Source: Candidatus Peregrinibacteria bacterium CG11_big_fil_rev_8_21_14_0_20_49_14 (lineage in GTDB: Bacteria; Patescibacteriota; Gracilibacteria; Peribacterales; Peribacteraceae). From it: 64,000 nucleotides of DNA. The position numbers were made by a program, and so were the translations under genes. The notes below the pieces were generated by a model. It saw only the letters and a list, made by a program, of their open reading frames with translations. It did not search any database and was not told the DNA's origin. The DNA lies in assembly GCA_002787035.1 (NCBI GenBank), contig PCVP01000016.1:17425-81424 (forward strand). Direction: 5' to 3'. Of this stretch, positions 1 through 64,000 are shown one piece after another (positions within the stretch are counted from its first letter, which is position 1; each line of letters opens with the position of its first letter).

Positions 1-2
1 GT

Positions 3-425
3 GCTCAAAAAATCCAGAAACGCATCAGCGCTCCTTTGCTCGATAGAATCGATTTAACCATTGCGGTTGAACCTGTGGATATAGACGATTTACAGAGAGG
101 GCCGAAAGGGAACGAGGAAACGAGTGCCACGCTCCGCGAAAGAGTTATTTCGGCTCGCAAAATGCAGCGCGAGCGACTCCGCGGCTACGGCATAAGCACG
201 AATAAGGAGATGGGAGTCACTCATATTGAAACCCTCTGCCCACTTGATGATGTTTGCCTGGGATTACTCAAGCAGGCAGCGCAACGATTGGGTCTTTCGG
301 CACGTGCGTATCACCGGACCATCAAGGTGGCCAGAACCATTGCAGATCTGGCAAATTCCCAAAGCATACAAAAGGTGCACATAGCCGAAGCCTTGCAGTA
401 CAGGCAAAGCATCGGCGCGGAGTAG
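3..425 (+). CDS. comM: Mg chelatase-like ATPase, ComM/YifB family, C-terminal fragment (5' truncated by window)
   Basis: Frame open from the window edge: AQKIQKRISAPLLDRIDLTIAVEP matches the ComM S-x-PLLDRID motif; C-terminal LSARAYHRTIKVARTIADL is typical of ComM. Confidence 0.85.
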   Translation, partial: AQKIQKRISAPLLDRIDLTIAVEPVDIDDLQRGPKGNEETSATLRERVISARKMQRERLRGYGISTNKEMGVTHIETLCPLDDVCLGLLKQAAQRLGLSARAYHRTIKVARTIADLANSQSIQKVHIAEALQYRQSIGAE

Positions 426-441
426 GTGGTATATTGCCTCT

Positions 442-1014
442 GTGATTCATGCGTTTTTGGAACAATCCGGCATTCCTGAGCTACAAGGGAAAGCCCGCAT
501 TGTGCGGTTGGCACATACGGTCTGTGCCATTCCTTGGGGAGAGGCACGCACGGTGGAAGATGTACTGCAAAAGAATGTGGGTACATGCACAGGGAAACAC
601 CTGCTGTTTCAAGCGTGCTGTGAGGAACTCGGCATACGGTATCGTCCTGTTGTTTGCACGTTCTTCTGGAGTGCTCAGGAAATTAAGTTTCCTGAAAATC
701 TCCTGCATATTCTTCGGGGACGGGAATGGGAACACGGACATAATTTCGTACAGATACAAAACAGTGATGCACAGTGGATAGATGTGGATATCACGTGGGA
801 TGCACCGCTTGCTCCGTACGGATTTGCCACCTTCCCGGAAACGTGGGACGGAGAAACCTCTTTCGTTGGACTACGACAGATAGAGAAAAGATGGGAGGGG
901 GCAGATGTTTCTAAGAAGAAGAAGGAAATAGTACACAGCCTGTCTCCCGACCAAAAAAACAGGCGAGATGTTTTCTTGAAAGAATTCATTCATTGGATCG
1001 ACTCCCTCCGTTAG
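442..1014 (+). CDS. transglutaminase-like domain protein
   Basis: GTCTGKHLLFQACCEELGI (Cys), GHNFVQI (His), WIDVDITWD (Asp) match a transglutaminase-like Cys-His-Asp layout; GTG start. Confidence 0.65.
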   Translation: MIHAFLEQSGIPELQGKARIVRLAHTVCAIPWGEARTVEDVLQKNVGTCTGKHLLFQACCEELGIRYRPVVCTFFWSAQEIKFPENLLHILRGREWEHGHNFVQIQNSDAQWIDVDITWDAPLAPYGFATFPETWDGETSFVGLRQIEKRWEGADVSKKKKEIVHSLSPDQKNRRDVFLKEFIHWIDSLR

Positions 1015-1033
1015 CTGTGGAATAGTATAAGCG

Positions 1034-1873
1034 ATGCACTTCGCAGATGCTCTCACGCAGCGCTCTCAGAACACAGCTCCTATTTGTGTGGGGTTGGATC
1101 CGAATCTCTCCAAACTTCCGGACGGTATTACGAAAGATGCTGCGGGGGTACTGAGTTTTTCCAAAGGAATCATAGATGCGGTGAAGGATATCGCCGTATG
1201 TGTAAAGCCGCAGATGGCCTACTACGAAGTATTGGGCTGGGAGGGTATGAAGGTATTCTGGGAATCATGCGCGTACGCAAAAGAGCAGGGGCTTCTTGTA
1301 ATTGCAGACGGAAAGCGCAACGACATCGGCTCCACATGCGATGCATATGCGGATGCATACCTGCATGAGCACAGCCCCATAGATGCGCTTACCGTTTCAC
1401 CCTACCTTGGATCTGACGGCATCAAACCGTTTATGGAACGTTGTGCCAAAAATGAGAAAGGGATCTTTGTCTTGGTAAAAACAAGCAACCCCAGTTCGGG
1501 CGAACTGCAAGACCTGCCGTGCGGAGATGAAGTCGTACACGAACACATGGCTCAATTGGTGGAGAGTTGGGCAACCGAACACTTGGGATCTGCATCCGGT
1601 TTCTCTTGTATCGGGGCAGTTGTGGGAGCCACCTACCCCGAAGAACTGACGTACCTGAGAACTCTCATGCCTCATGTTCCCATTCTTATTCCGGGCTACG
1701 GAGCACAGGGTGGAGAAGCGGAAGATGTACGACCGGGATTCGTACCGAACGGAACGGGAGCAATTGTGAACTCTTCACGAGGAATCATATTCGCAAGCAG
1801 CGGCAACGACTGGCAAGAAGCAGCTTCAAAAGCTGCCCACGAAATGGCAGAGGTTATTACGGGTCTGTTCTAA
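1034..1873 (+). CDS. pyrF: orotidine 5'-phosphate decarboxylase (type 2 family)
   Basis: CVGLDPNLSKLP, VKPQMAYYEVLG, VIADGKRNDIGST and PGYGAQGG motifs. Confidence 0.93.
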   Translation: MHFADALTQRSQNTAPICVGLDPNLSKLPDGITKDAAGVLSFSKGIIDAVKDIAVCVKPQMAYYEVLGWEGMKVFWESCAYAKEQGLLVIADGKRNDIGSTCDAYADAYLHEHSPIDALTVSPYLGSDGIKPFMERCAKNEKGIFVLVKTSNPSSGELQDLPCGDEVVHEHMAQLVESWATEHLGSASGFSCIGAVVGATYPEELTYLRTLMPHVPILIPGYGAQGGEAEDVRPGFVPNGTGAIVNSSRGIIFASSGNDWQEAASKAAHEMAEVITGLF

Positions 1874-3528
1874 TACGTCCAGACTGTGCCGCTCGGCAAC
1901 GGGATTTGCGCATCTACCCACTGAAAATCGGCAGATCCGTCTGTCCATCGAATATCGCCTTGGCCGGATAGAGAGCCGTAGCTTTCTATATTTACCTGCA
2001 TAGAATCACCGCGAGAAGCCTGACTAAGGTTCACATTGCCGTACAAATCAAACACATCTCCCCGCCCTATTTCTTCCGGCAGAGCCAAGCAATTTACCGT
2101 CATGCGATCGAGAATATCATCGTTCTCTGTTGTGCACGGATACGTTCCAAAGTCACCTTCGCTCCTTACCTCCCAATTTGTAAGCTGAATTCCGGACGCA
2201 TGCTGCACATGGAATTGAAGGTGGCGCACGCGAAAATTCACACCCGTAACCACTTCTCTTTCTATACGAAACGACGCAAGTTTTCGTGCATTACTCTGCT
2301 GCAACTCGCCGGTATCCTGTAATTCATTTTTTACACCCGTAATGCGTGCCTGTGCGGTTTGGTGCATGGGATAATGCGCACCTGAAGGCACAATTTGATA
2401 ACTGACGGTTGCATCTTCCGTCTCTCCGACAATGACGAACATCGTTTTCACTTCTACTAAATCTTCCGAGAAGCCTCCCGTACCTCTTTCTTTCAGTAAC
2501 GCGTGCACCACTATCGTAGTCGGCTGCCCCGCAGGGAAAATATATCCCGTATCTCCGGGATTGAAGTCCGCTATCCATGTTTCATTGTCTCGATCACGCA
2601 AATCCAATTTTAATGTACCCAGATATGCTCCGCTTGCATCTTCCACGGAGAGTGACTGCAGGCTGCGAGCCTCTTTCTCCAACGTGATTTTCACTTGCCG
2701 AAGCTCTACGGGATTATCTCGCACAAACAACTTCGCATCTGCTATCGGAGTACTCTCACCCACCAGTAGAATGCTGCTTTGAATCGGTAAACGTATGCCC
2801 GGTTCAGGAGAAGGAAGTTCGGGCTGAGGTTCGGGCTGAGGTTCGGGTTCGGGCTTTGGCTGCGGTTGAGGTGGTGTAATGACAACGACATGCTTACCCA
2901 GTTCCGCCTTTCTGTAGTCTCCCAGAAGGCCGTCGAACTCCGCACGATATGCGGCAGCAAGCCTCGCCATCTGCCCGCGTGTTATATACCTGTCGTACGG
3001 AAGAGAAATAGGCAAAATCGTTTTATGATTTATGGCAGCCTGCACGTAGAACTCATACCATGGCGCATCCTGCTCCGCATATGCGGTGTATTCGTATAAC
3101 TCTCCCAAAATTTTCAGTGCTTCGGCATAGTTCACGGGGTTACCCGGACGAAAGTTTCCGTCAGGATACCCTGCGATGATATTGCGCTTCTTGGCCAAAC
3201 ACACATACGGCGAGAACCAATCTTCTGCTTGCACATCCGGAAAACACCTCTTGGAATCCGAAGTGGATACTGCAATGCGGGGGTAGCTGAGAATCGCAAT
3301 CTTTAGAAATTCCGCTCTGTTAAGAGTGCGTGCCGCAAGAAACGTGCCATCCGGATTGCCTTGCACGGCTCCGATATTGGTAAGCAGACTTATACCCGCA
3401 GCTTCCGCGGGACGAAAAGGAGCATCCGTATACATAAGGCTCTGGTCTGAGAAATCCAGAGCAGCCACTCCGAGCGGTAAAACCACACAACCGATTACAA
3501 TCGCAATACGTCGCATGGAAGACATCAT
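1870..3528 (-). CDS. secreted S-layer homology (SLH) domain protein with Pro/Glu linker
   Basis: Signal peptide; three SLH-like segments (VQGNPDGTFLAARTLNRAEFLKI, IIAGYPDGNFRPGNPVNYAEALKI, YITRGQMARLAAAY); PQPQPKPEPEPQPEPQPE linker. Exact start among several Met codons uncertain. Confidence 0.8.
   Translation of the reverse strand: MMSSMRRIAIVIGCVVLPLGVAALDFSDQSLMYTDAPFRPAEAAGISLLTNIGAVQGNPDGTFLAARTLNRAEFLKIAILSYPRIAVSTSDSKRCFPDVQAEDWFSPYVCLAKKRNIIAGYPDGNFRPGNPVNYAEALKILGELYEYTAYAEQDAPWYEFYVQAAINHKTILPISLPYDRYITRGQMARLAAAYRAEFDGLLGDYRKAELGKHVVVITPPQPQPKPEPEPQPEPQPELPSPEPGIRLPIQSSILLVGESTPIADAKLFVRDNPVELRQVKITLEKEARSLQSLSVEDASGAYLGTLKLDLRDRDNETWIADFNPGDTGYIFPAGQPTTIVVHALLKERGTGGFSEDLVEVKTMFVIVGETEDATVSYQIVPSGAHYPMHQTAQARITGVKNELQDTGELQQSNARKLASFRIEREVVTGVNFRVRHLQFHVQHASGIQLTNWEVRSEGDFGTYPCTTENDDILDRMTVNCLALPEEIGRGDVFDLYGNVNLSQASRGDSMQVNIESYGSLSGQGDIRWTDGSADFQWVDAQIPLPSGTVWTY
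2809..2868. repeat. low-complexity repeat coding for the P/E/Q linker
   Basis: Reiterated ggttcgggctga units on the + strand. Confidence 0.6.
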
Positions 3529-3576
3529 AGCGTGAATGTGAGAATCACGAAAACTACGGTTTTTCAATTCATTCGT

Positions 3577-3606
3577 TTGACAAGTACTTTACGTATCAAG
3601 TATTAT
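3577..3606 (+). promoter_or_regulatory. sigma70-like promoter of marR-like gene
   Basis: TTGACA (3577-3582), 18 bp spacer, TATTAT (3601-3606); ATG at 3615. Confidence 0.55.
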
Positions 3607-3614
3607 ACAAGCAT

Positions 3615-4043
3615 ATGATTACTACTTCTCCCGAATTGAAACTGCTTATGAATATTGCGACTGTTCAAGCGGTCATGAGCAGAAAATTTGACGGAAGGCT
3701 TGGCAGCCTTGGTTTCACTGAATTTCTTATTCTATTTCATCTAAATAACGTAGCAAGTGGCAAACTTCGTCGTGTAGACCTGGCAGAACAAGTAGGGCTT
3801 ACTGCATCTGCAGTAACGCGGTTGCTTGCACCCATGGAAAAAATCGGTTTGGTGCAACGCGAGCAGAACGCTAAAGATGCGCGTGTAAGCTATGTCAGCC
3901 TGGCTACGGGGGGCAAAAGAATGCTTCGAGAATCGATGGAAAACGCAGAGGAGCTGGCAAAGAGTCTGCTTTCGGAATCTGATAAGCAAGCTTTGGAAAA
4001 TGCTTCTGTTCTCATGCGGAGACTGGGTGGAACTGTGCAATAG
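3615..4043 (+). CDS. MarR family transcriptional regulator
   Basis: Winged-helix: RRVDLAEQVGLTASAVTRLLAPMEKIGLVQREQNAKDARVSYVSLA. Confidence 0.85.
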   Translation: MITTSPELKLLMNIATVQAVMSRKFDGRLGSLGFTEFLILFHLNNVASGKLRRVDLAEQVGLTASAVTRLLAPMEKIGLVQREQNAKDARVSYVSLATGGKRMLRESMENAEELAKSLLSESDKQALENASVLMRRLGGTVQ

Positions 4044-4071
4044 AGATTGCGTGATGGTAACCAGAGCTTTT

Positions 4072-4659
4072 CTATTTATTGGACGTTGGTTTTTGTTTTA
4101 CCATTGATAAAAAAGAGGGGAGAAACCTAGCAGTGTGCTGCATGTATTTTTCGTATTCTTCTCCGTAAGCATTCAGAAGCTCACGTTCTTCAATTGGTGT
4201 GCGAACAATCATCACAATTAAAACAACCAGTAGAAATCCTCCACCAAGAAACCAGTTAGCAGTTAGGAATAATATTCCTGTCCCTAGCAATAGAAACACC
4301 AGATACATCGGATGGCGGACAAATGCGTACGGTCCAGTTTTTACCACGTGTCCGTCGGGGCGAATTTGTACGGTGCCTGTGAAATTTCTTGAGAGATGTT
4401 TCTGCACCCAAAGTATTGCAGGCAATGATAAAGTCATAAGAAGCGCACCAGCCCAACGCAGGGCATCACTCAGTGGCAAATGTGACCACTCCATAAGCGG
4501 CGGCCATGCCATGTATGCCAAAAATCCAATTGCAAGCGGCAAACCAAAGAGTGCTCGAATAATGACAAATGCACCCTCGCCTTTTGTATTTTGGCGTACG
4601 CCAGATGCACCATCCGCATATCCACTGAAGTAGAGCCGAATGCCAGTAAAAAGCATCAC
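4072..4659 (-). CDS. isoprenylcysteine carboxyl methyltransferase-like membrane protein
   Basis: GPYAFVRHPMYLVFLLLGTGI and EERELLNAYGEEYEKYMQHTARFLP are typical of the ICMT/PEMT family. Confidence 0.8.
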   Translation of the reverse strand: MMLFTGIRLYFSGYADGASGVRQNTKGEGAFVIIRALFGLPLAIGFLAYMAWPPLMEWSHLPLSDALRWAGALLMTLSLPAILWVQKHLSRNFTGTVQIRPDGHVVKTGPYAFVRHPMYLVFLLLGTGILFLTANWFLGGGFLLVVLIVMIVRTPIEERELLNAYGEEYEKYMQHTARFLPSFLSMVKQKPTSNK

Positions 4660-4744
4660 TAGAATAAGGAAGGCCGTATGGTATGGGTATTGAGTTTCTA
4701 TAGAAACGATTATATCAAAAAACCACGTTGTGTTTTAGTAAACT

Positions 4745-4837
4745 ATCGCGAAGCGCGGCTTTGCCGCGCTGGAGCGATTCCATTAAAGGGAAAGGGGTTC
4801 CGTAGGGGAAAACCGTAGGTTTTCCCATGCGACGAAG
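4745..4837. repeat. tRNA-adjacent structured repeat, copy 1
   Basis: Shares ATCGCGAAGCG-GGC...GCCGCGCTGGAGCGATTC...AAGGGAA-GG...AAACCGTAGGTTT with 18119-18231; both lie directly 3' of a tRNA. Confidence 0.7.
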
Positions 4838-4912
4838 TGGTGCTCCCGGCGGGAATCGAACCTGCATTTGCCCCTTAGGAGAGGGCTGTTCTATCCATTG
4901 AACTACAGGAGC
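4838..4912 (-). tRNA. tRNA-Arg (anticodon CCT)
   Basis: Reverse complement GCTCCTG TA GTTCAATGGATAGAAC A GCCCT CTCCTAA GGGGC AAAT GCAGG TTCGATT CCCGC CGGGAGC A CCA folds as a cloverleaf with encoded CCA; one A-C mismatch in the T stem. Confidence 0.9.
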
Positions 4913-4980
4913 ACACATAAGAAAAAGATTATGCCACAAAGACTACTGACGAGTACCCACCCCTACAAGCAATCTCGGCA

Positions 4981-5517
4981 CTATCCCTTCTTCAGCACCA
5001 CCACTTCACGTCCTTCCACCGGCAATCCCTTTACCTTGTATTCGCTCACAGCCTCCTGATTCTGCGCTCCACAGACATTCAATATTTCTGCATAGGTAGC
5101 TTCATCTCCGTTTGGAACGGGAATGAAGATACGAGGGTCTATTTCATCGACCAGTTTTTGTACCAACTTGGGATTGTTTGACGGGAGAACCAGCACATCT
5201 ATGTTCCCCAGCAACTCCAATTCATGGTCTTGCCATTCCTGAAGAGGAGCAGAAAGAAAACCAATGCGCACATCGTCCATTTCGACTGAGTATGAAACCT
5301 GACCCCCTTCGTTCTGCCCAATGCCACGAATGGCAATATTCTGTATATCGAACTCTCCGGGCCAAGAAATTATACCCTCCTGCGGAATTTCTTCCGGTTG
5401 TGCGCACAGAGTAAGCAGTGCATTCGCCTTCTCTATTTTATCCGGGAAGACAACGACCGCTTTGTCGCCCCATTCGCAGCGAACAGATGCACCCTTTGGT
5501 GAGCTAAAAACTAACAT
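4981..5517 (-). CDS. metallo-beta-lactamase-superfamily-like protein (divergent)
   Basis: IISWPGEFDIQNIAIRGIG and NIDVLVLP.NNPKLVQKLVDEIDPRIFIPV resemble short UlaG/MBL-like proteins of CPR bacteria. Confidence 0.5.
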   Translation of the reverse strand: MLVFSSPKGASVRCEWGDKAVVVFPDKIEKANALLTLCAQPEEIPQEGIISWPGEFDIQNIAIRGIGQNEGGQVSYSVEMDDVRIGFLSAPLQEWQDHELELLGNIDVLVLPSNNPKLVQKLVDEIDPRIFIPVPNGDEATYAEILNVCGAQNQEAVSEYKVKGLPVEGREVVVLKKG

Positions 5518-5591
5518 CGCAAAGATGATACTGGAGGGAAGGATACACGCAAAGAAATTTGCTCGGGATTCGTACTCCTTCTAAAGGAGAG

Positions 5592-5620
5592 ATACTATCT
5601 GATAGTATATTGATATCAAT
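5592..5620. promoter_or_regulatory. two abutting perfect palindromes (putative operators)
   Basis: ATACTATC-T-GATAGTAT (5592-5608) followed directly by ATTGATATCAAT (5609-5620), 7 bp before ATG 5628. Confidence 0.5.
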
Positions 5621-5627
5621 TTGTTCT

Positions 5628-8600
5628 ATGCGTAGTACTTTCGATAAGCGATTGGTCATCATAGGGATTATTTCTGCGGTTATAGCCGTTCATTTCTGGG
5701 CGGGTTCTCGTATTCCACAACTGAATGAAAAAGCGTCGATGGGTACGGAAATGAGTATGAATGCCCTTGGTTTCTCCACGGTATTGGAAGTGCAACCCTC
5801 AGACTCATGGGCGAAAGAAATTGCCTACACATCCATAAACTGGGCACAAACGAATAAGAAAGGAATGACATTCGGAGTCCTGTTTGCCACTTGTCTCATG
5901 ACTATTTTCTCATTGCTGCGAAAGCGTGGAACGAAGGGTAGATTTTCAAACAGCTTCCTCGGCTTCTGTATAGGAGCACCACTGAGCGTATGCGTAAACT
6001 GTGCGGCACCTATGGCTCAGGGTCTTTCAGCCCGCGGTGCAAAAATGGAAACGACTCTCGCAGTAATGATGACCTCTCCGACAATGAACTTCATTGTCCT
6101 TACAATGCTCTTCTCGTTGTTTCCTCCGTATCTCATTGGAATCAAAATCGTATTTACCGTCGTATTTATTCTTGTGGGCATTCCTCTGCTCTCTCGCTTT
6201 GTCTTACAAAAGGAATCCGAAAAGGCGCAAGACTGCGAGTTGCCTGCGTCGCTTATGCAGTCATGCCCTGCCGATACGGCACATACTCCGGAGGGAGAGA
6301 AAGCCGCTACACATTGGTTTCCCGCACTGCTTTGGACTGTAAAAGAACTGTGTAAAAATTTGTGGTTCATATTCAGAACGACTGTTCCTCTCATGCTTGC
6401 CGCAGGAATATTGGGTGCGACGATGATTACGTTGCTTCCGTGGGATTCTATCGTGGAACTTCTCCCAAATGGTGGCATTCTTTCCACTGTCATTGCCATG
6501 GTTGCCCTTGCGGCCGTCGGAACATTTTTACCGGTTCCAATCAGCTTCGATGTACTGACCTGTGCGGTATTACTTGCCGCAGGAATGCCTCCTCACTACG
6601 TAGCGGTGCTGCTGTTTACGTTGGGCATTTACAGTGTTTATTCATTCATGATCGTATGGCAGGCAATTTCACCGAAGACGGCAATCACGCTCTTTCTCTC
6701 TGTCACCCTACTCGGAGTGGCAGCAGGATGCTCGGGCTATGTTCTGCATCAAAGGGTGATTGCAAAAAATATGGCACAGATTTCCCTGTTGCTTTCGGAA
6801 GAAACCGACGAAAAAATGCAACCTGCTCCCCGCATGGAATCTTCTGTACCGATACCGAGAGAGCTTCCGACTGAAGAGGTGCTTCGACCATTTGCAATAC
6901 AAACAGCAAGTGGCATTTCCGTTCTAATATCACCGCTTGCTACACGCTCGGCACCTGCCAAAACACTCTTTACAAAAGTTCCCGCATCTTCCGTAGGACT
7001 GGATGAGCCGTACATATTCTCCTTTTTACGGATGAACTTCCCATTCGAGCAAGGGTACGGCAGGGCAATTGCTACCGGAGACATACACAATGACGGATGG
7101 GCGGATGTTTTGTTTACCTCCGAAGCGGGACTGTCTCTCTATGCAAACTACGACGGTCATTTTGAAAAACAAGAAATAAATGTGCCGGAAATGAAGCAAC
7201 ACATCATTACGAATGCTGCTTTGGTCGATGTAAACAATGACAACTGGTTGGATATTTTCTATACCACCCTTACGAAAGGGTCTCACATTATTTTCAATAA
7301 TCATGGAGTATTTCAGTCGGAGGGATATCGCCCCGTAACGGAGGACAATGTCTCCATTATGACAACGGCAATGGGTTTTGGTGATTTGGATAACAACGGT
7401 TTCATAGATGTTGTACTGGGCAAGTGGGACTGGTCGCTCGATGGTGTCACCAAAACTTCGGCAAATTCAGAAATTCGACTCCTGATGAATGACGGAGATA
7501 TTTTTCGCAGTGTGCAACTGTTGGCCGCACCTGTAAATCCGACCAGTATTCTCATTACGGATTTCGACGCAGACGGTTACCGAGACATTATTGTAGGAAA
7601 CGATCTCTCCTCTCCGGATTTGTACTATCTCGGGAAAGGCAACGGTGAATTTAGTGTAATAAACCATAAGCAAAAACTTATTTCCAATACCACTTCCCAC
7701 ACGATGAGTGTTGCGGGAGCGGATATAAATAACGATCTTACGCAGGAGATTCTCCTGGCCAACATCGCACGGTACGAAGACCATGATCATGCATCACCCT
7801 CGTATGAAGAAGCATGTGAACTTCTCAAGAATGAAGAGAAACTGTCATGTAAGAGAGACTATCTGTTGCAAGAAACATTCTCATTGGCAAAAAAGAATGA
7901 AGATGTGTCTGTCTGTATGAAGATAGAAGACAAATCGTACAGAAAGCAGTGTATTTTGTATTACTACGTCCGAGAGAAAAATTGTGAAAAAATTCCTACT
8001 TCATGGGAAGAATCTTCCTTCGTATGCAATGCACTGAAGAAGGAAGCCAGCAGGCATTTTAAAAACCCAATTTTCAATTTCTCCATTCCGCAAACGGTTA
8101 AGAAGAATGTGTTGCTGGTACGAAACGGGAGTGGCGGATTTACGGATATGGCTGAAGAATACGGAGTAGATAAGGCGGGCTGGGCTTGGAATATGCAATT
8201 TGCCGATATGAATAATGATGAATGGCAGGATATTTTTACCGTCAACGGTTCCACTATTGCTGTCAAAATTCGTGAATCCAATTACGCATTCATCAACCAA
8301 AGAGGAGAAAATTTTGTAAACGCAACGCAAGAACTTGGCTTAACTTCCCACAGTACTACGAACTCATACAGCTATATGGATATCGATAACGACGGCGATT
8401 TGGATATCGTCACTATTCCTATAAATGCCCCCATAGAGGTATACATGAACAATGAAAACGACAATAACGCAATTGCTGTGGAGCTGCGTGACTCCAAAGG
8501 AAATTCGTTTGGAGTGGGCAGTCTTATCTCTCTCTATTATACGGACGGAACTGCGCCTCACCAACTGCGAGAAATCGTAGCCAGCGGAGGGAAAGGGTCA

Positions 8601-8744
8601 TTCCATGCGCCCGTCGGATTTTTTGGTCTCGGCAAAAGTACAAAAGTGGATCGCATGGAAATCGTATGGCCGGATGGAATTCGCACCGTCCTGAGCGGGG
8701 AATTCATGGCAGGCAACAGATATCGAATAGAGAGAGAAAACTAA
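5628..8744 (+). CDS. predicted permease fused to FG-GAP/VCBS repeats and an ASPIC/UnbV-like C-terminal domain
   Basis: N-terminal multi-TM with GAPLSVCVNCAAPMAQGLSARGAKMETTLAVMMTSPTMNFIVL (PF03773-like); repeated DxNxDGxxD (DIHNDGWAD, DVNNDNWLD, DLDNNGFID, DFDADGYRD, DMNNDEWQD, DIDNDGDLD); C-terminal GVGSLISLYY...IVASGGKGSFHAPVGFFGLGKSTKVDRMEIVWPDG is ASPIC/UnbV-like. Confidence 0.8.
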   Translation: MRSTFDKRLVIIGIISAVIAVHFWAGSRIPQLNEKASMGTEMSMNALGFSTVLEVQPSDSWAKEIAYTSINWAQTNKKGMTFGVLFATCLMTIFSLLRKRGTKGRFSNSFLGFCIGAPLSVCVNCAAPMAQGLSARGAKMETTLAVMMTSPTMNFIVLTMLFSLFPPYLIGIKIVFTVVFILVGIPLLSRFVLQKESEKAQDCELPASLMQSCPADTAHTPEGEKAATHWFPALLWTVKELCKNLWFIFRTTVPLMLAAGILGATMITLLPWDSIVELLPNGGILSTVIAMVALAAVGTFLPVPISFDVLTCAVLLAAGMPPHYVAVLLFTLGIYSVYSFMIVWQAISPKTAITLFLSVTLLGVAAGCSGYVLHQRVIAKNMAQISLLLSEETDEKMQPAPRMESSVPIPRELPTEEVLRPFAIQTASGISVLISPLATRSAPAKTLFTKVPASSVGLDEPYIFSFLRMNFPFEQGYGRAIATGDIHNDGWADVLFTSEAGLSLYANYDGHFEKQEINVPEMKQHIITNAALVDVNNDNWLDIFYTTLTKGSHIIFNNHGVFQSEGYRPVTEDNVSIMTTAMGFGDLDNNGFIDVVLGKWDWSLDGVTKTSANSEIRLLMNDGDIFRSVQLLAAPVNPTSILITDFDADGYRDIIVGNDLSSPDLYYLGKGNGEFSVINHKQKLISNTTSHTMSVAGADINNDLTQEILLANIARYEDHDHASPSYEEACELLKNEEKLSCKRDYLLQETFSLAKKNEDVSVCMKIEDKSYRKQCILYYYVREKNCEKIPTSWEESSFVCNALKKEASRHFKNPIFNFSIPQTVKKNVLLVRNGSGGFTDMAEEYGVDKAGWAWNMQFADMNNDEWQDIFTVNGSTIAVKIRESNYAFINQRGENFVNATQELGLTSHSTTNSYSYMDIDNDGDLDIVTIPINAPIEVYMNNENDNNAIAVELRDSKGNSFGVGSLISLYYTDGTAPHQLREIVASGGKGSFHAPVGFFGLGKSTKVDRMEIVWPDGIRTVLSGEFMAGNRYRIEREN

Positions 8745-10015
8745 ACTTCTCTCGCTGTCTCTATTTTTACAATTTTTGCGCCTAAGCTACGCAGTTTTTC
8801 ATCGAGACGGTCGTACCCTCTCTCTATATAGCGAACATCGGTAATCGTTGTTTCTCCTTCCGCACAGAGTGCGGCGATAACCATGGCAGCCCCTGCGCGA
8901 ATGTCGTTACTGGCAACCGTACGGCTTCGTAGGGGAGTGGGCCCGATAATCAGCGCTTCGTGAGAGTTCAGTACCTCCACATGCGCTCCCATCTTTTCCA
9001 GTTCGTACAGATATGCCATACGCCCTTCGAACAGTCGCTCGAAAATACGACTGACTCCCTTGGCCTGCGTAAGTGCCACTCCCATTGGTGCCTGCAAGTC
9101 GGTTGGGAAGCCCGGGAAAATATTGGTTTTTACATTCAGTGATTGCAGCGAAGAAATCTCACCGTCTACAAAAAGCACTCCTTCGTCGTTGTACTTACAT
9201 ATCCCACCAAGTCGTTGAATCGTATCTAAGAAAGAAAGCAAATGTTCCGGGTCCGTGCCGTGCAAACGCACTTTTCCTTTCGTCACCAATGCGGCAATAA
9301 CAAGGCACCCCGCTTCGAGGTAATCGAATGGTACGGTTGCAGATACGCACTGCAATGACTTCTTTCCCCGAACAACAACAGTGTGCGTTCCTATGCCCTC
9401 GACCTCCGCACCCATATCTCGGGCCATCATCTCCACTGCTTGCACGTGAGGTTCTGCGGCTGCGATATCTATGCGGGTTTCACCTTCCAGGAGTGCTGCT
9501 GCAAGAACAGCGTTCTCTGTGGCAGTGACAGAGAACTCAGGCAGTACTATGCGACCGGGTCGCAGTTCCCCCTGCAAATGCAGTACTTCCTCCGTACTCA
9601 TATTCTGAGCACCGAGTTGCTCCAACGCTCCGATATGCGCTCCGACAGGACGCTTCCCGAGTACGCATCCGCCGGGATACGCCATTTCCACCACTCCAAA
9701 CCTGGCCAGAAGAGGACCAAGCAGTACGATGGATCCGCGTAACTTGGAAACAAACTCGGATGAAATAGGCTTACTTTGCAGGTTGTGTGTGCGTATGCGT
9801 ACCGTGCCGTTTTGAAACGATGTCTCCCCACCGAGAAATTCAAGGATGGAAAGCATGGAACGTACGTCTCGCAAGTCCGGCACGTTATGCAGTACCGTCT
9901 CTCCGCTACAGAGAACGGACCCTGCCATCATGGGAAGAGCGGCATTTTTCGAGCCGCCTATGGTCACATCTCCGCGAAGCGCGGTGCCACCCTGTACTCT
10001 GTATTGAATATCCAT
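8741..10015 (-). CDS. murA: UDP-N-acetylglucosamine 1-carboxyvinyltransferase
   Basis: GGSKNAALPMMAGSVL, PGGCVLGKRPVGAHIGALEQLGA (active-site Cys region), FPTDLQAPMGVALTQAKGVSRIFE. Listed ORF extends further upstream; MDIQYRVQGG is the likely start. Confidence 0.95.
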   Translation of the reverse strand: MDIQYRVQGGTALRGDVTIGGSKNAALPMMAGSVLCSGETVLHNVPDLRDVRSMLSILEFLGGETSFQNGTVRIRTHNLQSKPISSEFVSKLRGSIVLLGPLLARFGVVEMAYPGGCVLGKRPVGAHIGALEQLGAQNMSTEEVLHLQGELRPGRIVLPEFSVTATENAVLAAALLEGETRIDIAAAEPHVQAVEMMARDMGAEVEGIGTHTVVVRGKKSLQCVSATVPFDYLEAGCLVIAALVTKGKVRLHGTDPEHLLSFLDTIQRLGGICKYNDEGVLFVDGEISSLQSLNVKTNIFPGFPTDLQAPMGVALTQAKGVSRIFERLFEGRMAYLYELEKMGAHVEVLNSHEALIIGPTPLRSRTVASNDIRAGAAMVIAALCAEGETTITDVRYIERGYDRLDEKLRSLGAKIVKIETAREV

Positions 10016-10082
10016 GAGGCTAGAAGTATAGCGTATGCGCAAGTAACGGAAACAGACATCGAAGATATTCTGCACCCACCTT

Positions 10083-10523
10083 TTACGACTCCATATTCGC
10101 TTTCTTCCGTATAAGAAGCATTTCCAGCAATAAGAGAGCCACACCGATTGTTATGCAGCTATCCGCCGTATTGAAGATAGGAAAAGTGCCAATTTGAAAT
10201 AAATCGGTCACTTTGCCATCTAAGAATCTGTCGACGATATTTGCCATGCCACCACCAAGAATGAGCCCGAATCCGAGTGCACTCTCTCTGCTCTTTGCTG
10301 TACGAAGAGCCATGGAAAAAAGCACCGTGACCGCCACCGCAATCAGCAATGGCTCAAAGAGCCCTAATTCAAGCCCAAAAGCCACTCCGGAATTCTTAGA
10401 TGGAGTAAGCCCTACCGCAGAACCAATAATGGGAATTCGCTCATGTAAATAGCGCTCAGTAAGCAATGTGGATATCACGCTTCCGATAAAACTGACGGCC
10501 GTTGTACCCCAAAAAAGACGCAT
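10083..10523 (-). CDS. lspA: lipoprotein signal peptidase
   Basis: NSGVAFGL, GGGMANIVDRFLDGKVTDLFQIG and FNTADSCITIGV motifs. Confidence 0.92.
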   Translation of the reverse strand: MRLFWGTTAVSFIGSVISTLLTERYLHERIPIIGSAVGLTPSKNSGVAFGLELGLFEPLLIAVAVTVLFSMALRTAKSRESALGFGLILGGGMANIVDRFLDGKVTDLFQIGTFPIFNTADSCITIGVALLLLEMLLIRKKANMES

Positions 10524-10551
10524 ATTCTGCCGTATTGTACCCCCTCCGCAC

Positions 10552-10579
10552 TTGATTTACCCCTTAAAAGGGGTACAAT
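10552..10579 (+). promoter_or_regulatory. putative nusA promoter with palindrome in spacer
   Basis: TTGATT (10552-10557), 16 bp, TACAAT (10574-10579); perfect palindrome TACCCCTTAAAAGGGGTA at 10558-10575. Confidence 0.45.
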
Positions 10580-10680
10580 AGATTTGACCGTTGATGATGA
10601 TCAATTTTCACTGCTTCAGTTCTTACTGAAACGGTGGTTTTCCAGTCAGTTGTCTTTTCCATTCTTTTCAATCCCGCACT

Positions 10681-11985
10681 ATGCGCGCCTCATTCATAGC
10701 AGCCATTAACCAGATTTGTTCCGAAAAAAACGTCAGCCCCGAACAGGTGCTGGAGGCCATCAAACAAGCCATTGCCACCGCGTACCGCAAAGACTTCGGT
10801 AATCGTGAGCAGGAAATTCGTGTGGAACTCGAAGAGGGAAGAGATATGCCAACTATCCTTCTTATTAAAGAAGTGGTGGACGAGGTGGAAAACGACAACT
10901 TCGAAATTAGCCTCGACGATGCACGAAAAATGAAAAAAGATGTCGATACGGGAGATGAGCTGGAAATAGATGTGACTCCTACGGGATACGGACGAATTGC
11001 GGCGCAAGCTGCGAAGCAGGTTATTTTGCAAAAACTCCAGGAGGCGGAGAAGCAGAGTTTGTACGAAATGTTCAAAGATCGCGAGGAAGAACTTCTTACG
11101 GCCACCGTTACAAAAGTGGAACCGAACTGGGTAACACTGGAAATAGAAGGCATGACTGTCAGTCTTCCGTGGAAAGAGCAAATTCCCGGTGAGCATTACT
11201 ACACGGGAAAGCGTATTCGCGTATACCTCGATACGGTGGAACTTACGGGAAAAGGACCTCAGTTACGTATTTCACGTACGCACCGAGGATTGGTTCGCAA
11301 GCTGCTCGAATTGGAAATTCCCGAGGTACGCAATGGTGATGTTGAAATTAAGGCTATCGCACGAGACCCGGGCTTCCGTAGCAAAGTGGCTGTTGCAAGT
11401 TCGGATCCTCGAATTGATCCTATCGGTGCGTGTGTCGGTCAGAAGGGTGTGCGCATTCAGTCGGTTATGGAAGAGTTGAACGGAGAACGTGTGGATATGA
11501 TTGAATGGTCCGAAGACCCCATTCGTCTTATTTCAACGGCACTGCAACCTGCGGCAATTTCCGCAGTTATCATCGTAAACAACGAAGAGGGTGTGGACGT
11601 AGAAGGACGAAGAATTAAAAAGCGTGCCGCTGTGTTCGTGGAAGAAGCACAACGCCCCATGGCAATCGGAAAGAAGGGGCAAAATATTCGTCTGGCCACG
11701 GAGCTTTCGGGCTATGAACTGGATATGTACAACTACGAAGAACTCCCGGCCTTCAAGGCAAAGCTGGCAGAGCTTACAGGCTTGGATAACATCCAGATAA
11801 AGGAATTGGCATTGGAAGATGCCGAAGAAGGAGAAGATGCTCCTGCGCCTGCAAAAGCCGCTCCCAAAGCAAAAAAGGAAGAAACACCTGCGGAAAAAGA
11901 AGATGCTGTCGCTGAAACCGAGGAAGCAAGCATCGGGCCCGTTGCGGAGGAAGCCACAGAAGAAACAGAAGAAACCAAGGAATAA
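10681..11985 (+). CDS. nusA: transcription termination/antitermination factor NusA with acidic C-terminal tail
   Basis: TVELTGKGPQLRISRTHRGLVRKLLELEIPEVRNGDVEIKAIARDPGFRSKVAVAS, DPIGACVGQKGVRIQSVMEELNGERVDMIEW, KH domains. Confidence 0.96.
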   Translation: MRASFIAAINQICSEKNVSPEQVLEAIKQAIATAYRKDFGNREQEIRVELEEGRDMPTILLIKEVVDEVENDNFEISLDDARKMKKDVDTGDELEIDVTPTGYGRIAAQAAKQVILQKLQEAEKQSLYEMFKDREEELLTATVTKVEPNWVTLEIEGMTVSLPWKEQIPGEHYYTGKRIRVYLDTVELTGKGPQLRISRTHRGLVRKLLELEIPEVRNGDVEIKAIARDPGFRSKVAVASSDPRIDPIGACVGQKGVRIQSVMEELNGERVDMIEWSEDPIRLISTALQPAAISAVIIVNNEEGVDVEGRRIKKRAAVFVEEAQRPMAIGKKGQNIRLATELSGYELDMYNYEELPAFKAKLAELTGLDNIQIKELALEDAEEGEDAPAPAKAAPKAKKEETPAEKEDAVAETEEASIGPVAEEATEETEETKE

Positions 11986-12002
11986 CTTCATAGGAAATTA
12001 CC

Positions 12003-14318
12003 ATGTCCCGATGGCGGCTCACCCGCTACCATCGGTTCATGCAGTTCCCAAATCTTCCGCTCGTTGTCTTAGACACAGAAACAACAGGACTCGTACCGCG
12101 TGTGAATAAAATCATTGAATTTGCATGCGTGCGACTTCGTAACGGAGCGGTGGAAGAAGAGTACGAGCAGCTTATTTCCGTCGAGGTTGCCATTCCTCCG
12201 CAAGTGGAAGTATTGACGCGCATTAAAAATGCGGACCTGGAAGGAAAACCCATATTTGACGATGTCCGAGATGAAATTGTACGTCGCATCGGAGAAGATA
12301 CGATCATAGTCGGACAGAATATTCCGTACGACATGGCTATGCTGAAAGCTGAGGGAATAGACCTTTCAGACCGGCCGTGGATAGATACATCCATGCTCGC
12401 ATCTCTCGTGTTTCCGAATCTCGAAAGCTATTCTCTGGGGTACGTAAGCACCGTGCTACGACTGAATCATGCTCCTGTACACCGCGCACTGGGCGACGTG
12501 CATGCGACCATGGAACTGCTTGGCTCTTGCTGGGAACGCCTGTTGGAACTTCCCGATGATATGCGGAAGCAAGCGCAGAACCTCATGCAGAAAGCGCCGG
12601 AAGGGTACGGAAGGTTTTTCGATGCGTTACCCGCAAGCACCAACAAGAAAGCGCCCGTATGGCTGACAGTAACAAAGCGCGATGCAGGCGAAGCAAAGGC
12701 CGATATTTTCGGCATAGCTCTTACAAAACCGGAGGGTGCCGTCACTCTTATAGAAGAGCCTCCCGCACCCGGCGTACTGGAGGAAATAATTACGACTGCA
12801 GCGGCAGACAGTACTACCGTTCATTGGATTGCAGTGAAGAATTTGGAAGCAACGTGTAAGAGGTTGATTCTACCCGATGGGGTACGCGTGCTGTCGCCAC
12901 CGTTCCTGCTGCCGGATCCTGACTCACAAGATGCGCTGCTCGCACAGGAATCTCTGACCGCAGACGAGGCGACGCTCGCACTGAAGCTTTTATGGTATTC
13001 GCCATCCATGCAATCGGATTTTCCTCTTCATGGAGATGAAATTTCTGTCTGGAATGGCAAAATTGCCTGCACGGAAGAATCTCCTGCGTACATACGTCAA
13101 TTCGAAAATCTTCCCAGTGTCATTCTTTTGGATCACAGGCAATTACTCTCATTTGTAGCGGATCCTGCCCACACAGCGCACGGTGCCCTTTCGGAAGATG
13201 CGCACATTATTATAGATGATGCTTCCATGCTGGAAGATACCGCGACCAAAGCATACGGCTGGCAATGCGCGGTGCCTTACTTGCGCGCCGCTGCGGAAGG
13301 AAATGAGGCCCTCACAAAACTGGCCGATATAACCGCCTTGTGGGCGGAACGCACGCGCAACGGGCAGGACATTCGGTATCTTGCCGTGAGTGATTTACGT
13401 AATCCTGATGTGCAAGGAATGTGTGCCATTCTGGAAGAAGCACTGGCCAACACTGCGCTGCCAAAACTTGCATTACGGCAGCTTTCTCATCTGCTACAGA
13501 TACTGCAACCGGAAAATCTGCATGATCGAATCGCATACATTGAAATGCGCTATAACGGAGAACTTCATATTCAGTCCGTACCGGAGCGCATCGGAAGTTT
13601 TTTACAGCAACACTTGTACGGAACGTACCCCACGAGCCTGCTTATTCCTCCGGGGTCTGCGCAGTCTCTTGCCGAAATATTGCCTGTCGGAACCGCAACG
13701 ACTCTGTATTCCGACATAGTGGCAGATATTCCGTTCGCGCTGAGCTACCCGGAAGACTGCCAACTGGAGTCGCTTCTGCAAAACCCTTCGGAAGGAAAAA
13801 GTATTCTTCTTCTTGGAAGCAAAAGAAGTATAGACGGAGCATACATACAACATGCGGAAGAAATGGAACAGAGAGGTATTACACTCATATGCCAAGGGCT
13901 GTGTGGTGGAGCGGGTCGTATGAGGGCAAACTTTATCGCGTCGGAAAATACGACGCTCTGGTTACTCACTCCGTGGGCATACGAAGGAGTAAGCTTGCCG
14001 GAAGGGGAGGCAGACAGGCTGATTATTTTCAGTCTGCCATTCGACCACCCTTCTCATGCGGTTCTCAGCAGAAGAGCAGAGCACTACCAGAACGCTTTCG
14101 AGCAGTATTCGATGGCAAGACTCCTTCATAGACTTTTCCGTCTCCTGCGAACCTTCAGCACACAATGTTCGAAAGGCGCGAGTGTGCAAATAATGGATGA
14201 TAGGCTGCGTACAAAAGGGTACGGCAAATACATTCTTTCATTCTTGTCGCAATTTGTTGTGGAACATACGACAGAGAATGCGAAAGAAGTACCCGGCCAA
14301 CCTTCGCTATTTTCGTAA
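12003..14318 (+). CDS. DnaQ-like 3'-5' exonuclease fused to a DinG-like (apparently degenerate) helicase region
   Basis: VVLDTETTGL, VGQNIPYDMAML, HRALGDVHATMELL (DEDDh exonuclease); C-terminal LLTPWAYEGVSLPEGEADRLIIFSLPFDHPSHAVLSRRAE resembles DinG motifs; no clear Walker A. Confidence 0.75.
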   Translation: MSRWRLTRYHRFMQFPNLPLVVLDTETTGLVPRVNKIIEFACVRLRNGAVEEEYEQLISVEVAIPPQVEVLTRIKNADLEGKPIFDDVRDEIVRRIGEDTIIVGQNIPYDMAMLKAEGIDLSDRPWIDTSMLASLVFPNLESYSLGYVSTVLRLNHAPVHRALGDVHATMELLGSCWERLLELPDDMRKQAQNLMQKAPEGYGRFFDALPASTNKKAPVWLTVTKRDAGEAKADIFGIALTKPEGAVTLIEEPPAPGVLEEIITTAAADSTTVHWIAVKNLEATCKRLILPDGVRVLSPPFLLPDPDSQDALLAQESLTADEATLALKLLWYSPSMQSDFPLHGDEISVWNGKIACTEESPAYIRQFENLPSVILLDHRQLLSFVADPAHTAHGALSEDAHIIIDDASMLEDTATKAYGWQCAVPYLRAAAEGNEALTKLADITALWAERTRNGQDIRYLAVSDLRNPDVQGMCAILEEALANTALPKLALRQLSHLLQILQPENLHDRIAYIEMRYNGELHIQSVPERIGSFLQQHLYGTYPTSLLIPPGSAQSLAEILPVGTATTLYSDIVADIPFALSYPEDCQLESLLQNPSEGKSILLLGSKRSIDGAYIQHAEEMEQRGITLICQGLCGGAGRMRANFIASENTTLWLLTPWAYEGVSLPEGEADRLIIFSLPFDHPSHAVLSRRAEHYQNAFEQYSMARLLHRLFRLLRTFSTQCSKGASVQIMDDRLRTKGYGKYILSFLSQFVVEHTTENAKEVPGQPSLFS

Positions 14319-14322
14319 GAAA

Positions 14323-14348
14323 TAGCCCCGGCAAAGCTGCCGGGGCTA
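14323..14348. terminator. GC-rich stem-loop, likely terminator
   Basis: TAGCCCCGGCA-aagc-TGCCGGGGCTA, 11 bp perfect stem; followed by TTTCTT on the minus strand. Confidence 0.6.
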
Positions 14349-14377
14349 CGTGTCGCTCATCACTTCGTCTTCGTGGG

Positions 14378-14524
14378 TTACTTCTGTTGCGTGTCCATCT
14401 GGTTTGCAACGTTACCAAAGACATCTTTGGTCTTCCGGCCGAGAGGCCTGAAAATGTGCGTCGCAATCACGACGACCACAACAACGAGAAGTGCGCACCC
14501 AACAAGTCTGTCTAAGCGGGTCAT
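14378..14524 (-). CDS. small single-TM protein (48 aa), weakly Flp-pilin-like
   Basis: AAGGAGG Shine-Dalgarno before ATG: MTRLDRLVGCALLVVVVVVIATHIFRPLGRKTKDVFGNVANQMDTQQK. Confidence 0.55.
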   Translation of the reverse strand: MTRLDRLVGCALLVVVVVVIATHIFRPLGRKTKDVFGNVANQMDTQQK

Positions 14525-14626
14525 GATGACCTCCTTAAATGAGCAACTGTCGACAAGCTGCTCGCCCCTGATTCTTTCCATGTTTGTCGACTATATAATT
14601 ATACAATTATTTAATATTTTTGTAAA

Positions 14627-14962
14627 TTACTCCTGCGGTATGCAGAAAACGCCTCTGTCTTCTCCCCAGTCATTGCAGGCAGGCAGAAGCTCGCACTGGG
14701 ACGCCGTACCGTCCGCATACAGAATGTAGTGCGGAGTGTTCAAGCGACACTGCTCTGCGCATTCATGCGGGCTCTCAGCTCCCTGTGAATAGTTGTATTC
14801 CACAGCGATGGGATCTCCTTGGCAGGGATCTCCATCCATAATTGCACTCGGAGAACGGTCATTCTTTGGCAATGCCAACGACTGCATAAGCACTATGACA
14901 AATACAAAAGAGCATACAACTACGTAGAGCGTGTTCTCGGTATGTAAGTCGCTTTCAGGCAT
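14627..14962 (-). CDS. membrane-anchored Cys-rich protein
   Basis: N-terminal TM then DPCQGD, HECAEQCRLN, CELLPAC and VFCI; PAN-like look. Confidence 0.5.
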   Translation of the reverse strand: MPESDLHTENTLYVVVCSFVFVIVLMQSLALPKNDRSPSAIMDGDPCQGDPIAVEYNYSQGAESPHECAEQCRLNTPHYILYADGTASQCELLPACNDWGEDRGVFCIPQE

Positions 14963-14980
14963 AAGGAGAGTATACAGGTG

Positions 14981-16372
14981 CTACCTGCTTTCGCGCATCC
15001 AGACTACGAAAAATGTTCTCCAGAGAATCCAGAGATCTAGGAATAGGGACCATTCTTCAATGTATTGGATGTCCAAACGCACTTCCTCTTCGAAACGAAG
15101 ATTACTTCTGCCGGATATTTGCGCGAGCCCTGTAATGCCGGGCTTCACCGCAAACACGCGCCGCTGCTGAGGAGAATAGAGATCCACCTCCGCAGGCAAA
15201 TGAGGACGCGGACCCACCAGAGACATCTGTCCCACAAACACATTGAGGAGCTGCGGAAGTTCATCGAGGTCGAACCTTCGCAGAATATGACCGATGCGGG
15301 TAATGCGAGGATCGTTCGGTATCTTAAAGAGGGGTCCGTCATTACGCCGGTTGTCTGCAAGCAGTTTCTCTTTCTGCTGTTCGGCATCTTGTACCATCGA
15401 CCGGAATTTCAGTACTGGTATGCGGCACCCTGCTTTCTCTCCCACCCGCCAAGACACGAACACAATCGGCCATCCGGAATCAACAATAATAACAATGGCA
15501 ATGAGAAGAAAGAGAGGGGAAAGCACCGCAAGAAGCATGCCGCTTACTGCCATATCGAACGCGCGTTTCCATACGCGCCCCCATCCGTCCAATGGCGTCG
15601 GTTGAAAACGCATCATGGGAAACAGCCCCAAACGCTCCACAGCCAGCTGGTGCGGCACGTCCGCAAATACGGGAGGCAGAAAGGCGTACCCTATGTGCTG
15701 TGAGCGACAGTACTCTATGAGTGTGATTGTTTCGTTACTTTCGGGGTTCGGATCTGTTTGTACCACCAAATCGAGTTTATGGTCGGATGACAATGCCGTA
15801 AGAGAAGCGAAGTCGGGAAGATGTCCCAAATATTTGTATCGAATGTCTCTGAGGAGAGTATCACGTGCACCCTGCGCTATGGGCTGCATTCCCAATGAAA
15901 CGACGTGCCTTACACCTACGCCCGCACGCAAAAACGATCGCTGTAACAGTACGACTGCCGCACGAGAAGTCAGCACAAAGAAGGCGATGAAAAACGTCGC
16001 GTGTAACAGGAGCACACGAGAGTAAAACAGCTGTTTACGCACCAAAAAATACCACCCAATGACCACCACAATCCAGAGAGCACTGGCAACGATAATACTC
16101 CCGACCTCATTCCATGCGCTGCGCGTACTGCGAAGTGAGTACATATGCAGCAATCCCGCTATGAGGACAAAAAGCACCATGCCGGGCAGAGCAAACGAGT
16201 GAAAATATACATCTATGGACGGCAGTGTTGTTGCGGGGTCCAGAAGTTGCACACGGGGAATAAGGTCTACGCTTGCTTCACGCAAACGGTAGCTAAGAAG
16301 AAGCGCAGCCATAACAGCCAATGCATCCAAAGGAATGCGCAGTATGCCGAAAAGTACCTCAGACTTCTTCAC
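14981..16372 (-). CDS. polyprenyl-phosphate sugar phosphotransferase (WbaP/exopolysaccharide family)
   Basis: N-terminal TMs; KRAFDMAVSGMLLAVLSPLFLLIAI, KFRSMVQDAE, GHILRRFDLDELPQLLNVFVGQMSLVGPRPHLP, KPGITGLAQISGRS. Confidence 0.93.
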   Translation of the reverse strand: MKKSEVLFGILRIPLDALAVMAALLLSYRLREASVDLIPRVQLLDPATTLPSIDVYFHSFALPGMVLFVLIAGLLHMYSLRSTRSAWNEVGSIIVASALWIVVVIGWYFLVRKQLFYSRVLLLHATFFIAFFVLTSRAAVVLLQRSFLRAGVGVRHVVSLGMQPIAQGARDTLLRDIRYKYLGHLPDFASLTALSSDHKLDLVVQTDPNPESNETITLIEYCRSQHIGYAFLPPVFADVPHQLAVERLGLFPMMRFQPTPLDGWGRVWKRAFDMAVSGMLLAVLSPLFLLIAIVIIVDSGWPIVFVSWRVGEKAGCRIPVLKFRSMVQDAEQQKEKLLADNRRNDGPLFKIPNDPRITRIGHILRRFDLDELPQLLNVFVGQMSLVGPRPHLPAEVDLYSPQQRRVFAVKPGITGLAQISGRSNLRFEEEVRLDIQYIEEWSLFLDLWILWRTFFVVWMRESR

Positions 16373-16457
16373 AAGATAGCAGTGTACTACAGCTTACGCG
16401 TATGATCCGTAAAATATGAGCGAAGTGGAAATACCCGACAAAAGCAGTATTGCTTAC

Positions 16458-17957
16458 TTATTCGACACACATAAATCCAAATCGTCCTTCCAGTCTTCTG
16501 TTCACGCGATCGAGCATCTTTTCATCGCTTTTAAACCACCGCATTACCCTATCGCACACCCTTCCTTTAAATGATTCACTTACCACTTCTCGCACCGGAA
16601 TTGCGCGATTTTGAGAATTGTTTTGCTGCAAAACATGTGCATTCAGACGATTTTGGATACGTTGTACTTCGGGTGAAACAATATCTTCTTGTTGACGCTC
16701 CACAGTTCGCACGGCCATTTTAGATGGTGTCATATCCACCTTTACCACAGGTTCATCGCTCTCCGGAGCAGCCCCTTTAAGAGCCTCTTGTGCTTGCCTG
16801 GCGCGAAGTAGTTGTAAGCGTGCCGCCTTTCCCGCACCACCATGACTTCCCGTACCTGTGGTCGGAGAAGATGTTGATGCTAAATCTGCCGTATCCGTAC
16901 TTGCCAATGCATCTTGTGCATCTGTAAATGTGATAGTGATAAGCTGACCGTTTGCTGCTTCCAGAGTACCGTTTTCCGATGTGGGACTGGAATTTGCAGA
17001 CGGTATGGAACCTGTAAATTGCGCAGAAGTATTATTTGTTTCTGTAAGCGTGACGGTTTCGGAGTCTCCGTTACCGAGTGATACGGTAATGGAAACCGTA
17101 TCTTGCGCCGTACCACTGATGTTTTCATCCTGTTCTGTGAGGCTGAAGTAGACCGTCGCACCGAGCGGAAAACTGGATTGTGCCGCAAGGTACGTACTGT
17201 CACTCACAATGAAACTTGTTGCAGTATGCGTAACTTTTCCTGTGCCTTCGTTGAGAGTTGCGAAGTTTATAATGCTTGCACCTGTGGCAAAGAGTGTATT
17301 GCTGCCAAGCGCCAACGTGGAACCCGTATTAATCTGTACCGTGCCGGTCACACTGTGATTACTGGAAAATGTGGTACTCGTACCGGAGGCAATGGTGATA
17401 CTTGCAATGGTTGCATTGTTCGTATCGACTGTTTGTGTGCCTCCATTAAATACAAAAGTGCCTGTTGCAGTAAAAGTAACCCCTGCAGAAATCGCAAGAC
17501 TTCCCGAAAGAGTCACGGTATTTTGCAGCCCTGTGACCGTACCTCCTGTTTGTGTAAAGTTACCTGATGTATTGATTCTTGCATTACCACCCGTAAACGT
17601 ACCTCCTCCTATGCTTATACCGGAAGACCCGACTGTCAGAGTGCCCGTACCCTGTAGCACCGCACCGGTCCAAACATTATTCAGCTCGATACCTCCGACA
17701 TTCACAGCACTTCGAATAGTCACTGTCGACCCGCTGTAGCTAAAAATAGCCGTATCGGATGCTCCCGGCACACTCGCTCCCGTCGCCCCCTTCGGGGAAG
17801 TAGACCAGTTGTTCGTGTCTTCCCATCGATCACTGTTATTTACCGCACCGACCCAGTGACGATCTGCGGCATACGCAGTGGAAGAAAGGAGCATGAGTCC
17901 CGTCACTCCGAAGAGCGTGGGAAAAAACTGCCTTCTGTACATTTGATTGCTATACAT
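16458..17957 (-). CDS. secreted adhesin-like beta-repeat protein
   Basis: Signal peptide LMLLSSTAYAADRHWVGAVNNSDRWEDTNNWS; Gly/Thr/Ser-rich repeats (TGTLTVGSSGISIGGGTFTGGNARINTSGNFTQTGGTVTG). Confidence 0.7.
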   Translation of the reverse strand: MYSNQMYRRQFFPTLFGVTGLMLLSSTAYAADRHWVGAVNNSDRWEDTNNWSTSPKGATGASVPGASDTAIFSYSGSTVTIRSAVNVGGIELNNVWTGAVLQGTGTLTVGSSGISIGGGTFTGGNARINTSGNFTQTGGTVTGLQNTVTLSGSLAISAGVTFTATGTFVFNGGTQTVDTNNATIASITIASGTSTTFSSNHSVTGTVQINTGSTLALGSNTLFATGASIINFATLNEGTGKVTHTATSFIVSDSTYLAAQSSFPLGATVYFSLTEQDENISGTAQDTVSITVSLGNGDSETVTLTETNNTSAQFTGSIPSANSSPTSENGTLEAANGQLITITFTDAQDALASTDTADLASTSSPTTGTGSHGGAGKAARLQLLRARQAQEALKGAAPESDEPVVKVDMTPSKMAVRTVERQQEDIVSPEVQRIQNRLNAHVLQQNNSQNRAIPVREVVSESFKGRVCDRVMRWFKSDEKMLDRVNRRLEGRFGFMCVE

Positions 17958-18003
17958 ATACTTCTTACGGACATAGTACCACTGTTGAGTGATCTACATG
18001 AAG

Positions 18004-18014
18004 CCCCCCCCCCC
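18004..18014. repeat. 11-nt homopolymeric C tract
   Basis: aagCCCCCCCCCCCatttg, 47 bp upstream of the adhesin-like ORF start (17957, minus). Confidence 0.85.
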
Positions 18015-18118
18015 ATTTGCCGCTTGCAAAAGCTTACATTTGTCTTTTTATATCTCTGGAGCCACCGGTTTTTCGTTCGATACAGCTTATAGCGTCATTC
18101 AGGAATTCTAAAGAAGCC

Positions 18119-18231
18119 ATCGCGAAGCGTGGCGAGTTTATCCTGAGCTTGTTGAAGGGCCGCGCTGGAGCGATTCTTTACAAGGGAAGGAGAGTCCGTG
18201 AGAGGAAACCGTAGGTTTCCTTTCACGAAAC
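18119..18231. repeat. tRNA-adjacent structured repeat, copy 2 (with internal insertion)
   Basis: See 4745-4837; carries gagtttatcctgagcttgttgaagg in place of the short loop of copy 1. Confidence 0.7.
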
Positions 18232-18308
18232 TGGAGCCACCTCCGGGATTCGAACCCGGGACCTACCGCTTACAAGGCGGTCGCTCTAACCAGCTGAGCT
18301 AAGGTGGC
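18232..18308 (-). tRNA. tRNA-Thr (anticodon TGT)
   Basis: GCCACCT TA GCTCAGCTGGTTAGAGC G ACCGC CTTGTAA GCGGT AGGTC CCGGG TTCGAAT CCCGG AGGTGGC T CCA cloverleaf with encoded CCA. Confidence 0.95.
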
Positions 18309-18328
18309 AGTTCACAAAGGCTACGAAT

Positions 18329-18357
18329 TTGTTGAATGAAACGCAAGAAAGTAGGAT
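18329..18357 (+). promoter_or_regulatory. putative rnpB promoter
   Basis: TTGTTG (18329-18334), 17 bp, TAGGAT (18352-18357); RNA start expected close to 18368. Confidence 0.45.
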
Positions 18358-18367
18358 ACTTAGATAC

Positions 18368-18837
18368 CCTGTTCTTTGAGATGATCGCCCCGCATCTGCG
18401 GGGAGGAACGTCCGGGCACCAATGGAACGCCCTGCGGGTAACGCCCGTCGCCGCGCCATATATACGGTAAAGGCGCAGTAGGACCAGTGCCACAGAGACG
18501 AGTCCCGCACTTGCTGCTTGCAGCATGCGGGGATTGAAACGCCTCGGAGTACCGAGGGTGGTGGCTTGCAATCTGCATTGAACTGATTCAGTTCCGTGCC
18601 TTCGATACCTTCATGGATTTCTAATCCTCCAAGTATCAAAGTGTGAGTTCACGACCGGTAAACTCTTGGCGGTGCAAGGAGGATTTGGGTAGGAGGAATT
18701 TTGCTCTGGTTCCGGAGCACCACCTACTCCTCCGCGTTGAGGTCTGCGAGTAATCGCGATCCCAGATAGATGATCATCACTCCGTACCAAGCAGTGTCGA
18801 AGTACGGAGGACAGAACCCGGCGTACCGAAGGACAGG
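18368..18837 (+). ncRNA. rnpB: RNase P RNA (bacterial, class A-like)
   Basis: GAGGAACGTCCGGGC 5' core; GTGCCACAGAGACGAGTCCCGC; GGTAAACTCTTGGCGGTGCAAGGAGGATTTGGGTAGGA; AGATAGATGATCATC...ACAGAACCCGGCGTAC 3' core; P1 CCTGTTCTT/AAGGACAGG. Confidence 0.93.
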
Positions 18838-18841
18838 AACA

Positions 18842-21091
18842 CTATTGCGAAGACTCCGAAGATTTTTTCTTCGGTGTTTTTCGCACTGTCTTGGGAAGTG
18901 TAATCGTAAAAATACTTCCCTTTTTCTCCGTACTTTTAAAACGTATGGAGCCGTGCAAATTTTCCATCAACATGCGCGAAATGTAGAGTCCGAGTCCGCT
19001 TCCGTCCGTATCCGTAAGCAGTACGTTCTCCGCTCTAAACAGGCGTTCGAAAATTCTTGGTTGAGACTTTTTAGGAATACCGATGCCATTATCTTCTATG
19101 TGAATTTCGTATTCTCTATTTTTGACGTTCATGGAAACTTTTACTTGTCCGCCCTCTATGCCGTATTTTACGGCGTTAGAGAACAAATTCTGAAACACAA
19201 TATGCAAAAGAATGGGGTCCGTATTGACCATGTATGGCCTCTTTGGAATTTGTACTTCACAAGAAATTTTTGAAACCTTCGCCAGAGAACGAAGTTCTTC
19301 GGATATATCTTGCACAAATTCCGTGAGATTAATTTTTTGATTTGCAGGCGAAATATTATTACCCTCCAAACGAGCGGCATGCAAAAGCGCATCCACCAGT
19401 TTCGCCATACGCTTCGAGGCGGTATCCATTTCCTGCAGGTATTCTTTCTGTACCGAAGAAAGTTTTGGCTCTCCCGCACTGCCGAATAATTCAATGTACC
19501 ACTGCAAAGAAGAAAGGGGGGTACGCAGCTGGTGAGAAGCCAAAGAAATAAATTCTGATTTTATGTAATCCACTCGTCGTTCATCGGTCGTGTCATAAAA
19601 CACCGCTATTCCACCCAATACTTTTTTCCTTGCGAGCACCGGGCTCACGCTGATGGTAATGGGGATCAGCTGCCCCGATACCCGATACAAACTCCAGCGT
19701 ATTCCCGGCTCCGTAGGCACTGCCTTTTTCTGGGTAAGACAGCGAAGAACAGGATGAGAGGAAGTGGAAATAAATTTCCCGTGCTGCGTGAGTCGAAGCA
19801 CTGAATTAATCGGCTTTCCTACGACATCTGCCTCCTTTTCTCCTATCATATCCGCTGCGGATTTATTGATATCTGTAATGACTCCCTTCGCATCCACTGC
19901 GACTATTCCGTGCTGTATGGATTGCAATATTGCCCTGTCTTTTTGAAACTGCATACTCAATTCCTTCGTGCGTTGGCGTACCTGTCCTTCCAGATCCTTG
20001 GAGAATATATCCAAGCGCTTTGCCAAATCCGCGGCTACGTTATCCAGTACTTCCAGCTCATCTCCCGTATGCACCGACCGACGATATTGCCAATAGCCGG
20101 GCTGCAGCTTTGCCATTCGCGTACTCAGGGTTCTTACAGGTTCGGTAACATGACGTGCCAAAATAACAGAAAGCAGAGCAGCCAACAGAATAATAACAAG
20201 CCCGACTGTTGCGAGAGTTGCCCTAAGAGCAAGTACGCCTGCCATTGCCTCGCGTACGTCCATCTTCACCACAAGCCCCCATCCGAATGTGGGGAGATAC
20301 CTGTATGCGGCAAACACATCTGCTCCTTCGTAATCTTCGGTCCTTCCCATTCCCTCTTCTCTGCGTACCGCTTTCGCCAAAAATTCTGACTCATCGTATT
20401 CTTCCTGCAAAGACCCAAGGAACAGCAGGCCTCCTACCTCTTCCGCATATCTGTGATGAAGGAGAATAAGATTCTGCCCATTTTCCCGACCCAGAAGAAC
20501 TTCTGCGGTATCACCCAGTGAGGATACGGACAGAATATTCTGAAGTAATGCACCTACGTCATACCGAATGGCAAGTGTTCCCAGTACCATACCGTTGTCA
20601 TCTTGTATTTGTGCGTATGCAATATGTCCGCTCCATCCCTTTTCTCCCACTACGGGGATAAGGAGTGTCGGAGCCATGGTTTTCGGCAATAATTCCACAG
20701 GCACTCCAATGCCCATAACAGGGTTTCGTGCGGCATTAAATACGGTAATACCGGCCACAGGTACTCCTTCGTCCAAAAGTTGTACGAACAAAGACTCTAT
20801 TGCTTCGGATTTTTTTGCATCCATCGCGCTGCGACGAACCGCATCCCAAGAGGAAAGCAGCGCGGCTCTCTCACGGTCTTGCTGCAGGCGAGCTTCCAGA
20901 AGGTTTTCTTTCGTTGCCACACTGTCTGAAAGTTGCGCCAGTATGGCATGCTCCGTATGTGCGTTCGCAATAATGAAAGCTGCGACAGAAAGAGTGCATA
21001 CAGCCACAATCGCAACTCCAAGAACGCACCATGTCACCTGCCACAGAAAGGATCTGCGCTTCTGAAATCTTTGCTGAGACGTACTCGACAT
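18842..21091 (-). CDS. sensor histidine kinase (extracytoplasmic sensor, HAMP, PAS, HisKA, HATPase_c)
   Basis: ILARHVTEPVRTLSTRMAKL; PAS region; FISLASHQLRTPLSSLQWYIELF; NAVKYG, DNGIGIP, GSGLGLYIS. Confidence 0.93.
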   Translation of the reverse strand: MSSTSQQRFQKRRSFLWQVTWCVLGVAIVAVCTLSVAAFIIANAHTEHAILAQLSDSVATKENLLEARLQQDRERAALLSSWDAVRRSAMDAKKSEAIESLFVQLLDEGVPVAGITVFNAARNPVMGIGVPVELLPKTMAPTLLIPVVGEKGWSGHIAYAQIQDDNGMVLGTLAIRYDVGALLQNILSVSSLGDTAEVLLGRENGQNLILLHHRYAEEVGGLLFLGSLQEEYDESEFLAKAVRREEGMGRTEDYEGADVFAAYRYLPTFGWGLVVKMDVREAMAGVLALRATLATVGLVIILLAALLSVILARHVTEPVRTLSTRMAKLQPGYWQYRRSVHTGDELEVLDNVAADLAKRLDIFSKDLEGQVRQRTKELSMQFQKDRAILQSIQHGIVAVDAKGVITDINKSAADMIGEKEADVVGKPINSVLRLTQHGKFISTSSHPVLRCLTQKKAVPTEPGIRWSLYRVSGQLIPITISVSPVLARKKVLGGIAVFYDTTDERRVDYIKSEFISLASHQLRTPLSSLQWYIELFGSAGEPKLSSVQKEYLQEMDTASKRMAKLVDALLHAARLEGNNISPANQKINLTEFVQDISEELRSLAKVSKISCEVQIPKRPYMVNTDPILLHIVFQNLFSNAVKYGIEGGQVKVSMNVKNREYEIHIEDNGIGIPKKSQPRIFERLFRAENVLLTDTDGSGLGLYISRMLMENLHGSIRFKSTEKKGSIFTITLPKTVRKTPKKKSSESSQ

Positions 21092-21142
21092 GGATATGGG
21101 TATGAATCGTTAAATTATAGCATAAAATGCCATTTTAAACCA

Positions 21143-21169
21143 CAAAAACCCCCGGCAGGCGCCAGGGGT
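21143..21169 (-). terminator. intrinsic terminator of first pilin gene
   Basis: Minus strand ACCCCTGGC gcct GCCGGGGGT TTTTG. Confidence 0.65.
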
Positions 21170-21190
21170 CCCGTGAACCGAAAGAAACGG

Positions 21191-21661
21191 TTATCTGGTC
21201 ACTGTTATTGTGCTTGCTGCCTGCTCTGTGGCAGGGGCAGAAACCGTAATTCGTCCATTGGTATCCTGCACAATGAAGTACAAGGTTCCTGTGGAAGTTG
21301 CGTACTGAGGATCTGTCGGCAAGCTCACCAGGTATGTTCCCGAGAGCATACGAAGGTTTACGTCTCCTGCAGCCGTACAAGTAGCAGGAGCAAGAGTCTC
21401 GCGACAAATTTCTCCGGCAGTACCGGAAGGAATGTTGCCGGGAAGGTTGCCGTTATTATCGATAGCATACTGATACACCGCGTTGAGCACGGTGTTCACG
21501 TCGCTGCGACGCTGGGCGTCACGGGCGTCACCAAGCTGCTTGGTGGGGTTGATGGCAACGATGACAATGGAAGCCAGAATCGCGATAATACCGATGACGA
21601 GCAGGAGCTCGATGAGCGTGAATCCCACTCGGCTCATGCGAGGAGAAATGCGTGTGGACAT
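21191..21661 (-). CDS. type IV pilin / pseudopilin
   Basis: MSRVGFTLIELLLVIGIIAILASIVIVAINPTKQLGDARDAQRRSDVNTVLNAVYQYAIDNNG, classic prepilin N-terminus. Confidence 0.92.
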   Translation of the reverse strand: MSTRISPRMSRVGFTLIELLLVIGIIAILASIVIVAINPTKQLGDARDAQRRSDVNTVLNAVYQYAIDNNGNLPGNIPSGTAGEICRETLAPATCTAAGDVNLRMLSGTYLVSLPTDPQYATSTGTLYFIVQDTNGRITVSAPATEQAASTITVTR

Positions 21662-21740
21662 ACGAAAGAGGGAAGGAAGATAGAGTGCTTACGGGAAGCA
21701 CAGCGAATGCTGGAGAAAAGCTTAGCACACTTTTTCATGC

Positions 21741-21775
21741 TTCAAACCCCCACCTCGAGAAGATGGGGGTTTGAA
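21741..21775. terminator. strong stem-loop between paired pilin genes
   Basis: TTCAAACCCCCA...TGGGGGTTTGAA, 12 bp perfect stem. Confidence 0.6.
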
Positions 21776-21788
21776 CGAAAGCAAGAAA

Positions 21789-22298
21789 CTACCGCGTAAC
21801 GCTTATGAGTGCGTCTGCCTGCTCGTACTGATCTGCGGAAACCGTGACACGATTGCTCGCCGTGAGCTGAATGTTGTACATCGTATCGTTTCCTGTTGCT
21901 CCACTCGGATCCACAGGAAGACTGACAAGGTACGTACCTGTAAGGACGCTCAAGTTACAACCGTTGGTCACACCGGCACAGCTATTGGTGAGACAGATGT
22001 TGCGATCTGTCGTATCGATACAGCTCGGCAGCGTGCCATTGTTATCGATAGCATACTGGTACACCGCGTTGAGCACGGTGTTCACGTCGCTGCGACGCTG
22101 GGCATCTCGCGCGTCACCAAGCTGCTTGGTAGGGTTGATGGCAACGATGACAATGGAAGCCAGAATCGCGATGATACCGATGACGAGCAGGAGCTCGATG
22201 AGCGTGAATCCCACTCGGCTCATGCGAGGAGAAATAGTTTTCATAATAATAGGGAGGGGAAGGGTTGGGAGGGAAGGAGCAGATCGAATACATACCAC
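21789..22298 (-). CDS. type IV pilin / pseudopilin, paralogue of 21191-21661
   Basis: Identical prepilin N-terminal region; divergent C-terminal half with Cys residues. Confidence 0.92.
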   Translation of the reverse strand: MVCIRSAPSLPTLPLPIIMKTISPRMSRVGFTLIELLLVIGIIAILASIVIVAINPTKQLGDARDAQRRSDVNTVLNAVYQYAIDNNGTLPSCIDTTDRNICLTNSCAGVTNGCNLSVLTGTYLVSLPVDPSGATGNDTMYNIQLTASNRVTVSADQYEQADALISVTR

Positions 22299-22383
22299 TC
22301 ACGATCGTACTGTTGGATGTGATTGTAGCAAATATTCGCTACTTACCGCATGTTTGTCTTGACGTTGACCAATGAATATTTTC

Positions 22384-23040
22384 CTAGCTACAAGGAAGTG
22401 TGAACGCGGAAGGGGAGCACGACCCTCCGTTGCAGTACCCCCAGGTAAACATGCCGGTGCCACTGCATATGGGAGCACTGCATCCGCAAGTACCGTCTTG
22501 AGTATCATCCGGAAAGAGTGTTACCAGCGCATCGAAGGTACGCGTGTAGAGGGGATGGTTTGGCAATGCAATGGATTTGGCTATTGTGAATGTAATATAC
22601 ACACTCGACCTTTCTGTGTTCACAGACGTATTGGTAGCAGTAAACTGTGTAGCCTGCAGACTCCCCGAATCCGTAAGCGGACGCAGTACATTTCCCTCTC
22701 CCACCATCAGCGCTCCGCTGAGCAGTCCAAAAAGAGTCGGGTTTTCAGTATCAGACGTCATTTGCAACGTAAGAACAGCGCCAGTAGAAGCCATAGCAGG
22801 AAATAAAATACGTTCTGCCCTTCGCACTCTTCGTGTAACAGTTTGGAGTAATTGAATTCCAGCCTGATCCACTTCTGCAACGGTATTCTGTCTCACTCGT
22901 TGCTCATGGGAAGAAAAAAGCAGTGCCAACACAACGCCGGAAGTAAGCGCAAAAAATCCGAGAAACAGCAACAGCTCCACAAGAGAGGTGCCAGATCGGT
23001 TTGGAAAAGTATGCTCCATATCAGTATGAGCAGGAAACAA
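22384..23040 (-). CDS. minor pseudopilin (PilW/GspJ-like)
   Basis: RSGTSLVELLLFLGFFALTSGVVLALLFSSHEQR. Confidence 0.7.
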   Translation of the reverse strand: MFPAHTDMEHTFPNRSGTSLVELLLFLGFFALTSGVVLALLFSSHEQRVRQNTVAEVDQAGIQLLQTVTRRVRRAERILFPAMASTGAVLTLQMTSDTENPTLFGLLSGALMVGEGNVLRPLTDSGSLQATQFTATNTSVNTERSSVYITFTIAKSIALPNHPLYTRTFDALVTLFPDDTQDGTCGCSAPICSGTGMFTWGYCNGGSCSPSAFTLPCS

Positions 23041-23440
23041 AGGATGAAACTTCCTGCCATGTGCTTATGGTAACACTCGGAAGAATGCGTTCTATGAGAA
23101 TCTCAATTCTACGAGCCGTATCTCCTCGCACTCCCTCCGTACAAAGAGTGCGATTTTCATTTCCTATCCCACCCACGGAGAGAATTTCACATGTACCGCT
23201 TCCCACTGCCATCTGCTCTCTGCCAGCGTACGTATTATCGGCACGTAAAAGAAGGAGAGCATGGTCCGCACATGCCTGCGCATACGCAAGTGCCTCACCG
23301 GATTGCTCCAGAGAAAGCCCTGTTCTGGCAGCCGATGTGGAAAGCAGGAGAACGGAAGTTGTAATGGCTACAGCCACCGCCCCGACCACCAGTACGCTGA
23401 GGAGAAAAATGTAGCCGGGTTTTTGTGAGTGCTGTTTCAT
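23021..23440 (-). CDS. PilX-like minor pilus protein
   Basis: N-terminal hydrophobic GYIFLLSVLVVGAVAVAITTSVLLLS; overlaps neighbours inside the pilin operon. Confidence 0.5.
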   Translation of the reverse strand: MKQHSQKPGYIFLLSVLVVGAVAVAITTSVLLLSTSAARTGLSLEQSGEALAYAQACADHALLLLRADNTYAGREQMAVGSGTCEILSVGGIGNENRTLCTEGVRGDTARRIEILIERILPSVTISTWQEVSSFVSCSY

Positions 23441-24891
23441 GATCCCGGTTTAAAAATTTCCAAAGCATCGTTGGTCGCAAGAAAGATTCTGTCTTTCGCA
23501 ATGTCATAAAAAATACCGTTGGCACTGCCGTTGGCACTGTTGTAAATTTCCACTTCCGCCTGCAGGCCGGAGGAAAGTCTGCCCGGCATAATTATCTGCA
23601 GTTCTTTATCGGGATGATCGGAAGCTATGAAGGCATATCTTCCGCCAGGCTCCACTGCGATATCCAGAGCGGAGCTTCCTATTTCGTGGTACCACGGGCC
23701 CGGAGGAGGAGAAGGAACGGGACTGTCTGCGATATCGAACAGAACAATTTCTTCGATGATTGTTCCATCGAGACGTCCGAGCAGGAGGCCGGTACCGAAT
23801 GTGACTGCCGCATTGCCGTCATAGACATCCGTAAGGTTGTACCCTATTCCCGGAGCATCCTGTATGTCTGCGGGATCAAAGACATCTGCTATGCGCAATT
23901 CTGCGACGTTATCGGTATTCCCCGAGTAGAGATACGCCTGTCGAATTGCAATATCCATATATCCTCCCGGAGCATCGAACGCATCCTGTAACGTTAACAT
24001 TCCGCCGGTGGCAGCATAGGAATATAGCTCACTTTCCGAACCGTCTTCACTCGTACCGACAAACAGTGACTCGTTGAAGTAAGCGAGAGCACGCGCCCTG
24101 TCGTCACCGGGAATATTAATTTCGTGTATGACATCCGTCGGCAACAGTGAAGTGGGAGACGATATATCGTAGGATCTCAGTTCGGATGATGAGTCGGATG
24201 TAAGCACATAGAGCACGTTCCCGACTGCCAGAAGATCGTACCCCGCCGCACTGAGCGAAAATGCATTCGCCACTCGCAATGGGCTGGCAAGATTTGATAC
24301 ATCGAAGACGTACAATCCCGCCCCGTTGATACTGGTGACGTATGCATAGTTACCTTTCACTATGACTTTCTGAAAAAGAGGAAGCCCTCCGTCCACGTAT
24401 GAACCTTCGAGCGAGACATTACTCCAGTTGCCTATGGGCTGCTCTATGCGCCAATTTGTGATTTCTGTGTTCAGTACCACAGATCCGGATCTTCCGAGTC
24501 CGTGATTCCACTGCGTGCGGGCACCGGCCAACACGGTATCGGAGCCCGAAGCGGCAATGGTGACTCGGGACACGTATCCGTCCGATGTCAGCGTACCCGT
24601 ACCAAAGAGCTCCCACACTCCTCCCGCACCTATACGCACTCCGTGATCACCGGGAACGAGAAGATCAAAGTCTTGATCTCGTATGCTGCGCAACGCTTCC
24701 AAAGATTTTTCTGCCAAATACACTCCGCGCATTCTGTCTCCGCTGGAAAGAAATCCTCGCTGACTGAACAGTAAACTTGTACCTGCTGCTGAAATAAAGA
24801 GACCGAAAACAACAATACCCAAAAGCGCATCCAGAAGCAGGAATCCGTCGCGAGCCTTCTTGAAAGAGTGTTGGGCATTCACCGTGCCCAC
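23437..24891 (-). CDS. pseudopilin-like protein with LVIVD-type beta-propeller
   Basis: DGFLLLDALLGIVVFGLFISAAGTSLLFSQR N-terminus; repeats such as VKGNYAYVTSINGAGLYVFDVSNLASPLRVANAF. Confidence 0.7.
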   Translation of the reverse strand: MGTVNAQHSFKKARDGFLLLDALLGIVVFGLFISAAGTSLLFSQRGFLSSGDRMRGVYLAEKSLEALRSIRDQDFDLLVPGDHGVRIGAGGVWELFGTGTLTSDGYVSRVTIAASGSDTVLAGARTQWNHGLGRSGSVVLNTEITNWRIEQPIGNWSNVSLEGSYVDGGLPLFQKVIVKGNYAYVTSINGAGLYVFDVSNLASPLRVANAFSLSAAGYDLLAVGNVLYVLTSDSSSELRSYDISSPTSLLPTDVIHEINIPGDDRARALAYFNESLFVGTSEDGSESELYSYAATGGMLTLQDAFDAPGGYMDIAIRQAYLYSGNTDNVAELRIADVFDPADIQDAPGIGYNLTDVYDGNAAVTFGTGLLLGRLDGTIIEEIVLFDIADSPVPSPPPGPWYHEIGSSALDIAVEPGGRYAFIASDHPDKELQIIMPGRLSSGLQAEVEIYNSANGSANGIFYDIAKDRIFLATNDALEIFKPGS

Positions 24892-24917
24892 TATAGTAGC
24901 AGTTGGTATGCCACATG

Positions 24918-24952
24918 AAAAAAGGGGAGGCCCATACCCGCCCCCCTTTTTT
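24918..24952. terminator. bidirectional terminator
   Basis: AAAAAAGGGG...CCCCTTTTTT stem between the genes at 24891 and 24965. Confidence 0.65.
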
Positions 24953-24964
24953 TAGAATCATGAA

Positions 24965-27934
24965 TTATCTGAGATCCTTCACCATGTCTATGATCGCCTT
25001 TCCGCAGCCCGACTGTCTCGCATCTACGGTGTAGAAAGGGAACAAGCCGCGTACGTTGCGATGCAAACGAGGAAACTGCTCGAAATGGTAGGCTTTCTTG
25101 TTTTCAGCAACATCCACAAGCTGTTCACAGCTGCAACCTCTGGTATCTGTGAGGCTGAACTGACTGATTTTCTTGCGAGGTCCTCCTCTGAAAATAGGAC
25201 TGTTTGCGGTGAGTGCGAACCTGCTGAACAGCATGTATGTTTGCGGAACACTTTCGGGCATGTAGGTATCCGGACACAGGTCTTCGTTGTTTGAGATGGT
25301 ATCTCCGTCCGCATCGCTTTCACACGCTCCTTCTCTGTCGCCGTGTGCCTGATGCGCACTCCATGCGGACTCTGCAATTTCGATAGTATTTGCGTTACTG
25401 CGATTGCCGGGAGGGAAGTGGCATATCGTAATTTGTGGTCCCGTATCACCTCCCAAGTCTCCACCCGTGCCTCCGGTATCTTCCCCCGTATCACCGCCCG
25501 TAGTAGTACCGGTATCTCCTCCGGTTGTTGTACTTGTATCCTCACCGCCATCGTCATCGCCACCCCCGCAAATTCCTTGGCTTGACGGTTTTTCCAGTAC
25601 CAATTCAATGACTGCATCTTGGTGATCTGAATTTTCATCCAGTTGCTGCAGTTCGAAGAGAAGCAGCAAAGAAGTCTTGTCGACTGCTATGCGATTGCTT
25701 TGTATTTTTTCACGAAGAAATCCCTTCAGACCCGGTACGTTCGCGTACGGAGTGGTACCTGGCAGAGGGTCATTTCTCTTTAGAATTTTTACACGATTTG
25801 TTCCGTCGGAAGAGTCAGCGGTACTTCTGAAAAGCCATGAATAGCGTCCTTCCACACGAAGGGAGATCGTAGCACCGGAATCGACATCTTCGATTGTCTG
25901 TCGCTCTCCCCCGTCGATATCTCGGAATCCGAACAAGGACTGCCAACTGGCTCCGCCATCCAAACTCATGCTGGCGTATCCGCTTATTTCAGGCCCGCGA
26001 TCACCATAGGTCATATGAGAACCGAGTGCGCGGAAAGAGATGTCTGCAGGTTCATGTATTTGAATCCGGCCGTCCTCTTTCATGGTGTACGCAATACCGC
26101 AAGGGTCGGGCGTTTCATCGTCCAGATCTCCGCCACCGCTTGTGTCGCCACCTGTATCTCCACCCGTTGTGGCACCCGTGTCTGCTCCGGTATCTCCACC
26201 CGTTGTGGCACCCGTGTCTCCACCCGTACCACCCGTGTCACCGGCACCCGGACTCTCCTGCCAGTGAATGAGTATCGCATCGTCCTGTTGTGTGACACGT
26301 GCCTGATACGTGACAGAGAGGTTATCTGCGGCAGTTGTTACTTCATCTCCATGCGCACCGTCATTCACGATTCCATCCAAAGGATTTTCCGTCGCGTTAT
26401 CACTCGTATCATTCTCGACGGAATCCACAACCGCGTCTGCGAATGTGATGGTTGCATCCATAATTTCTTTGCTGCTGTCCGCATGAGAACCATGAAGGAG
26501 TACTCGAATGTATCCGTTGTGCCTCCAGATGGCGAGACCCGGAACATCCTCCGTGAGGAAGTTATCGATGACTGTCACACCGTTATCTTTAAGCGGAACC
26601 CATTGTCCGGAAGTAAACACCATGCCCTGCTCTCCGACGTAAGCCGTGGCAGTCAGGTCACCGTTCCCCATATTTTCGGTACGACTGAAATTCACTTTAA
26701 AACGTGGTTCGCCCACAGAGGCACAGCTTCCGACAGGCTGTGCGAAACTTACTTGTATCACTGCGTCTTGAAAGTCGGCTGTGCTGCCGTTTAAGCTGCC
26801 CAGCTCTGCCAGGTACACCACATCGTACGTGGGGATATCTATATTGCCTTGATCATCGAGAATATCTTGAAGGAATGAGGACAGATCCTGTTGGTTATCG
26901 AATGCCTGATACTCGGGCGGCGCATCGCCGTTACGAAGAGCAACAACGTGACCGTCTTTGCGGTCACTGTTGTCATTTGACTGATACGTTTTATTGAAAA
27001 GCCATGAGTACCTGCCGTTCACTCTTACAAGCACCTGACTTCCCGATGGCAAACTCAGAAGAGTTTGCTGTTCTCCGCCGTCAACATCTTGCCCCCCGAA
27101 GAGCGAAGTCCATGTGGATCCTCCGTCTATGCTCGCTTCAACCCGTACCTGCACTTCAGGACCTCCCGCACCGTACGTAATTTCCGATCCTAATACCGTA
27201 AAAGTCGCATTCACATTTCCTGTAGTTGTAACGGTGCCGTTTTCAGACACCGAAAATCTGTCTTCACATGCGGTTCCTCCTTGCGTGTTTCCTCCGGAAT
27301 CACCACCGGAAGCTCCCCCGGTATCTCCGCCTGTCGTACTGCCTCCCGTATCTCCTCCCGTTGTGGTTCCGCCTGTGTCGCCTCCCGTTGTCGTGCCTCC
27401 CGTATCTCCGCCCGTTGTCGTTCCGCCTGTGTCGCCTCCCGTTGTCGTGCCTCCCGTATCTCCTCCCCCATATCCTGCAGTTTCACCACCGTCTTGAATG
27501 CCCGAAGAACCCAGCACACCGTCTACGCTGACTACTATAATGCGCTTCTCTCCGTTTAATCCCTGAATAATAATTTCTCCCGTTCTGTCTGGTATGCCAT
27601 CGGGTTGGGTAAATACCACTTCGGGAAGACCCGAAGTATTGATAGTAGACGGTACGGGGTACGTTTCATCGTACTGCGGATCACGTATGGCATACGCATC
27701 TCCTTGAAACAACGTTCCTTCCTGCACATACAGCCCCCATGCGGAATTATTTTCACCGGATTGTGAAAGAATCTGAGCGCGACGCAATGCCTGCACAGTT
27801 TGCTCTGTTACAAGATCCAAATCGCTTCGCACTTGATAATTGCGATACATGGGAACTGTGAATCCCGCTGTAAGAGCTATGATTCCAAAAGTAAGTGCCG
27901 TCTCTATGGCGGTAAATGCTCTGCGTTTTCTCAT
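24965..27934 (-). CDS. giant (989 aa) pseudopilin-like adhesin with GGDTGGTTT repeats
   Basis: RRAFTAIETALTFGIIALTAGFTVPMYRNYQ prepilin-like N-terminus; GGDTGGTTT arrays; duplicated DGG.(S/A)W.SLFG domain; ICHFPPGNRSNANTIEIAESAWSAHQAHGDREGAC and DADGDTISNNEDLCPD near the end. Confidence 0.75.
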   Translation of the reverse strand: MRKRRAFTAIETALTFGIIALTAGFTVPMYRNYQVRSDLDLVTEQTVQALRRAQILSQSGENNSAWGLYVQEGTLFQGDAYAIRDPQYDETYPVPSTINTSGLPEVVFTQPDGIPDRTGEIIIQGLNGEKRIIVVSVDGVLGSSGIQDGGETAGYGGGDTGGTTTGGDTGGTTTGGDTGGTTTGGDTGGTTTGGDTGGSTTGGDTGGASGGDSGGNTQGGTACEDRFSVSENGTVTTTGNVNATFTVLGSEITYGAGGPEVQVRVEASIDGGSTWTSLFGGQDVDGGEQQTLLSLPSGSQVLVRVNGRYSWLFNKTYQSNDNSDRKDGHVVALRNGDAPPEYQAFDNQQDLSSFLQDILDDQGNIDIPTYDVVYLAELGSLNGSTADFQDAVIQVSFAQPVGSCASVGEPRFKVNFSRTENMGNGDLTATAYVGEQGMVFTSGQWVPLKDNGVTVIDNFLTEDVPGLAIWRHNGYIRVLLHGSHADSSKEIMDATITFADAVVDSVENDTSDNATENPLDGIVNDGAHGDEVTTAADNLSVTYQARVTQQDDAILIHWQESPGAGDTGGTGGDTGATTGGDTGADTGATTGGDTGGDTSGGGDLDDETPDPCGIAYTMKEDGRIQIHEPADISFRALGSHMTYGDRGPEISGYASMSLDGGASWQSLFGFRDIDGGERQTIEDVDSGATISLRVEGRYSWLFRSTADSSDGTNRVKILKRNDPLPGTTPYANVPGLKGFLREKIQSNRIAVDKTSLLLLFELQQLDENSDHQDAVIELVLEKPSSQGICGGGDDDGGEDTSTTTGGDTGTTTGGDTGEDTGGTGGDLGGDTGPQITICHFPPGNRSNANTIEIAESAWSAHQAHGDREGACESDADGDTISNNEDLCPDTYMPESVPQTYMLFSRFALTANSPIFRGGPRKKISQFSLTDTRGCSCEQLVDVAENKKAYHFEQFPRLHRNVRGLFPFYTVDARQSGCGKAIIDMVKDLR
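27326..27470. repeat. 27-bp tandem repeat array inside the 989-aa gene
   Basis: Alternating 27-nt units tctcctcccgttgtggttccgcctgtg / tcgcctcccgttgtcgtgcctcccgta giving a 54-bp higher-order period. Confidence 0.75.
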
Positions 27935-28007
27935 GATGTGAGGAGGGGAGAAAATGTGGAGAACACTCTTGGGTTATAAGAATGTTTTCCTTGTACGTAT
28001 CGAAGCA

Positions 28008-29474
28008 TCAGCCATTACTGACATTTCCCACGACACTGTATATCGGAACAATGATAGCAAAAGCGATGGTACCTACGAGCGCTCCTATGAAGAGAAGGAG
28101 TAATGGCTCGAGAATGATAGGCAATTTTTCAGCAGTTTCAGATGCCTTCCTTTCGTATATTTTGGCTATTTTAAGCAGAGTTTCAGACAACGTTCCCGAC
28201 CGCTCACCCGTCACCACTAATTGCTGGACAGAAACAGGAAGAAGTTTCTTTGTTTGTGGCATAAGTTCAAATGCTTTCGCAAAAGAGTCTCCGACATTAA
28301 TGCGATGCAAAACTTGTTCATAGAATGTTTTGTATGCGTATACCTGCGTGACTCCCACAAGCGACTCCAATGCTTCCACCAACGGCACACCTGCACGAAG
28401 CAGTCCTCCGAGTATCACACCGAATCGTGCAATGGTCGCTTCTCGTGCCAAGGAGCCGATTCCGGGAATGCGAAACATACACCACTGCGTGACTGCTTTA
28501 AATCTGGTGAACTTGGAAAGAAGCGCCAGAAAAATAAAGAGCCCTATGAGAAGTGGCGCGAGAGTCATGCCGTACGCCTCAAAGAACTTGGTTATCTGAA
28601 TAACAATTCGTGTCGTAAGCGGGAGTTCCACATTCAGGGAATAGAGCACCTGCACAAGGTTTGGCAGCACAAAAATTCCAAGTCCCATGACGATGATAAA
28701 CATCATTGAAAGTACGATAGAGGGGTAAATCATCGCCATTTTTACCTTCTGCTTGAGTGCATGATCTTTTTCCTGCTGTTCGGAAAGATACTCCATGTTG
28801 CGCGCGAGATTTCCCGCATCTTCTCCTATGTGTACCAGTGCGATTTCATACGGAGTGAAAAAATATGTTTTATCCATGGCACGCCAGAGCGGTGCTCCGT
28901 TTTCTACGGATACCAAAATTTTGGCCACCATTTTCTTCACTGCCTTGGAACGAACTTCCGCCTCAAACGCTTTGAGAGAATCCAACAAAGGCAGTCCTGC
29001 ATTCAACATGGTCGCCAGACTTTGAATAAACATATGCCTGTACTTGCCCATGCCGAGATAGTTCAGAGTTTGAAAGAATGCACTCACTCCACTTTCTTTC
29101 TTCTGCTCTCGTACCTCTATGGTAAAAGGCGTATTTGCCGACTCTTCTTCGGGAGCATCTTGCGTCTTTGATTCTTGAGATGTGGAATCTGCTTTCTTCC
29201 GAAAAGAAAACCATTTTCTCCTCTTCGTTTTTTCGGTGCTCTTTTTTAATTTTTTCGTATCCGTTGGAACTTTTTTTCTGTCCCCAAAACTGTTTGTGCT
29301 CTGTGAGGGGCTTTCTTTCACGGTATCCTGAGTCTCTGCCACTGCTTCTGTTGACACCTCTTGTTGAACCGGTGTTGCAGATTTTTTCGTCTTCTTTTTG
29401 TGTGTTGTCGCAGCACTGCGCTTTGGCGCAGTTTTCTTTTTTATTGCCTCAGATTTCTTACTTTTTCTTACCAT
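28008..29474 (-). CDS. pilC: type IV pilus inner-membrane platform protein (PilC/GspF family)
   Basis: FIQSLATMLNAGLPLLDSLKAFEAE, LEPLLLLFIGALVGTIAFAIIVPIYSVVGNV; Lys-rich N-terminal extension of roughly 120 aa. Confidence 0.9.
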   Translation of the reverse strand: MVRKSKKSEAIKKKTAPKRSAATTHKKKTKKSATPVQQEVSTEAVAETQDTVKESPSQSTNSFGDRKKVPTDTKKLKKSTEKTKRRKWFSFRKKADSTSQESKTQDAPEEESANTPFTIEVREQKKESGVSAFFQTLNYLGMGKYRHMFIQSLATMLNAGLPLLDSLKAFEAEVRSKAVKKMVAKILVSVENGAPLWRAMDKTYFFTPYEIALVHIGEDAGNLARNMEYLSEQQEKDHALKQKVKMAMIYPSIVLSMMFIIVMGLGIFVLPNLVQVLYSLNVELPLTTRIVIQITKFFEAYGMTLAPLLIGLFIFLALLSKFTRFKAVTQWCMFRIPGIGSLAREATIARFGVILGGLLRAGVPLVEALESLVGVTQVYAYKTFYEQVLHRINVGDSFAKAFELMPQTKKLLPVSVQQLVVTGERSGTLSETLLKIAKIYERKASETAEKLPIILEPLLLLFIGALVGTIAFAIIVPIYSVVGNVSNG

Positions 29475-31296
29475 GAGAATCAAAAATAATTTCCGGAGGC
29501 GCTGCCATACGCATGAGCTCTTCTATGGTTGTTATTCCTGCCATCACTTTTTCAAATCCGTCTTCGAACATCAGTTTCATGCCTTGTTTGCGTGCAAGAT
29601 TATTGATGTCCGTGCTTGTTGCTTGGTTAATAATCAGATTTTCAATTTCCTGCGTGATAACCAAGAGTTCATGTATGCCCACACGACCTCTGTATCCCGT
29701 ATTGCCGCAGGAATCACATCCCTTCCCTTTGTAGAGAGTTGTTTTTCCTCGGGTGAAAAACTTTTCCGCTCCCGTAAAGAGCTTGCGAGCTTCCGCACCT
29801 TGGATTGTATAACTGTATCTGCAATGCGGGCAGAGACGACGTACAAGACGTTGCCCTATAACAACCTCCAATGTGGATGCGAGTAAAAAAGGTTCCACTC
29901 CCATTTCTATGAGACGAGGCACTGCCGTGGCGGCATCGTTGCTGTGGAGAGTGGAAAAAAGTAAGTGACCTGTAAGTGCGGCATTCACCGCAATTTCAGC
30001 GGTTTCCGCATCACGTATTTCTCCCACCAAAATGACATCTGGGTCCTGACGGACGAGTGCGCGCAACCCCGTTGCGAATGTAAGACCGGCTTCCGCATTG
30101 GCTTGAATGTGATTGATACCCGTAATTTTGTACTCAACAGGATCTTCGATTGTGGAAATGTTCACATCCGGCGTGTTACGAAGAATGATGAGCGCATACA
30201 GCGTGGTGGATTTACCGGACCCGGTCGGTCCCGTAGTCAGAAGCATTCCGAACGGCTTATGAGCCGCCGCCTCCAATACTTTCTGGTTGTCGGATGAAAA
30301 TCCAAGTCCCGAGAGCGTCAAATGACTGACATAGGAAGAGAGAAGTCGCATTACAATTTTTTCTCCGTCGACCACAGGAACCATGGATACACGAATATCC
30401 ATCACGGAACCGTCGGGTGTTTTGTGACGTATGGCACCGTCTTGGGGAGTGAAGTGTTCGTCTATCCGCATGTTTGCTTCTATTTTTATCAGGTTTACCA
30501 CACCTTCGTAATACACTTTCGGTATGCGACCCGCCTCGTGCATAACACCGTCCACACGAAATCGTACGATGGTGGTTTGCTGTCCTTGCGGCTCGAAGTG
30601 AATGTCCGATGCGCGCAGCTGAATGGCATCGTTTATGATCTCCACAAGAATTTCGGGGGCCACCTCTTGCTCGGCGTCCACAATCTGCTGGAAACGCGTT
30701 GCAAGGGGCTTGCGATATCGTAAGAACATTGCCTCTATTCCCTCTCTGGAGGCATATACATACTCTATTTTGCCGGTAAATTTCTCCGCTTCAGTTTCTT
30801 TTTTCCCCAGTCCGAAAAGCCCTCCGCCGGATTTCTTCTTTACTTTGACTGCAGCCGGTTTTGATTTTTTTGCACCATTGACCTTCGCATCTTTCTTCTT
30901 TTCATCTTCTTCGGGAAGAATCGCCTCTTCTTTTCCCAGATTTATGCGAATAATTTCATCCAAGTTTTCCATCTGCGGATCTGTGGTTGCAACGGTGACC
31001 GCATTACCCTTGCGTGCAACAACGATGATGTAGAACTTACGTGCAACAGCCTCTGGAAGAGAAGCGATATCGTCTCCGGCCGGCGGCTTGGACTGTAAAT
31101 CATAAAATTCCAATTTGTAGTGTTCCGCCAACGCACTCTGCACAAGATTCGGCGTGAGCAAACCTTGCTCCGTGAGCACGCTCATGAGCGTGGTCTTTTG
31201 TGACTTCGCTTCAAGCAGTGCGGTGTTGAGCTCTTCTTCGGAGAGATAGCTCTGCTGTACCAGTACTTTGCCGATGTCTGTATCTTCAAGTGGCAT
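29458..31296 (-). CDS. pilB: type IV pilus assembly ATPase (PilB/GspE family)
   Basis: GPTGSGKSTTLYALI, STIEDPVEYKITGINHIQAN, RALVRQDPDVILVGEIRDAETAEIAVNAALTGHLLFSTLHSNDA, CPHCRY/CDSCGNTGYRGR zinc motif. Confidence 0.96.
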   Translation of the reverse strand: MPLEDTDIGKVLVQQSYLSEEELNTALLEAKSQKTTLMSVLTEQGLLTPNLVQSALAEHYKLEFYDLQSKPPAGDDIASLPEAVARKFYIIVVARKGNAVTVATTDPQMENLDEIIRINLGKEEAILPEEDEKKKDAKVNGAKKSKPAAVKVKKKSGGGLFGLGKKETEAEKFTGKIEYVYASREGIEAMFLRYRKPLATRFQQIVDAEQEVAPEILVEIINDAIQLRASDIHFEPQGQQTTIVRFRVDGVMHEAGRIPKVYYEGVVNLIKIEANMRIDEHFTPQDGAIRHKTPDGSVMDIRVSMVPVVDGEKIVMRLLSSYVSHLTLSGLGFSSDNQKVLEAAAHKPFGMLLTTGPTGSGKSTTLYALIILRNTPDVNISTIEDPVEYKITGINHIQANAEAGLTFATGLRALVRQDPDVILVGEIRDAETAEIAVNAALTGHLLFSTLHSNDAATAVPRLIEMGVEPFLLASTLEVVIGQRLVRRLCPHCRYSYTIQGAEARKLFTGAEKFFTRGKTTLYKGKGCDSCGNTGYRGRVGIHELLVITQEIENLIINQATSTDINNLARKQGMKLMFEDGFEKVMAGITTIEELMRMAAPPEIIFDSHGKKK

Positions 31297-31300
31297 ATTA

Positions 31301-31711
31301 TCAGAGGGCAGCTTTTACGGTTTTGATTATTTGCGTGATGGGAGTGTTTGATTTTACAAAGTATCCCACCGCTCCGAGTTCTTGCGCACGAATACGATCT
31401 TCTTCCTGACCAAGGTTGGACAGAATGATTACTTTTATCTTTTTCTTTTTTACATCCAGCTCTTCCATGAACGTAAATCCGTCCATTTGCGGCATAATGA
31501 GATCTAAGAGAATCATGTCGAATTTATTTTTTTTCGCCACCTCCAGCGCTTCCAGTCCATTGATGCAGGTGGTGGTTACAAATCCTTCATGACCGAATTT
31601 CAACTCCAACGCATGTGCGAGAGGGCGCTCATCTTCCACTATGAGAATCTTATTTCCCGCCTTGGCTTTGCCGGAGGTTGATTTTGTATCTGGCGCCTTT
31701 TTTGCAGGCAT
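31301..31711 (-). CDS. single-domain response regulator
   Basis: KILIVEDERPLAHALELKF, DMILLDLIMPQMDGFTFMEEL, KVIILSNLGQEED. Confidence 0.9.
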   Translation of the reverse strand: MPAKKAPDTKSTSGKAKAGNKILIVEDERPLAHALELKFGHEGFVTTTCINGLEALEVAKKNKFDMILLDLIMPQMDGFTFMEELDVKKKKIKVIILSNLGQEEDRIRAQELGAVGYFVKSNTPITQIIKTVKAAL

Positions 31712-31867
31712 AAGAAGAGCTGTAAATCCTCTTATTCTAGCAGAAAAACAGATTTTGGGCAATATGCTCTATTTCTCCGATAATTACGGGGAACTCTGCT
31801 GGTAAATTGCGGGGCAGACTGTACACTTTTGTCGTAGTTTTCCTTTCTGCACACGTCGTTCTCTCCC

Positions 31868-33379
31868 ATGAACAAACGAGCTCTGATTTCCGTCTCTGAC
31901 AAGTCCGGTATCGAAGAATTTGCACGCGCACTTACGAACCTCGGCTATGAAATTCTTTCCACAGGAGGAACTGAGAAAGCCCTAACGGAAGCCAAAATAC
32001 AAGTAACACCCGTGGAAGACATCACGCAGTTCCCGGAATGTTTCGGCGGTCGCGTAAAAACCATGCACCCGATGATTATGGGCGGTGTTCTGTTTCGCAG
32101 AGACAATAAACAAGACCAAAAAGAGGCTGTGCAACACGGCATAGGCCCCATAGATATCGTCGTTGTGAATTTATATCCGTTCGAAGAAACGGCGAAAAAA
32201 GGAGACGCCACGTATGCAGAGCTTATAGAGAAAATTGATATCGGAGGACCCACGCTGCTTCGCAGTGCGGCGAAAAATCATGCCGATGTAACGGTGGTAT
32301 GCGACCCTGCGGATTACGACCGTGTACTGGAAGAATTGCAAAGTGAAAAAAACACTTCGGATGCACTGCGCAAAGAACTGGCATTGAAAGTGTTCACACA
32401 TACCGCTGCCTACGACAGTGCCATTGCCCAAACCCTTTCGGAAAACTCCGTGCGAGGACTCATACTCACCAATGGTATGAATCTTCGGTACGGAGAAAAT
32501 CCGCACCAGTGGGGACAATTTTTTGACTTCCATAACAAGGAGCGCACATGGCAAGTGCTACAGGAGGAAAAGCAGATGAGTTACCTCAATATTTTGGATG
32601 CGGATGGTGCCATGAATTTGGTGTGCGAGTTTCCGGAGCCTGCTGCTGCGTGCATTAAGCATGCCAACCCAAGCGGAGTGGCTTCTCATAGCGATATTGC
32701 AGAAGCTTTCCAGCGCAGTTACGACGCAGACAGGCTCTCTGCCTTCGGAGTGATAATCGCCTTCAATCGAGAGTGTCCGAAAGAAGTGGTGGAAAAAATT
32801 CTGGAGCAGAAGATTTTTGCCGAAGTGCTTATAGCCCCTTCTTTTTCCAAAGAGGCGCTGGAGTTGCTCCGTAAGAAACCCAAAATTCGCGTGTTGCAAT
32901 GCAAGTGTCCTCAGCAGACGGAGCAAATAACATATCGCTCCATGCTAGGCGGAATACTGGTGCAAGACGCCGATACGAAGGTGGTTACAAGAGAAGATCT
33001 GACGTGTGTGACAGATGTGAAACCCACGGATGCACAAATAGAAGATCTGCTCTTTGCATGGAAAGTCGTAAAACACGCCAAGAGTAATGCCATCGTTTTC
33101 GCGAAGAATAACGTGACCACGGGCATAGGGTGCGGACAAACAAGTCGCGTGGATTCCACGGTCATTGCTGCCGGTCGCGCAGCCGATAAGGCAAAGGGGT
33201 CTGTAATGGCAAGTGACGCATTTTTTCCGTTCCCCGACTCCGTGGAAGAGGCGGCAAGAAACGGAATAGTTGCGATTATTCAGCCGGGAGGTTCCATACG
33301 GGACGACGAGGTGATCGCAAAAGCAAATACACTCTGTATTCCCATGGTCACCACGGGCATACGAGGGTTCAGGCATTAG
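31868..33379 (+). CDS. purH: bifunctional AICAR formyltransferase/IMP cyclohydrolase
   Basis: ALISVSDKSGIEEFARAL, STGGTEKAL, GGRVKTMHP, LRYGENPHQ, KHANPSGVA, IAAGRAADKAKGSVMASDAFFPF. Confidence 0.96.
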   Translation: MNKRALISVSDKSGIEEFARALTNLGYEILSTGGTEKALTEAKIQVTPVEDITQFPECFGGRVKTMHPMIMGGVLFRRDNKQDQKEAVQHGIGPIDIVVVNLYPFEETAKKGDATYAELIEKIDIGGPTLLRSAAKNHADVTVVCDPADYDRVLEELQSEKNTSDALRKELALKVFTHTAAYDSAIAQTLSENSVRGLILTNGMNLRYGENPHQWGQFFDFHNKERTWQVLQEEKQMSYLNILDADGAMNLVCEFPEPAAACIKHANPSGVASHSDIAEAFQRSYDADRLSAFGVIIAFNRECPKEVVEKILEQKIFAEVLIAPSFSKEALELLRKKPKIRVLQCKCPQQTEQITYRSMLGGILVQDADTKVVTREDLTCVTDVKPTDAQIEDLLFAWKVVKHAKSNAIVFAKNNVTTGIGCGQTSRVDSTVIAAGRAADKAKGSVMASDAFFPFPDSVEEAARNGIVAIIQPGGSIRDDEVIAKANTLCIPMVTTGIRGFRH

Positions 33380-33400
33380 GAAGCCGGTATTCCGATTCGA

Positions 33401-34360
33401 TTATCTGGAGAATTTTTTTGTTTTTGCAATGTTGCGGATTTCCTTTCCTATGCCGAGGAAGGAATGGTAGTTCAGCGGAAACTCCAGGAAGACGTGGAGC
33501 AAACTGAAAAAGCCGAGAGTGGCTATGCCAAGACGATAATCTGCCACATACAAACCGACAGATGCCCCCCAAAGGAGCAGCGTGGTTACAACGAATGATG
33601 TCGGTACCTTGTGCCACTTAATAATGGATGTTTTGGAGAACCAGTTGAGATAATGATACGTGTAGGCGAACGCAATGAATCGCATGATCATAATTCCTAT
33701 GACGGAATTATAGATATCACCGGAATCCGCCAATGACTCAAATCGTAAAAATTTGGCTATGGAAAAATGAAGTGTTTCAAAATATCCGTAGCTCACCCGA
33801 ATGTACTCACTGACCACCGATGAACGCTCCGGTACCAGTACAAAGCACAGTACTGCCGAAAGCAGAAGTACCGCAACGGAAAGAAGTCCGGGGATACTTC
33901 TGTTTCTTAACGCCCCGAAAAGCATGAATGCTCCCGTGAAGAAATACACATGAATAATGCTTGGGATAAATATGGCGAGATAGAAGAGGTTATTTAAAAG
34001 AAGCAGACTGATAAAACTGATGGCAACAACCGCAAATATTTTCAAGGAAACGGATCGGATAACTATAAGCGCGAGAGAGGCTAAAAACGCACTGTAAATG
34101 ATGGTGGGCTGCACATATTGCATTGCAGGTACAAAGTGACCTGCGAGGGAAGCGGCGGCAAACGATACGAGAAAGAGGTAGTCATACTTACCGCTCGTGT
34201 AATAATTCTTCGTGTGGAGCCATCCGATTTCCGTGAAGTAATGCAGCGGACCGAGTACCGCGTACGAAAAAAGAAACAGTTCAAATGGCACTGCAAAAGC
34301 AGTGAGCAACGAGAGAATCATTAAACCGATATTGAGGTAGTCGAGTGATGCGGTCTTCAT
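33401..34360 (-). CDS. multi-TM protein, possibly Brp/Blh (beta-carotene dioxygenase)-like
   Basis: About 9 TMs with conserved-looking His positions: FSYAVLGPLHYFTEIGWLHTKNYY, YTYHYLNWF, LHVFLEFPLNYHSF. Confidence 0.45.
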   Translation of the reverse strand: MKTASLDYLNIGLMILSLLTAFAVPFELFLFSYAVLGPLHYFTEIGWLHTKNYYTSGKYDYLFLVSFAAASLAGHFVPAMQYVQPTIIYSAFLASLALIVIRSVSLKIFAVVAISFISLLLLNNLFYLAIFIPSIIHVYFFTGAFMLFGALRNRSIPGLLSVAVLLLSAVLCFVLVPERSSVVSEYIRVSYGYFETLHFSIAKFLRFESLADSGDIYNSVIGIMIMRFIAFAYTYHYLNWFSKTSIIKWHKVPTSFVVTTLLLWGASVGLYVADYRLGIATLGFFSLLHVFLEFPLNYHSFLGIGKEIRNIAKTKKFSR

Positions 34361-34376
34361 AGTGGCATCGTAGCAC

Positions 34377-34973
34377 CTACAGGCTCCTGCGACCCGCAAG
34401 TGACTCTTTCAAGGTGACTTGATCTGCAAATTCTATGTCCGCCCCCATGGGAAGTCCGTGCGCCAAACGTGTGACCTTGAATACGATTCCTTCCAACTGC
34501 TGTCGTATGTATGTTGCTGTTGCTTCTCCTTCTATGTCCGGATTTGTGGCAACAATCACTTCGTCCACTCCGCCCGCTCTGCACCGTTGCAATAACTCTG
34601 CCAATTTCAGTTGTTGAGGCCCCATGCCATCTATGGGGGAGAGTACCCCGTGCAGCACGTGGTACACACCCTTGTACGATGCCCGCTCGAAAGCGATGAC
34701 ATCCAACGGATCTTCCACTACAAGAATGGTACTTCTGTCGCGAGAAGAATCCGTGCAGATGGGACACTTGTCTTGGAGAGTGACCATTTCACAATCAGAG
34801 CAGTACTTCAGCTCTGTTTTGAGTTGAACGAGTGATCTTCCCAGTCCTTCCGGAGACGCTTTGGAACTGCGTAAGAGGTGAAAAGTGAGACGCTCTGCTG
34901 ACTTCGGACCAATGCCGGGCAACTTGGAAAACTCTTCTATTGTCTGCTGAATTTGAGGAGGGAGGAGAGACAT
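34377..34973 (-). CDS. recR: recombination protein RecR
   Basis: LPGIGPKSAERLTFHLL, CSDCEMVTLQDKCPIC, VVEDPLDVIAFE, EVIVATNPDIEGEATA, LAHGLPMGADIEFAD. Confidence 0.96.
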   Translation of the reverse strand: MSLLPPQIQQTIEEFSKLPGIGPKSAERLTFHLLRSSKASPEGLGRSLVQLKTELKYCSDCEMVTLQDKCPICTDSSRDRSTILVVEDPLDVIAFERASYKGVYHVLHGVLSPIDGMGPQQLKLAELLQRCRAGGVDEVIVATNPDIEGEATATYIRQQLEGIVFKVTRLAHGLPMGADIEFADQVTLKESLAGRRSL

Positions 34974-34987
34974 CTTTTGCAGTATAC

Positions 34988-35428
34988 CTAGTACTCCTCT
35001 CCTTTGCGTAACTTCTTTCTTATTTCCTTTTCCCGTACTTTTTGCCTCTTATCCAGTCTGGATTTTCCCTTTCCCAAACCAAGAAGTACTTTGATATATT
35101 TCCCTGCTCTCATTTCCAGCGGAATAAGAGAAACACCTCTCTCGGCCAAAGCCGAATTGAGTCGTTCTATATCTCGTGTGGAAAGCAGCAGCTCTCTGTC
35201 TCTTCCGGGATTGTACGTTTCCAGTCCCGATGCATACGGGTACGCAGCGATGGTAGAGCTCTTGAGTACGGGCTTTCCGTGCAAAAAGGAGACATATGCC
35301 CCCGCTAAGTTTGCATGGCCCATACGGCAAGATTTGGCCTCTTGCCCCGTAAGCATAAGCCCGGCCTCCAGAGTATCTGTAATCTCGTAGTCGAATGACG
35401 CTCGCCTGTTTGTAGCCACAGTCTTCAT
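34988..35428 (-). CDS. smpB: SsrA-binding protein SmpB
   Basis: NRRASFDYEITDTLEAGLMLTGQEAKSCRMGHANLAGAYV; C-terminal KGKSRLDKRQKVREKEIRKKL. Confidence 0.95.
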   Translation of the reverse strand: MKTVATNRRASFDYEITDTLEAGLMLTGQEAKSCRMGHANLAGAYVSFLHGKPVLKSSTIAAYPYASGLETYNPGRDRELLLSTRDIERLNSALAERGVSLIPLEMRAGKYIKVLLGLGKGKSRLDKRQKVREKEIRKKLRKGEEY

Positions 35429-35506
35429 GCTGATTGGCAGTATGCTTGAAATAGCTTTTAGAGCCAATAAAAAGCGGTTATTCGCGGATATCAGACGGGC
35501 AATTAC

Positions 35507-35535
35507 TTGACAGCCTTGACAAATTTCAGTAATAT
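35507..35535 (+). promoter_or_regulatory. near-consensus sigma70-like promoter
   Basis: TTGACA (35507-35512), 17 bp, TAATAT (35530-35535). Confidence 0.55.
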
Positions 35536-35541
35536 TCCCAC

Positions 35542-35697
35542 GTCAGCACTGCTTTCCCTGCGTATTCTTCCCGGTGTGTTTTATGGCAAATCGAGCAGAA
35601 TACGCAGCGGCGAACGCCGATGCGATTCGCAAAATAAGGCATTAAACTGCTGGCACAGATTTCCGGGCTTTTCTGCTCTTGTAGGAAAGCCCGATTC
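35542..35697 (+). ncRNA. candidate small structured RNA (or leader of a 20-codon ORF)
   Basis: Promoter above; perfect 11-bp stem CTGCGTATTCT (35558-35568)/AGAATACGCAG (35597-35607); terminator-like CGGGCTTTTC...GGAAAGCCCG ATTCTTT (35664-35699). Confidence 0.4.
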
Positions 35698-35703
35698 TTT
35701 ATG

Positions 35704-36492
35704 CTACCAAAAAAAGAGAGTCGCACATTCTTGCACGGACCGCAGAACACAGGAAAGAATTTCTTCTCCTTTCCAGAGCGCTACAAATGCTCCCAGTGCT
35801 ATGAACGGTCCGAATGCTATGGAACTGTTTCGTTGTATGCGCTTGGTAAGCAGAAGTAACACTGCAACGGCAGCACCGAAAATGTAGGAGGAAAATAGCA
35901 TAACAGTAACGAGCTCCCATGTTCCAAGCAGTGCGCTGATGCCTATGGAAAGCAGTATGTCTCCGCTTCCTATCCATCTCCCCTTACTCACCAGCCACTG
36001 GCCGGCAAAGAATCCTACCCCGAGAGCAAAAGCCCAAGGGTCAAAAACGCCGCGTTCTGCCATAAACAACAGTGCTGTTCCAATGAACGTCGCATTCAAG
36101 ACATCCGGTATGCCCTGTGTTCTTATGTCGATTGCAGCAATAAGAAGCAATGACCACAGTGCCATACTCAGAATAATGGCGGATGTTATGGTTTCGGCAT
36201 GAATCCAAGCGAAGACAAACAGTAAACCTGAGAGTATTTCTACCGTGGGATAGATCACTGAAATATGTTTTTTGCAGTACTGACACTTTCCTTGTAAAAA
36301 CAAGTAACTGAGTACCGGTACGAGATCTGTGGCACGAAGTACATGCCCGCAACTCATGCAAGAGGATCGTCCTCCCAAGCTGCGCCCGCAAGGCATACGC
36401 ATAATGAGCACATTTCCAAAGCTACCGAAAACAAAACCCATAACCAAAAAGCTTAGTGTGAGAAATACCGTCATGAGTCCGGAGCTAAACAT
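35704..36492 (-). CDS. pilD: prepilin peptidase (type IV leader peptidase)
   Basis: GFVFGSFGNVLIMRMPCGRSLGGRSSCMSCGHVLRATDLVPVLSYLFLQGKCQYCKKHISVIYPTVEILSGLLF; GSGDILLSIGISALLG. Confidence 0.93.
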   Translation of the reverse strand: MFSSGLMTVFLTLSFLVMGFVFGSFGNVLIMRMPCGRSLGGRSSCMSCGHVLRATDLVPVLSYLFLQGKCQYCKKHISVIYPTVEILSGLLFVFAWIHAETITSAIILSMALWSLLLIAAIDIRTQGIPDVLNATFIGTALLFMAERGVFDPWAFALGVGFFAGQWLVSKGRWIGSGDILLSIGISALLGTWELVTVMLFSSYIFGAAVAVLLLLTKRIQRNSSIAFGPFIALGAFVALWKGEEILSCVLRSVQECATLFFW

Positions 36493-36517
36493 GTACGAAG
36501 AAGACTATCACAGTATT

Positions 36518-37270
36518 CTATCCTCGCACGAGCTTCGCTATGCGCTTTGAATGAATGGCGAACACTCCGCAAAGTGCCAACATGGAGGCAATCCACAGTT
36601 CGATTCCCGAACTCGGAAGATTGTCCGGTGAATGAGTCATGGGAGCCACTTCCGTCGGAGCAACGTACTCATGCATGGCAGCCACTTGTGTGTCAGGTGC
36701 GACTGCTTCTCCTTCCCATGCGGTATCTTCCCATGTGTCATTCCAATCATTGGGAGCAGCAAGTTCATCTTGGTTGTAAGCAAGATCTTGCAACGCTTCG
36801 AATTCATCGTCCCATGTGTCATCCCATACGGCATCCCAGTTATCTGCAGACCCTTGATCTTCTTCCGAAGCCAAAGGCGGATCCGGCCACTCGTCGGTGT
36901 ACCCTCCCCAGCCTTCATCTTCCGTAGTTTCCATATTTGCGATGGCGTCGAGATCCCAGTTTTCAGGTACGCCCTTCTTCGGAGGTGGAGGATCGTTACG
37001 CTGACCATACTTGTCCACAACATACTGCGCACGCTGGGAAATTCGTGCTTGTTCGCCCTCCTTTAAGCTTTTCTGTGCGGACGTGGCATCGGAAACAGTG
37101 TACTGATCCTGCGGTACGGTCAGCCATGCGGTTACAACCGGAGAACCGTACTCGTAGGTGTAATAGATTCCAAGAGCCAACGTACCGCCTACCACAGCAC
37201 CGGAGAGCTGCCTCAGAACCGAGGAGCCATGTACGTTTTTCTTTGTGCTGGTTTTCTTTTTTGTGGGCAT
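36518..37270 (-). CDS. surface protein with C-terminal LPxTG-like sorting signal
   Basis: N-terminal TM; acidic W-rich WDDTWDDEFE middle; C-terminus NLPSSGIELWIASMLALCGVFAIHSKRIAKLVRG. Confidence 0.55.
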   Translation of the reverse strand: MPTKKKTSTKKNVHGSSVLRQLSGAVVGGTLALGIYYTYEYGSPVVTAWLTVPQDQYTVSDATSAQKSLKEGEQARISQRAQYVVDKYGQRNDPPPPKKGVPENWDLDAIANMETTEDEGWGGYTDEWPDPPLASEEDQGSADNWDAVWDDTWDDEFEALQDLAYNQDELAAPNDWNDTWEDTAWEGEAVAPDTQVAAMHEYVAPTEVAPMTHSPDNLPSSGIELWIASMLALCGVFAIHSKRIAKLVRG

Positions 37271-37323
37271 TTTTTTTAAATGTTCTGGTCAGTATAGCAG
37301 ATTTTACATCTTTCGCCAAGGGG

Positions 37324-37716
37324 CTAGTGCTTCTTTTTGGAGCGTAGCAGGCTGCTTTTGTATTTCTTCGGTTCATAGGAATCCAATCTCTCAACGCTGC
37401 AATGCAGTAAATCCTCTGTAATGCCCGGAGGAAGCTTTTGGTCATAACCCAACACTATAAGATCCGGTTGAACCGTACGTACGGGATACATGTAGTCACT
37501 TTCATCCCCCAGCAATACCCTGGCTTCAGGATACTCTTTCCGGATTTCCATCATTCTCTTTTTTTCATTATGTGTGGGGAAAAAACCTTTGATGCGTTTT
37601 ACAGTCGTATCCCGCGCTATGACAACAGAGAGGTCACCGCGTGAACTTGCCTCTTTCAGAACATAGTGATGCCCCGGATGCAGATGATCGAATGTTCCAA
37701 AAACAAGTACTCGCAT
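37324..37716 (-). CDS. cytidylyltransferase-like nucleotidyltransferase (TagD/RibL type)
   Basis: VFGTFDHLHPGHHYVLKEA (HxGH) and RTVQPDLIVLGYDQ. Confidence 0.85.
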   Translation of the reverse strand: MRVLVFGTFDHLHPGHHYVLKEASSRGDLSVVIARDTTVKRIKGFFPTHNEKKRMMEIRKEYPEARVLLGDESDYMYPVRTVQPDLIVLGYDQKLPPGITEDLLHCSVERLDSYEPKKYKSSLLRSKKKH

Positions 37717-37763
37717 AGGAAATCATGCTATCGGAATTTACCTCTGTGGAAGAATCGAAAGTA

Positions 37764-39716
37764 TTATTTATTTCCAAGATCCACCGCGTAGATGCTCTTG
37801 GAATCCAAGACATAGAGCCGAGATTCATCGGGATCCACGTATATGTCTTTAAGAATATCTATTTCGCCTTCCAGCACGTACTGGCGAATATAGGTGGATT
37901 CTCCCGTTGCGCCTCCGTCCGCCACGACGATTACTCGCTTATTGGCAGAATCGAGGAAGTAGAGATTTCCGTCCAGCACTTTAAAGACCTTTGTGGCATT
38001 CTCGAGGATAGAACCGGGAAGATGGCGAATAACGAAGGGTCGCTGCTCTCCTCTAAACAGTTTTACCACCTCTCCGTGCTCTTTAAGTACGTAGACATTT
38101 CCGTCTATGGTCATATCTATCGCACCGTTTAAATCGCCGTTCACGTTGTATTCCGAAGGGGCCGCATAGCGGTTCGAATATCTCTCATATTTGTAAATTT
38201 GGTTGTTCTCCGGTGAAAGAACATACATATAGCGAAGCCAGGCCTCCATGTCTTTTCCGGTGATCCACCCTGCGGGATCTTCTGTTTTCATGGAAGTCGG
38301 CTGGTCTGCAATAAGCTCTATGACACTGTTCGCATTTGTTTGGAATACGAGAGTTTGGTATCGGGGGAATGACACTCCATGAAGTATTTGCTCATTGTTT
38401 GTGATGGAATCCGGGTCTTCTATGGAATTTAACAGCACACGATAAATGTCTGTTTGGTCATAGACGGCAAACTCTCCGTCTGCAAGACCGATAAGTCCTT
38501 CGGCTGACACGTTCTGATTTTTGCCGGTCAGACTGACGACCGTACGAGGAGAGAGACGAATGATATTGTTGATTTCCTCTCTCTTGGTGCGAATGCGGCC
38601 GAGCAGATCGTGAGCCTGCGATCGAAACAACTTGTCTTCGTTATCCATGACCTGTTTGGCACGCTCTTCTGCTCTTTGCAATATGGCATTGGATGAATCC
38701 ACTTCACCGGTCAGATACCTGTTTTCTGCCGTGCGTAAATCGGTCTCTATTTCTTCTATAAGTTGCTCAAGTTCCGCGCGCGTTTTGCTCCGTTGACTGT
38801 ACGTAGACAGATTCACTGTCATCCATACTATGAGAAATACGGCCAAAATTCCTGCGAGCAAGAACATGTTCGCACGTTTTTTCTTCGCAGGATCTTTCAA
38901 GTCGGAAACGAATCCTGTTGCCTTGTCCGATACGCGTCCGAACAATCCCAAGGAAGAAATGGCATCTGCAATCCGCGACCACACTCCTTTCAACCCTTCC
39001 ATTAGGGTTGTCATAATTGATTGTGATTGTGAAAAAGCATGCTGTCCTTTTCCCGAACGACGACGATCGGATCGTTGTTTCAGCGGCGCACTTCTTGAGG
39101 GAGCGACCCCTTCCACATGCATAATGCCAATCGCTGCCATTTCCTTCTCTGCTTCCAGTGCAATGGTAAGCTCATCTAACAACTGATCTCCTCGAACCGC
39201 ATTCTGCGCAAGTTGTGCCGGAGTCAGTGTTCGCAGAAGACGTTGTGTGCTGAATATAAGGACATCTTTAGGCTCTACGACTCCGCTCGCGATATGGACG
39301 AAGGCGGGGGTGGGTTTTCCGCGTGTGTACTCCGTTATTTGACTCGCAGCTCCGGCTCGCACCACATAGGCCTCTGCTCTTCCTGCGTGCGAAACATGCA
39401 GTGTGTGATCTGAATCCACTATGGCAATAATTGCATGAATATCATCAATTTTACGTGCCAACAACAAGCCTTTAAAGAGGCCGTTGAGTTCTTTCAGCGT
39501 ACCATCCAAACGAGAACCGGGTTCTCCCTCGGTGTCCAAGAGAGCATTTTTTACAATGCTCAAAGACTCTTTCTCCAGTGTTTTAGCCTCCTGAGCGCTC
39601 GCATGAACCTGCAAAAGAATGCATACTTTTTCCCCCGCATTCGATTTTAAACCGGTGGCGAGAAGCTTTATGCCTCCGACGGATTTGGTATGCCCAGTCT
39701 GCACGCTAATGTCCAT
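37764..39716 (-). CDS. PP2C-like domain / TM / beta-propeller-like protein
   Basis: N-terminal SDHTLHVSHAGRAEAYVVR...DVLIFSTQRL resembles PP2C folds; one TM (MFLLAGILAVFLIVWMTVNL); C-terminal repeats with YVLSPENNQIYKY, LYFLDSANKRVIVV. Confidence 0.45.
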   Translation of the reverse strand: MDISVQTGHTKSVGGIKLLATGLKSNAGEKVCILLQVHASAQEAKTLEKESLSIVKNALLDTEGEPGSRLDGTLKELNGLFKGLLLARKIDDIHAIIAIVDSDHTLHVSHAGRAEAYVVRAGAASQITEYTRGKPTPAFVHIASGVVEPKDVLIFSTQRLLRTLTPAQLAQNAVRGDQLLDELTIALEAEKEMAAIGIMHVEGVAPSRSAPLKQRSDRRRSGKGQHAFSQSQSIMTTLMEGLKGVWSRIADAISSLGLFGRVSDKATGFVSDLKDPAKKKRANMFLLAGILAVFLIVWMTVNLSTYSQRSKTRAELEQLIEEIETDLRTAENRYLTGEVDSSNAILQRAEERAKQVMDNEDKLFRSQAHDLLGRIRTKREEINNIIRLSPRTVVSLTGKNQNVSAEGLIGLADGEFAVYDQTDIYRVLLNSIEDPDSITNNEQILHGVSFPRYQTLVFQTNANSVIELIADQPTSMKTEDPAGWITGKDMEAWLRYMYVLSPENNQIYKYERYSNRYAAPSEYNVNGDLNGAIDMTIDGNVYVLKEHGEVVKLFRGEQRPFVIRHLPGSILENATKVFKVLDGNLYFLDSANKRVIVVADGGATGESTYIRQYVLEGEIDILKDIYVDPDESRLYVLDSKSIYAVDLGNK

Positions 39717-39837
39717 TAGGCTTGCAGGCTACCTTATTTTAATAAAATCGAGCAAGCGCGGTCTCTTGCGCTTCGCTCCTCTTGCCTCCGCATATCCTCT
39801 CGATATTCGCATCTTTTCCGAAGATTTTTTATGTCCA

Positions 39838-39866
39838 AAACAAATTTCTCGAATAAAAATTTGTTT
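39838..39866. repeat. inverted repeat upstream of RNase J gene
   Basis: AAACAAATTT...AAATTTGTTT, 10 bp perfect arms. Confidence 0.6.
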
Positions 39867-39982
39867 ACCTTAAGCCATAAAACCGATGCTCCTGCAGAGA
39901 GGCCATTGCATAAATTACCAAAAAAGAGTAGGCTGCGGGCAGATGAGAAATCATCGTATCTACTATTTACACAACTCTACGA

Positions 39983-41851
39983 ATGAAGACAGTTGGAGAG
40001 TGGTTGCAGGGAAGTAACAATTCCCCTCAACCGGAAAAGCGAGAAAGGGTAACGCCGGAAAATCGCTCTCAATCTCAAAAGCCCGGGTCGAACAGACGAC
40101 CGGGACGAAATTACCCCGCCCGACATGGCGGAAAACAAGGACAGCCTCAGCAAGCAGCTGCGGCAGGAAAACCACAAGGCGACCGCAACGGTTTGCGTAT
40201 TTATCCTCTCGGAGGATTTGAGCAAATCGGTCGTAACTGCATGTGCATAGAAGTGGATGGAGACATCTACATTGTGGATCTGGGACTTCAGTTCCCGGAT
40301 GAAGACATGCTGGGTATCGATTACCTCGTACCCGATATCTCTTGCCTGAAAGGAAGAGAGCATCGGATTAAGGGGATGCTCTTTACGCACGGTCACTTGG
40401 ACCACATCGGAGCGGTGCAACATCTGCTTCCGGGGCTTCATTTCCCCACGTGCTACGGCACCAAGTTGACCATGGCATTTGTTCGCAAACGCCTGGACGA
40501 GGAAAAGCTCACCGGTAAGGCGCGGCTCAATGCCGTTAACTACGGTGAAAAAATTCAGCTCGGCAAAGTGCAGGTGGAATTTCTGCGTGTCACACACAGT
40601 ATTCCGGACTCCGCTGCCATCGCATTGCACACTCCGTACGGAACAATAGTGCACACCGGAGACTTTAAATTTGACCTTACGCCCATGAACGAGCCACCCG
40701 CAGACTTTCAGCGGTTGGCCGAATTGGGAAAACAGGGAGTATTGGCGATCATCGCTGACTCCACGAATGCAACGAAGCCCGGAAACAGTACGAGTGAGTC
40801 GGAAATTTCGGAGACTCTTTTCAATCTCATACGAGATGCCGACGGACGTCTTATTATTTCCACATTCAGCTCACTCTTAAATCGCATTCAGCAGGTCGTG
40901 GACCATGCGAAACAGTTCAACAGAAAAATTTTCATATCAGGCAGAAGCATGCAAACGAATATCGAAATTGCACAGAATCTCGGATACATAAAAGCTCCGC
41001 GAGGACTTATTCGAAAAGCCGGCCCCGGTATGGAAAAATTCCCGGACAAGGAAGTGCTTATTATTACAACGGGAAGCCAAGGTGAAGAAAATGCGGGCTT
41101 GGCTCGCATCGGACTCGGTACACACAGGCAAATTGCCGTGAAGAAAGGCGACACTGTCATTTTGAGTTCAAACCCGATTATCGGAAATGAACGTGCCGTC
41201 TCCAAGGTAATCAGCAACCTTCAGTTGAAGGGTGCAAAAGTAAAAACAAATGCGGAACTGGCTTTGCATACCACAGGTCACGGACATCAGGGAGACTTGC
41301 TGATGATGCACAGACTCGTACAAGCTCGTCATATTATTCCCGAGCACGGCGAACCGCACATGCGTCAAACCCATGCGGATCTTGCGCGAAAAATCGGGTA
41401 TCAAGACAACCAACTTCACCTGCTTTTGAACGGTGAAATTCTTGAGTTCGATACAGACGGAAACGCCAGAAAGAGTAAGCAGAAATTCACGGTAAACGAC
41501 ATCATCATAGACGGTCGCAGCAGCGCAAGTGAAGGACAGCGAGTGATAAACGATCGCAAGATTATGAGCGAAGGAGGTATGATTTCCATCATCTTCCGCG
41601 CCTACGCCGAAAGTAAGCGTCTTGTGGGGAATCCCGACATTATTACGCGCGGTCTTATTTACGGGTCTGAGCAGCAAGAAATAACTGCCGAAATTATTCA
41701 GACTGCAAAAAAAGCATACGAAGACGCATTGAACCGCGGTGAGAAAGACCGCAAAGCCCTGAAGCGAGCGGTAAACGGAGCACTCTACCGATTCTTTGAT
41801 CGTAAACTGAGCAGAGAACCGATGATCGTTCCGATTATTGTTGAGGTATGA
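39983..41851 (+). CDS. rnj: ribonuclease J
   Basis: YPLGGFEQIGRNCMCIEVDGDIYIVDLGLQFPDEDMLGIDYLVPD, FTHGHLDHIGAVQHLLP, HTGDFKFD, ADSTNATKPGNSTSE, HTTGHGHQGDL. Confidence 0.96.
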   Translation: MKTVGEWLQGSNNSPQPEKRERVTPENRSQSQKPGSNRRPGRNYPARHGGKQGQPQQAAAAGKPQGDRNGLRIYPLGGFEQIGRNCMCIEVDGDIYIVDLGLQFPDEDMLGIDYLVPDISCLKGREHRIKGMLFTHGHLDHIGAVQHLLPGLHFPTCYGTKLTMAFVRKRLDEEKLTGKARLNAVNYGEKIQLGKVQVEFLRVTHSIPDSAAIALHTPYGTIVHTGDFKFDLTPMNEPPADFQRLAELGKQGVLAIIADSTNATKPGNSTSESEISETLFNLIRDADGRLIISTFSSLLNRIQQVVDHAKQFNRKIFISGRSMQTNIEIAQNLGYIKAPRGLIRKAGPGMEKFPDKEVLIITTGSQGEENAGLARIGLGTHRQIAVKKGDTVILSSNPIIGNERAVSKVISNLQLKGAKVKTNAELALHTTGHGHQGDLLMMHRLVQARHIIPEHGEPHMRQTHADLARKIGYQDNQLHLLLNGEILEFDTDGNARKSKQKFTVNDIIIDGRSSASEGQRVINDRKIMSEGGMISIIFRAYAESKRLVGNPDIITRGLIYGSEQQEITAEIIQTAKKAYEDALNRGEKDRKALKRAVNGALYRFFDRKLSREPMIVPIIVEV

Positions 41852-42495
41852 GGCACCGTGCAGTCCTCTTTGATCTCGACGGAACACTGGTAAACACGAT
41901 AGGTCTCTGGGCGGAGGCCTATCTTGCAACACTTCGTGAAGCGGGAGTGGAGTTGAGCATGGAAGATTTTCTGAAAACGACCTACACGCAAAACCGTCAC
42001 TTCGAAGAAGTATTGAAAGACTTTTCATTGGATGTTTCGCGAGCAGACTCTTTTCGTTCGAGCCGAGATGGCAGATATATGGAACTTCTCCGTACTGCGC
42101 CATTGTGGCTTGAAGGTGCGCAGGAGGTTCTTGGTCTTGTGCAGAAAACGTACATGACGGGCATTGTCACGGGATCTCATCTTCACTACATAGAAGCGAT
42201 GGAAACGCAGTTGCCGCTGCGAAGCATCGTTCCGATTATCATCACTTGTGATGACATGAAAGGTCGCACAAAACCGCATCCGTACGGACTGCTTCTCGCA
42301 TGCGAAAGGCTTGGCGTCGCACCCGAAGAGTGTGTGTATATCGGAGATCAGGAATTTGATATTGCCGCAGCAAACAGTGCGGGCATGACCAGTTGCCTGT
42401 TGTGGACTCACTACACTCCTGCCACGGCAGACGAGTACGCAGATATGACCGTAACATCTCTTCGGGAGATTCCGTCGCTGCTTGGTATCAGCTGA
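41848..42495 (+). CDS. HAD family hydrolase (phosphoglucomutase/phosphatase-like)
   Basis: AVLFDLDGTLVNT, GIVTGSHLHYIE, KPHPYGLLLACERLGVAPEECVYIGDQEFDIAAANSAGM; ATGA overlap with RNase J stop. Confidence 0.9.
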   Translation: MRHRAVLFDLDGTLVNTIGLWAEAYLATLREAGVELSMEDFLKTTYTQNRHFEEVLKDFSLDVSRADSFRSSRDGRYMELLRTAPLWLEGAQEVLGLVQKTYMTGIVTGSHLHYIEAMETQLPLRSIVPIIITCDDMKGRTKPHPYGLLLACERLGVAPEECVYIGDQEFDIAAANSAGMTSCLLWTHYTPATADEYADMTVTSLREIPSLLGIS

Positions 42496-43654
42496 GAATT
42501 TCCGGCTGCTCTCCCAAGCGCTGAAGAATGTGAACCAATGCCCAGGTGACACGAATCACATCTCGCATGTCCACCCACTCTTCCTTGGTGTGCACTCTGT
42601 GTGCGCCGTTGGCATAGTTGATAGTCGCTATTCCTTTGTTGGTAAGGTCTCCGGCATCGCTGCATGCACGGGTAATTTGCATGTCTGTGGTAATGCCAAG
42701 CTCTTCATGTACGGAACAGATGGCTTGTATGAGCGGCATGTTCGGATTGTGCTCATACCCTTCGCGACGGGCGGTATATTCGAGATGCACATGGGGATCG
42801 AATTCCCCCGACGCACTGAACTGATACTTAATGCTGTCGATAATGCGTTGATACTGTTCCAGAAGGTTCTCGGCATCGAGAGAACTGAACGCACGAACCT
42901 CTCCTTCCAAAACAGCAGTCTCCGCAACCTGGTTGACGGAATCTCCGCCGTGAATTTTTCCGATATTTGCATACAATCTCTCGTTAATCTTTCCCTGCGG
43001 GAACTGTGCGACCGCAGCAGCCGCCATATGAATGGCGCTCACTCCTTTCTCTGCTTCGAATGCGTGTGCAGCAGTTCCTACGAACACGACTCGAAAGTTA
43101 CGCTTGTACGGACCTGCAATAACAAAAGCACCAGGGTCGTCCGCACGGTCGAGCAACATGCCCTGCTTGGCACGCAAATAGGACTTCTGAAGACTGTTGA
43201 CACCTACGCCGCCTATCTCTTCTCCGACTGTAAAAAGAACGTCCACGGGGCAACAGGGGAGGTTGTTCTCTTGTACGAAACGCAGTGCTGTCAGAATCTG
43301 AAAGAGGCCTGCTCCGTCATCCGCCGTAAGCACGGTCTGACCGTTGCTGTGTAGAATATTGCCCTTCCGTATGACTTTTACTTCCTTGCAGGGCATGACA
43401 CTGTCCATGTGCCCGCCGAGCATGAATGCATTTTCTCCTTCTCCTATCTGACCGATAAGGTTACCTGCGGGGTCAATGCGAGTACGTGCTTTTAGGTGCA
43501 GAAGTTCCTTTTCCAGAAGCGCACACATTGCCTTCTCCTCCCCCGGAGGGTTATCGGTTTCCAGAATCTCCACGAAGAACGGATATCGCTCTTCTACAAA
43601 GTCAGAGAATGATTTTGGATACGTTTTCACGAAGGCAATTGTAGCATGGTACAA
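42488..43654 (-). CDS. M20 family metallopeptidase (PepT/tripeptidase-like)
   Basis: FMLGGHMDSVMPC, LTADDGAGLFQILTAL, LFTVGEEIGGVGVNSL, ITRACSDAGDLTNKGI. Confidence 0.9.
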   Translation of the reverse strand: MYHATIAFVKTYPKSFSDFVEERYPFFVEILETDNPPGEEKAMCALLEKELLHLKARTRIDPAGNLIGQIGEGENAFMLGGHMDSVMPCKEVKVIRKGNILHSNGQTVLTADDGAGLFQILTALRFVQENNLPCCPVDVLFTVGEEIGGVGVNSLQKSYLRAKQGMLLDRADDPGAFVIAGPYKRNFRVVFVGTAAHAFEAEKGVSAIHMAAAAVAQFPQGKINERLYANIGKIHGGDSVNQVAETAVLEGEVRAFSSLDAENLLEQYQRIIDSIKYQFSASGEFDPHVHLEYTARREGYEHNPNMPLIQAICSVHEELGITTDMQITRACSDAGDLTNKGIATINYANGAHRVHTKEEWVDMRDVIRVTWALVHILQRLGEQPEILS

Positions 43655-43665
43655 AACAATCTACA

Positions 43666-44967
43666 TCAAATAGGCTCGGTTCGTATGGAATTTCGTATGG
43701 AGAGTAGTAGTTCCCGGGATCTTGAGTCTGCTTCTTCGTATGAATCCGCCGTGAGCAGGAATTTCAGCACAAACGAATGTCCGCCCGATGCCCTGCCGAC
43801 CATATCGCCGATGTTGCGGTTGTGCGTGACTGAAAAAATAGCATTCTGCCCGTTGAGACAAGAGTAATCGATCTCTTTTAAAATACCGTTTTCAGGAGCA
43901 AAAACTTCTGCGACGGCAGCGTACAAAAACGGCGTGGATGCAACACCCGGGTCCGTGCCGAGTGCGGAACGTATCAGCCCCATGTCAAAATCTCCTCCGC
44001 ATGTGTGTTGCACCATTTCCGCGCGGAAACCTCCGCCTCGCGATGCGACTTCTATGAGCCTGCACTCCTGCTTTGCCCTGTCGAAAAATACTTCGACATG
44101 CGTGGCACAATAGTTTGCTCCGAGTGCCTTGAGAGACTGTATGACCGCAGTGTTTACGATATCTTGCTCCTCTGCGGTGAGGTCGTAGGGCATGATGCGA
44201 ATGGGAAGATGGTGATCTCTAAAACCCATGTCTTCCGGAAGCACATATTTACAAATGGGAGTCAGGTACGGCTTTCCGTTCACGACGAACGCGTCGACTG
44301 TCAGCTCTTCTCCGGTAATACATTCTTCCACAAGCAAGTGGTTGCGGTAGTCAGGTCCGTCTATTTCCTTGGGATAATGATGCAACTGACCGAGGAGAGT
44401 GCCCTCTTCCCCCGCGAGAGCATCCAGAAAAAAGCGGATAGTGGAATTCAATTCTTCTTCGTTTTCCACACGAGCGACATACTTGGAATGAATGCCCGCT
44501 ATCTGTTTTACAATGAGTGGAAAACCATGTTTTTCCACCAGTGGTCGGGCATCTTCCGCGGAGGTGACCAACACGAAATCTGCGGAGGGGACACCGCTCT
44601 CTGCAAAAGCTTTTCTCATCAAATATTTATTTCGGAACTTCGGAGCGTCCTCCATGGAAACGGAGGGGAGTCCCAAATATTCTGCCACAGCGGATACCAG
44701 CAACGTAAAATCTTCAAAGCGGGTGAGAACGGCATCGTACTGTGCCCCTTCAAGCACCTTCTCTATCTGTCTCCAATCAAAAATATCGTCCAACACATGA
44801 ATGGTACCGAAATCGGATTTGTATTCGTCTTTCACTTCCGACGCATCTATGAGGAGATCTAGTTCCATGCCTGCATCGCGAGCGGAGACCAGATGAGAAT
44901 GTTTGCCGCGAAAGCCGATAAAGAGAATGCGTTTACCTGTAAGTTCCATGAGATTGTGCGTGATCAT
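43666..44967 (-). CDS. ATP-grasp ligase (L-amino acid ligase-like)
   Basis: KYLMRKAFAESGVPSADFVLV, GFPLIVKQIAG, HLLVEECITGEELTVDAFVVNG, CRLIEVASRGGGF. Confidence 0.85.
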   Translation of the reverse strand: MITHNLMELTGKRILFIGFRGKHSHLVSARDAGMELDLLIDASEVKDEYKSDFGTIHVLDDIFDWRQIEKVLEGAQYDAVLTRFEDFTLLVSAVAEYLGLPSVSMEDAPKFRNKYLMRKAFAESGVPSADFVLVTSAEDARPLVEKHGFPLIVKQIAGIHSKYVARVENEEELNSTIRFFLDALAGEEGTLLGQLHHYPKEIDGPDYRNHLLVEECITGEELTVDAFVVNGKPYLTPICKYVLPEDMGFRDHHLPIRIMPYDLTAEEQDIVNTAVIQSLKALGANYCATHVEVFFDRAKQECRLIEVASRGGGFRAEMVQHTCGGDFDMGLIRSALGTDPGVASTPFLYAAVAEVFAPENGILKEIDYSCLNGQNAIFSVTHNRNIGDMVGRASGGHSFVLKFLLTADSYEEADSRSRELLLSIRNSIRTEPI

Positions 44968-44977
44968 AACACATGTT

Positions 44978-46012
44978 TTATTGCGACAATTCGAGCAATG
45001 CGGGAATGGGGAACACCTCCATATCCGCCTGTGAGATCAGCAGTTCTATTTCGGAAGGGTGAATGGGGGCGGAAAGAAGCGGTGCAAACTCTCCTCCTTC
45101 TTCAATGTACGTACGAATCTCTTCGTAGCCCTGCGCATAGACCGCATCCTTGGTGAACGCACCGTGAGAGGTGCCGTCTTTTAATCCGCGTTTCACTCGC
45201 AACGTATGTGTCCATGCATCTTCTTTTGTGCATCCTTCATCGCACAGAAGTTGCCACGTTTCTCTGAAAGAATGATTCAGTGCGGTGCGCACGGCCAAGT
45301 GACGTTGGAATATCCGCGGATGACCCTGCGGATTTTCTATGTAGCAAGCCACACCCTCCTCCACCAGTCGTCCGCGAAGAGTGCCAACGTGCAAAATCGG
45401 CTCCTTCTGCGCTCTGCCCCTCTCGCTCCTGAGTACATGCACACCTATCTCATGACGCACCAATGCAGGCAATTCTTCTTCCGAAATAAGCACGTCCGAA
45501 CGGACGGCCACTTTTTTGCTCCACTGATTCACGTACATTCTGCTGGAACAGTCTTCGACGATTTCCAAGGTCCATCCTTCGGCAGCACATTCTTTCATGG
45601 CTACCTGAAAAGCGGCAATGACAGCGTTTGCATCTACATTGCCTTCTTCGAGAGGCGATTCTCCCGTCGGCATATCGCTTACCTCGGTCACGGGGAAAAG
45701 TACCTGACTCAGTTGTGAAAATTCATCGTCCTGACCGACGAGCTGCAGAAGAAGTGCAACCCCCTTCGTGTGTCCTATGCGATCTCTGTAGAGAGCGTCT
45801 GTTTCGTGCTCCACCATAAAATCGGGGAACTCCGGAGCAAGAACGTGCTGATCTTTGTAGGTAAAAAGAGGTTCCTGAATTTCCCCCGCAAAAAATTTCT
45901 CTCTCTGTTCCCTTTCGTTTGATGGGTGTAAACACACCGAAAACTCCATATGCGCTTCGGCATCCACTATGGCCTTCGTAATTTCTTGGAATAGGGTGCG
46001 CTGATTGCTCAT
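44978..46012 (-). CDS. DUF1704 / MATCAP-like metallopeptidase family protein
   Basis: LVRHEIGVHVLRSERG (HExxxH), TLRGRLVEEGVACYIE, GAFTKDAVYAQGYEEIRTYI match the DUF1704 (QEGLA) family layout. Confidence 0.8.
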   Translation of the reverse strand: MSNQRTLFQEITKAIVDAEAHMEFSVCLHPSNEREQREKFFAGEIQEPLFTYKDQHVLAPEFPDFMVEHETDALYRDRIGHTKGVALLLQLVGQDDEFSQLSQVLFPVTEVSDMPTGESPLEEGNVDANAVIAAFQVAMKECAAEGWTLEIVEDCSSRMYVNQWSKKVAVRSDVLISEEELPALVRHEIGVHVLRSERGRAQKEPILHVGTLRGRLVEEGVACYIENPQGHPRIFQRHLAVRTALNHSFRETWQLLCDEGCTKEDAWTHTLRVKRGLKDGTSHGAFTKDAVYAQGYEEIRTYIEEGGEFAPLLSAPIHPSEIELLISQADMEVFPIPALLELSQ

Positions 46013-46021
46013 ATCTCTAGC

Positions 46022-47347
46022 CTACACGACCTGCGAAGGATTCTCAGGAGGAAGTTGAAAATCTTCCGACGCCTTCAATACGTATTTGGATCTTCCTTGC
46101 GCCGCGAAACCTTCGAACGGTGTCCACCCGCACGCGGAGTGAAGTTCGCTTGCACGTACAATCCATTTTTCAGACGGATCTATGATGAGAATATCCGGAC
46201 TGGAACCCTCCGTGATATCCTGTTTCCCCAGTCGATAGATGGCGTTGGGATTTGTGAAGCAGAGACGAATAATATCACCGTAAGAAATAATTCCTTTTGC
46301 GGCGGACGTAAGCAGCAGAGGAAGCATGGTCTCCACTCCGGGAACGCCACTGGGCGCGGAGAGCGGGGGATGCTGCCGCTTTTCTTCCAGAAGATGCGGG
46401 GCGTGGTCTGTCGCAATACAATCCACTGTTCCGTCCGCAATTGCTTTCCATAGCGCCGCAGAGTCGGCATCGGAACGGATAGGAGGATTCATTTTGACCA
46501 ATGTTCCCAATTCTTTGTAGTGGCCCGTGTGCAGGTAGAGGTGATGAGGTGTGACTTCGCAAGTCACCGGCAGTCCTTCCGCTTTTGCCTGGCGCACATA
46601 ATCCGCACCCAACGCAGTGGAAAGATGTGCCACATGAAACCGTGTTCCGAAGTTCCGCACGAGCGTGACTGCGTACTCTATGGAGATAGCTTCGGACTCA
46701 GCAGGTCGCATGATGTCGTGTGCCGACACGTCATTACTGGTCGTGGCGGCCGCAGCCGTTGCATTTGCCAAAGGGTCTTCGCAGTGTGCCGTAATGGAAC
46801 AACCTATCTCGCTGCACATTTTAAATGCTTCATGCACCGTCTCCGGCTCTATTTTCAGGTTCCCGGTCGAGTTTTCCAAAAAGAGCTTTAAACCGCAGCA
46901 ACGCTTTTTAAGGTGCTTCATTTCTTCGGACGTACCGGTCCACACGGACCGAAGTTCCTGCAAATGCTCGGGTTGCGTGGCTCCCATAAAAAACCTGATG
47001 TCGCAATCTTGCACCTGCTCCGCTCGCCGGACTTTATCTGTCAAAGCTTCCACGGTGAATGTGGGAGGATTCGTGTTGGGCATTTCACAAACGGTGGTTA
47101 CGCCCCCCGCTCGCGCCGCTTTCGACTCCGAAAGCATCGTCGCTTTATGTGTGAGCCCCGGTTCGCGGAAATGAACGTGGCAATCTATGAGTGCCGGAAC
47201 AATGAGCATACCCTCCGCATGAATTTCTCTGTCCGCAGTTTGTTCTTTTGCACCCAGAGAAACCACTCCGTTTTGAATATATATGTCCGTTATGCTTTCA
47301 CCGTTTTGATGTATGAGTGTGCCACCTCGGATAAGAAGAGAGCTCAT
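46022..47347 (-). CDS. pyrC: dihydroorotase
   Basis: VPALIDCHVHFREPGLTHKATMLSESKAARAGGVTTVCEMPNTNP, TDHAPHLLEEK. Confidence 0.94.
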   Translation of the reverse strand: MSSLLIRGGTLIHQNGESITDIYIQNGVVSLGAKEQTADREIHAEGMLIVPALIDCHVHFREPGLTHKATMLSESKAARAGGVTTVCEMPNTNPPTFTVEALTDKVRRAEQVQDCDIRFFMGATQPEHLQELRSVWTGTSEEMKHLKKRCCGLKLFLENSTGNLKIEPETVHEAFKMCSEIGCSITAHCEDPLANATAAAATTSNDVSAHDIMRPAESEAISIEYAVTLVRNFGTRFHVAHLSTALGADYVRQAKAEGLPVTCEVTPHHLYLHTGHYKELGTLVKMNPPIRSDADSAALWKAIADGTVDCIATDHAPHLLEEKRQHPPLSAPSGVPGVETMLPLLLTSAAKGIISYGDIIRLCFTNPNAIYRLGKQDITEGSSPDILIIDPSEKWIVRASELHSACGWTPFEGFAAQGRSKYVLKASEDFQLPPENPSQVV

Positions 47348-48264
47348 TTCGCAGCACCGAGAAGCATACTCAAGAGTGCCATGCGAGTAACCACTCCGTT
47401 GTGTGCCTGGCGAAAGTACGCTGCTTTGGGAAGGTGATCCACCGCCGTATCTATTTCGCCGACTCGAGGAAGCGGGTGCATAACGATACAATCTTTCCCT
47501 TCAAGATGTTTGGTGGTGAGCACGTACTTGAGCTTCAGACGCTCATACTCGGAGTGATCTGCAAATCTCTCCTTTTGTACCCTTGTCATATACACAACAT
47601 CTGCGTGGAGACCTTCTTCTATTTCTTCGACCTCTTCGTATTTCAGACCTTTCTCTGTAAAGAAGCTCGTAACTTTCTGAGGCATGGTGAGTTCTTTGGG
47701 TGATACCAAAGTAAAGGACACGTTTTTGTACAGGCCAAGCAGGAAGCTGAGCGAATGTACCGTTCTGCCGTAACGCAAGTCTCCGACCATGGTGATGTGC
47801 AGTCCGTCTATTTGTCCGTGCTCTTTTTGAATGGTGTACAAGTCCAGAAGTGCCTGCGTAGGGTGCTGACTCGGTCCGTCACCTGCGTTTACGAACGGAA
47901 CCGGGCTGACACTTGCCGCCTTGTCTGCACTGCCTGCATCGGGATGGCGCATGCAGATAATATCTGCGTACTGGCCCACAACCATGATGGTGTCTTCTAT
48001 GCTTTCTCCTTTGTACAGAGAGCTGAACTGAAACCCGTCTGCCGTCACAACGTCTCCGCCCAGGCGATGCATTGCAGCCTCGAAACTCAAGCGTGTACGT
48101 GTGCTGGGTTCATAAAAAAGACTGGCCAAAATTTTCCCCTTCAGTCGGTCGTCTCCTCCGCTTCGCAACACGACCTCCATCTCTTTGGCAACGCGCAAAA
48201 TAGCGTCCGTGTCGTCTCGTGAGAGCTGTTTAGTGGACGTTAAGTGCTGGAATGGCAGCGTCAT
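47344..48264 (-). CDS. pyrB: aspartate carbamoyltransferase catalytic subunit
   Basis: SLFYEPSTRTRLSFEAAMHRLGG, DGPSQHPTQALLDLYTI, MVGDLRYGRTVHSLSFLLG, HPLPRVGEID. Confidence 0.96.
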   Translation of the reverse strand: MTLPFQHLTSTKQLSRDDTDAILRVAKEMEVVLRSGGDDRLKGKILASLFYEPSTRTRLSFEAAMHRLGGDVVTADGFQFSSLYKGESIEDTIMVVGQYADIICMRHPDAGSADKAASVSPVPFVNAGDGPSQHPTQALLDLYTIQKEHGQIDGLHITMVGDLRYGRTVHSLSFLLGLYKNVSFTLVSPKELTMPQKVTSFFTEKGLKYEEVEEIEEGLHADVVYMTRVQKERFADHSEYERLKLKYVLTTKHLEGKDCIVMHPLPRVGEIDTAVDHLPKAAYFRQAHNGVVTRMALLSMLLGAAK

Positions 48265-48371
48265 TTTGTGCCCGTAGAGTAGGGAGAATGTGCATAGTTG
48301 TCCAACGAATTACGCAGTTCTTCTTTGGCTCGAATGTGGAGTATGCGCGGAAAAACGCTACAATTTGCCCA

Positions 48372-49820
48372 ATGTCCACCCGCGCCATAGCCACCTCCAC
48401 CCTCTGGCAGCTCGCCAGCCAAGTAGCTATGGCGGCATTGAGCATTCTTACGGTGAAGTTTGTGGCCATAGGTCTTTCCAAGGAACTTGCCGGAAACTAC
48501 AACTCCGCGTACGGGTATTTGCAGATGTTCGGCATTCTTGCGGACTTTGGTTTGTATGCGGTTGCCGTACGGGAGGTGAGCAAAGCAACGAACAGGGAAA
48601 AGGTGTTGGGAACGCTTATTGTCATACGACTCATGATTCTTGTGCTGTCTCTTGCTCTCGCACTTGCGCTCGTCTGGTTGCTTCCCATGTGGCAAGGAAC
48701 ACCGCTGCCACTGGGTGTGACCATTGCCGCACTTGTTCCGTTTTTTACATTGCTTGCAGGCATAGTGCGTACGGTATTTCAGGTGAACTACAAAATGCAC
48801 TATGTCTTTGTGGCGGAAGTTACCCAGAGAATTGTAACGGTGTCTCTCATTTCACTTTTTATTCTAAGCGGCGTGCGGGGCAGCACGGATTTGCATGTGT
48901 ACCATCTGTTCCTTTTCGTTGGAGGAGTGGGAGCATTCATACTGTTTTTCATCTCTCTGTTCTGCGGAAACAGAATTATGAAAATTCGCCCTCACTTTCA
49001 GTATGCACTGCTGAAAACATTGCTGCGCAGTGCGGCTCCGTACGGTATCGCATTCCTCTGCATGGCTCTGTACAGACAATTTGATGTGACCATGATCGCT
49101 CTGCTTCGACCCGACTACGAACTGCAAAACGCATACTACGGCTTCGTGGTACGCATGACAGATATGGGATTTTTAATTCCCACTTTCCTTTTAAATTCCA
49201 TATTGCCCGTCTTGAGTGAACGGGACAGTAACGGAGAAGATACGCAGTCTCTGTTGGGCAAAACTTTTCTCACCCTGCTGCTGTTTGGAGCTATCGCCTT
49301 TCTTTTCTCGGCACTGTGGTCTCGCCCTCTCGTACAGCTGCTCACCACAGATTCGTATCTCAGTACGCCGCAAAGACCGGGTTCCGATACGGCGCTTCGG
49401 CTCATGAGCATTCCGCTTCTTTTAAACTCAGTTGTTCTCTACAGCTTTTACGTTCTGCTTACGAAGCACAAGTGGAAACAACTCGCCTGCACACTTCTTG
49501 TGGGAGCAGTGTGCTCACTTGGGCTCAACAGCATTCTCATACCTCTCTACGGATTTGTGGGTGCCGCCACCACATCGATTATGACACACGGCATTCTGAG
49601 CATCTTACTGCTCCCGCAAAGCTTGAGGGCTATGCCCATACGTATTGCCACGTATCAGGTACGCTCTCTCCTGTTCTTCCTCTGTATTCTTGCGGCGGGA
49701 TTATGGCTGTACAAACCACTTCTCACAGGGGAAATTTCCACGCTCATAGGTCTTGCGAGCATGACTGTGCTCATGGGAAGTGCCGTTGTAGGCACGAAAT
49801 TAAAGGGGGCACTGATGTAG
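48372..49820 (+). CDS. oligosaccharide flippase (Wzx/MATE-like)
   Basis: 12-14 TMs; TSTLWQLASQVAMAALSILTVKFVAIGLSKELAGNYNSAYGYLQMFGILADFGLYAVAVRE. Confidence 0.85.
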   Translation: MSTRAIATSTLWQLASQVAMAALSILTVKFVAIGLSKELAGNYNSAYGYLQMFGILADFGLYAVAVREVSKATNREKVLGTLIVIRLMILVLSLALALALVWLLPMWQGTPLPLGVTIAALVPFFTLLAGIVRTVFQVNYKMHYVFVAEVTQRIVTVSLISLFILSGVRGSTDLHVYHLFLFVGGVGAFILFFISLFCGNRIMKIRPHFQYALLKTLLRSAAPYGIAFLCMALYRQFDVTMIALLRPDYELQNAYYGFVVRMTDMGFLIPTFLLNSILPVLSERDSNGEDTQSLLGKTFLTLLLFGAIAFLFSALWSRPLVQLLTTDSYLSTPQRPGSDTALRLMSIPLLLNSVVLYSFYVLLTKHKWKQLACTLLVGAVCSLGLNSILIPLYGFVGAATTSIMTHGILSILLLPQSLRAMPIRIATYQVRSLLFFLCILAAGLWLYKPLLTGEISTLIGLASMTVLMGSAVVGTKLKGALM

Positions 49821-49824
49821 AGGA

Positions 49825-49853
49825 TTGGCTCAAAACGGAAAATCTGCTATAAT
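49825..49853 (+). promoter_or_regulatory. sigma70-like promoter with extended -10
   Basis: TTGGCT (49825-49830), 17 bp, TGC-TATAAT (49848-49853). Confidence 0.6.
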
Positions 49854-49867
49854 GAAGAGAATATTTT

Positions 49868-51343
49868 ATGCAAAAACAAATACAGCTTTTGGGTTTGACC
49901 CTCTCTGCGTTGCTTGCGCCGGGAATATTGTTTGCACAATCCGCTCCGTCTCCCGTTACGGGCATTGCAGCCGCAGTGCAGGGAAATCAAATCACAGTGA
50001 GCTGGAACGCGCCCGCAGAAACCGACATTTCATACTATCGTGTGTATCTCAGTTCCAAATCCATTCTTGAAAACGGCGGATCGTACGATGACTTCGAGGC
50101 AACACCGGATGCCAATACGTTTTACACTCTGCAGCACAGGCCCACGTCCGGCTCTGTGTACATTGCAGTTCTTGCCGTAAACAGGGCAGGAATGGAAGGC
50201 GATGTGTTTGTGGAAGAGGCGATTGTGGTTGCCGGTACGCCGAACAATGCACCGACTTTCACTCCCACTCTTAAAACACTCCCTCCGCCGGTAACACAGC
50301 AACCACCTCCGCCTGAGCAAATTTCTCCTCCGGAGAGCGAGCAAACTGCCGTTTCCACTTTCGATGTCACCACCGAGAATCCTGTTAGCCAAGAGGAAGC
50401 GGCTGCTCTGCGTGAACGTATTCAGCAACAGGTGGAGAGTCTTCCGACTTGGGAAGGTGTAAGTTACGGTGGCAAGCTTCACCTTATTCTTACCGACGTT
50501 ATTTCTCCTACGGAAGTGGTGCTCACATTTTCAGGTAACCCGACCGTAGATGTCCAGAGCGCACCGGACGCATTTTCCATCGTCGATTCCGAAGGGGGCT
50601 CACTTCGCATAGAAAGCATACTGATAGAGGGGGACACCATTACGGTTCAAACAGAAAAACAGACTCGTGGCGTACTGTATGAAATAAAACTTAAAGAACC
50701 ACTGCAAGGAACAGACGGCTCTCCGTTGGATGCCACAAATCGCCAGGGATTCTTTACGGGACACCCGACCGGAGCAGAAGCTGTGCAACCCGCTGAAGAA
50801 ACTGCTCCCGTGCCCGAAGAACCCGCAGACCCGAGAAGCATTTCCAATCTGCGACTCACCACCTCTTCACTACTTAATGGGGTGTACACCGTTCATGCGC
50901 GGTGGGAGGTACGCAACGCATACAACGACCTTATCTATTACGCCGTTCGACAATCCAATGACGGCGGTGCCACATTCAGTGACCCCACCATCATGCCATT
51001 TACCATAAACGGCCTGGATGTTCCGGGAGTTTTGCAGGGTCAGTACGGACTGGGTATAACCACAATAAGTATGTTTGGGTATCAGTCCCCGGAAGTGTTT
51101 GCATCTATCGCCGTGGGACCCCAGGAAGTTCCCAAGCCTCCGAAGGTAGTGGAGCTACCTGCCGAAACAGAGCCCTCGGAAGTATTGGGAGTGGAAACCG
51201 TTATTGAAGAGGAGGAGGAAGTGGAAACCGTACCTGCCGTAAACTCAGGAAATTTGAGTCAGAGCGGAGCGGGGATTGCACTCGGAATGGTTGGAACCAT
51301 AGGAGTGTGTGCGGGCTTCTGTAGGAAAAGAAAACAAAGGTAG
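49868..51343 (+). CDS. secreted/anchored fibronectin type III-like protein with C-terminal TM
   Basis: Signal peptide; APSPVTGIAAAVQGNQITVSWNAPAETDISYYRVYLSS is FnIII-like; C-terminal GAGIALGMVGTIGVCAGFCRKRKQR anchor. Confidence 0.65.
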   Translation: MQKQIQLLGLTLSALLAPGILFAQSAPSPVTGIAAAVQGNQITVSWNAPAETDISYYRVYLSSKSILENGGSYDDFEATPDANTFYTLQHRPTSGSVYIAVLAVNRAGMEGDVFVEEAIVVAGTPNNAPTFTPTLKTLPPPVTQQPPPPEQISPPESEQTAVSTFDVTTENPVSQEEAAALRERIQQQVESLPTWEGVSYGGKLHLILTDVISPTEVVLTFSGNPTVDVQSAPDAFSIVDSEGGSLRIESILIEGDTITVQTEKQTRGVLYEIKLKEPLQGTDGSPLDATNRQGFFTGHPTGAEAVQPAEETAPVPEEPADPRSISNLRLTTSSLLNGVYTVHARWEVRNAYNDLIYYAVRQSNDGGATFSDPTIMPFTINGLDVPGVLQGQYGLGITTISMFGYQSPEVFASIAVGPQEVPKPPKVVELPAETEPSEVLGVETVIEEEEEVETVPAVNSGNLSQSGAGIALGMVGTIGVCAGFCRKRKQR

Positions 51344-51386
51344 ATATTGTAAAGCATACTTTACAGGCATACAGTGGGTCACCTGT

Positions 51387-52226
51387 ATGCGACATTTTTG
51401 TATAACATTTCGGCATATTCTCTTTGTATGCGTGCTGGCAGCCTCACTCTGTGCGCTCGCACTCCGGGAAGTCTTGTTGCTTCCCGATGGGAAACTTCAC
51501 CTCTACTTTTTGGATATTGGCCAAGGGGATGCGACGTTTATTGTTACACCATCCGGGAAGCAAATTCTGGTGGATGGAGGGCCCGATATGAGTACCCTAG
51601 AGCACCTGGGAATATACATGCCGTTTTTTGACAGATCCATAGACCTTGTTGTTCTCACACATCCCAATGCGGACCACATGACTGCGCTGCCGGAAGTACT
51701 GCGTCGATACCATGTTTCCTCGGTCCTTCTGAGTGGCAGTGATTACAATTTGGGAAGATACAGCGCGATGATAGAGCAGATTCTCTTACAGAAAATTTCC
51801 GTTGTACTCGCAGATCCGGCAACAGATATAGACATGGAGGATGGCGTGGTTCTCGATATTCTCTGGCCGCAATCCGACACAGTATCTGATTTTGATGTGA
51901 ACAACGCATCTGTTGCGTTGCGGTTACTCTATAAAGACAACAGTGTGCTGCTCCCCGGAGACATAGAGGCTCTCGCAGAGAATATCATTCTTCAGTCAGG
52001 TGTACCGTTACGATCCACTGTGTTAAAGGCGGCACATCATGGCAGTAAAAGCTCTTCATCCACAGGATTCCTTTTGGCTGCTGAGCCGGAACTTGTGATT
52101 GTCTCTGCAGGCCGAGATAATCGTTTCGGACACCCCCACGCCGGAGTGCTCGATCGCCTTGAAAATATGAGCATTCCCCTGCGTTCCACGGCAAAAGAGG
52201 GTACAATTTCGCTTACGTTTCCATGA
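51387..52226 (+). CDS. ComEC-like metallo-beta-lactamase fold hydrolase
   Basis: FLDIGQGDATFIVTPSGKQILVDGGPD, VLTHPNADHMTALPEVL, LLPGDIEALAE, KAAHHGSKSSS. Confidence 0.9.
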   Translation: MRHFCITFRHILFVCVLAASLCALALREVLLLPDGKLHLYFLDIGQGDATFIVTPSGKQILVDGGPDMSTLEHLGIYMPFFDRSIDLVVLTHPNADHMTALPEVLRRYHVSSVLLSGSDYNLGRYSAMIEQILLQKISVVLADPATDIDMEDGVVLDILWPQSDTVSDFDVNNASVALRLLYKDNSVLLPGDIEALAENIILQSGVPLRSTVLKAAHHGSKSSSSTGFLLAAEPELVIVSAGRDNRFGHPHAGVLDRLENMSIPLRSTAKEGTISLTFP

Positions 52227-53539
52227 AAACAATCCTTCTTCTCGCAGGTCGTTCCACACGATTTTGGCCGCTTGCCGAAAAGACCCTCTTTCCTGTTTGC
52301 GGGAAAACACTGCTGGAACATCAAATAAGCAGGTTGCGGTCTGGAGGGTGTGACGACCTCGTACTGGTGGGAGGAGAACACAACCTGCAGGATGCGCAGT
52401 TGTTGTATCCCGATATTCCCTGCGTGCAGCAGGAGGATTTGCAGCTTGGAATGCGCGGAGCTCTTTTGAGTGCTTTGCCGAAATTGGGTACTGAAAGCGT
52501 GATGATAGTGAGTGGAAACGATGTTATTCATCCGGACGGATACCGTGCGCTCATAAAAGCTGCATCGAAGAAAGGCGTGGGTGGAGCACTGCTTGCCCAG
52601 AAGACTCAGCGCTATTTTCCCGGCGGATACCTTACGCTGGATAACGGGCGTATTACCTCGATTGTCGAAAAGCCCGGTGAAGGGAAAGAGCCGAGTGATC
52701 TTGTGAATATCGTGGCCCACATTCATAACGATCCTCGTGCACTGCTCGACGCATTGCACAATATCGACAAATCGAAAGATGACGGATACGAGCAGGCACT
52801 GCAGAAGCTTTTTGATTCTCATACGTACCATGCCGTTGCCTACGAGGGTGAATGGCAGGCGGTTAAATACCCGTGGCACCTGCTCTCTCTTCTTGAGTTA
52901 CTGCTTGAAGACTGCACCAAGCTTTTCGTACATGACACGGCGACCGTGCACCCGACTGCGGTAATAGACGGCCCTGTTGTGTTGGGGGAAGGCGTGAAGG
53001 TAATGCCACATGCAACGGTACGAGGCCCCTGCACAGTGGGACCAAATACGGTCATTGCAAATAACGCACTGGTGCGAAATTCGAGTATTGGAAGTGACTG
53101 TGTTATCGGTTACAACACGGAGGTAAAGGGCAGTGTGCTGCACAGTCATGTATGGACACATATGACATATATAGGAGACAGCGTCATTGGCCGGAACGTA
53201 TCGTTTGGGGGAGGTGCAGTAACAGCAAATTTCCGCCTGGATGAACAAGAAGTAACTTCGATGGTGCAAGGAGAGCAAGTGCAGTCCGGCTGCACGAAGC
53301 TGGGGGCGATTATCGGAAACGACTGTCGTCTCGGGATACAGGTCGGTATAAGTCCCGGTATTAAAATAGGATCAGGCTCTTTTGTAAGCAGCGGAACCAT
53401 GGTCACACAGGACATTCCTGAGAACCAATTTGTGCGTATGAAAGACGGAAAATTACATCATTTAGAAAACCGAACGGCAGCCCCGAACCCCGATGAAAGA
53501 GAAAAATACAAACAGGATGTGACCGGTGGAAAGCAGTAG
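52223..53539 (+). CDS. GlmU-like nucleotidyltransferase with left-handed beta-helix
   Basis: ILLAGRSTRFWPLAEKTLFPVCGKTLLEHQI; hexapeptide region IDGPVVLGEGVKVMPHATVRGPCTVGPNTVIANNALVRNSSIG; ATGA overlap with the previous gene. Confidence 0.85.
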   Translation: MKTILLLAGRSTRFWPLAEKTLFPVCGKTLLEHQISRLRSGGCDDLVLVGGEHNLQDAQLLYPDIPCVQQEDLQLGMRGALLSALPKLGTESVMIVSGNDVIHPDGYRALIKAASKKGVGGALLAQKTQRYFPGGYLTLDNGRITSIVEKPGEGKEPSDLVNIVAHIHNDPRALLDALHNIDKSKDDGYEQALQKLFDSHTYHAVAYEGEWQAVKYPWHLLSLLELLLEDCTKLFVHDTATVHPTAVIDGPVVLGEGVKVMPHATVRGPCTVGPNTVIANNALVRNSSIGSDCVIGYNTEVKGSVLHSHVWTHMTYIGDSVIGRNVSFGGGAVTANFRLDEQEVTSMVQGEQVQSGCTKLGAIIGNDCRLGIQVGISPGIKIGSGSFVSSGTMVTQDIPENQFVRMKDGKLHHLENRTAAPNPDEREKYKQDVTGGKQ

Positions 53540-53542
53540 GCT

Positions 53543-53866
53543 TTCTCCACAACCCTGTGGAAAGGGAGGAAAGGGAGAATGGAGTGAGTAGAGAAGACTT
53601 TTCCACATACATTCTTTGTTTATGGCTTTGGTAAGCCGAGAATCGCATATTTTCTCTTGCGTGTATTTTATGAGGAGTTATCCACAACTTTTCCACATAT
53701 CTATAACAATAGAACGCTGCTTATTTTGTGATTGGCAATCAAATTTTAAGTTAGATAAAAACTTTACAGGACTTTTCCACGTCATAGACTATGAAATGTG
53801 AATATTTAAAAAGGGTTCACTATTACTACTAACTATTAACATAATATATTCTTTTTCTCTTATTAT
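53543..53866. promoter_or_regulatory. candidate oriC (DnaA boxes plus AT-rich tract) upstream of dnaN
   Basis: TTCTCCACA 53543-53551; TGTGGAAAG 53556-53564 (reverse); TTTTCCACA 53599-53607; TTATCCACA 53678-53686; TTTTCCACA 53689-53697; TTTTCCACG 53773-53781; ACTATTACTACTAACTATTAAC 53819-53840. Confidence 0.7.
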
Positions 53867-55039
53867 ATGAAGTTTTCCTGCCAAAAAGACAATCTCCTTC
53901 AGGCACTCACATTGGTGAGTAGGGCAATTGGTGGGCAGCAAGCTCTTCCTATTTTGGGAAATGTTTTATTGGAAGCAGAAGGAAAGCGTTGCAGGGTAAG
54001 TGCCACCGATTTAGAGCTGAGTATTATTACAAGTTTTGAAGCAAATATAGAAAACGAAGGTTCTATAACCATTCCCGCAAAAGCATTTTTAAATTTTGCT
54101 CAATACAACTCCGACGATGAAATATTATTGGAAACAAGTGAGGGTACGCAGTTAAAATGTACTTCCAAGCATACAAAAACTGTCATAGCGGGAGAGCCGG
54201 CGCAAGAGTATCCGACCATTACACCCATTGAAAAAGAAACATCTTTCACTTTGGACATTCCACCGCTTTTAGAGGCACTGCACATGGTGACATTTGCTTC
54301 TGCAAAAACAACACTTAGACCGGTACTTTCAGGTGTGTATCTTCGTGCAGAAAAAGGGCAATTGGTATTTGTGGCGACGGACAGTTACAGGCTTTCTGAA
54401 TTCAGGATGGATGCAGAATCCAGTGGTTCAGATATTTCCTGCATTATACCGGTGAAAGTTTTAGAGGAACTTCGTTCCATTCTCAGTTCCAAAAAAACAG
54501 ATTCTGAGGATAAAAAACAGAAGAGGTCTGCAGATGATGACTCTGAGAAAATAAAAAAGAAGCCGCAAGTGGAAGTGGCTCTCAGTAACCAACAAATTGA
54601 ACTAAGTATCGGAAACACCACTCTTCTCTCACGTCTTATAGATGGTAAGTTCCCTGACTATCAGCAAATTATTCCTGGTGAAGCAAAGACAAAAGTACTG
54701 CTTCCAACCAGAGAACTTATAACCACAGTGAAACGAATGCATTATTTTGCAAAAGAAATTAATAACAACCTGACATTTGAGTTCTCCAAAGACAGTGTTT
54801 ATATCACCACTCCGCAAACACAGGCAGGAAAAGATGAAACAACTTTGAGTGCGGAGGTTACAGGGGCTACCAATAAAATTGCTCTCAGTTCATCATATCT
54901 TTTAGATTTTCTTAGTCATGTGGATGATGAGAATGTAGAATTCCGCCTGACAGACAGCATGCATCCCGCTGTCTTTCATACTACCTCCAATAAACTATTT
55001 CTTCACCTTATAATGCCTTTGCGCATTCAGGAGGAATAG
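53867..55039 (+). CDS. dnaN: DNA polymerase III beta sliding clamp
   Basis: MKFSCQKDNLLQALTLVSRAIGGQQALPILGNVLLEAEG; FVATDSYRLSEFRM; C-terminal LHLIMPLRI. Confidence 0.96.
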   Translation: MKFSCQKDNLLQALTLVSRAIGGQQALPILGNVLLEAEGKRCRVSATDLELSIITSFEANIENEGSITIPAKAFLNFAQYNSDDEILLETSEGTQLKCTSKHTKTVIAGEPAQEYPTITPIEKETSFTLDIPPLLEALHMVTFASAKTTLRPVLSGVYLRAEKGQLVFVATDSYRLSEFRMDAESSGSDISCIIPVKVLEELRSILSSKKTDSEDKKQKRSADDDSEKIKKKPQVEVALSNQQIELSIGNTTLLSRLIDGKFPDYQQIIPGEAKTKVLLPTRELITTVKRMHYFAKEINNNLTFEFSKDSVYITTPQTQAGKDETTLSAEVTGATNKIALSSSYLLDFLSHVDDENVEFRLTDSMHPAVFHTTSNKLFLHLIMPLRIQEE

Positions 55040-55122
55040 GATTGGTTTCTTCTCATCACTCCCCCTTTCACACACGTTTTGTGTGTATATAGGGCACATC
55101 ATCATTTTAACTTTTGGCTGCC

Positions 55123-58100
55123 ATGAAGCCTTCTGTCTTTCTAGGAGACGACACTCACAGCGACCTGACCCAACTTCTTCAATCCAAGAGGCGTCTTGTG
55201 TTGTCCGGTGCGTCAAATGAGACTGCGAAGGCACTGCTGACAAGCAATATTTTATTGCATCACCCCCAGCCATCCCTTTTGGTTACAGAGAAGGCAACAG
55301 GTGCGGAAGCATTGCGTCACTGGTTGGACTTTTTTGATCTGCAGGCTCACATTCTTCTTCCAATTGAAAATGAGGACGAAGAAATAGACCCTTCCGCACT
55401 ACAAGAATTCCTTTTGTTTATGAGGGGGGAAGATACCAGGGTTTCCATAGTTACCCGCGACCTCTGGGACTCGGATTTTCCGCTGTTTTCAGAGTTGGAT
55501 TCGCAAAAAATTGTTCTGAAAAAAGGTGATGAAGTTGAATTTACCAACATTGTGGAAGATTTGATAGAGAGGGGATACAGCCATGGAGATGATATTTACC
55601 TTCATCCGGGTGAGTACAGAAGGTCCGGTGATACGTTCGATATTTACCCCATTCAAACGACACAACCCTACAGAATTTCATTCCACTTCAATGCAGTGGA
55701 ATCGATTTTCTCAGTTGATTCAAAGGATTTATCCATCACACAAGACGCAGGAAACACCCTGGAAATCTTCCCTGTTATGTACGAAAATACCGCGCCTATC
55801 AGTAAGCAGCTTCCCGGTAAAACACTGCTTATTTTGGATGATCAGGACGACATAGAGGAGCCCATGCAGGTGCACACGTTACGATTCACCGCATTTCCCA
55901 AAACAGAAGAGAACCACATACATCTTCGGTACCTTTCTGTTTTAAAGTTCTACACACTCTCAGACTTCTTAAATGATGTTCGGGACAAAATCCAACAAGG
56001 ATGGAGTCTCTTTGTGGTGACCAAAAGACAGGAAGAACTTCGAAAAATTTGCGAGGAAGAACACATCCCCCACACGGTAAAAACTGAAAAAAAAGGAAGC
56101 GCCATCACAATAATGTCTGCCGCTTTGGATGATCTGCTTCCACACTCTCTGCAAAATCCGGATCTCAAAATCGCACTGCTCACAGACAGAGAAATCTTTT
56201 CGTTACGCAAGTCCATAAAACAGCGCAGTGTGCAAAAGCTCGCACTGGATTTCATAACCTCTCTCACTCCCGGGGACTACGTGGTCCATATGGAGCATGG
56301 AATAGGGCACTTTGAGGGAATGACACAAAAGGAGGTGGATGGTACATCTCGTGAGTATCTGGAACTTACGTATGCCGAAGGCGATAAGTTGTTTATTCCG
56401 GTGGATCAGGCCGACAAGCTCAGTAAGTTTGTGTATGAAGAAGGCAGTGAGCCTTCGCTGACAAGACTCGGCACCATGGAATGGAAAAAGATAACGGAAA
56501 AAATGAGACAGGAAACGGAGAAGATAGCCAAAGAGCTTCTGGAACTGTATGCAAAGCGCGCAAACGCAAAGGGATACGCGTATCAGGACGACGGGGATGC
56601 GATGAAAAAATTTGAAAGCGCATTTAAGTATCAGGAAACTCCGGGGCAGCTAAAAGCGATAGAAGATATAAAGGCGGATATGGAAGATGACCACCCCATG
56701 GACAGGCTTATTTGCGGAGATGTGGGATTCGGAAAAACAGAAGTAGCCATGAGAGCAGCTTTCAAGGCTGTGCAATCCGGGAAACAGGTGGCAGTGGTGG
56801 CACCTATTACCATCTTGGCGGATCAGCACTTCCATAATTTTCGTGAGCGCATGTCGGAATTTCCGATACGCATAGAAATGCTCAGTCGATTCCGCAGTGC
56901 CAGTCAGCAGAAAGAAATTCTGGAAAAACTTCGGAAGGGTGATGTGGATATCATCATCGGAACGCACCGTCTTATTCAAAAAGATGTTGAATTCTTCAAC
57001 CTTGGTTTGGTTATTGTGGACGAAGAGCAAAGGTTTGGTGTGAAACAAAAAGAGCACCTGAAAGAAATGAGAGCATCGGTGGATATTCTCACTCTTACTG
57101 CCACACCTATTCCAAGAACATTGAATCTCGGACTTCATAAATTACGAGATATCACCACCATTACCACTCCTCCTCCGGGGCGTCTTCCCATTATCACCGA
57201 GGTGCGCAAGTATTCGGACCAACTTGTGCGTCAGGCAATTATGTACGAGTTGGAGCGTGGAGGTCAGGTGTATTTGTTGCATAACAGGGTGGAGACAATA
57301 GATGCCTATGCATCCAAGCTGCAGAAACTTGTGCCAACTGCAAAAATTGTTGTGGGGCACGGTCAGCTGAAGCCCGAAGATCTGGAGCGGAGAATCGTCC
57401 AATTTAAAACAGGAGAGTGCAATGTTCTGGTCAGCTCCACAATCATTGAAAATGGTATCGATCTTCCCAATGCCAACACTCTCATCGTCAATGAAGCGGA
57501 GAGATTTGGTCTCGCACAGCTGTACCAGCTCCGCGGTCGTGTGGGACGCAGCAAGACGCAGGCACACGCTTTCTTCCTCTATCATACCCAGAAGCTCAAG
57601 GACGATGCTCGCAAGCGTCTCAGGGCGATTGTGGAAGCCTGCGAGCTTGGTAGTGGGTTCCAGGTGGCCATGCGCGACTTAGAAATTCGTGGTGCGGGAG
57701 AAATACTCGGCGCGCATCAATCCGGGACAATGCATACCGTGGGCGTAAGCCACTATTTGCGTATGCTCAAACATGCGGTCGAAGAATTGCGCACAGGGGA
57801 AAGAGGTACGGCAGAAGAGGAGATTACAGTTGAAATCCAACTCCCCATAGAAGCACTGCTTCCTTCGTACTACATTCCCGACGAGCAGGAAAAAATATCG
57901 GTGTATCAAAAACTTGCAGGAAGTGAAGACGAAGCGATTCTTGCCGAATTTGAAGAAGATCTTAAGGAAGAATATGGCGATCCTCCGAAGCAGGTACTGA
58001 ATCTGTTCGCCATTCTTCGCCTGAAAATGGTTTGCAGAAGAGTCGGAGTGTTGAGAATAAAAATGGAAGAGAAAGTGGGAGGAGATCGTGAAATTGTTCT

Positions 58101-58320
58101 GACTTTAAGCCCCAGAGTTACTGCCAATGAAATAATGCAACTGCTCAGCAGAAACTCGAAATGGCGCATAAGCGGTTCCAATCTCCGGTTGTATGAGAAG
58201 ATGCTCGCAAGCGGACCGGGTAAAAACGACAGAGAATGGTTGGGAAACCTACAGGAGGAAATAGCTGTCCTGGAAAAGAAAAAGAAAAGTGCAGCCAAGA
58301 AGCCAAAAAAACAGGCGTAG
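55123..58320 (+). CDS. mfd: transcription-repair coupling factor
   Basis: PGDYVVHMEHGIGHFEGM, DRLICGDVGFGKTEVAMRAAFKAV, VDEEQRFGVKQKEHLKEMR, TATPIPRTLNLGLHKLRDITTITTPPPGR, LYQLRGRVGRSKTQAHAFF. Confidence 0.96.
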   Translation: MKPSVFLGDDTHSDLTQLLQSKRRLVLSGASNETAKALLTSNILLHHPQPSLLVTEKATGAEALRHWLDFFDLQAHILLPIENEDEEIDPSALQEFLLFMRGEDTRVSIVTRDLWDSDFPLFSELDSQKIVLKKGDEVEFTNIVEDLIERGYSHGDDIYLHPGEYRRSGDTFDIYPIQTTQPYRISFHFNAVESIFSVDSKDLSITQDAGNTLEIFPVMYENTAPISKQLPGKTLLILDDQDDIEEPMQVHTLRFTAFPKTEENHIHLRYLSVLKFYTLSDFLNDVRDKIQQGWSLFVVTKRQEELRKICEEEHIPHTVKTEKKGSAITIMSAALDDLLPHSLQNPDLKIALLTDREIFSLRKSIKQRSVQKLALDFITSLTPGDYVVHMEHGIGHFEGMTQKEVDGTSREYLELTYAEGDKLFIPVDQADKLSKFVYEEGSEPSLTRLGTMEWKKITEKMRQETEKIAKELLELYAKRANAKGYAYQDDGDAMKKFESAFKYQETPGQLKAIEDIKADMEDDHPMDRLICGDVGFGKTEVAMRAAFKAVQSGKQVAVVAPITILADQHFHNFRERMSEFPIRIEMLSRFRSASQQKEILEKLRKGDVDIIIGTHRLIQKDVEFFNLGLVIVDEEQRFGVKQKEHLKEMRASVDILTLTATPIPRTLNLGLHKLRDITTITTPPPGRLPIITEVRKYSDQLVRQAIMYELERGGQVYLLHNRVETIDAYASKLQKLVPTAKIVVGHGQLKPEDLERRIVQFKTGECNVLVSSTIIENGIDLPNANTLIVNEAERFGLAQLYQLRGRVGRSKTQAHAFFLYHTQKLKDDARKRLRAIVEACELGSGFQVAMRDLEIRGAGEILGAHQSGTMHTVGVSHYLRMLKHAVEELRTGERGTAEEEITVEIQLPIEALLPSYYIPDEQEKISVYQKLAGSEDEAILAEFEEDLKEEYGDPPKQVLNLFAILRLKMVCRRVGVLRIKMEEKVGGDREIVLTLSPRVTANEIMQLLSRNSKWRISGSNLRLYEKMLASGPGKNDREWLGNLQEEIAVLEKKKKSAAKKPKKQA

Positions 58321-58352
58321 TGTTTCATATTCACTACAATCGGTATTTGGTG

Positions 58353-58358
58353 TATAAT
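58353..58358 (+). promoter_or_regulatory. extended -10 (TG-TATAAT) just upstream of repeat-protein gene
   Basis: GGTGTATAATTATGAGATATG; 8 nt between hexamer and ATG 58367. Confidence 0.5.
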
Positions 58359-58366
58359 TATGAGAT

Positions 58367-60133
58367 ATGCCTAAATCTTCTTCTCGCAAAGGCTTGCCTC
58401 TTGATGACGAGGCACTCGAATGGACGAAGGAGCAATGGAACGAATACACTTCGAGCCAGAGTTTTATAGATACATACGTGGATGGGGCGGAGGTGAATAT
58501 CAGTACTCTTATTGCGGATATAGGTCCGAAAAAGTATTTGGCTCTCATGGAGAACGGAACGTACCTGGTGTCCTTTAAAGATAAAGTTATTCACTCCAAG
58601 ACTCGCAAGGGAATGGAGATTTTAGGAAAAGCGTTACGCAGAGGAGAGCTTTCCATACGTAAACTTTCGGAGGCGGATATTATTGCGGGCAATAAGGCCG
58701 ACGATCTCATTCAAGACGCCATTACGATTGCCGGAGAGTATCTGGAGCCGAATGCGGACTGGGATGATGACTCGTATGCGGCGGCAATGCTCTGGGCTCC
58801 GGACCAATGGAGAGAGTGCATTCGCTACAGCAACTTTCGCAAACATTTCGTGAGAGGGGGTGTGGTGCAACTTCCGAAACTTAAAAAGTCCGGAATGCCC
58901 GAAGAGCTTATGAACCGTATGATCGATCGCGCACTCAATTTGGTGCGTGTGGAAAATCAAGTGATAGACGCCGACACGGACGAAGGTGTCATTCTGCTGG
59001 AGAAGGCTTTGGCTGAAGGAAAAGTAAGTCTGTCTCGTATGATAGAAGCTGAGGTTTTTACGCGTCAGGAAGCGATAAACCTGCATCAGGAGGCGGTGCA
59101 TTTTGCGGAAAATAACTTGCATGGTTCGGCGCAGTGGGCAGAGGATCAGCGAAAGGTTGTTATTCCATGGATACCCGAACAGTGGGATGCGTTTGTAGAC
59201 AGCGTCGCATTCGATGAGTTTGTGGAGGAGGGGTTTGTGAATATTCCCGCACTTAAAACAGTGATGGGATCTGACATGGTGGATTTATTGCTTGATAAGG
59301 TACATACGCTTGTGGAGGTCGATTCTCGAATTGTGCACTCAACGACCAAAGAGGGTCGCGCTCATCTTTTACGGGCAATAACGAACGGAAAAATATTATT
59401 GCAGACACTTGTACGAGCCGGATTTCTTCATGCATCAGAGGTTGAAGGTAAGTTGGAAGAGGCGCGAAAAATTGCAAAAGCCTGTTTTCAAAAAGGGGCA
59501 AGATGGGATTCACTCAGTGAGCGAGATGCCATGAAATGGTCTCCCGACGAGTGGGATGCTGCCATAAACTGCATTAATTTTGCGGAGAGATTTACAAAGA
59601 AGGGAGTGGTACAGAAAGATGCATTTACAGGTCTTATGAGCGAGGCATTGTACGGTCGCATGGTGCAACGCTCTTCGTATCTTGTGCAGCTGGGTACCGA
59701 TGTTGTGGACGTGCGTACCAGAGAAGGAAGAGATGTCGCAGAAGCAAGTCTGTGGGAAGGGAATATTTCGGTGCGGATGGGTTTGGTCTTAAATCTCATA
59801 ACCCGTGCACAAGCAGACGAGCTGTATGAACAGGCGCGTGAGGTCGCTCGTCGCAATATTCAAAAAGGAAAAAAGTGGAGCAAAGAAGATATAGAATTGG
59901 CAAAAAGCTGGAGTCCGGATCAGTGGCAGCAGGCACTGGAAGCCACAAACTTTTCCATTATTTTTACGGATGACGGAAAGGTGAACAGAGACAGGGCCGT
60001 TGTTGCCATGACACCCGAACTTTTTGATATTATGGTGGAACGTACGCATGCATTTATACGGGTGGGCTCCACCATCTACGACGGATTCACCAAGAAGGGA
60101 TACGATACTTTAAACAGAATGAATCTTCTCTAG
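58367..60133 (+). CDS. tandem-repeat protein, ~124-aa W-x-P-D/E-Q-W repeats (4 full plus 1 partial)
   Basis: Repeat-start Trp at residues 19, 143, 268, 391 and 515 of 588; no recognised family. Confidence 0.8.
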   Translation: MPKSSSRKGLPLDDEALEWTKEQWNEYTSSQSFIDTYVDGAEVNISTLIADIGPKKYLALMENGTYLVSFKDKVIHSKTRKGMEILGKALRRGELSIRKLSEADIIAGNKADDLIQDAITIAGEYLEPNADWDDDSYAAAMLWAPDQWRECIRYSNFRKHFVRGGVVQLPKLKKSGMPEELMNRMIDRALNLVRVENQVIDADTDEGVILLEKALAEGKVSLSRMIEAEVFTRQEAINLHQEAVHFAENNLHGSAQWAEDQRKVVIPWIPEQWDAFVDSVAFDEFVEEGFVNIPALKTVMGSDMVDLLLDKVHTLVEVDSRIVHSTTKEGRAHLLRAITNGKILLQTLVRAGFLHASEVEGKLEEARKIAKACFQKGARWDSLSERDAMKWSPDEWDAAINCINFAERFTKKGVVQKDAFTGLMSEALYGRMVQRSSYLVQLGTDVVDVRTREGRDVAEASLWEGNISVRMGLVLNLITRAQADELYEQAREVARRNIQKGKKWSKEDIELAKSWSPDQWQQALEATNFSIIFTDDGKVNRDRAVVAMTPELFDIMVERTHAFIRVGSTIYDGFTKKGYDTLNRMNLL

Positions 60134-60136
60134 TAC

Positions 60137-60664
60137 ATGGTTTCCACCCAATTTATCACCGGAATCCTTTCTTCCGTTATCCTTGTTGTCGGTGCAGCTT
60201 GGCCCATTCGGAAGGTTTCGAAGCCGGCTTACTCCGTAAAAAACTGGCTGTTTCTTGCGGGGGGACTTGGCATGTTTACGTACTCACTTTTGGGATACCT
60301 GGAAGGAGGTCCGATTTTCTTTGTGATACTGCAAGTATTCATTCTCTGTGCGAGCACTCTCATGATGCTCAATACCGGCGATAGGTTTGATGTGACGGTT
60401 CTTTCTTCGTGCGGATTTGCCATGATTCTCTGGACTCTTACAAATTACGAAGGGATAAGCACTGTTTTTTTCATTCTGGGTCTCTGTGGTATTGGTATCG
60501 GTTACGCACTTAATACGGGCACACTTCGTCGCAATGTTATGCTGGTGCTTGGGAGCATTATCATTGCCGTATTCAGTTACATTGAAATGAGCTGGATGTT
60601 CTTCTGGCTCAACACTTTTTTTGCCCTCTTTTCGGGGTATCACGCACTGCGCTTGCGCAAGTAA
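60137..60664 (+). CDS. small multi-TM membrane protein
   Basis: 175 aa, about 6 hydrophobic segments; starts 4 nt after the repeat protein. Confidence 0.7.
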   Translation: MVSTQFITGILSSVILVVGAAWPIRKVSKPAYSVKNWLFLAGGLGMFTYSLLGYLEGGPIFFVILQVFILCASTLMMLNTGDRFDVTVLSSCGFAMILWTLTNYEGISTVFFILGLCGIGIGYALNTGTLRRNVMLVLGSIIIAVFSYIEMSWMFFWLNTFFALFSGYHALRLRK

Positions 60665-60707
60665 ATAACCGTTGGTGCCGCACCTGGAAATGAATAGGGT
60701 TTTCTGC

Positions 60708-60713
60708 TATAAT
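60708..60713 (+). promoter_or_regulatory. extended -10 element TGC-TATAAT
   Basis: TTCTGCTATAATTTTACG; same TCTGCTATAAT string as at 49844-49853. Confidence 0.5.
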
Positions 60714-60736
60714 TTTACGATACACACATACATTTC

Positions 60737-61120
60737 ATGGCTGATAACTCCAAAAAAGACGGCTCTACCCCCGTGGCATTGTCACCGGCTCTCGAGCGTA
60801 TGCTGCCCTCCGGCACTGAAATATACGACGCACTTATGAGCGCCATAGAGCCCGAGCTACTCAGCGCCAACTTGCCGAGTTTGGAGGAAAAGTATGCCAA
60901 TGAAACACTGCGGCAGAAGAAGGAAAGAGAGATGCGGTACCAGAAAGCTTTTGCCGCATACGACAAAGCATACAAGGGGTGGATCGCAGACCTCAGTTCT
61001 GCAGTAGAGGCAAAAAGGAGAGATGCATACGAGGTGGCGGAAGAAGAAACCAAACATAAAGACGAAGCACTTCTGGGCGACATTGAGTCGCAATTTAACT
61101 CTGCAAATTTCTCCTCTTAA
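60737..61120 (+). CDS. hypothetical alpha-helical protein
   Basis: 127 aa, charged helical composition; 4 nt from the next gene. Confidence 0.65.
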   Translation: MADNSKKDGSTPVALSPALERMLPSGTEIYDALMSAIEPELLSANLPSLEEKYANETLRQKKEREMRYQKAFAAYDKAYKGWIADLSSAVEAKRRDAYEVAEEETKHKDEALLGDIESQFNSANFSS

Positions 61121-61123
61121 GTT

Positions 61124-64000
61124 ATGCACAAGTTCAATTTATTCTCATTTTTACCCACAGCGGAAAGGCGTCTGATTTTTGATCAGCAAGGACCTTCGGA
61201 GCAGCCCAGTGTGCCACGAAGCATCGAGGACGCCGTAAGTTCCGAGGAAATACAGAATCTTTTGGATAATCCCGAAGCGCTTCGTGTAGCTTCCGAACTG
61301 AGGAGTGAATCTGCGAGTGGAGAAAGCAGAGCGCAGGTTGCGAGACTGTCATCTAGCACCGATGTCCGCATTTCTGTGGAACCCGGGGACGCAGTCGATA
61401 CCGTATTGCAACGCGGAAGAAGGGCACAGGTGGGGTCAGGAGATCCGGGATTAGAAGCAACAGATTCAGAAAATACAGTTGCAACATTGAGTGCCAGCGA
61501 TGTAGAAAGCATGCGCGAAAAAGGCCTCCTGAATGAAGATCCGGTTATTTCAGATCGTTTTATAGGCCAAGGACTTGAGGTAAGCCCCGAGGAGCAGACA
61601 TTTCTGTTGCAGGTGGAGACCGAGTATCGCAACGCGTTTAACAGGGCTTCACGCCAGCCGAATTTCAATCTCGAACAATTTAAGCAGGAGCAGATTGCAC
61701 TGTTGAGTGCTCGCGTATCCTCTCGTACGAAGTTCCAGTTGAACCCCGGTATCCCCGGATCATTCGGACTCGGATTGCATACCGAAGAAGCGCCATACAA
61801 ACAGCCGACACCCGAACAGGTTCGTGTGCTTCGGGGCATGGAACAGCGATACAACCAGGCACTGCAGGCAGCCCTGAGGCAAAACGGAGGTCGTCGCCTG
61901 CCTCCTCAGCAGCTTATTCAGCTGAAACAACAGCAGATTGCACGGTTTAACCAGGAGCTGGCACAGACGGATATTTCGGTTCGTTTGCATATGGGTATAC
62001 CGGAAAGTTACTCATTCGGAGTGGACTGGGCCGGTGCGGATGCACAGGTTCCACCCTCTCAACTTGCTCTTGTGGGAAACACAGAGGGCCCTGCAGGACT
62101 TGGCTCCCAGTTGGAACTCGATCCGCAGGCACGGGAAATGGCTGAGAAGATCATGAAAATTATCGAAGCAATTCTCCAAGCAATTCTGGATTTCATAGAA
62201 GGAAATGAGGGTGGAAAAGACTCAAAAACAGAAGCGCCTTCGGAAGACCTTCAGGCTGAAATAGATCGCGAGCTTGCTGCTCCCGGTATGACCAAAGAAA
62301 AACTTCGTGAACAAACAGCTTCCGAATTGGCAGAGAGCCGTAAGGAGGCAAAAGATCTCCGTGGAGACATCACTACCGCGGAGACCGCATTGGGAGATCT
62401 TACTACGAAGGAAAGTGACCTTCAAAAGGCCATAGATAATCCGGAAGAGGGTGCGAATGTCGAAGACCTTAAGACACAGCTTGCGGATGTACGGGGGCAA
62501 AAAACAGAATTGGAAGCGCGTCTGAGTTCCATGCGCGCTCGTCTTAAGGAGTTGGAAGATACTATTATTCCTCGTCTCGAACAAAAACTCGCTCTCCTTG
62601 GCGGAGATGCCGAGAGCGGAAACGAGGACGGACCGCAGCTCACAGAAGAACAAAGAGAGGCTGTTAATGCGAAGGTTCAAGAACTTTTGGATCAACTGGA
62701 TCCTGCCATACGAGATGTGCTCGGAGAGTTTAGAGTTGGTCTTACGCAGCAGGGAGAACCTGCACTCTTCCCAACAAGTGACGGTATACTTCGCGATATA
62801 GCAGGAGAGAAGGGGTTCATTACCATCGCAGAGCTTTCAGATCCCGGTTTCATAGACAGAGTGGCAATTGCCATAGATGCGGCACTCAGTGGTATTGAGT
62901 CAGGAAGCGACACTCAGGGGGAAGATTCTACGAATCAGGAACCGAATGAGAGCAACGGACCAAGTGGAACGCCGGAAAATCTGGGAGACAGCATACGCCA
63001 AGCGCAAAACAGCCTGAAAGACTATGTGCAGCACACCGAAGACTTCGTACAGCGTCGAGTAGTTATGTACCGCGCACATGTGCAGGGTACGCAGGCTGAA
63101 ATAGATGATTTAAGCTACTTGAATCCGTTCAATATTCCTGTGCGCAACGCTCTGAAGAAGCAGTTGGCACAAGAGCAGCGTGCCCTGGATGAAGCAATTA
63201 CCGCACTCTCTCAAATAGATGTTGTCCGCAATCAGGTACAAGCAAAAATCGATGAATCGAATGACACATCCAAAACAGGAGAAGAAAGAATTCAGGCTCT
63301 GAAAGACGGAAGGCAGGCGGTGGAGGGTCTTCGCGGGCTCATTCAGGATGTGAATTACGCGCAAATAAATACGGAGCTTGCAATCATAGACGATCAACTT
63401 GGCATGGCAGAGACCATTCTTAACGCGCCCGCGGAGGCTATAGGCTCGATTGTCGACTATATCGGTACGATACCGGATGCAGCGTCTGAAATTTGGAATC
63501 AGGATATTCTTCCTGCTTGGAATAACACTATTGTGCCGGGACTGAACGACCTTGCGGACTGGGGGGCAGAACAATGGGACGCTGCGGGAGTGGCACTGAA
63601 GGAAATCAGTGACGGTTTCGCCATTCTCAACCAAGGTACAGCCTCGGAATTCGGCGCAGGATACAAAGAGCAGTTCCTCGCCATGTACGGCGAAGGAATG
63701 CAACAGCTCGAGGGTGTTCTTACCGATGCGGGTGTGAACCCGACAGACATTGCCGCATTTAAGCAGGTGGTGGAAAACTCCTTCGATTCGGGAATTGATC
63801 TCGCGCAGGATATTCAGGATCGTGGCATTGCCGTTGTGGCCCAGGAGGCATGGGACGGTATTTCTCAGGAAGCCGTGGTCGCATGGAATGAGAACATACA
63901 GCCCACACTCGACAACATCGGAGATTGGACTGATGTACAGCTTGCCCAGTTGAATCAGGCAATGGGAGAAATCAGTGACGGTTTCGCCATTCTCAACCAA
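61124..64000 (+). CDS. very large helical/coiled-coil repeat protein, 3' truncated by window
   Basis: Continuous open frame from ATG 61124 (MHKFNLFSFLPTAERRLIFDQQGPSEQ...) to the window end; internal diverged repeats; not in the ORF track, probably because it lacks a stop in the window. Confidence 0.85.
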   Translation, partial: MHKFNLFSFLPTAERRLIFDQQGPSEQPSVPRSIEDAVSSEEIQNLLDNPEALRVASELRSESASGESRAQVARLSSSTDVRISVEPGDAVDTVLQRGRRAQVGSGDPGLEATDSENTVATLSASDVESMREKGLLNEDPVISDRFIGQGLEVSPEEQTFLLQVETEYRNAFNRASRQPNFNLEQFKQEQIALLSARVSSRTKFQLNPGIPGSFGLGLHTEEAPYKQPTPEQVRVLRGMEQRYNQALQAALRQNGGRRLPPQQLIQLKQQQIARFNQELAQTDISVRLHMGIPESYSFGVDWAGADAQVPPSQLALVGNTEGPAGLGSQLELDPQAREMAEKIMKIIEAILQAILDFIEGNEGGKDSKTEAPSEDLQAEIDRELAAPGMTKEKLREQTASELAESRKEAKDLRGDITTAETALGDLTTKESDLQKAIDNPEEGANVEDLKTQLADVRGQKTELEARLSSMRARLKELEDTIIPRLEQKLALLGGDAESGNEDGPQLTEEQREAVNAKVQELLDQLDPAIRDVLGEFRVGLTQQGEPALFPTSDGILRDIAGEKGFITIAELSDPGFIDRVAIAIDAALSGIESGSDTQGEDSTNQEPNESNGPSGTPENLGDSIRQAQNSLKDYVQHTEDFVQRRVVMYRAHVQGTQAEIDDLSYLNPFNIPVRNALKKQLAQEQRALDEAITALSQIDVVRNQVQAKIDESNDTSKTGEERIQALKDGRQAVEGLRGLIQDVNYAQINTELAIIDDQLGMAETILNAPAEAIGSIVDYIGTIPDAASEIWNQDILPAWNNTIVPGLNDLADWGAEQWDAAGVALKEISDGFAILNQGTASEFGAGYKEQFLAMYGEGMQQLEGVLTDAGVNPTDIAAFKQVVENSFDSGIDLAQDIQDRGIAVVAQEAWDGISQEAVVAWNENIQPTLDNIGDWTDVQLAQLNQAMGEISDGFAILNQ
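63602..63634 (+). repeat. exact 33-nt direct repeat, copy 1
   Basis: gaaatcagtgacggtttcgccattctcaaccaa, recurs at 63968-64000. Confidence 0.9.
63968..64000 (+). repeat. exact 33-nt direct repeat, copy 2 (cut by window end)
   Basis: Same 33 nt, 366 bp downstream of copy 1, in frame (122 aa). Confidence 0.9.

Follow-up and report, generated by a model that had tools for sequence, protein, structure and literature searches.

Does the open reading frame at positions 5,628 to 8,744 of this stretch encode a real protein in which a multi-helix permease continues into a β-propeller, and what could such a protein do? Throughout, the window denotes the whole 64 kb stretch of DNA that was analysed.

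A permease fused to a CRTAC1-like ectodomain

The forward strand carries a single uninterrupted frame from an ATG at 5628 to a stop at 8744 (1038 aa). The mechanical ORF start is a TTG at 5559; homologues favour a start near 5628. Three domains exceed their Pfam cut-offs in this one frame: ArsP_1 (PF03773; 52.3 bits vs 32.3, aa 102-367), FG-GAP_3 (115.3 bits vs 26.9, in six stretches of the protein) and UnbV_ASPIC (42.5 bits vs 23.4, aa 962-1023). This confirms what an earlier note had read from the letters, namely a PF03773-like permease half joined to a propeller and an ASPIC/UnbV-like C-terminus. The 1.44 Mb genome contains one copy of the gene, which is laid out as follows, all on the forward strand:

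5628-8744: fusion ORF, permease plus CRTAC1-like ectodomain (1038 aa, full-length homologues)
5628-6812: permease half, aa 1-395 (AlphaFold2 model, pLDDT 86.9, pTM 0.86 when folded alone)
5931-6728: ArsP_1 (PF03773) match, aa 102-367 (Pfam)
5991-6002: CVNC motif, aa 122-125 (its two Cys are kept in all 27 rows of alignment A2 and are invariant in the 63-row alignment A5)
6960-8468: FG-GAP β-propeller, aa 445-947, split by a helical insert (Pfam, model, seven Ca-loop-like motifs)
7773-8072: helical insert that interrupts the propeller and contains six conserved Cys, aa 716-815 (model, alignment)
8511-8696: UnbV_ASPIC domain, aa 962-1023 (Pfam)

A misassembly or frameshift joining two genes was ruled out and is vanishingly improbable, because full-length relatives occur on eight plasmids of PLSDB and at 80 loci fetched from species genomes, and the flanks are colinear with those of relatives. 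Both doubts attached to the earlier reading, that the N-terminus might fit no permease family and that the junction might be artefactual, thus fall away: the N-terminus is placed in ArsP_1, and the fusion recurs in many independent assemblies. The joining of an ArsP_1-type permease to a CRTAC1-like ectodomain in this ORF is real and conserved.

The architecture, which had seemed unfamiliar, is not peculiar to the window genome, and a survey for the same fusion elsewhere recovered full-length relatives in plasmids and species genomes alike. The tblastn search of PLSDB matched 40 records, eight of which cover 80% or more of the query (34-36% identity), from Roseobacter-group bacteria; the plasmids with the full-length fusion include circular ones, and their records name the product just ‘FG-GAP-like repeat-containing protein’. 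When 84,980 species genomes were scanned with an alignment, 259 pattern matches came up, 121 of which encode relatives. The best 80 of these 121 were kept as loci (34-44% identity), mostly from marine Alphaproteobacteria. Single-protein scans returned 12 pattern matches in species-genome contigs and seven in viral contigs, with no relatives in either set. Altogether 88 loci (L007-L094) were fetched and the full fusion was called in 81: the ORF caller missed the frame in five (L009, L020, L021, L059 and L073), L084 is cut at a contig end, and L011 is split in three frames and annotated accordingly as three pieces. All 27 members of A2 that were scanned contain ArsP_1 (each at E≤0.001), FG-GAP and UnbV_ASPIC. 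The fusion is therefore a conserved family of marine bacteria, carried also by cultured Roseobacter and Maricaulis strains, and apparently unstudied; a literature search of incomplete coverage found no published account of a permease-CRTAC1-like fusion. It unites a transporter family and an orphan CRTAC1/ASPIC ectodomain in one conserved protein.

The membrane half and what it probably presents outside

Like ArsP, SaoE and SO_0444, the fusion matches the PF03773 HMM over its cut-off, and it has a CxxC in the first hairpin, at the same place as in a Ligilactobacillus permease. It differs from these ArsP_1 permeases at its N-terminus, where an additional helix precedes a conserved FWxGSRxPxLxEK stretch, and in its ectodomain of ~640 aa. 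It also stays below the cut-offs of the SaoE (NF040736; 37.5 of 325 bits) and SO_0444 Cu/Zn exporter (NF033936; 32.8 of 300 bits) equivalogs. These scores weigh on the view that the protein is one more efflux pump for heavy metals or organoarsenicals, its propeller being decoration or a stabiliser. In favour of that view are its ArsP_1 membership, the shared position of the CxxC and the induction of an SO_0444 relative by Cd and Cu described in PMC10092412. No metal-resistance family was found among the Pfam-scanned neighbour clusters, in which part of the neighbours is annotated and which comprise secretion, Sel1, export, sulfotransferase and similar functions. On balance, we consider such a pump unlikely.

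The best structural matches of the permease-half model are elevator-type transporters (NaDC3, Z 11.4; Pho90, 10.6; ArsB, 10.5; NaS1, 10.4). Across IT/DASS elevator transporters the scores span Z 9 to 11.4, below the level of ~13 that is safer for helical matches, and the model may accordingly be said to resemble elevator-type transporters weakly. Foldseek gave no match with the permease half at E≤0.001 (best E 0.094), and searching PDB sequences with the profile of the permease returned no solved ArsP_1 relative. According to PMC7176098, ArsP_1 consists of two four-helix repeats and ArsP belongs to another superfamily, TOG, which counts against the elevator reading. The two halves of our permease aligned to each other at the expected place, with a non-significant hhalign E of 0.39.

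The weak likeness to NaDC3, NaS1 and INDY is what favours an importer, the idea of the earlier note, in which the propeller would capture an extracellular substrate and the permease take it in. Neither next to the window copy nor among the recurrent annotated clusters could a partner for uptake or catabolism be recognised, and, as far as the consulted parts of PMC7176098 and PMC10092412 go, ArsP_1 members with data are described as exporters; import seems decidedly improbable.

The helices were read as TM1 (7-27), TM2 (77-96), a hairpin with the CVNC motif (105-135), TM3 (140-164), TM4 (167-191), TM5 (~247-269), a second hairpin (284-317), TM6 (322-346) and TM7 (from 349). From this we infer a cytoplasmic N-terminus, seven membrane crossings and two re-entrant hairpins. 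The odd number of crossings, together with the basic 96-104 loop (mean 3.0 K+R, 0.1 D+E), would place the propeller, insert and ASPIC domain outside the cytoplasmic membrane. The loop 27-76 has 3.9 K+R and 6.9 D+E. The supposedly cytoplasmic loop 193-229, however, is net acidic (2.0 K+R, 4.6 D+E), contrary to the positive-inside rule, and counts against this placement. CRTAC1 itself is a secreted protein. The earlier picture of a transporter bearing its own extracellular propeller is thus partly supported: the architecture, permease family and C-terminus stand, and the outside location is favoured indirectly by helix parity, the positive loop, the conserved Cys of the insert and homology to CRTAC1. 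The role proposed there, substrate capture or adhesion coupled to metal or oxyanion transport, stays a conjecture.

The ectodomain model (aa 445-1038) matches murine CRTAC1 (9etn) with Z 36.8 over 446 aligned residues at an rmsd of 2.6 and is thereby predicted to share the fold of solved CRTAC1; the model of the whole protein reached pLDDT 77.4 and pTM 0.64. With FG-GAP repeats and UnbV_ASPIC both over cut-off, the ectodomain is of the CRTAC1 type. Propeller and ASPIC fold are common to the fusion and the CRTAC1 family (FG-GAP plus ASPIC/UnbV), whereas the tether to a permease and the helical insert with six Cys distinguish the fusion. Among these Cys, residues 730, 741, 763 and 775 are kept in 27 of 27 rows, and 786 and 800 in 25, being absent from L023 and L078 only. 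The insert was not part of the earlier description, nor were the insertion site and the link to type II secretion that relatives show, both described below. The same description had counted at least six Ca-binding-like repeats: a loose DxNxDGxxD-like pattern finds seven (aa 485, 534, 586, 645, 699, 860 and 918) and a stricter one five, where 2000 shuffles of aa 441-1038 gave 0.15 motifs on average and never more than 3. Successive blades likewise carry DxDxDG-type loops in the bacterial integrin-type β-propellers surveyed in PMC3192720, none of which that survey found with a membrane anchor; the propeller of the fusion differs in being joined to a multi-helix permease, and so supplies a membrane context for a bacterial integrin-type propeller.

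Such an ectodomain, FG-GAP, integrin-like and CRTAC1-like, could suit an adhesin or receptor whose propeller does the work and whose permease half is a membrane anchor only, the more so as giant Ig-like proteins lie near the fusion in 12 of the 88 loci. Conservation does not fit this well: it is roughly equal in the permease core (0.73 and 0.63) and the propeller (0.67), and C122, N124, C125, S150, P151, N154, P302, P304 and D308 are invariant in the 63-row alignment. Polar and Cys residues invariant inside the membrane would not be needed by a mere anchor, and we find the adhesin or receptor improbable.

Secretion-linked neighbourhoods and a tentative mechanism

In relatives the fusion has recurrent company. 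Sel1 proteins occur at 65 of the 88 loci by clustering and tblastn, and two further exported families at 67 (C2) and 72 (C3), all such neighbour counts being lower bounds because contig ends often truncate the loci. C2 (~390 aa; e.g. L053:5877-7004), judged exported by its N-terminus, has no Pfam family over cut-off and an SxCxGxDC motif invariant in 14 rows; C3 (~157 aa; e.g. L049:7275-7724) is likewise without a Pfam match over cut-off. Of Sel1, C3 and C2, at least one lies near the fusion in 74 of the 81 loci with a scored fusion, among them most alphaproteobacterial ones. All three stand upstream on the same strand in 33 loci and downstream on the same strand in nine; given these several arrangements, the linkage has outlasted rearrangement. 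A type II secretion or A24 prepilin-peptidase gene was found at 48 of the 88 loci, 38 of which have the A24 peptidase. In 23 of 81 loci, sulfotransferase homologues are encoded no more than 3.5 kb from the fusion. Neighbour clusters 5, 11 and 20 resembled antisense artefacts and were left uninterpreted. The fusion thus points to a secretion-linked gene set that includes two exported families without a Pfam name.

The seven loci lacking Sel1, C3 and C2 are L015, L016, L023, L078, L060, L065 and L079. A nonribosomal peptide synthetase and a sulfotransferase adjoin the fusion in L015, an ABC ATPase and an Asp-hydroxylase in L023, and a Transglut_core3 protein in L078. Five deep-branching members, that of the window among them, are without these partners, and tblastn over the 64 kb of the window found none of the three. 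Its relatives sit inside surface loci of Rhodobacterales and Maricaulales that are linked to type II secretion; no neighbours of this kind surround the window copy. Elsewhere in its own genome, C2 gave six weak matches (best E 2.9e-6) in two long ORFs; they span profile positions 113-307 of 388, outside the conserved N-terminal part, and were taken as generic fibre repeats. A fibre-repeat-like ORF of 1240 aa, L106 (G000:C8), matches the C2 profile weakly.

How might the two halves work together? The permease half may be a secondary transporter of the elevator type, with the CVNC in the first hairpin forming part of its site; the likely cargo would then be a thiophilic ion, or a small molecule containing a thiol or sulfur. 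Ca2+ loops and disulfides would stabilise the tethered ectodomain, which could receive this cargo or dock the partner that is served; in Alphaproteobacteria this partner would most likely be the linked exported fibre module adjoining the type II secretion genes. We put forward elevator transport of such a cargo, with hand-over to the ectodomain or a partner, tentatively. A narrower version, in which an elevator exporter would pass CxxC-bound cargo across the membrane directly to its own CRTAC1-like, disulfide-rich ectodomain, and the ectodomain would use it to mature a fibre protein secreted by a dedicated type II secretion system, is quite doubtful. If true, it would make the fusion a so far undescribed accessory of type II secretion, one that has also travelled on its own to further lineages, including that of the window.

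Insertion between two neighbouring genes

The surroundings of the fusion in the window are as follows:

4981-5517, reverse strand: left flank, metallo-β-lactamase-fold gene (Lactamase_B_3; sequence search)
~5560-8752, no strand: segment absent from G380 of the same genus, which has ~43 bp instead (comparison with G380)
5592-5608, no strand: perfect 17-bp palindrome ATACTATCTGATAGTAT upstream of the fusion start (sole genome copy at ≤2 mismatches)
8741-10144, reverse strand: right flank, convergent with the fusion, with which it shares 4 bp (ORF list, sequence search); from its sequence we take it to be a MurA-like gene

The palindrome is possibly an operator or an RNA hairpin. The MurA-like and metallo-β-lactamase-fold genes were sought in 40 family genomes; each was found in 39, always on the same contig. 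They lie within 224 bp of each other in 36 of 38 relatives, the exceptions being G300 and G346 (1.4 and 1.9 kb), and 3.2 kb apart in the window. The window fusion is a lone insertion between two otherwise adjacent genes, and this adjacency in 36 of 38 relatives makes horizontal acquisition likely, as the simplest reading.

In a tree of 79 rows (L011, L077 and rows >1120 aa excluded), the window sequence joins L015 and then L016 (SH-aLRT 98 and 96), apart from a 74-row, mainly alphaproteobacterial clade; its row is a long branch, which makes the join with L015 uncertain and perhaps false. Gene content and the recoded relatives in the class suggest that the window genome is patescibacterial. Within the phylum, the full fusion was found in the window genome only, 1 of 239 genomes by single-protein search; an alignment search of the class gave 1 of 192, and the permease half was found in 1 of 379 genomes searched in the phylum (these samples overlap). 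The class relative G321, in whose genome in-frame TGA is read as glycine, has a stand-alone permease half of 341 aa (L104:5937-6962, reverse strand). In G010 an ectodomain half that includes the six-Cys insert is spread over two frames, with no permease attached (L105:1-1475, reverse strand); it has the appearance of a relic or of an error in sequencing.

The window genome has no further UnbV_ASPIC domain at E≤0.01. It has one further ArsP_1 gene in total, at L113 (G000:C18:71213-72076); a frame sharing that locus is presumably multicopper-oxidase-like. Near the fusion, an S-layer-homology protein is encoded at 1870-3567 on the reverse strand, and a GspF/PilC-like match at 28125-29030 (reverse strand; tblastn, 70.9 bits) suggests pilus assembly genes in the window.

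Follow-up and report, generated by a model that had tools for sequence, protein, structure and literature searches.

What is a bacterial protein that consists almost entirely of an unfamiliar repeat of about 124 residues, and what does it do in the cell? The question is raised by an open reading frame at 58367..60133 (+) of the window, by which we mean the whole 64,000-nucleotide stretch of DNA analysed, taken from the Peribacteria, a little-studied group of very small bacteria. It encodes a 588-aa protein (pI 5.3) with four full repeat units and a shorter fifth. A sequence-only reading had described it as a tandem repeat of no recognised family, apparently cytosolic, following mfd and coupled to a small membrane protein. 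Our answer, offered tentatively and drawn from few orthologs, one group of organisms and structure models of single units, is a probably cytosolic, non-enzymatic, protein-binding scaffold that would serve a conserved pair of proteins encoded downstream.

Architecture and conservation of the repeat protein

The repeat in ORF 58367-60133 is real. Its units open with Trp at residues 19, 143, 268, 391 and 515, giving spacings of 124, 125, 123 and 124 exactly as first read, and a second Trp lies five residues past each opening one. Each of the first four units has a closing Trp (132, 257, 380 and 504), eleven residues before the following unit, and the last unit has 74 aa; both had been described correctly. 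All units lie on the plus strand: units 1 (aa 19-142; 58421..58792), 2 (aa 143-267; 58793..59167), 3 (aa 268-390; 59168..59536) and 4 (aa 391-514; 59537..59908) comprise 123-125 aa each, and unit 5 (aa 515-588; 59909..60130) is the short one. Local alignments of all ten unit pairs scored 69-173, whereas 500 shuffles per pair averaged 24-28 and peaked at 40-54, corresponding to z values of 10-29 with 10/10 pairs above their shuffles, which bears out the tandem arrangement.

Trp, Gly, Phe and aliphatic residues account for most of the unit's strongly conserved columns, a composition that speaks against an active site. All orthologs are acidic (pI 4.9-5.6, net charge about -15 to -31), without any conspicuous conserved basic column. 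Inspection of the sequence by eye revealed no apparent signal peptide or membrane segment, so that the protein is probably cytosolic, in keeping with the first impression of it.

The repeat gene is present in five of 74 genomes (the window's own included), a set that served for the family and is at the same time our whole set for the order; most of the 69 genomes that do not have it carry the small protein described below. GenBank genome contigs contain a copy in Candidatus Peribacteria bacterium RIFOXYB1_FULL_54_35 (L002), and in its own genome the whole repeat protein is encoded at a single locus. The four other orthologs are 56% (G019), 47% (G020), 36% (G046) and 35% (G068, truncated by the contig end) identical to it. 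They are syntenic, preserve the order of the units and share the W-xxx-[QE]-W starts at spacings of 122-125. Average identity is 46% between units that occupy the same position in different species, versus 26% between units at different positions within one protein, which indicates that the array was laid down before the lineages split and that its units have been maintained separately since. Selection acts at the protein level (pN 0.14-0.45 against a near-saturated pS of 0.71-0.82, with Ks saturated for all pairs except one), which marks the ORF as a real gene.

Among the genomes of its genus in our set, G068 (L012) is the one with the repeat gene; its contig is short (6.9 kb), and horizontal transfer, loss in the congeners and misbinning are all possible. 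An origin from a phage or plasmid was considered and rejected, as tblastn gave no match in the phage or plasmid collection.

Predicted fold of the unit

Searches of the unit against Pfam, NCBIfam, PHROG, PADLOC and PDB sequences returned no match above the curated cut-off or with a significant E-value. Matches to winged-helix or helix-turn-helix profiles were sub-threshold, the best being DUF134 (E 0.0093) and DEP (E 0.22) with one member each, and no TPR-, HEAT- or ARM-type Pfam family scored above its cut-off. By sequence, the unit is thus a new-looking family with respect to the libraries searched, which cover proteins, phages, defence systems and the PDB, and the initial failure to recognise it stands.

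AlphaFold2, which had been suggested as a check on one unit, gave a confident model of unit 4 (pLDDT 92.3, pTM 0.79) and of the first 76 residues of that unit taken alone (pLDDT 90.4, pTM 0.76), both from a shallow alignment of ten rows (units of the window and of L002). The two models have the same DSSP assignment: helices at 3-12 and 15-19, a short strand at 24-25, helices at 27-31 and 36-45, strands at 49-52 and 55-58, and a helix at 62-73. This predicted structure follows the winged-helix order H1-S1-H2-H3-S2-wing-S3, a feature that the sequence-only reading had missed along with the related units in other proteins and the conserved downstream pair. The remaining ~50 residues of the unit are modelled as a helical connector. 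Since unit 5 ends where the predicted module of about 74 aa ends, the protein reads as module plus connector four times over, followed by a final module.

Foldseek searches of the PDB gave best E-values of 3.3 (unit) and 2.6 (module), TM-scores to the query of at most 0.55, poor superpositions and no significant match to a solved winged-helix domain; against viral models the best E-value, 3.4, was likewise not significant. As judged from their descriptions, winged-helix proteins make up roughly half of the unit's 27 PDB matches and most of the module's 50 listed ones. They include MarR, GntR, LysR, FNR, MntR, SelB, the La motif, the N-domains of O-methyltransferases and Sso10a, and although many are near-duplicates, they come from many unrelated winged-helix families. 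We therefore treat the resemblance as a lead and do not assign the modelled unit to the winged-helix fold.

Were the resemblance coincidental, the unit would be an unrelated helical and hairpin fold and the array a plain structural spacer. That no Foldseek E-value is below 2.6 and that many matches superpose poorly suits this reading, but the agreement of helix and strand order and the variety of winged-helix families among the weak matches speak against it, and we consider it unlikely, though by no means negligible.

Conserved neighbours and related units

Upstream of the repeat gene lie dnaN and mfd. The latter (55114..58320, +; 1068 aa), identified from its sequence and the gene order, is a conserved neighbour outside the array, 70-81% identical among the five genomes with the repeat gene. 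The original statement that the repeat gene follows mfd is true by position, yet a promoter-like site of its own, TTCACT-17-TATAAT (58330..58358, +), precedes the gene, with 8 nt between the second hexamer and the ATG. TATAAT (TATACT in G020) stands at exactly this distance in 5/5 orthologs (the window, L009, L010, L011 and L012), and GAT immediately precedes the ATG in all five. By chance, one site of the TATAAT-N8-ATG type in the window would be no rarity, and the genome-wide count of such sites (7 versus 4 in a reversed control) shows no clear excess, so the evidence lies in the conservation across orthologs. As judged from this conserved spacing, the repeat gene probably forms a separate transcript, and its mRNA may be leaderless. 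The region has no Rfam match to an RNA element.

The next conserved genes downstream form a pair. The first (60737..61120, +) encodes a small acidic protein of 127 aa, a member of a multi-copy family of ~125-aa proteins with the signature PxGxxIYDxLMxxIEPEL. This family is restricted to the order, occurring in 68 of its 74 genomes with four copies in the window's genome; among 290 genomes sampled across the class, its matches fall in one family (f1) only. The second gene (61124..64000, +) is truncated by the contig end and encodes a large coiled-coil protein, of which 959 aa can be read; in the aligned region its orthologs share 47% (G019) and 27% (G046) identity with it. A promoter-like site with an extended -10, TGCTATAAT, precedes the pair (60685..60713, +), and similar TGCTATAAT/TGCTATACT sites occur in G019 and at the small genes of L082, L083 and L084. 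The small gene in L082 likewise shows TATAAT-N8-ATG.

Near its N-terminus the large protein carries a short motif, AERRLIF (61160..61180, +). Within the first 45 aa, an E-x-R-[LIM] motif occurs in 19 of 25 non-redundant genes directly downstream of a small gene, versus 16 of 282 other ORFs (Fisher p = 6e-16, a value that kinship among the sequences can inflate), and about nine of these 16 resemble further partners by their N-termini. In the pairs of the window and of L046-L086, the partner is usually large, with a Pro/Glu/Ala-rich stretch after the motif in those inspected. One such E-x-R-L protein of 1172 aa (L082:5008-8526) has a C-terminal DnaJ domain (PF00226, E 1.7e-9). By a keyword check, the main text of the Peribacteria genome paper (PMC4736985) seemingly does not describe the pair. 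The repeat protein and its orthologs do not have the N-terminal motif and thus stand outside the E-x-R-L coiled-coil family.

The pair lies 3' of the repeat gene in all four loci that continue past this gene, and several genomes that lack the repeat gene have the pair directly after mfd. This suggests that the repeat gene is an accessory that was inserted between mfd and the pair, and its own promoter-like site together with its absence from 69 of the 74 genomes makes it accessory at best. These observations bear on the idea that the modules bind DNA or RNA along the length of the array, for example as a repair or nucleoid accessory factor. Most structural look-alikes of the unit bind nucleic acids, the weak DUF134 and DEP matches are of the helix-turn-helix type, and the presence of mfd and dnaN upstream would fit such a role. 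Yet mfd appears to be an inherited neighbour of a gene with a separate promoter-like site, and the acidity of all orthologs, with no outstanding conserved basic column, argues against simple DNA binding. On balance, we regard a nucleic-acid-binding array as an unlikely explanation.

Related units occur in other large proteins. A profile of the unit matched the C-termini of two of them: that of the large coiled-coil neighbour in G046 (L011:818-5056) holds three full units (domain scores of 30-53 bits) and a fragment, and that of a coiled-coil protein of 685 aa (L044:8204-10261; E 2.9e-17) in G168, a genome from another family of the same class, holds two units. The G168 protein has a long helical region and begins SRLAYFAGPE, which resembles E-x-R-L N-termini; the small partner gene is not detectable in its family. 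The searches covered genomes of the window's own phylum, and in an even sample of 381 of them only the window's genome, G046 and G168 matched. A 111-aa frame in G171 gave a weak match to the profile (E 9e-4 over 42 positions).

The large neighbour in the window has its own C-terminal repeats of ~122 aa (63560-64000) with W-xxQW-like or W-xEQW starts, otherwise unlike the unit. The idea that they are divergent copies of it was not borne out: in the window and G019 all that they have in common with the unit is the W-xEQW start (hhalign probability of 15 over 10 columns). As the unit is missing from the neighbouring big protein of G020 and is represented in those of the window and G019 by this start alone, a physical link of unit and big protein is not general.

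Another reading is an exported or cell-surface repeat protein that would leave the cell by an unrecognised route and bind the envelope or a partner cell, possibly with E-x-R-L proteins. Surface proteins often contain repeat arrays, and the G168 protein weakly matches a peptidoglycan-binding family (PF01471) at E 0.0027, short of the curated cut-off. However, neither a signal peptide or membrane segment (by eye) nor an E-x-R-L N-terminus is apparent in the repeat protein, and the J domain that ends one E-x-R-L protein points to the cytosol, making a surface location quite improbable.

An incidental neighbour, called a membrane protein in the sequence-only reading, is the 175-aa product of the gene at 60137..60664 (+), which begins after a 3-nt gap in the window; it has no family in PHROGs or Pfam, and its homologs (41-61% identity in 24 of the 74 genomes of the order) vary in genomic location. 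That it forms a functional unit with the repeat protein is very improbable, and the claimed coupling was rejected as local to the window's genome, since in G019, G020 and G046 the 175-aa homolog lies on another contig and the repeat gene still adjoins mfd and the small gene.

Proposed role and comparison with known systems

In two families the unit is found within coiled-coil proteins whose N-termini resemble E-x-R-L, and the repeat gene is adjacent to a gene for such a protein. Both observations favour a putative scaffold for the pair system. Five ~74-aa winged-helix-like modules, joined by four helical connectors of ~50 aa, would form the scaffold, with a surface for binding proteins on each module. 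Since the units keep a fixed order and are not interchangeable, each position may have a dedicated partner, or a dedicated site on one partner. The likeliest candidates are the acidic protein of ~125 aa and the coiled-coil protein that carries E-x-R-L near its N-terminus. We consider this role, and the identity of the partners with it, a reasonable but tentative proposal.

A wider picture, to which we assign a low probability, is that the array is an accessory of a hitherto undescribed intracellular assembly specific to this order of Peribacteria, in which the ~125-aa proteins would each pair with a coiled-coil protein recruited via E-x-R-L docking and the array would link or organise them. 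Whatever the role of the array, its locus led to a conserved multi-copy pair, the small member of which is found in 68/74 genomes of an uncultivated order; the pair is specific to that order and compact enough for biochemistry.

Among known systems, the helical solenoid repeats (TPR, HEAT and ARM), with units of ~34-45 aa, resemble the array in being tandem, helix-rich and scaffold-like. They differ from it in unit length, as the unit here has ~124 aa and contains a beta hairpin, without a Pfam match above cut-off. The C-terminal units in G046 and G168 are clear homologs, but they terminate long coiled-coil proteins with an E-x-R-L-like N-terminus, whereas the repeat protein consists of units throughout. 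Tandem winged-helix (wHTH) domains, as in the C-terminal part of SelB and in ScpB/MukE, share with the predicted fold of the unit both the tandem arrangement and the order helix-helix-strand-helix-helix-hairpin, and SelB is among the weak Foldseek matches of the module. Here there is no detectable sequence relation and no significant structural score, and the repeat protein is set apart by its five modules, the ~50-aa helical connectors, the two conserved Trp residues at the start of each unit and its acidity. The repeat unit may exemplify the use of winged-helix modules as a regular long array in bacteria.
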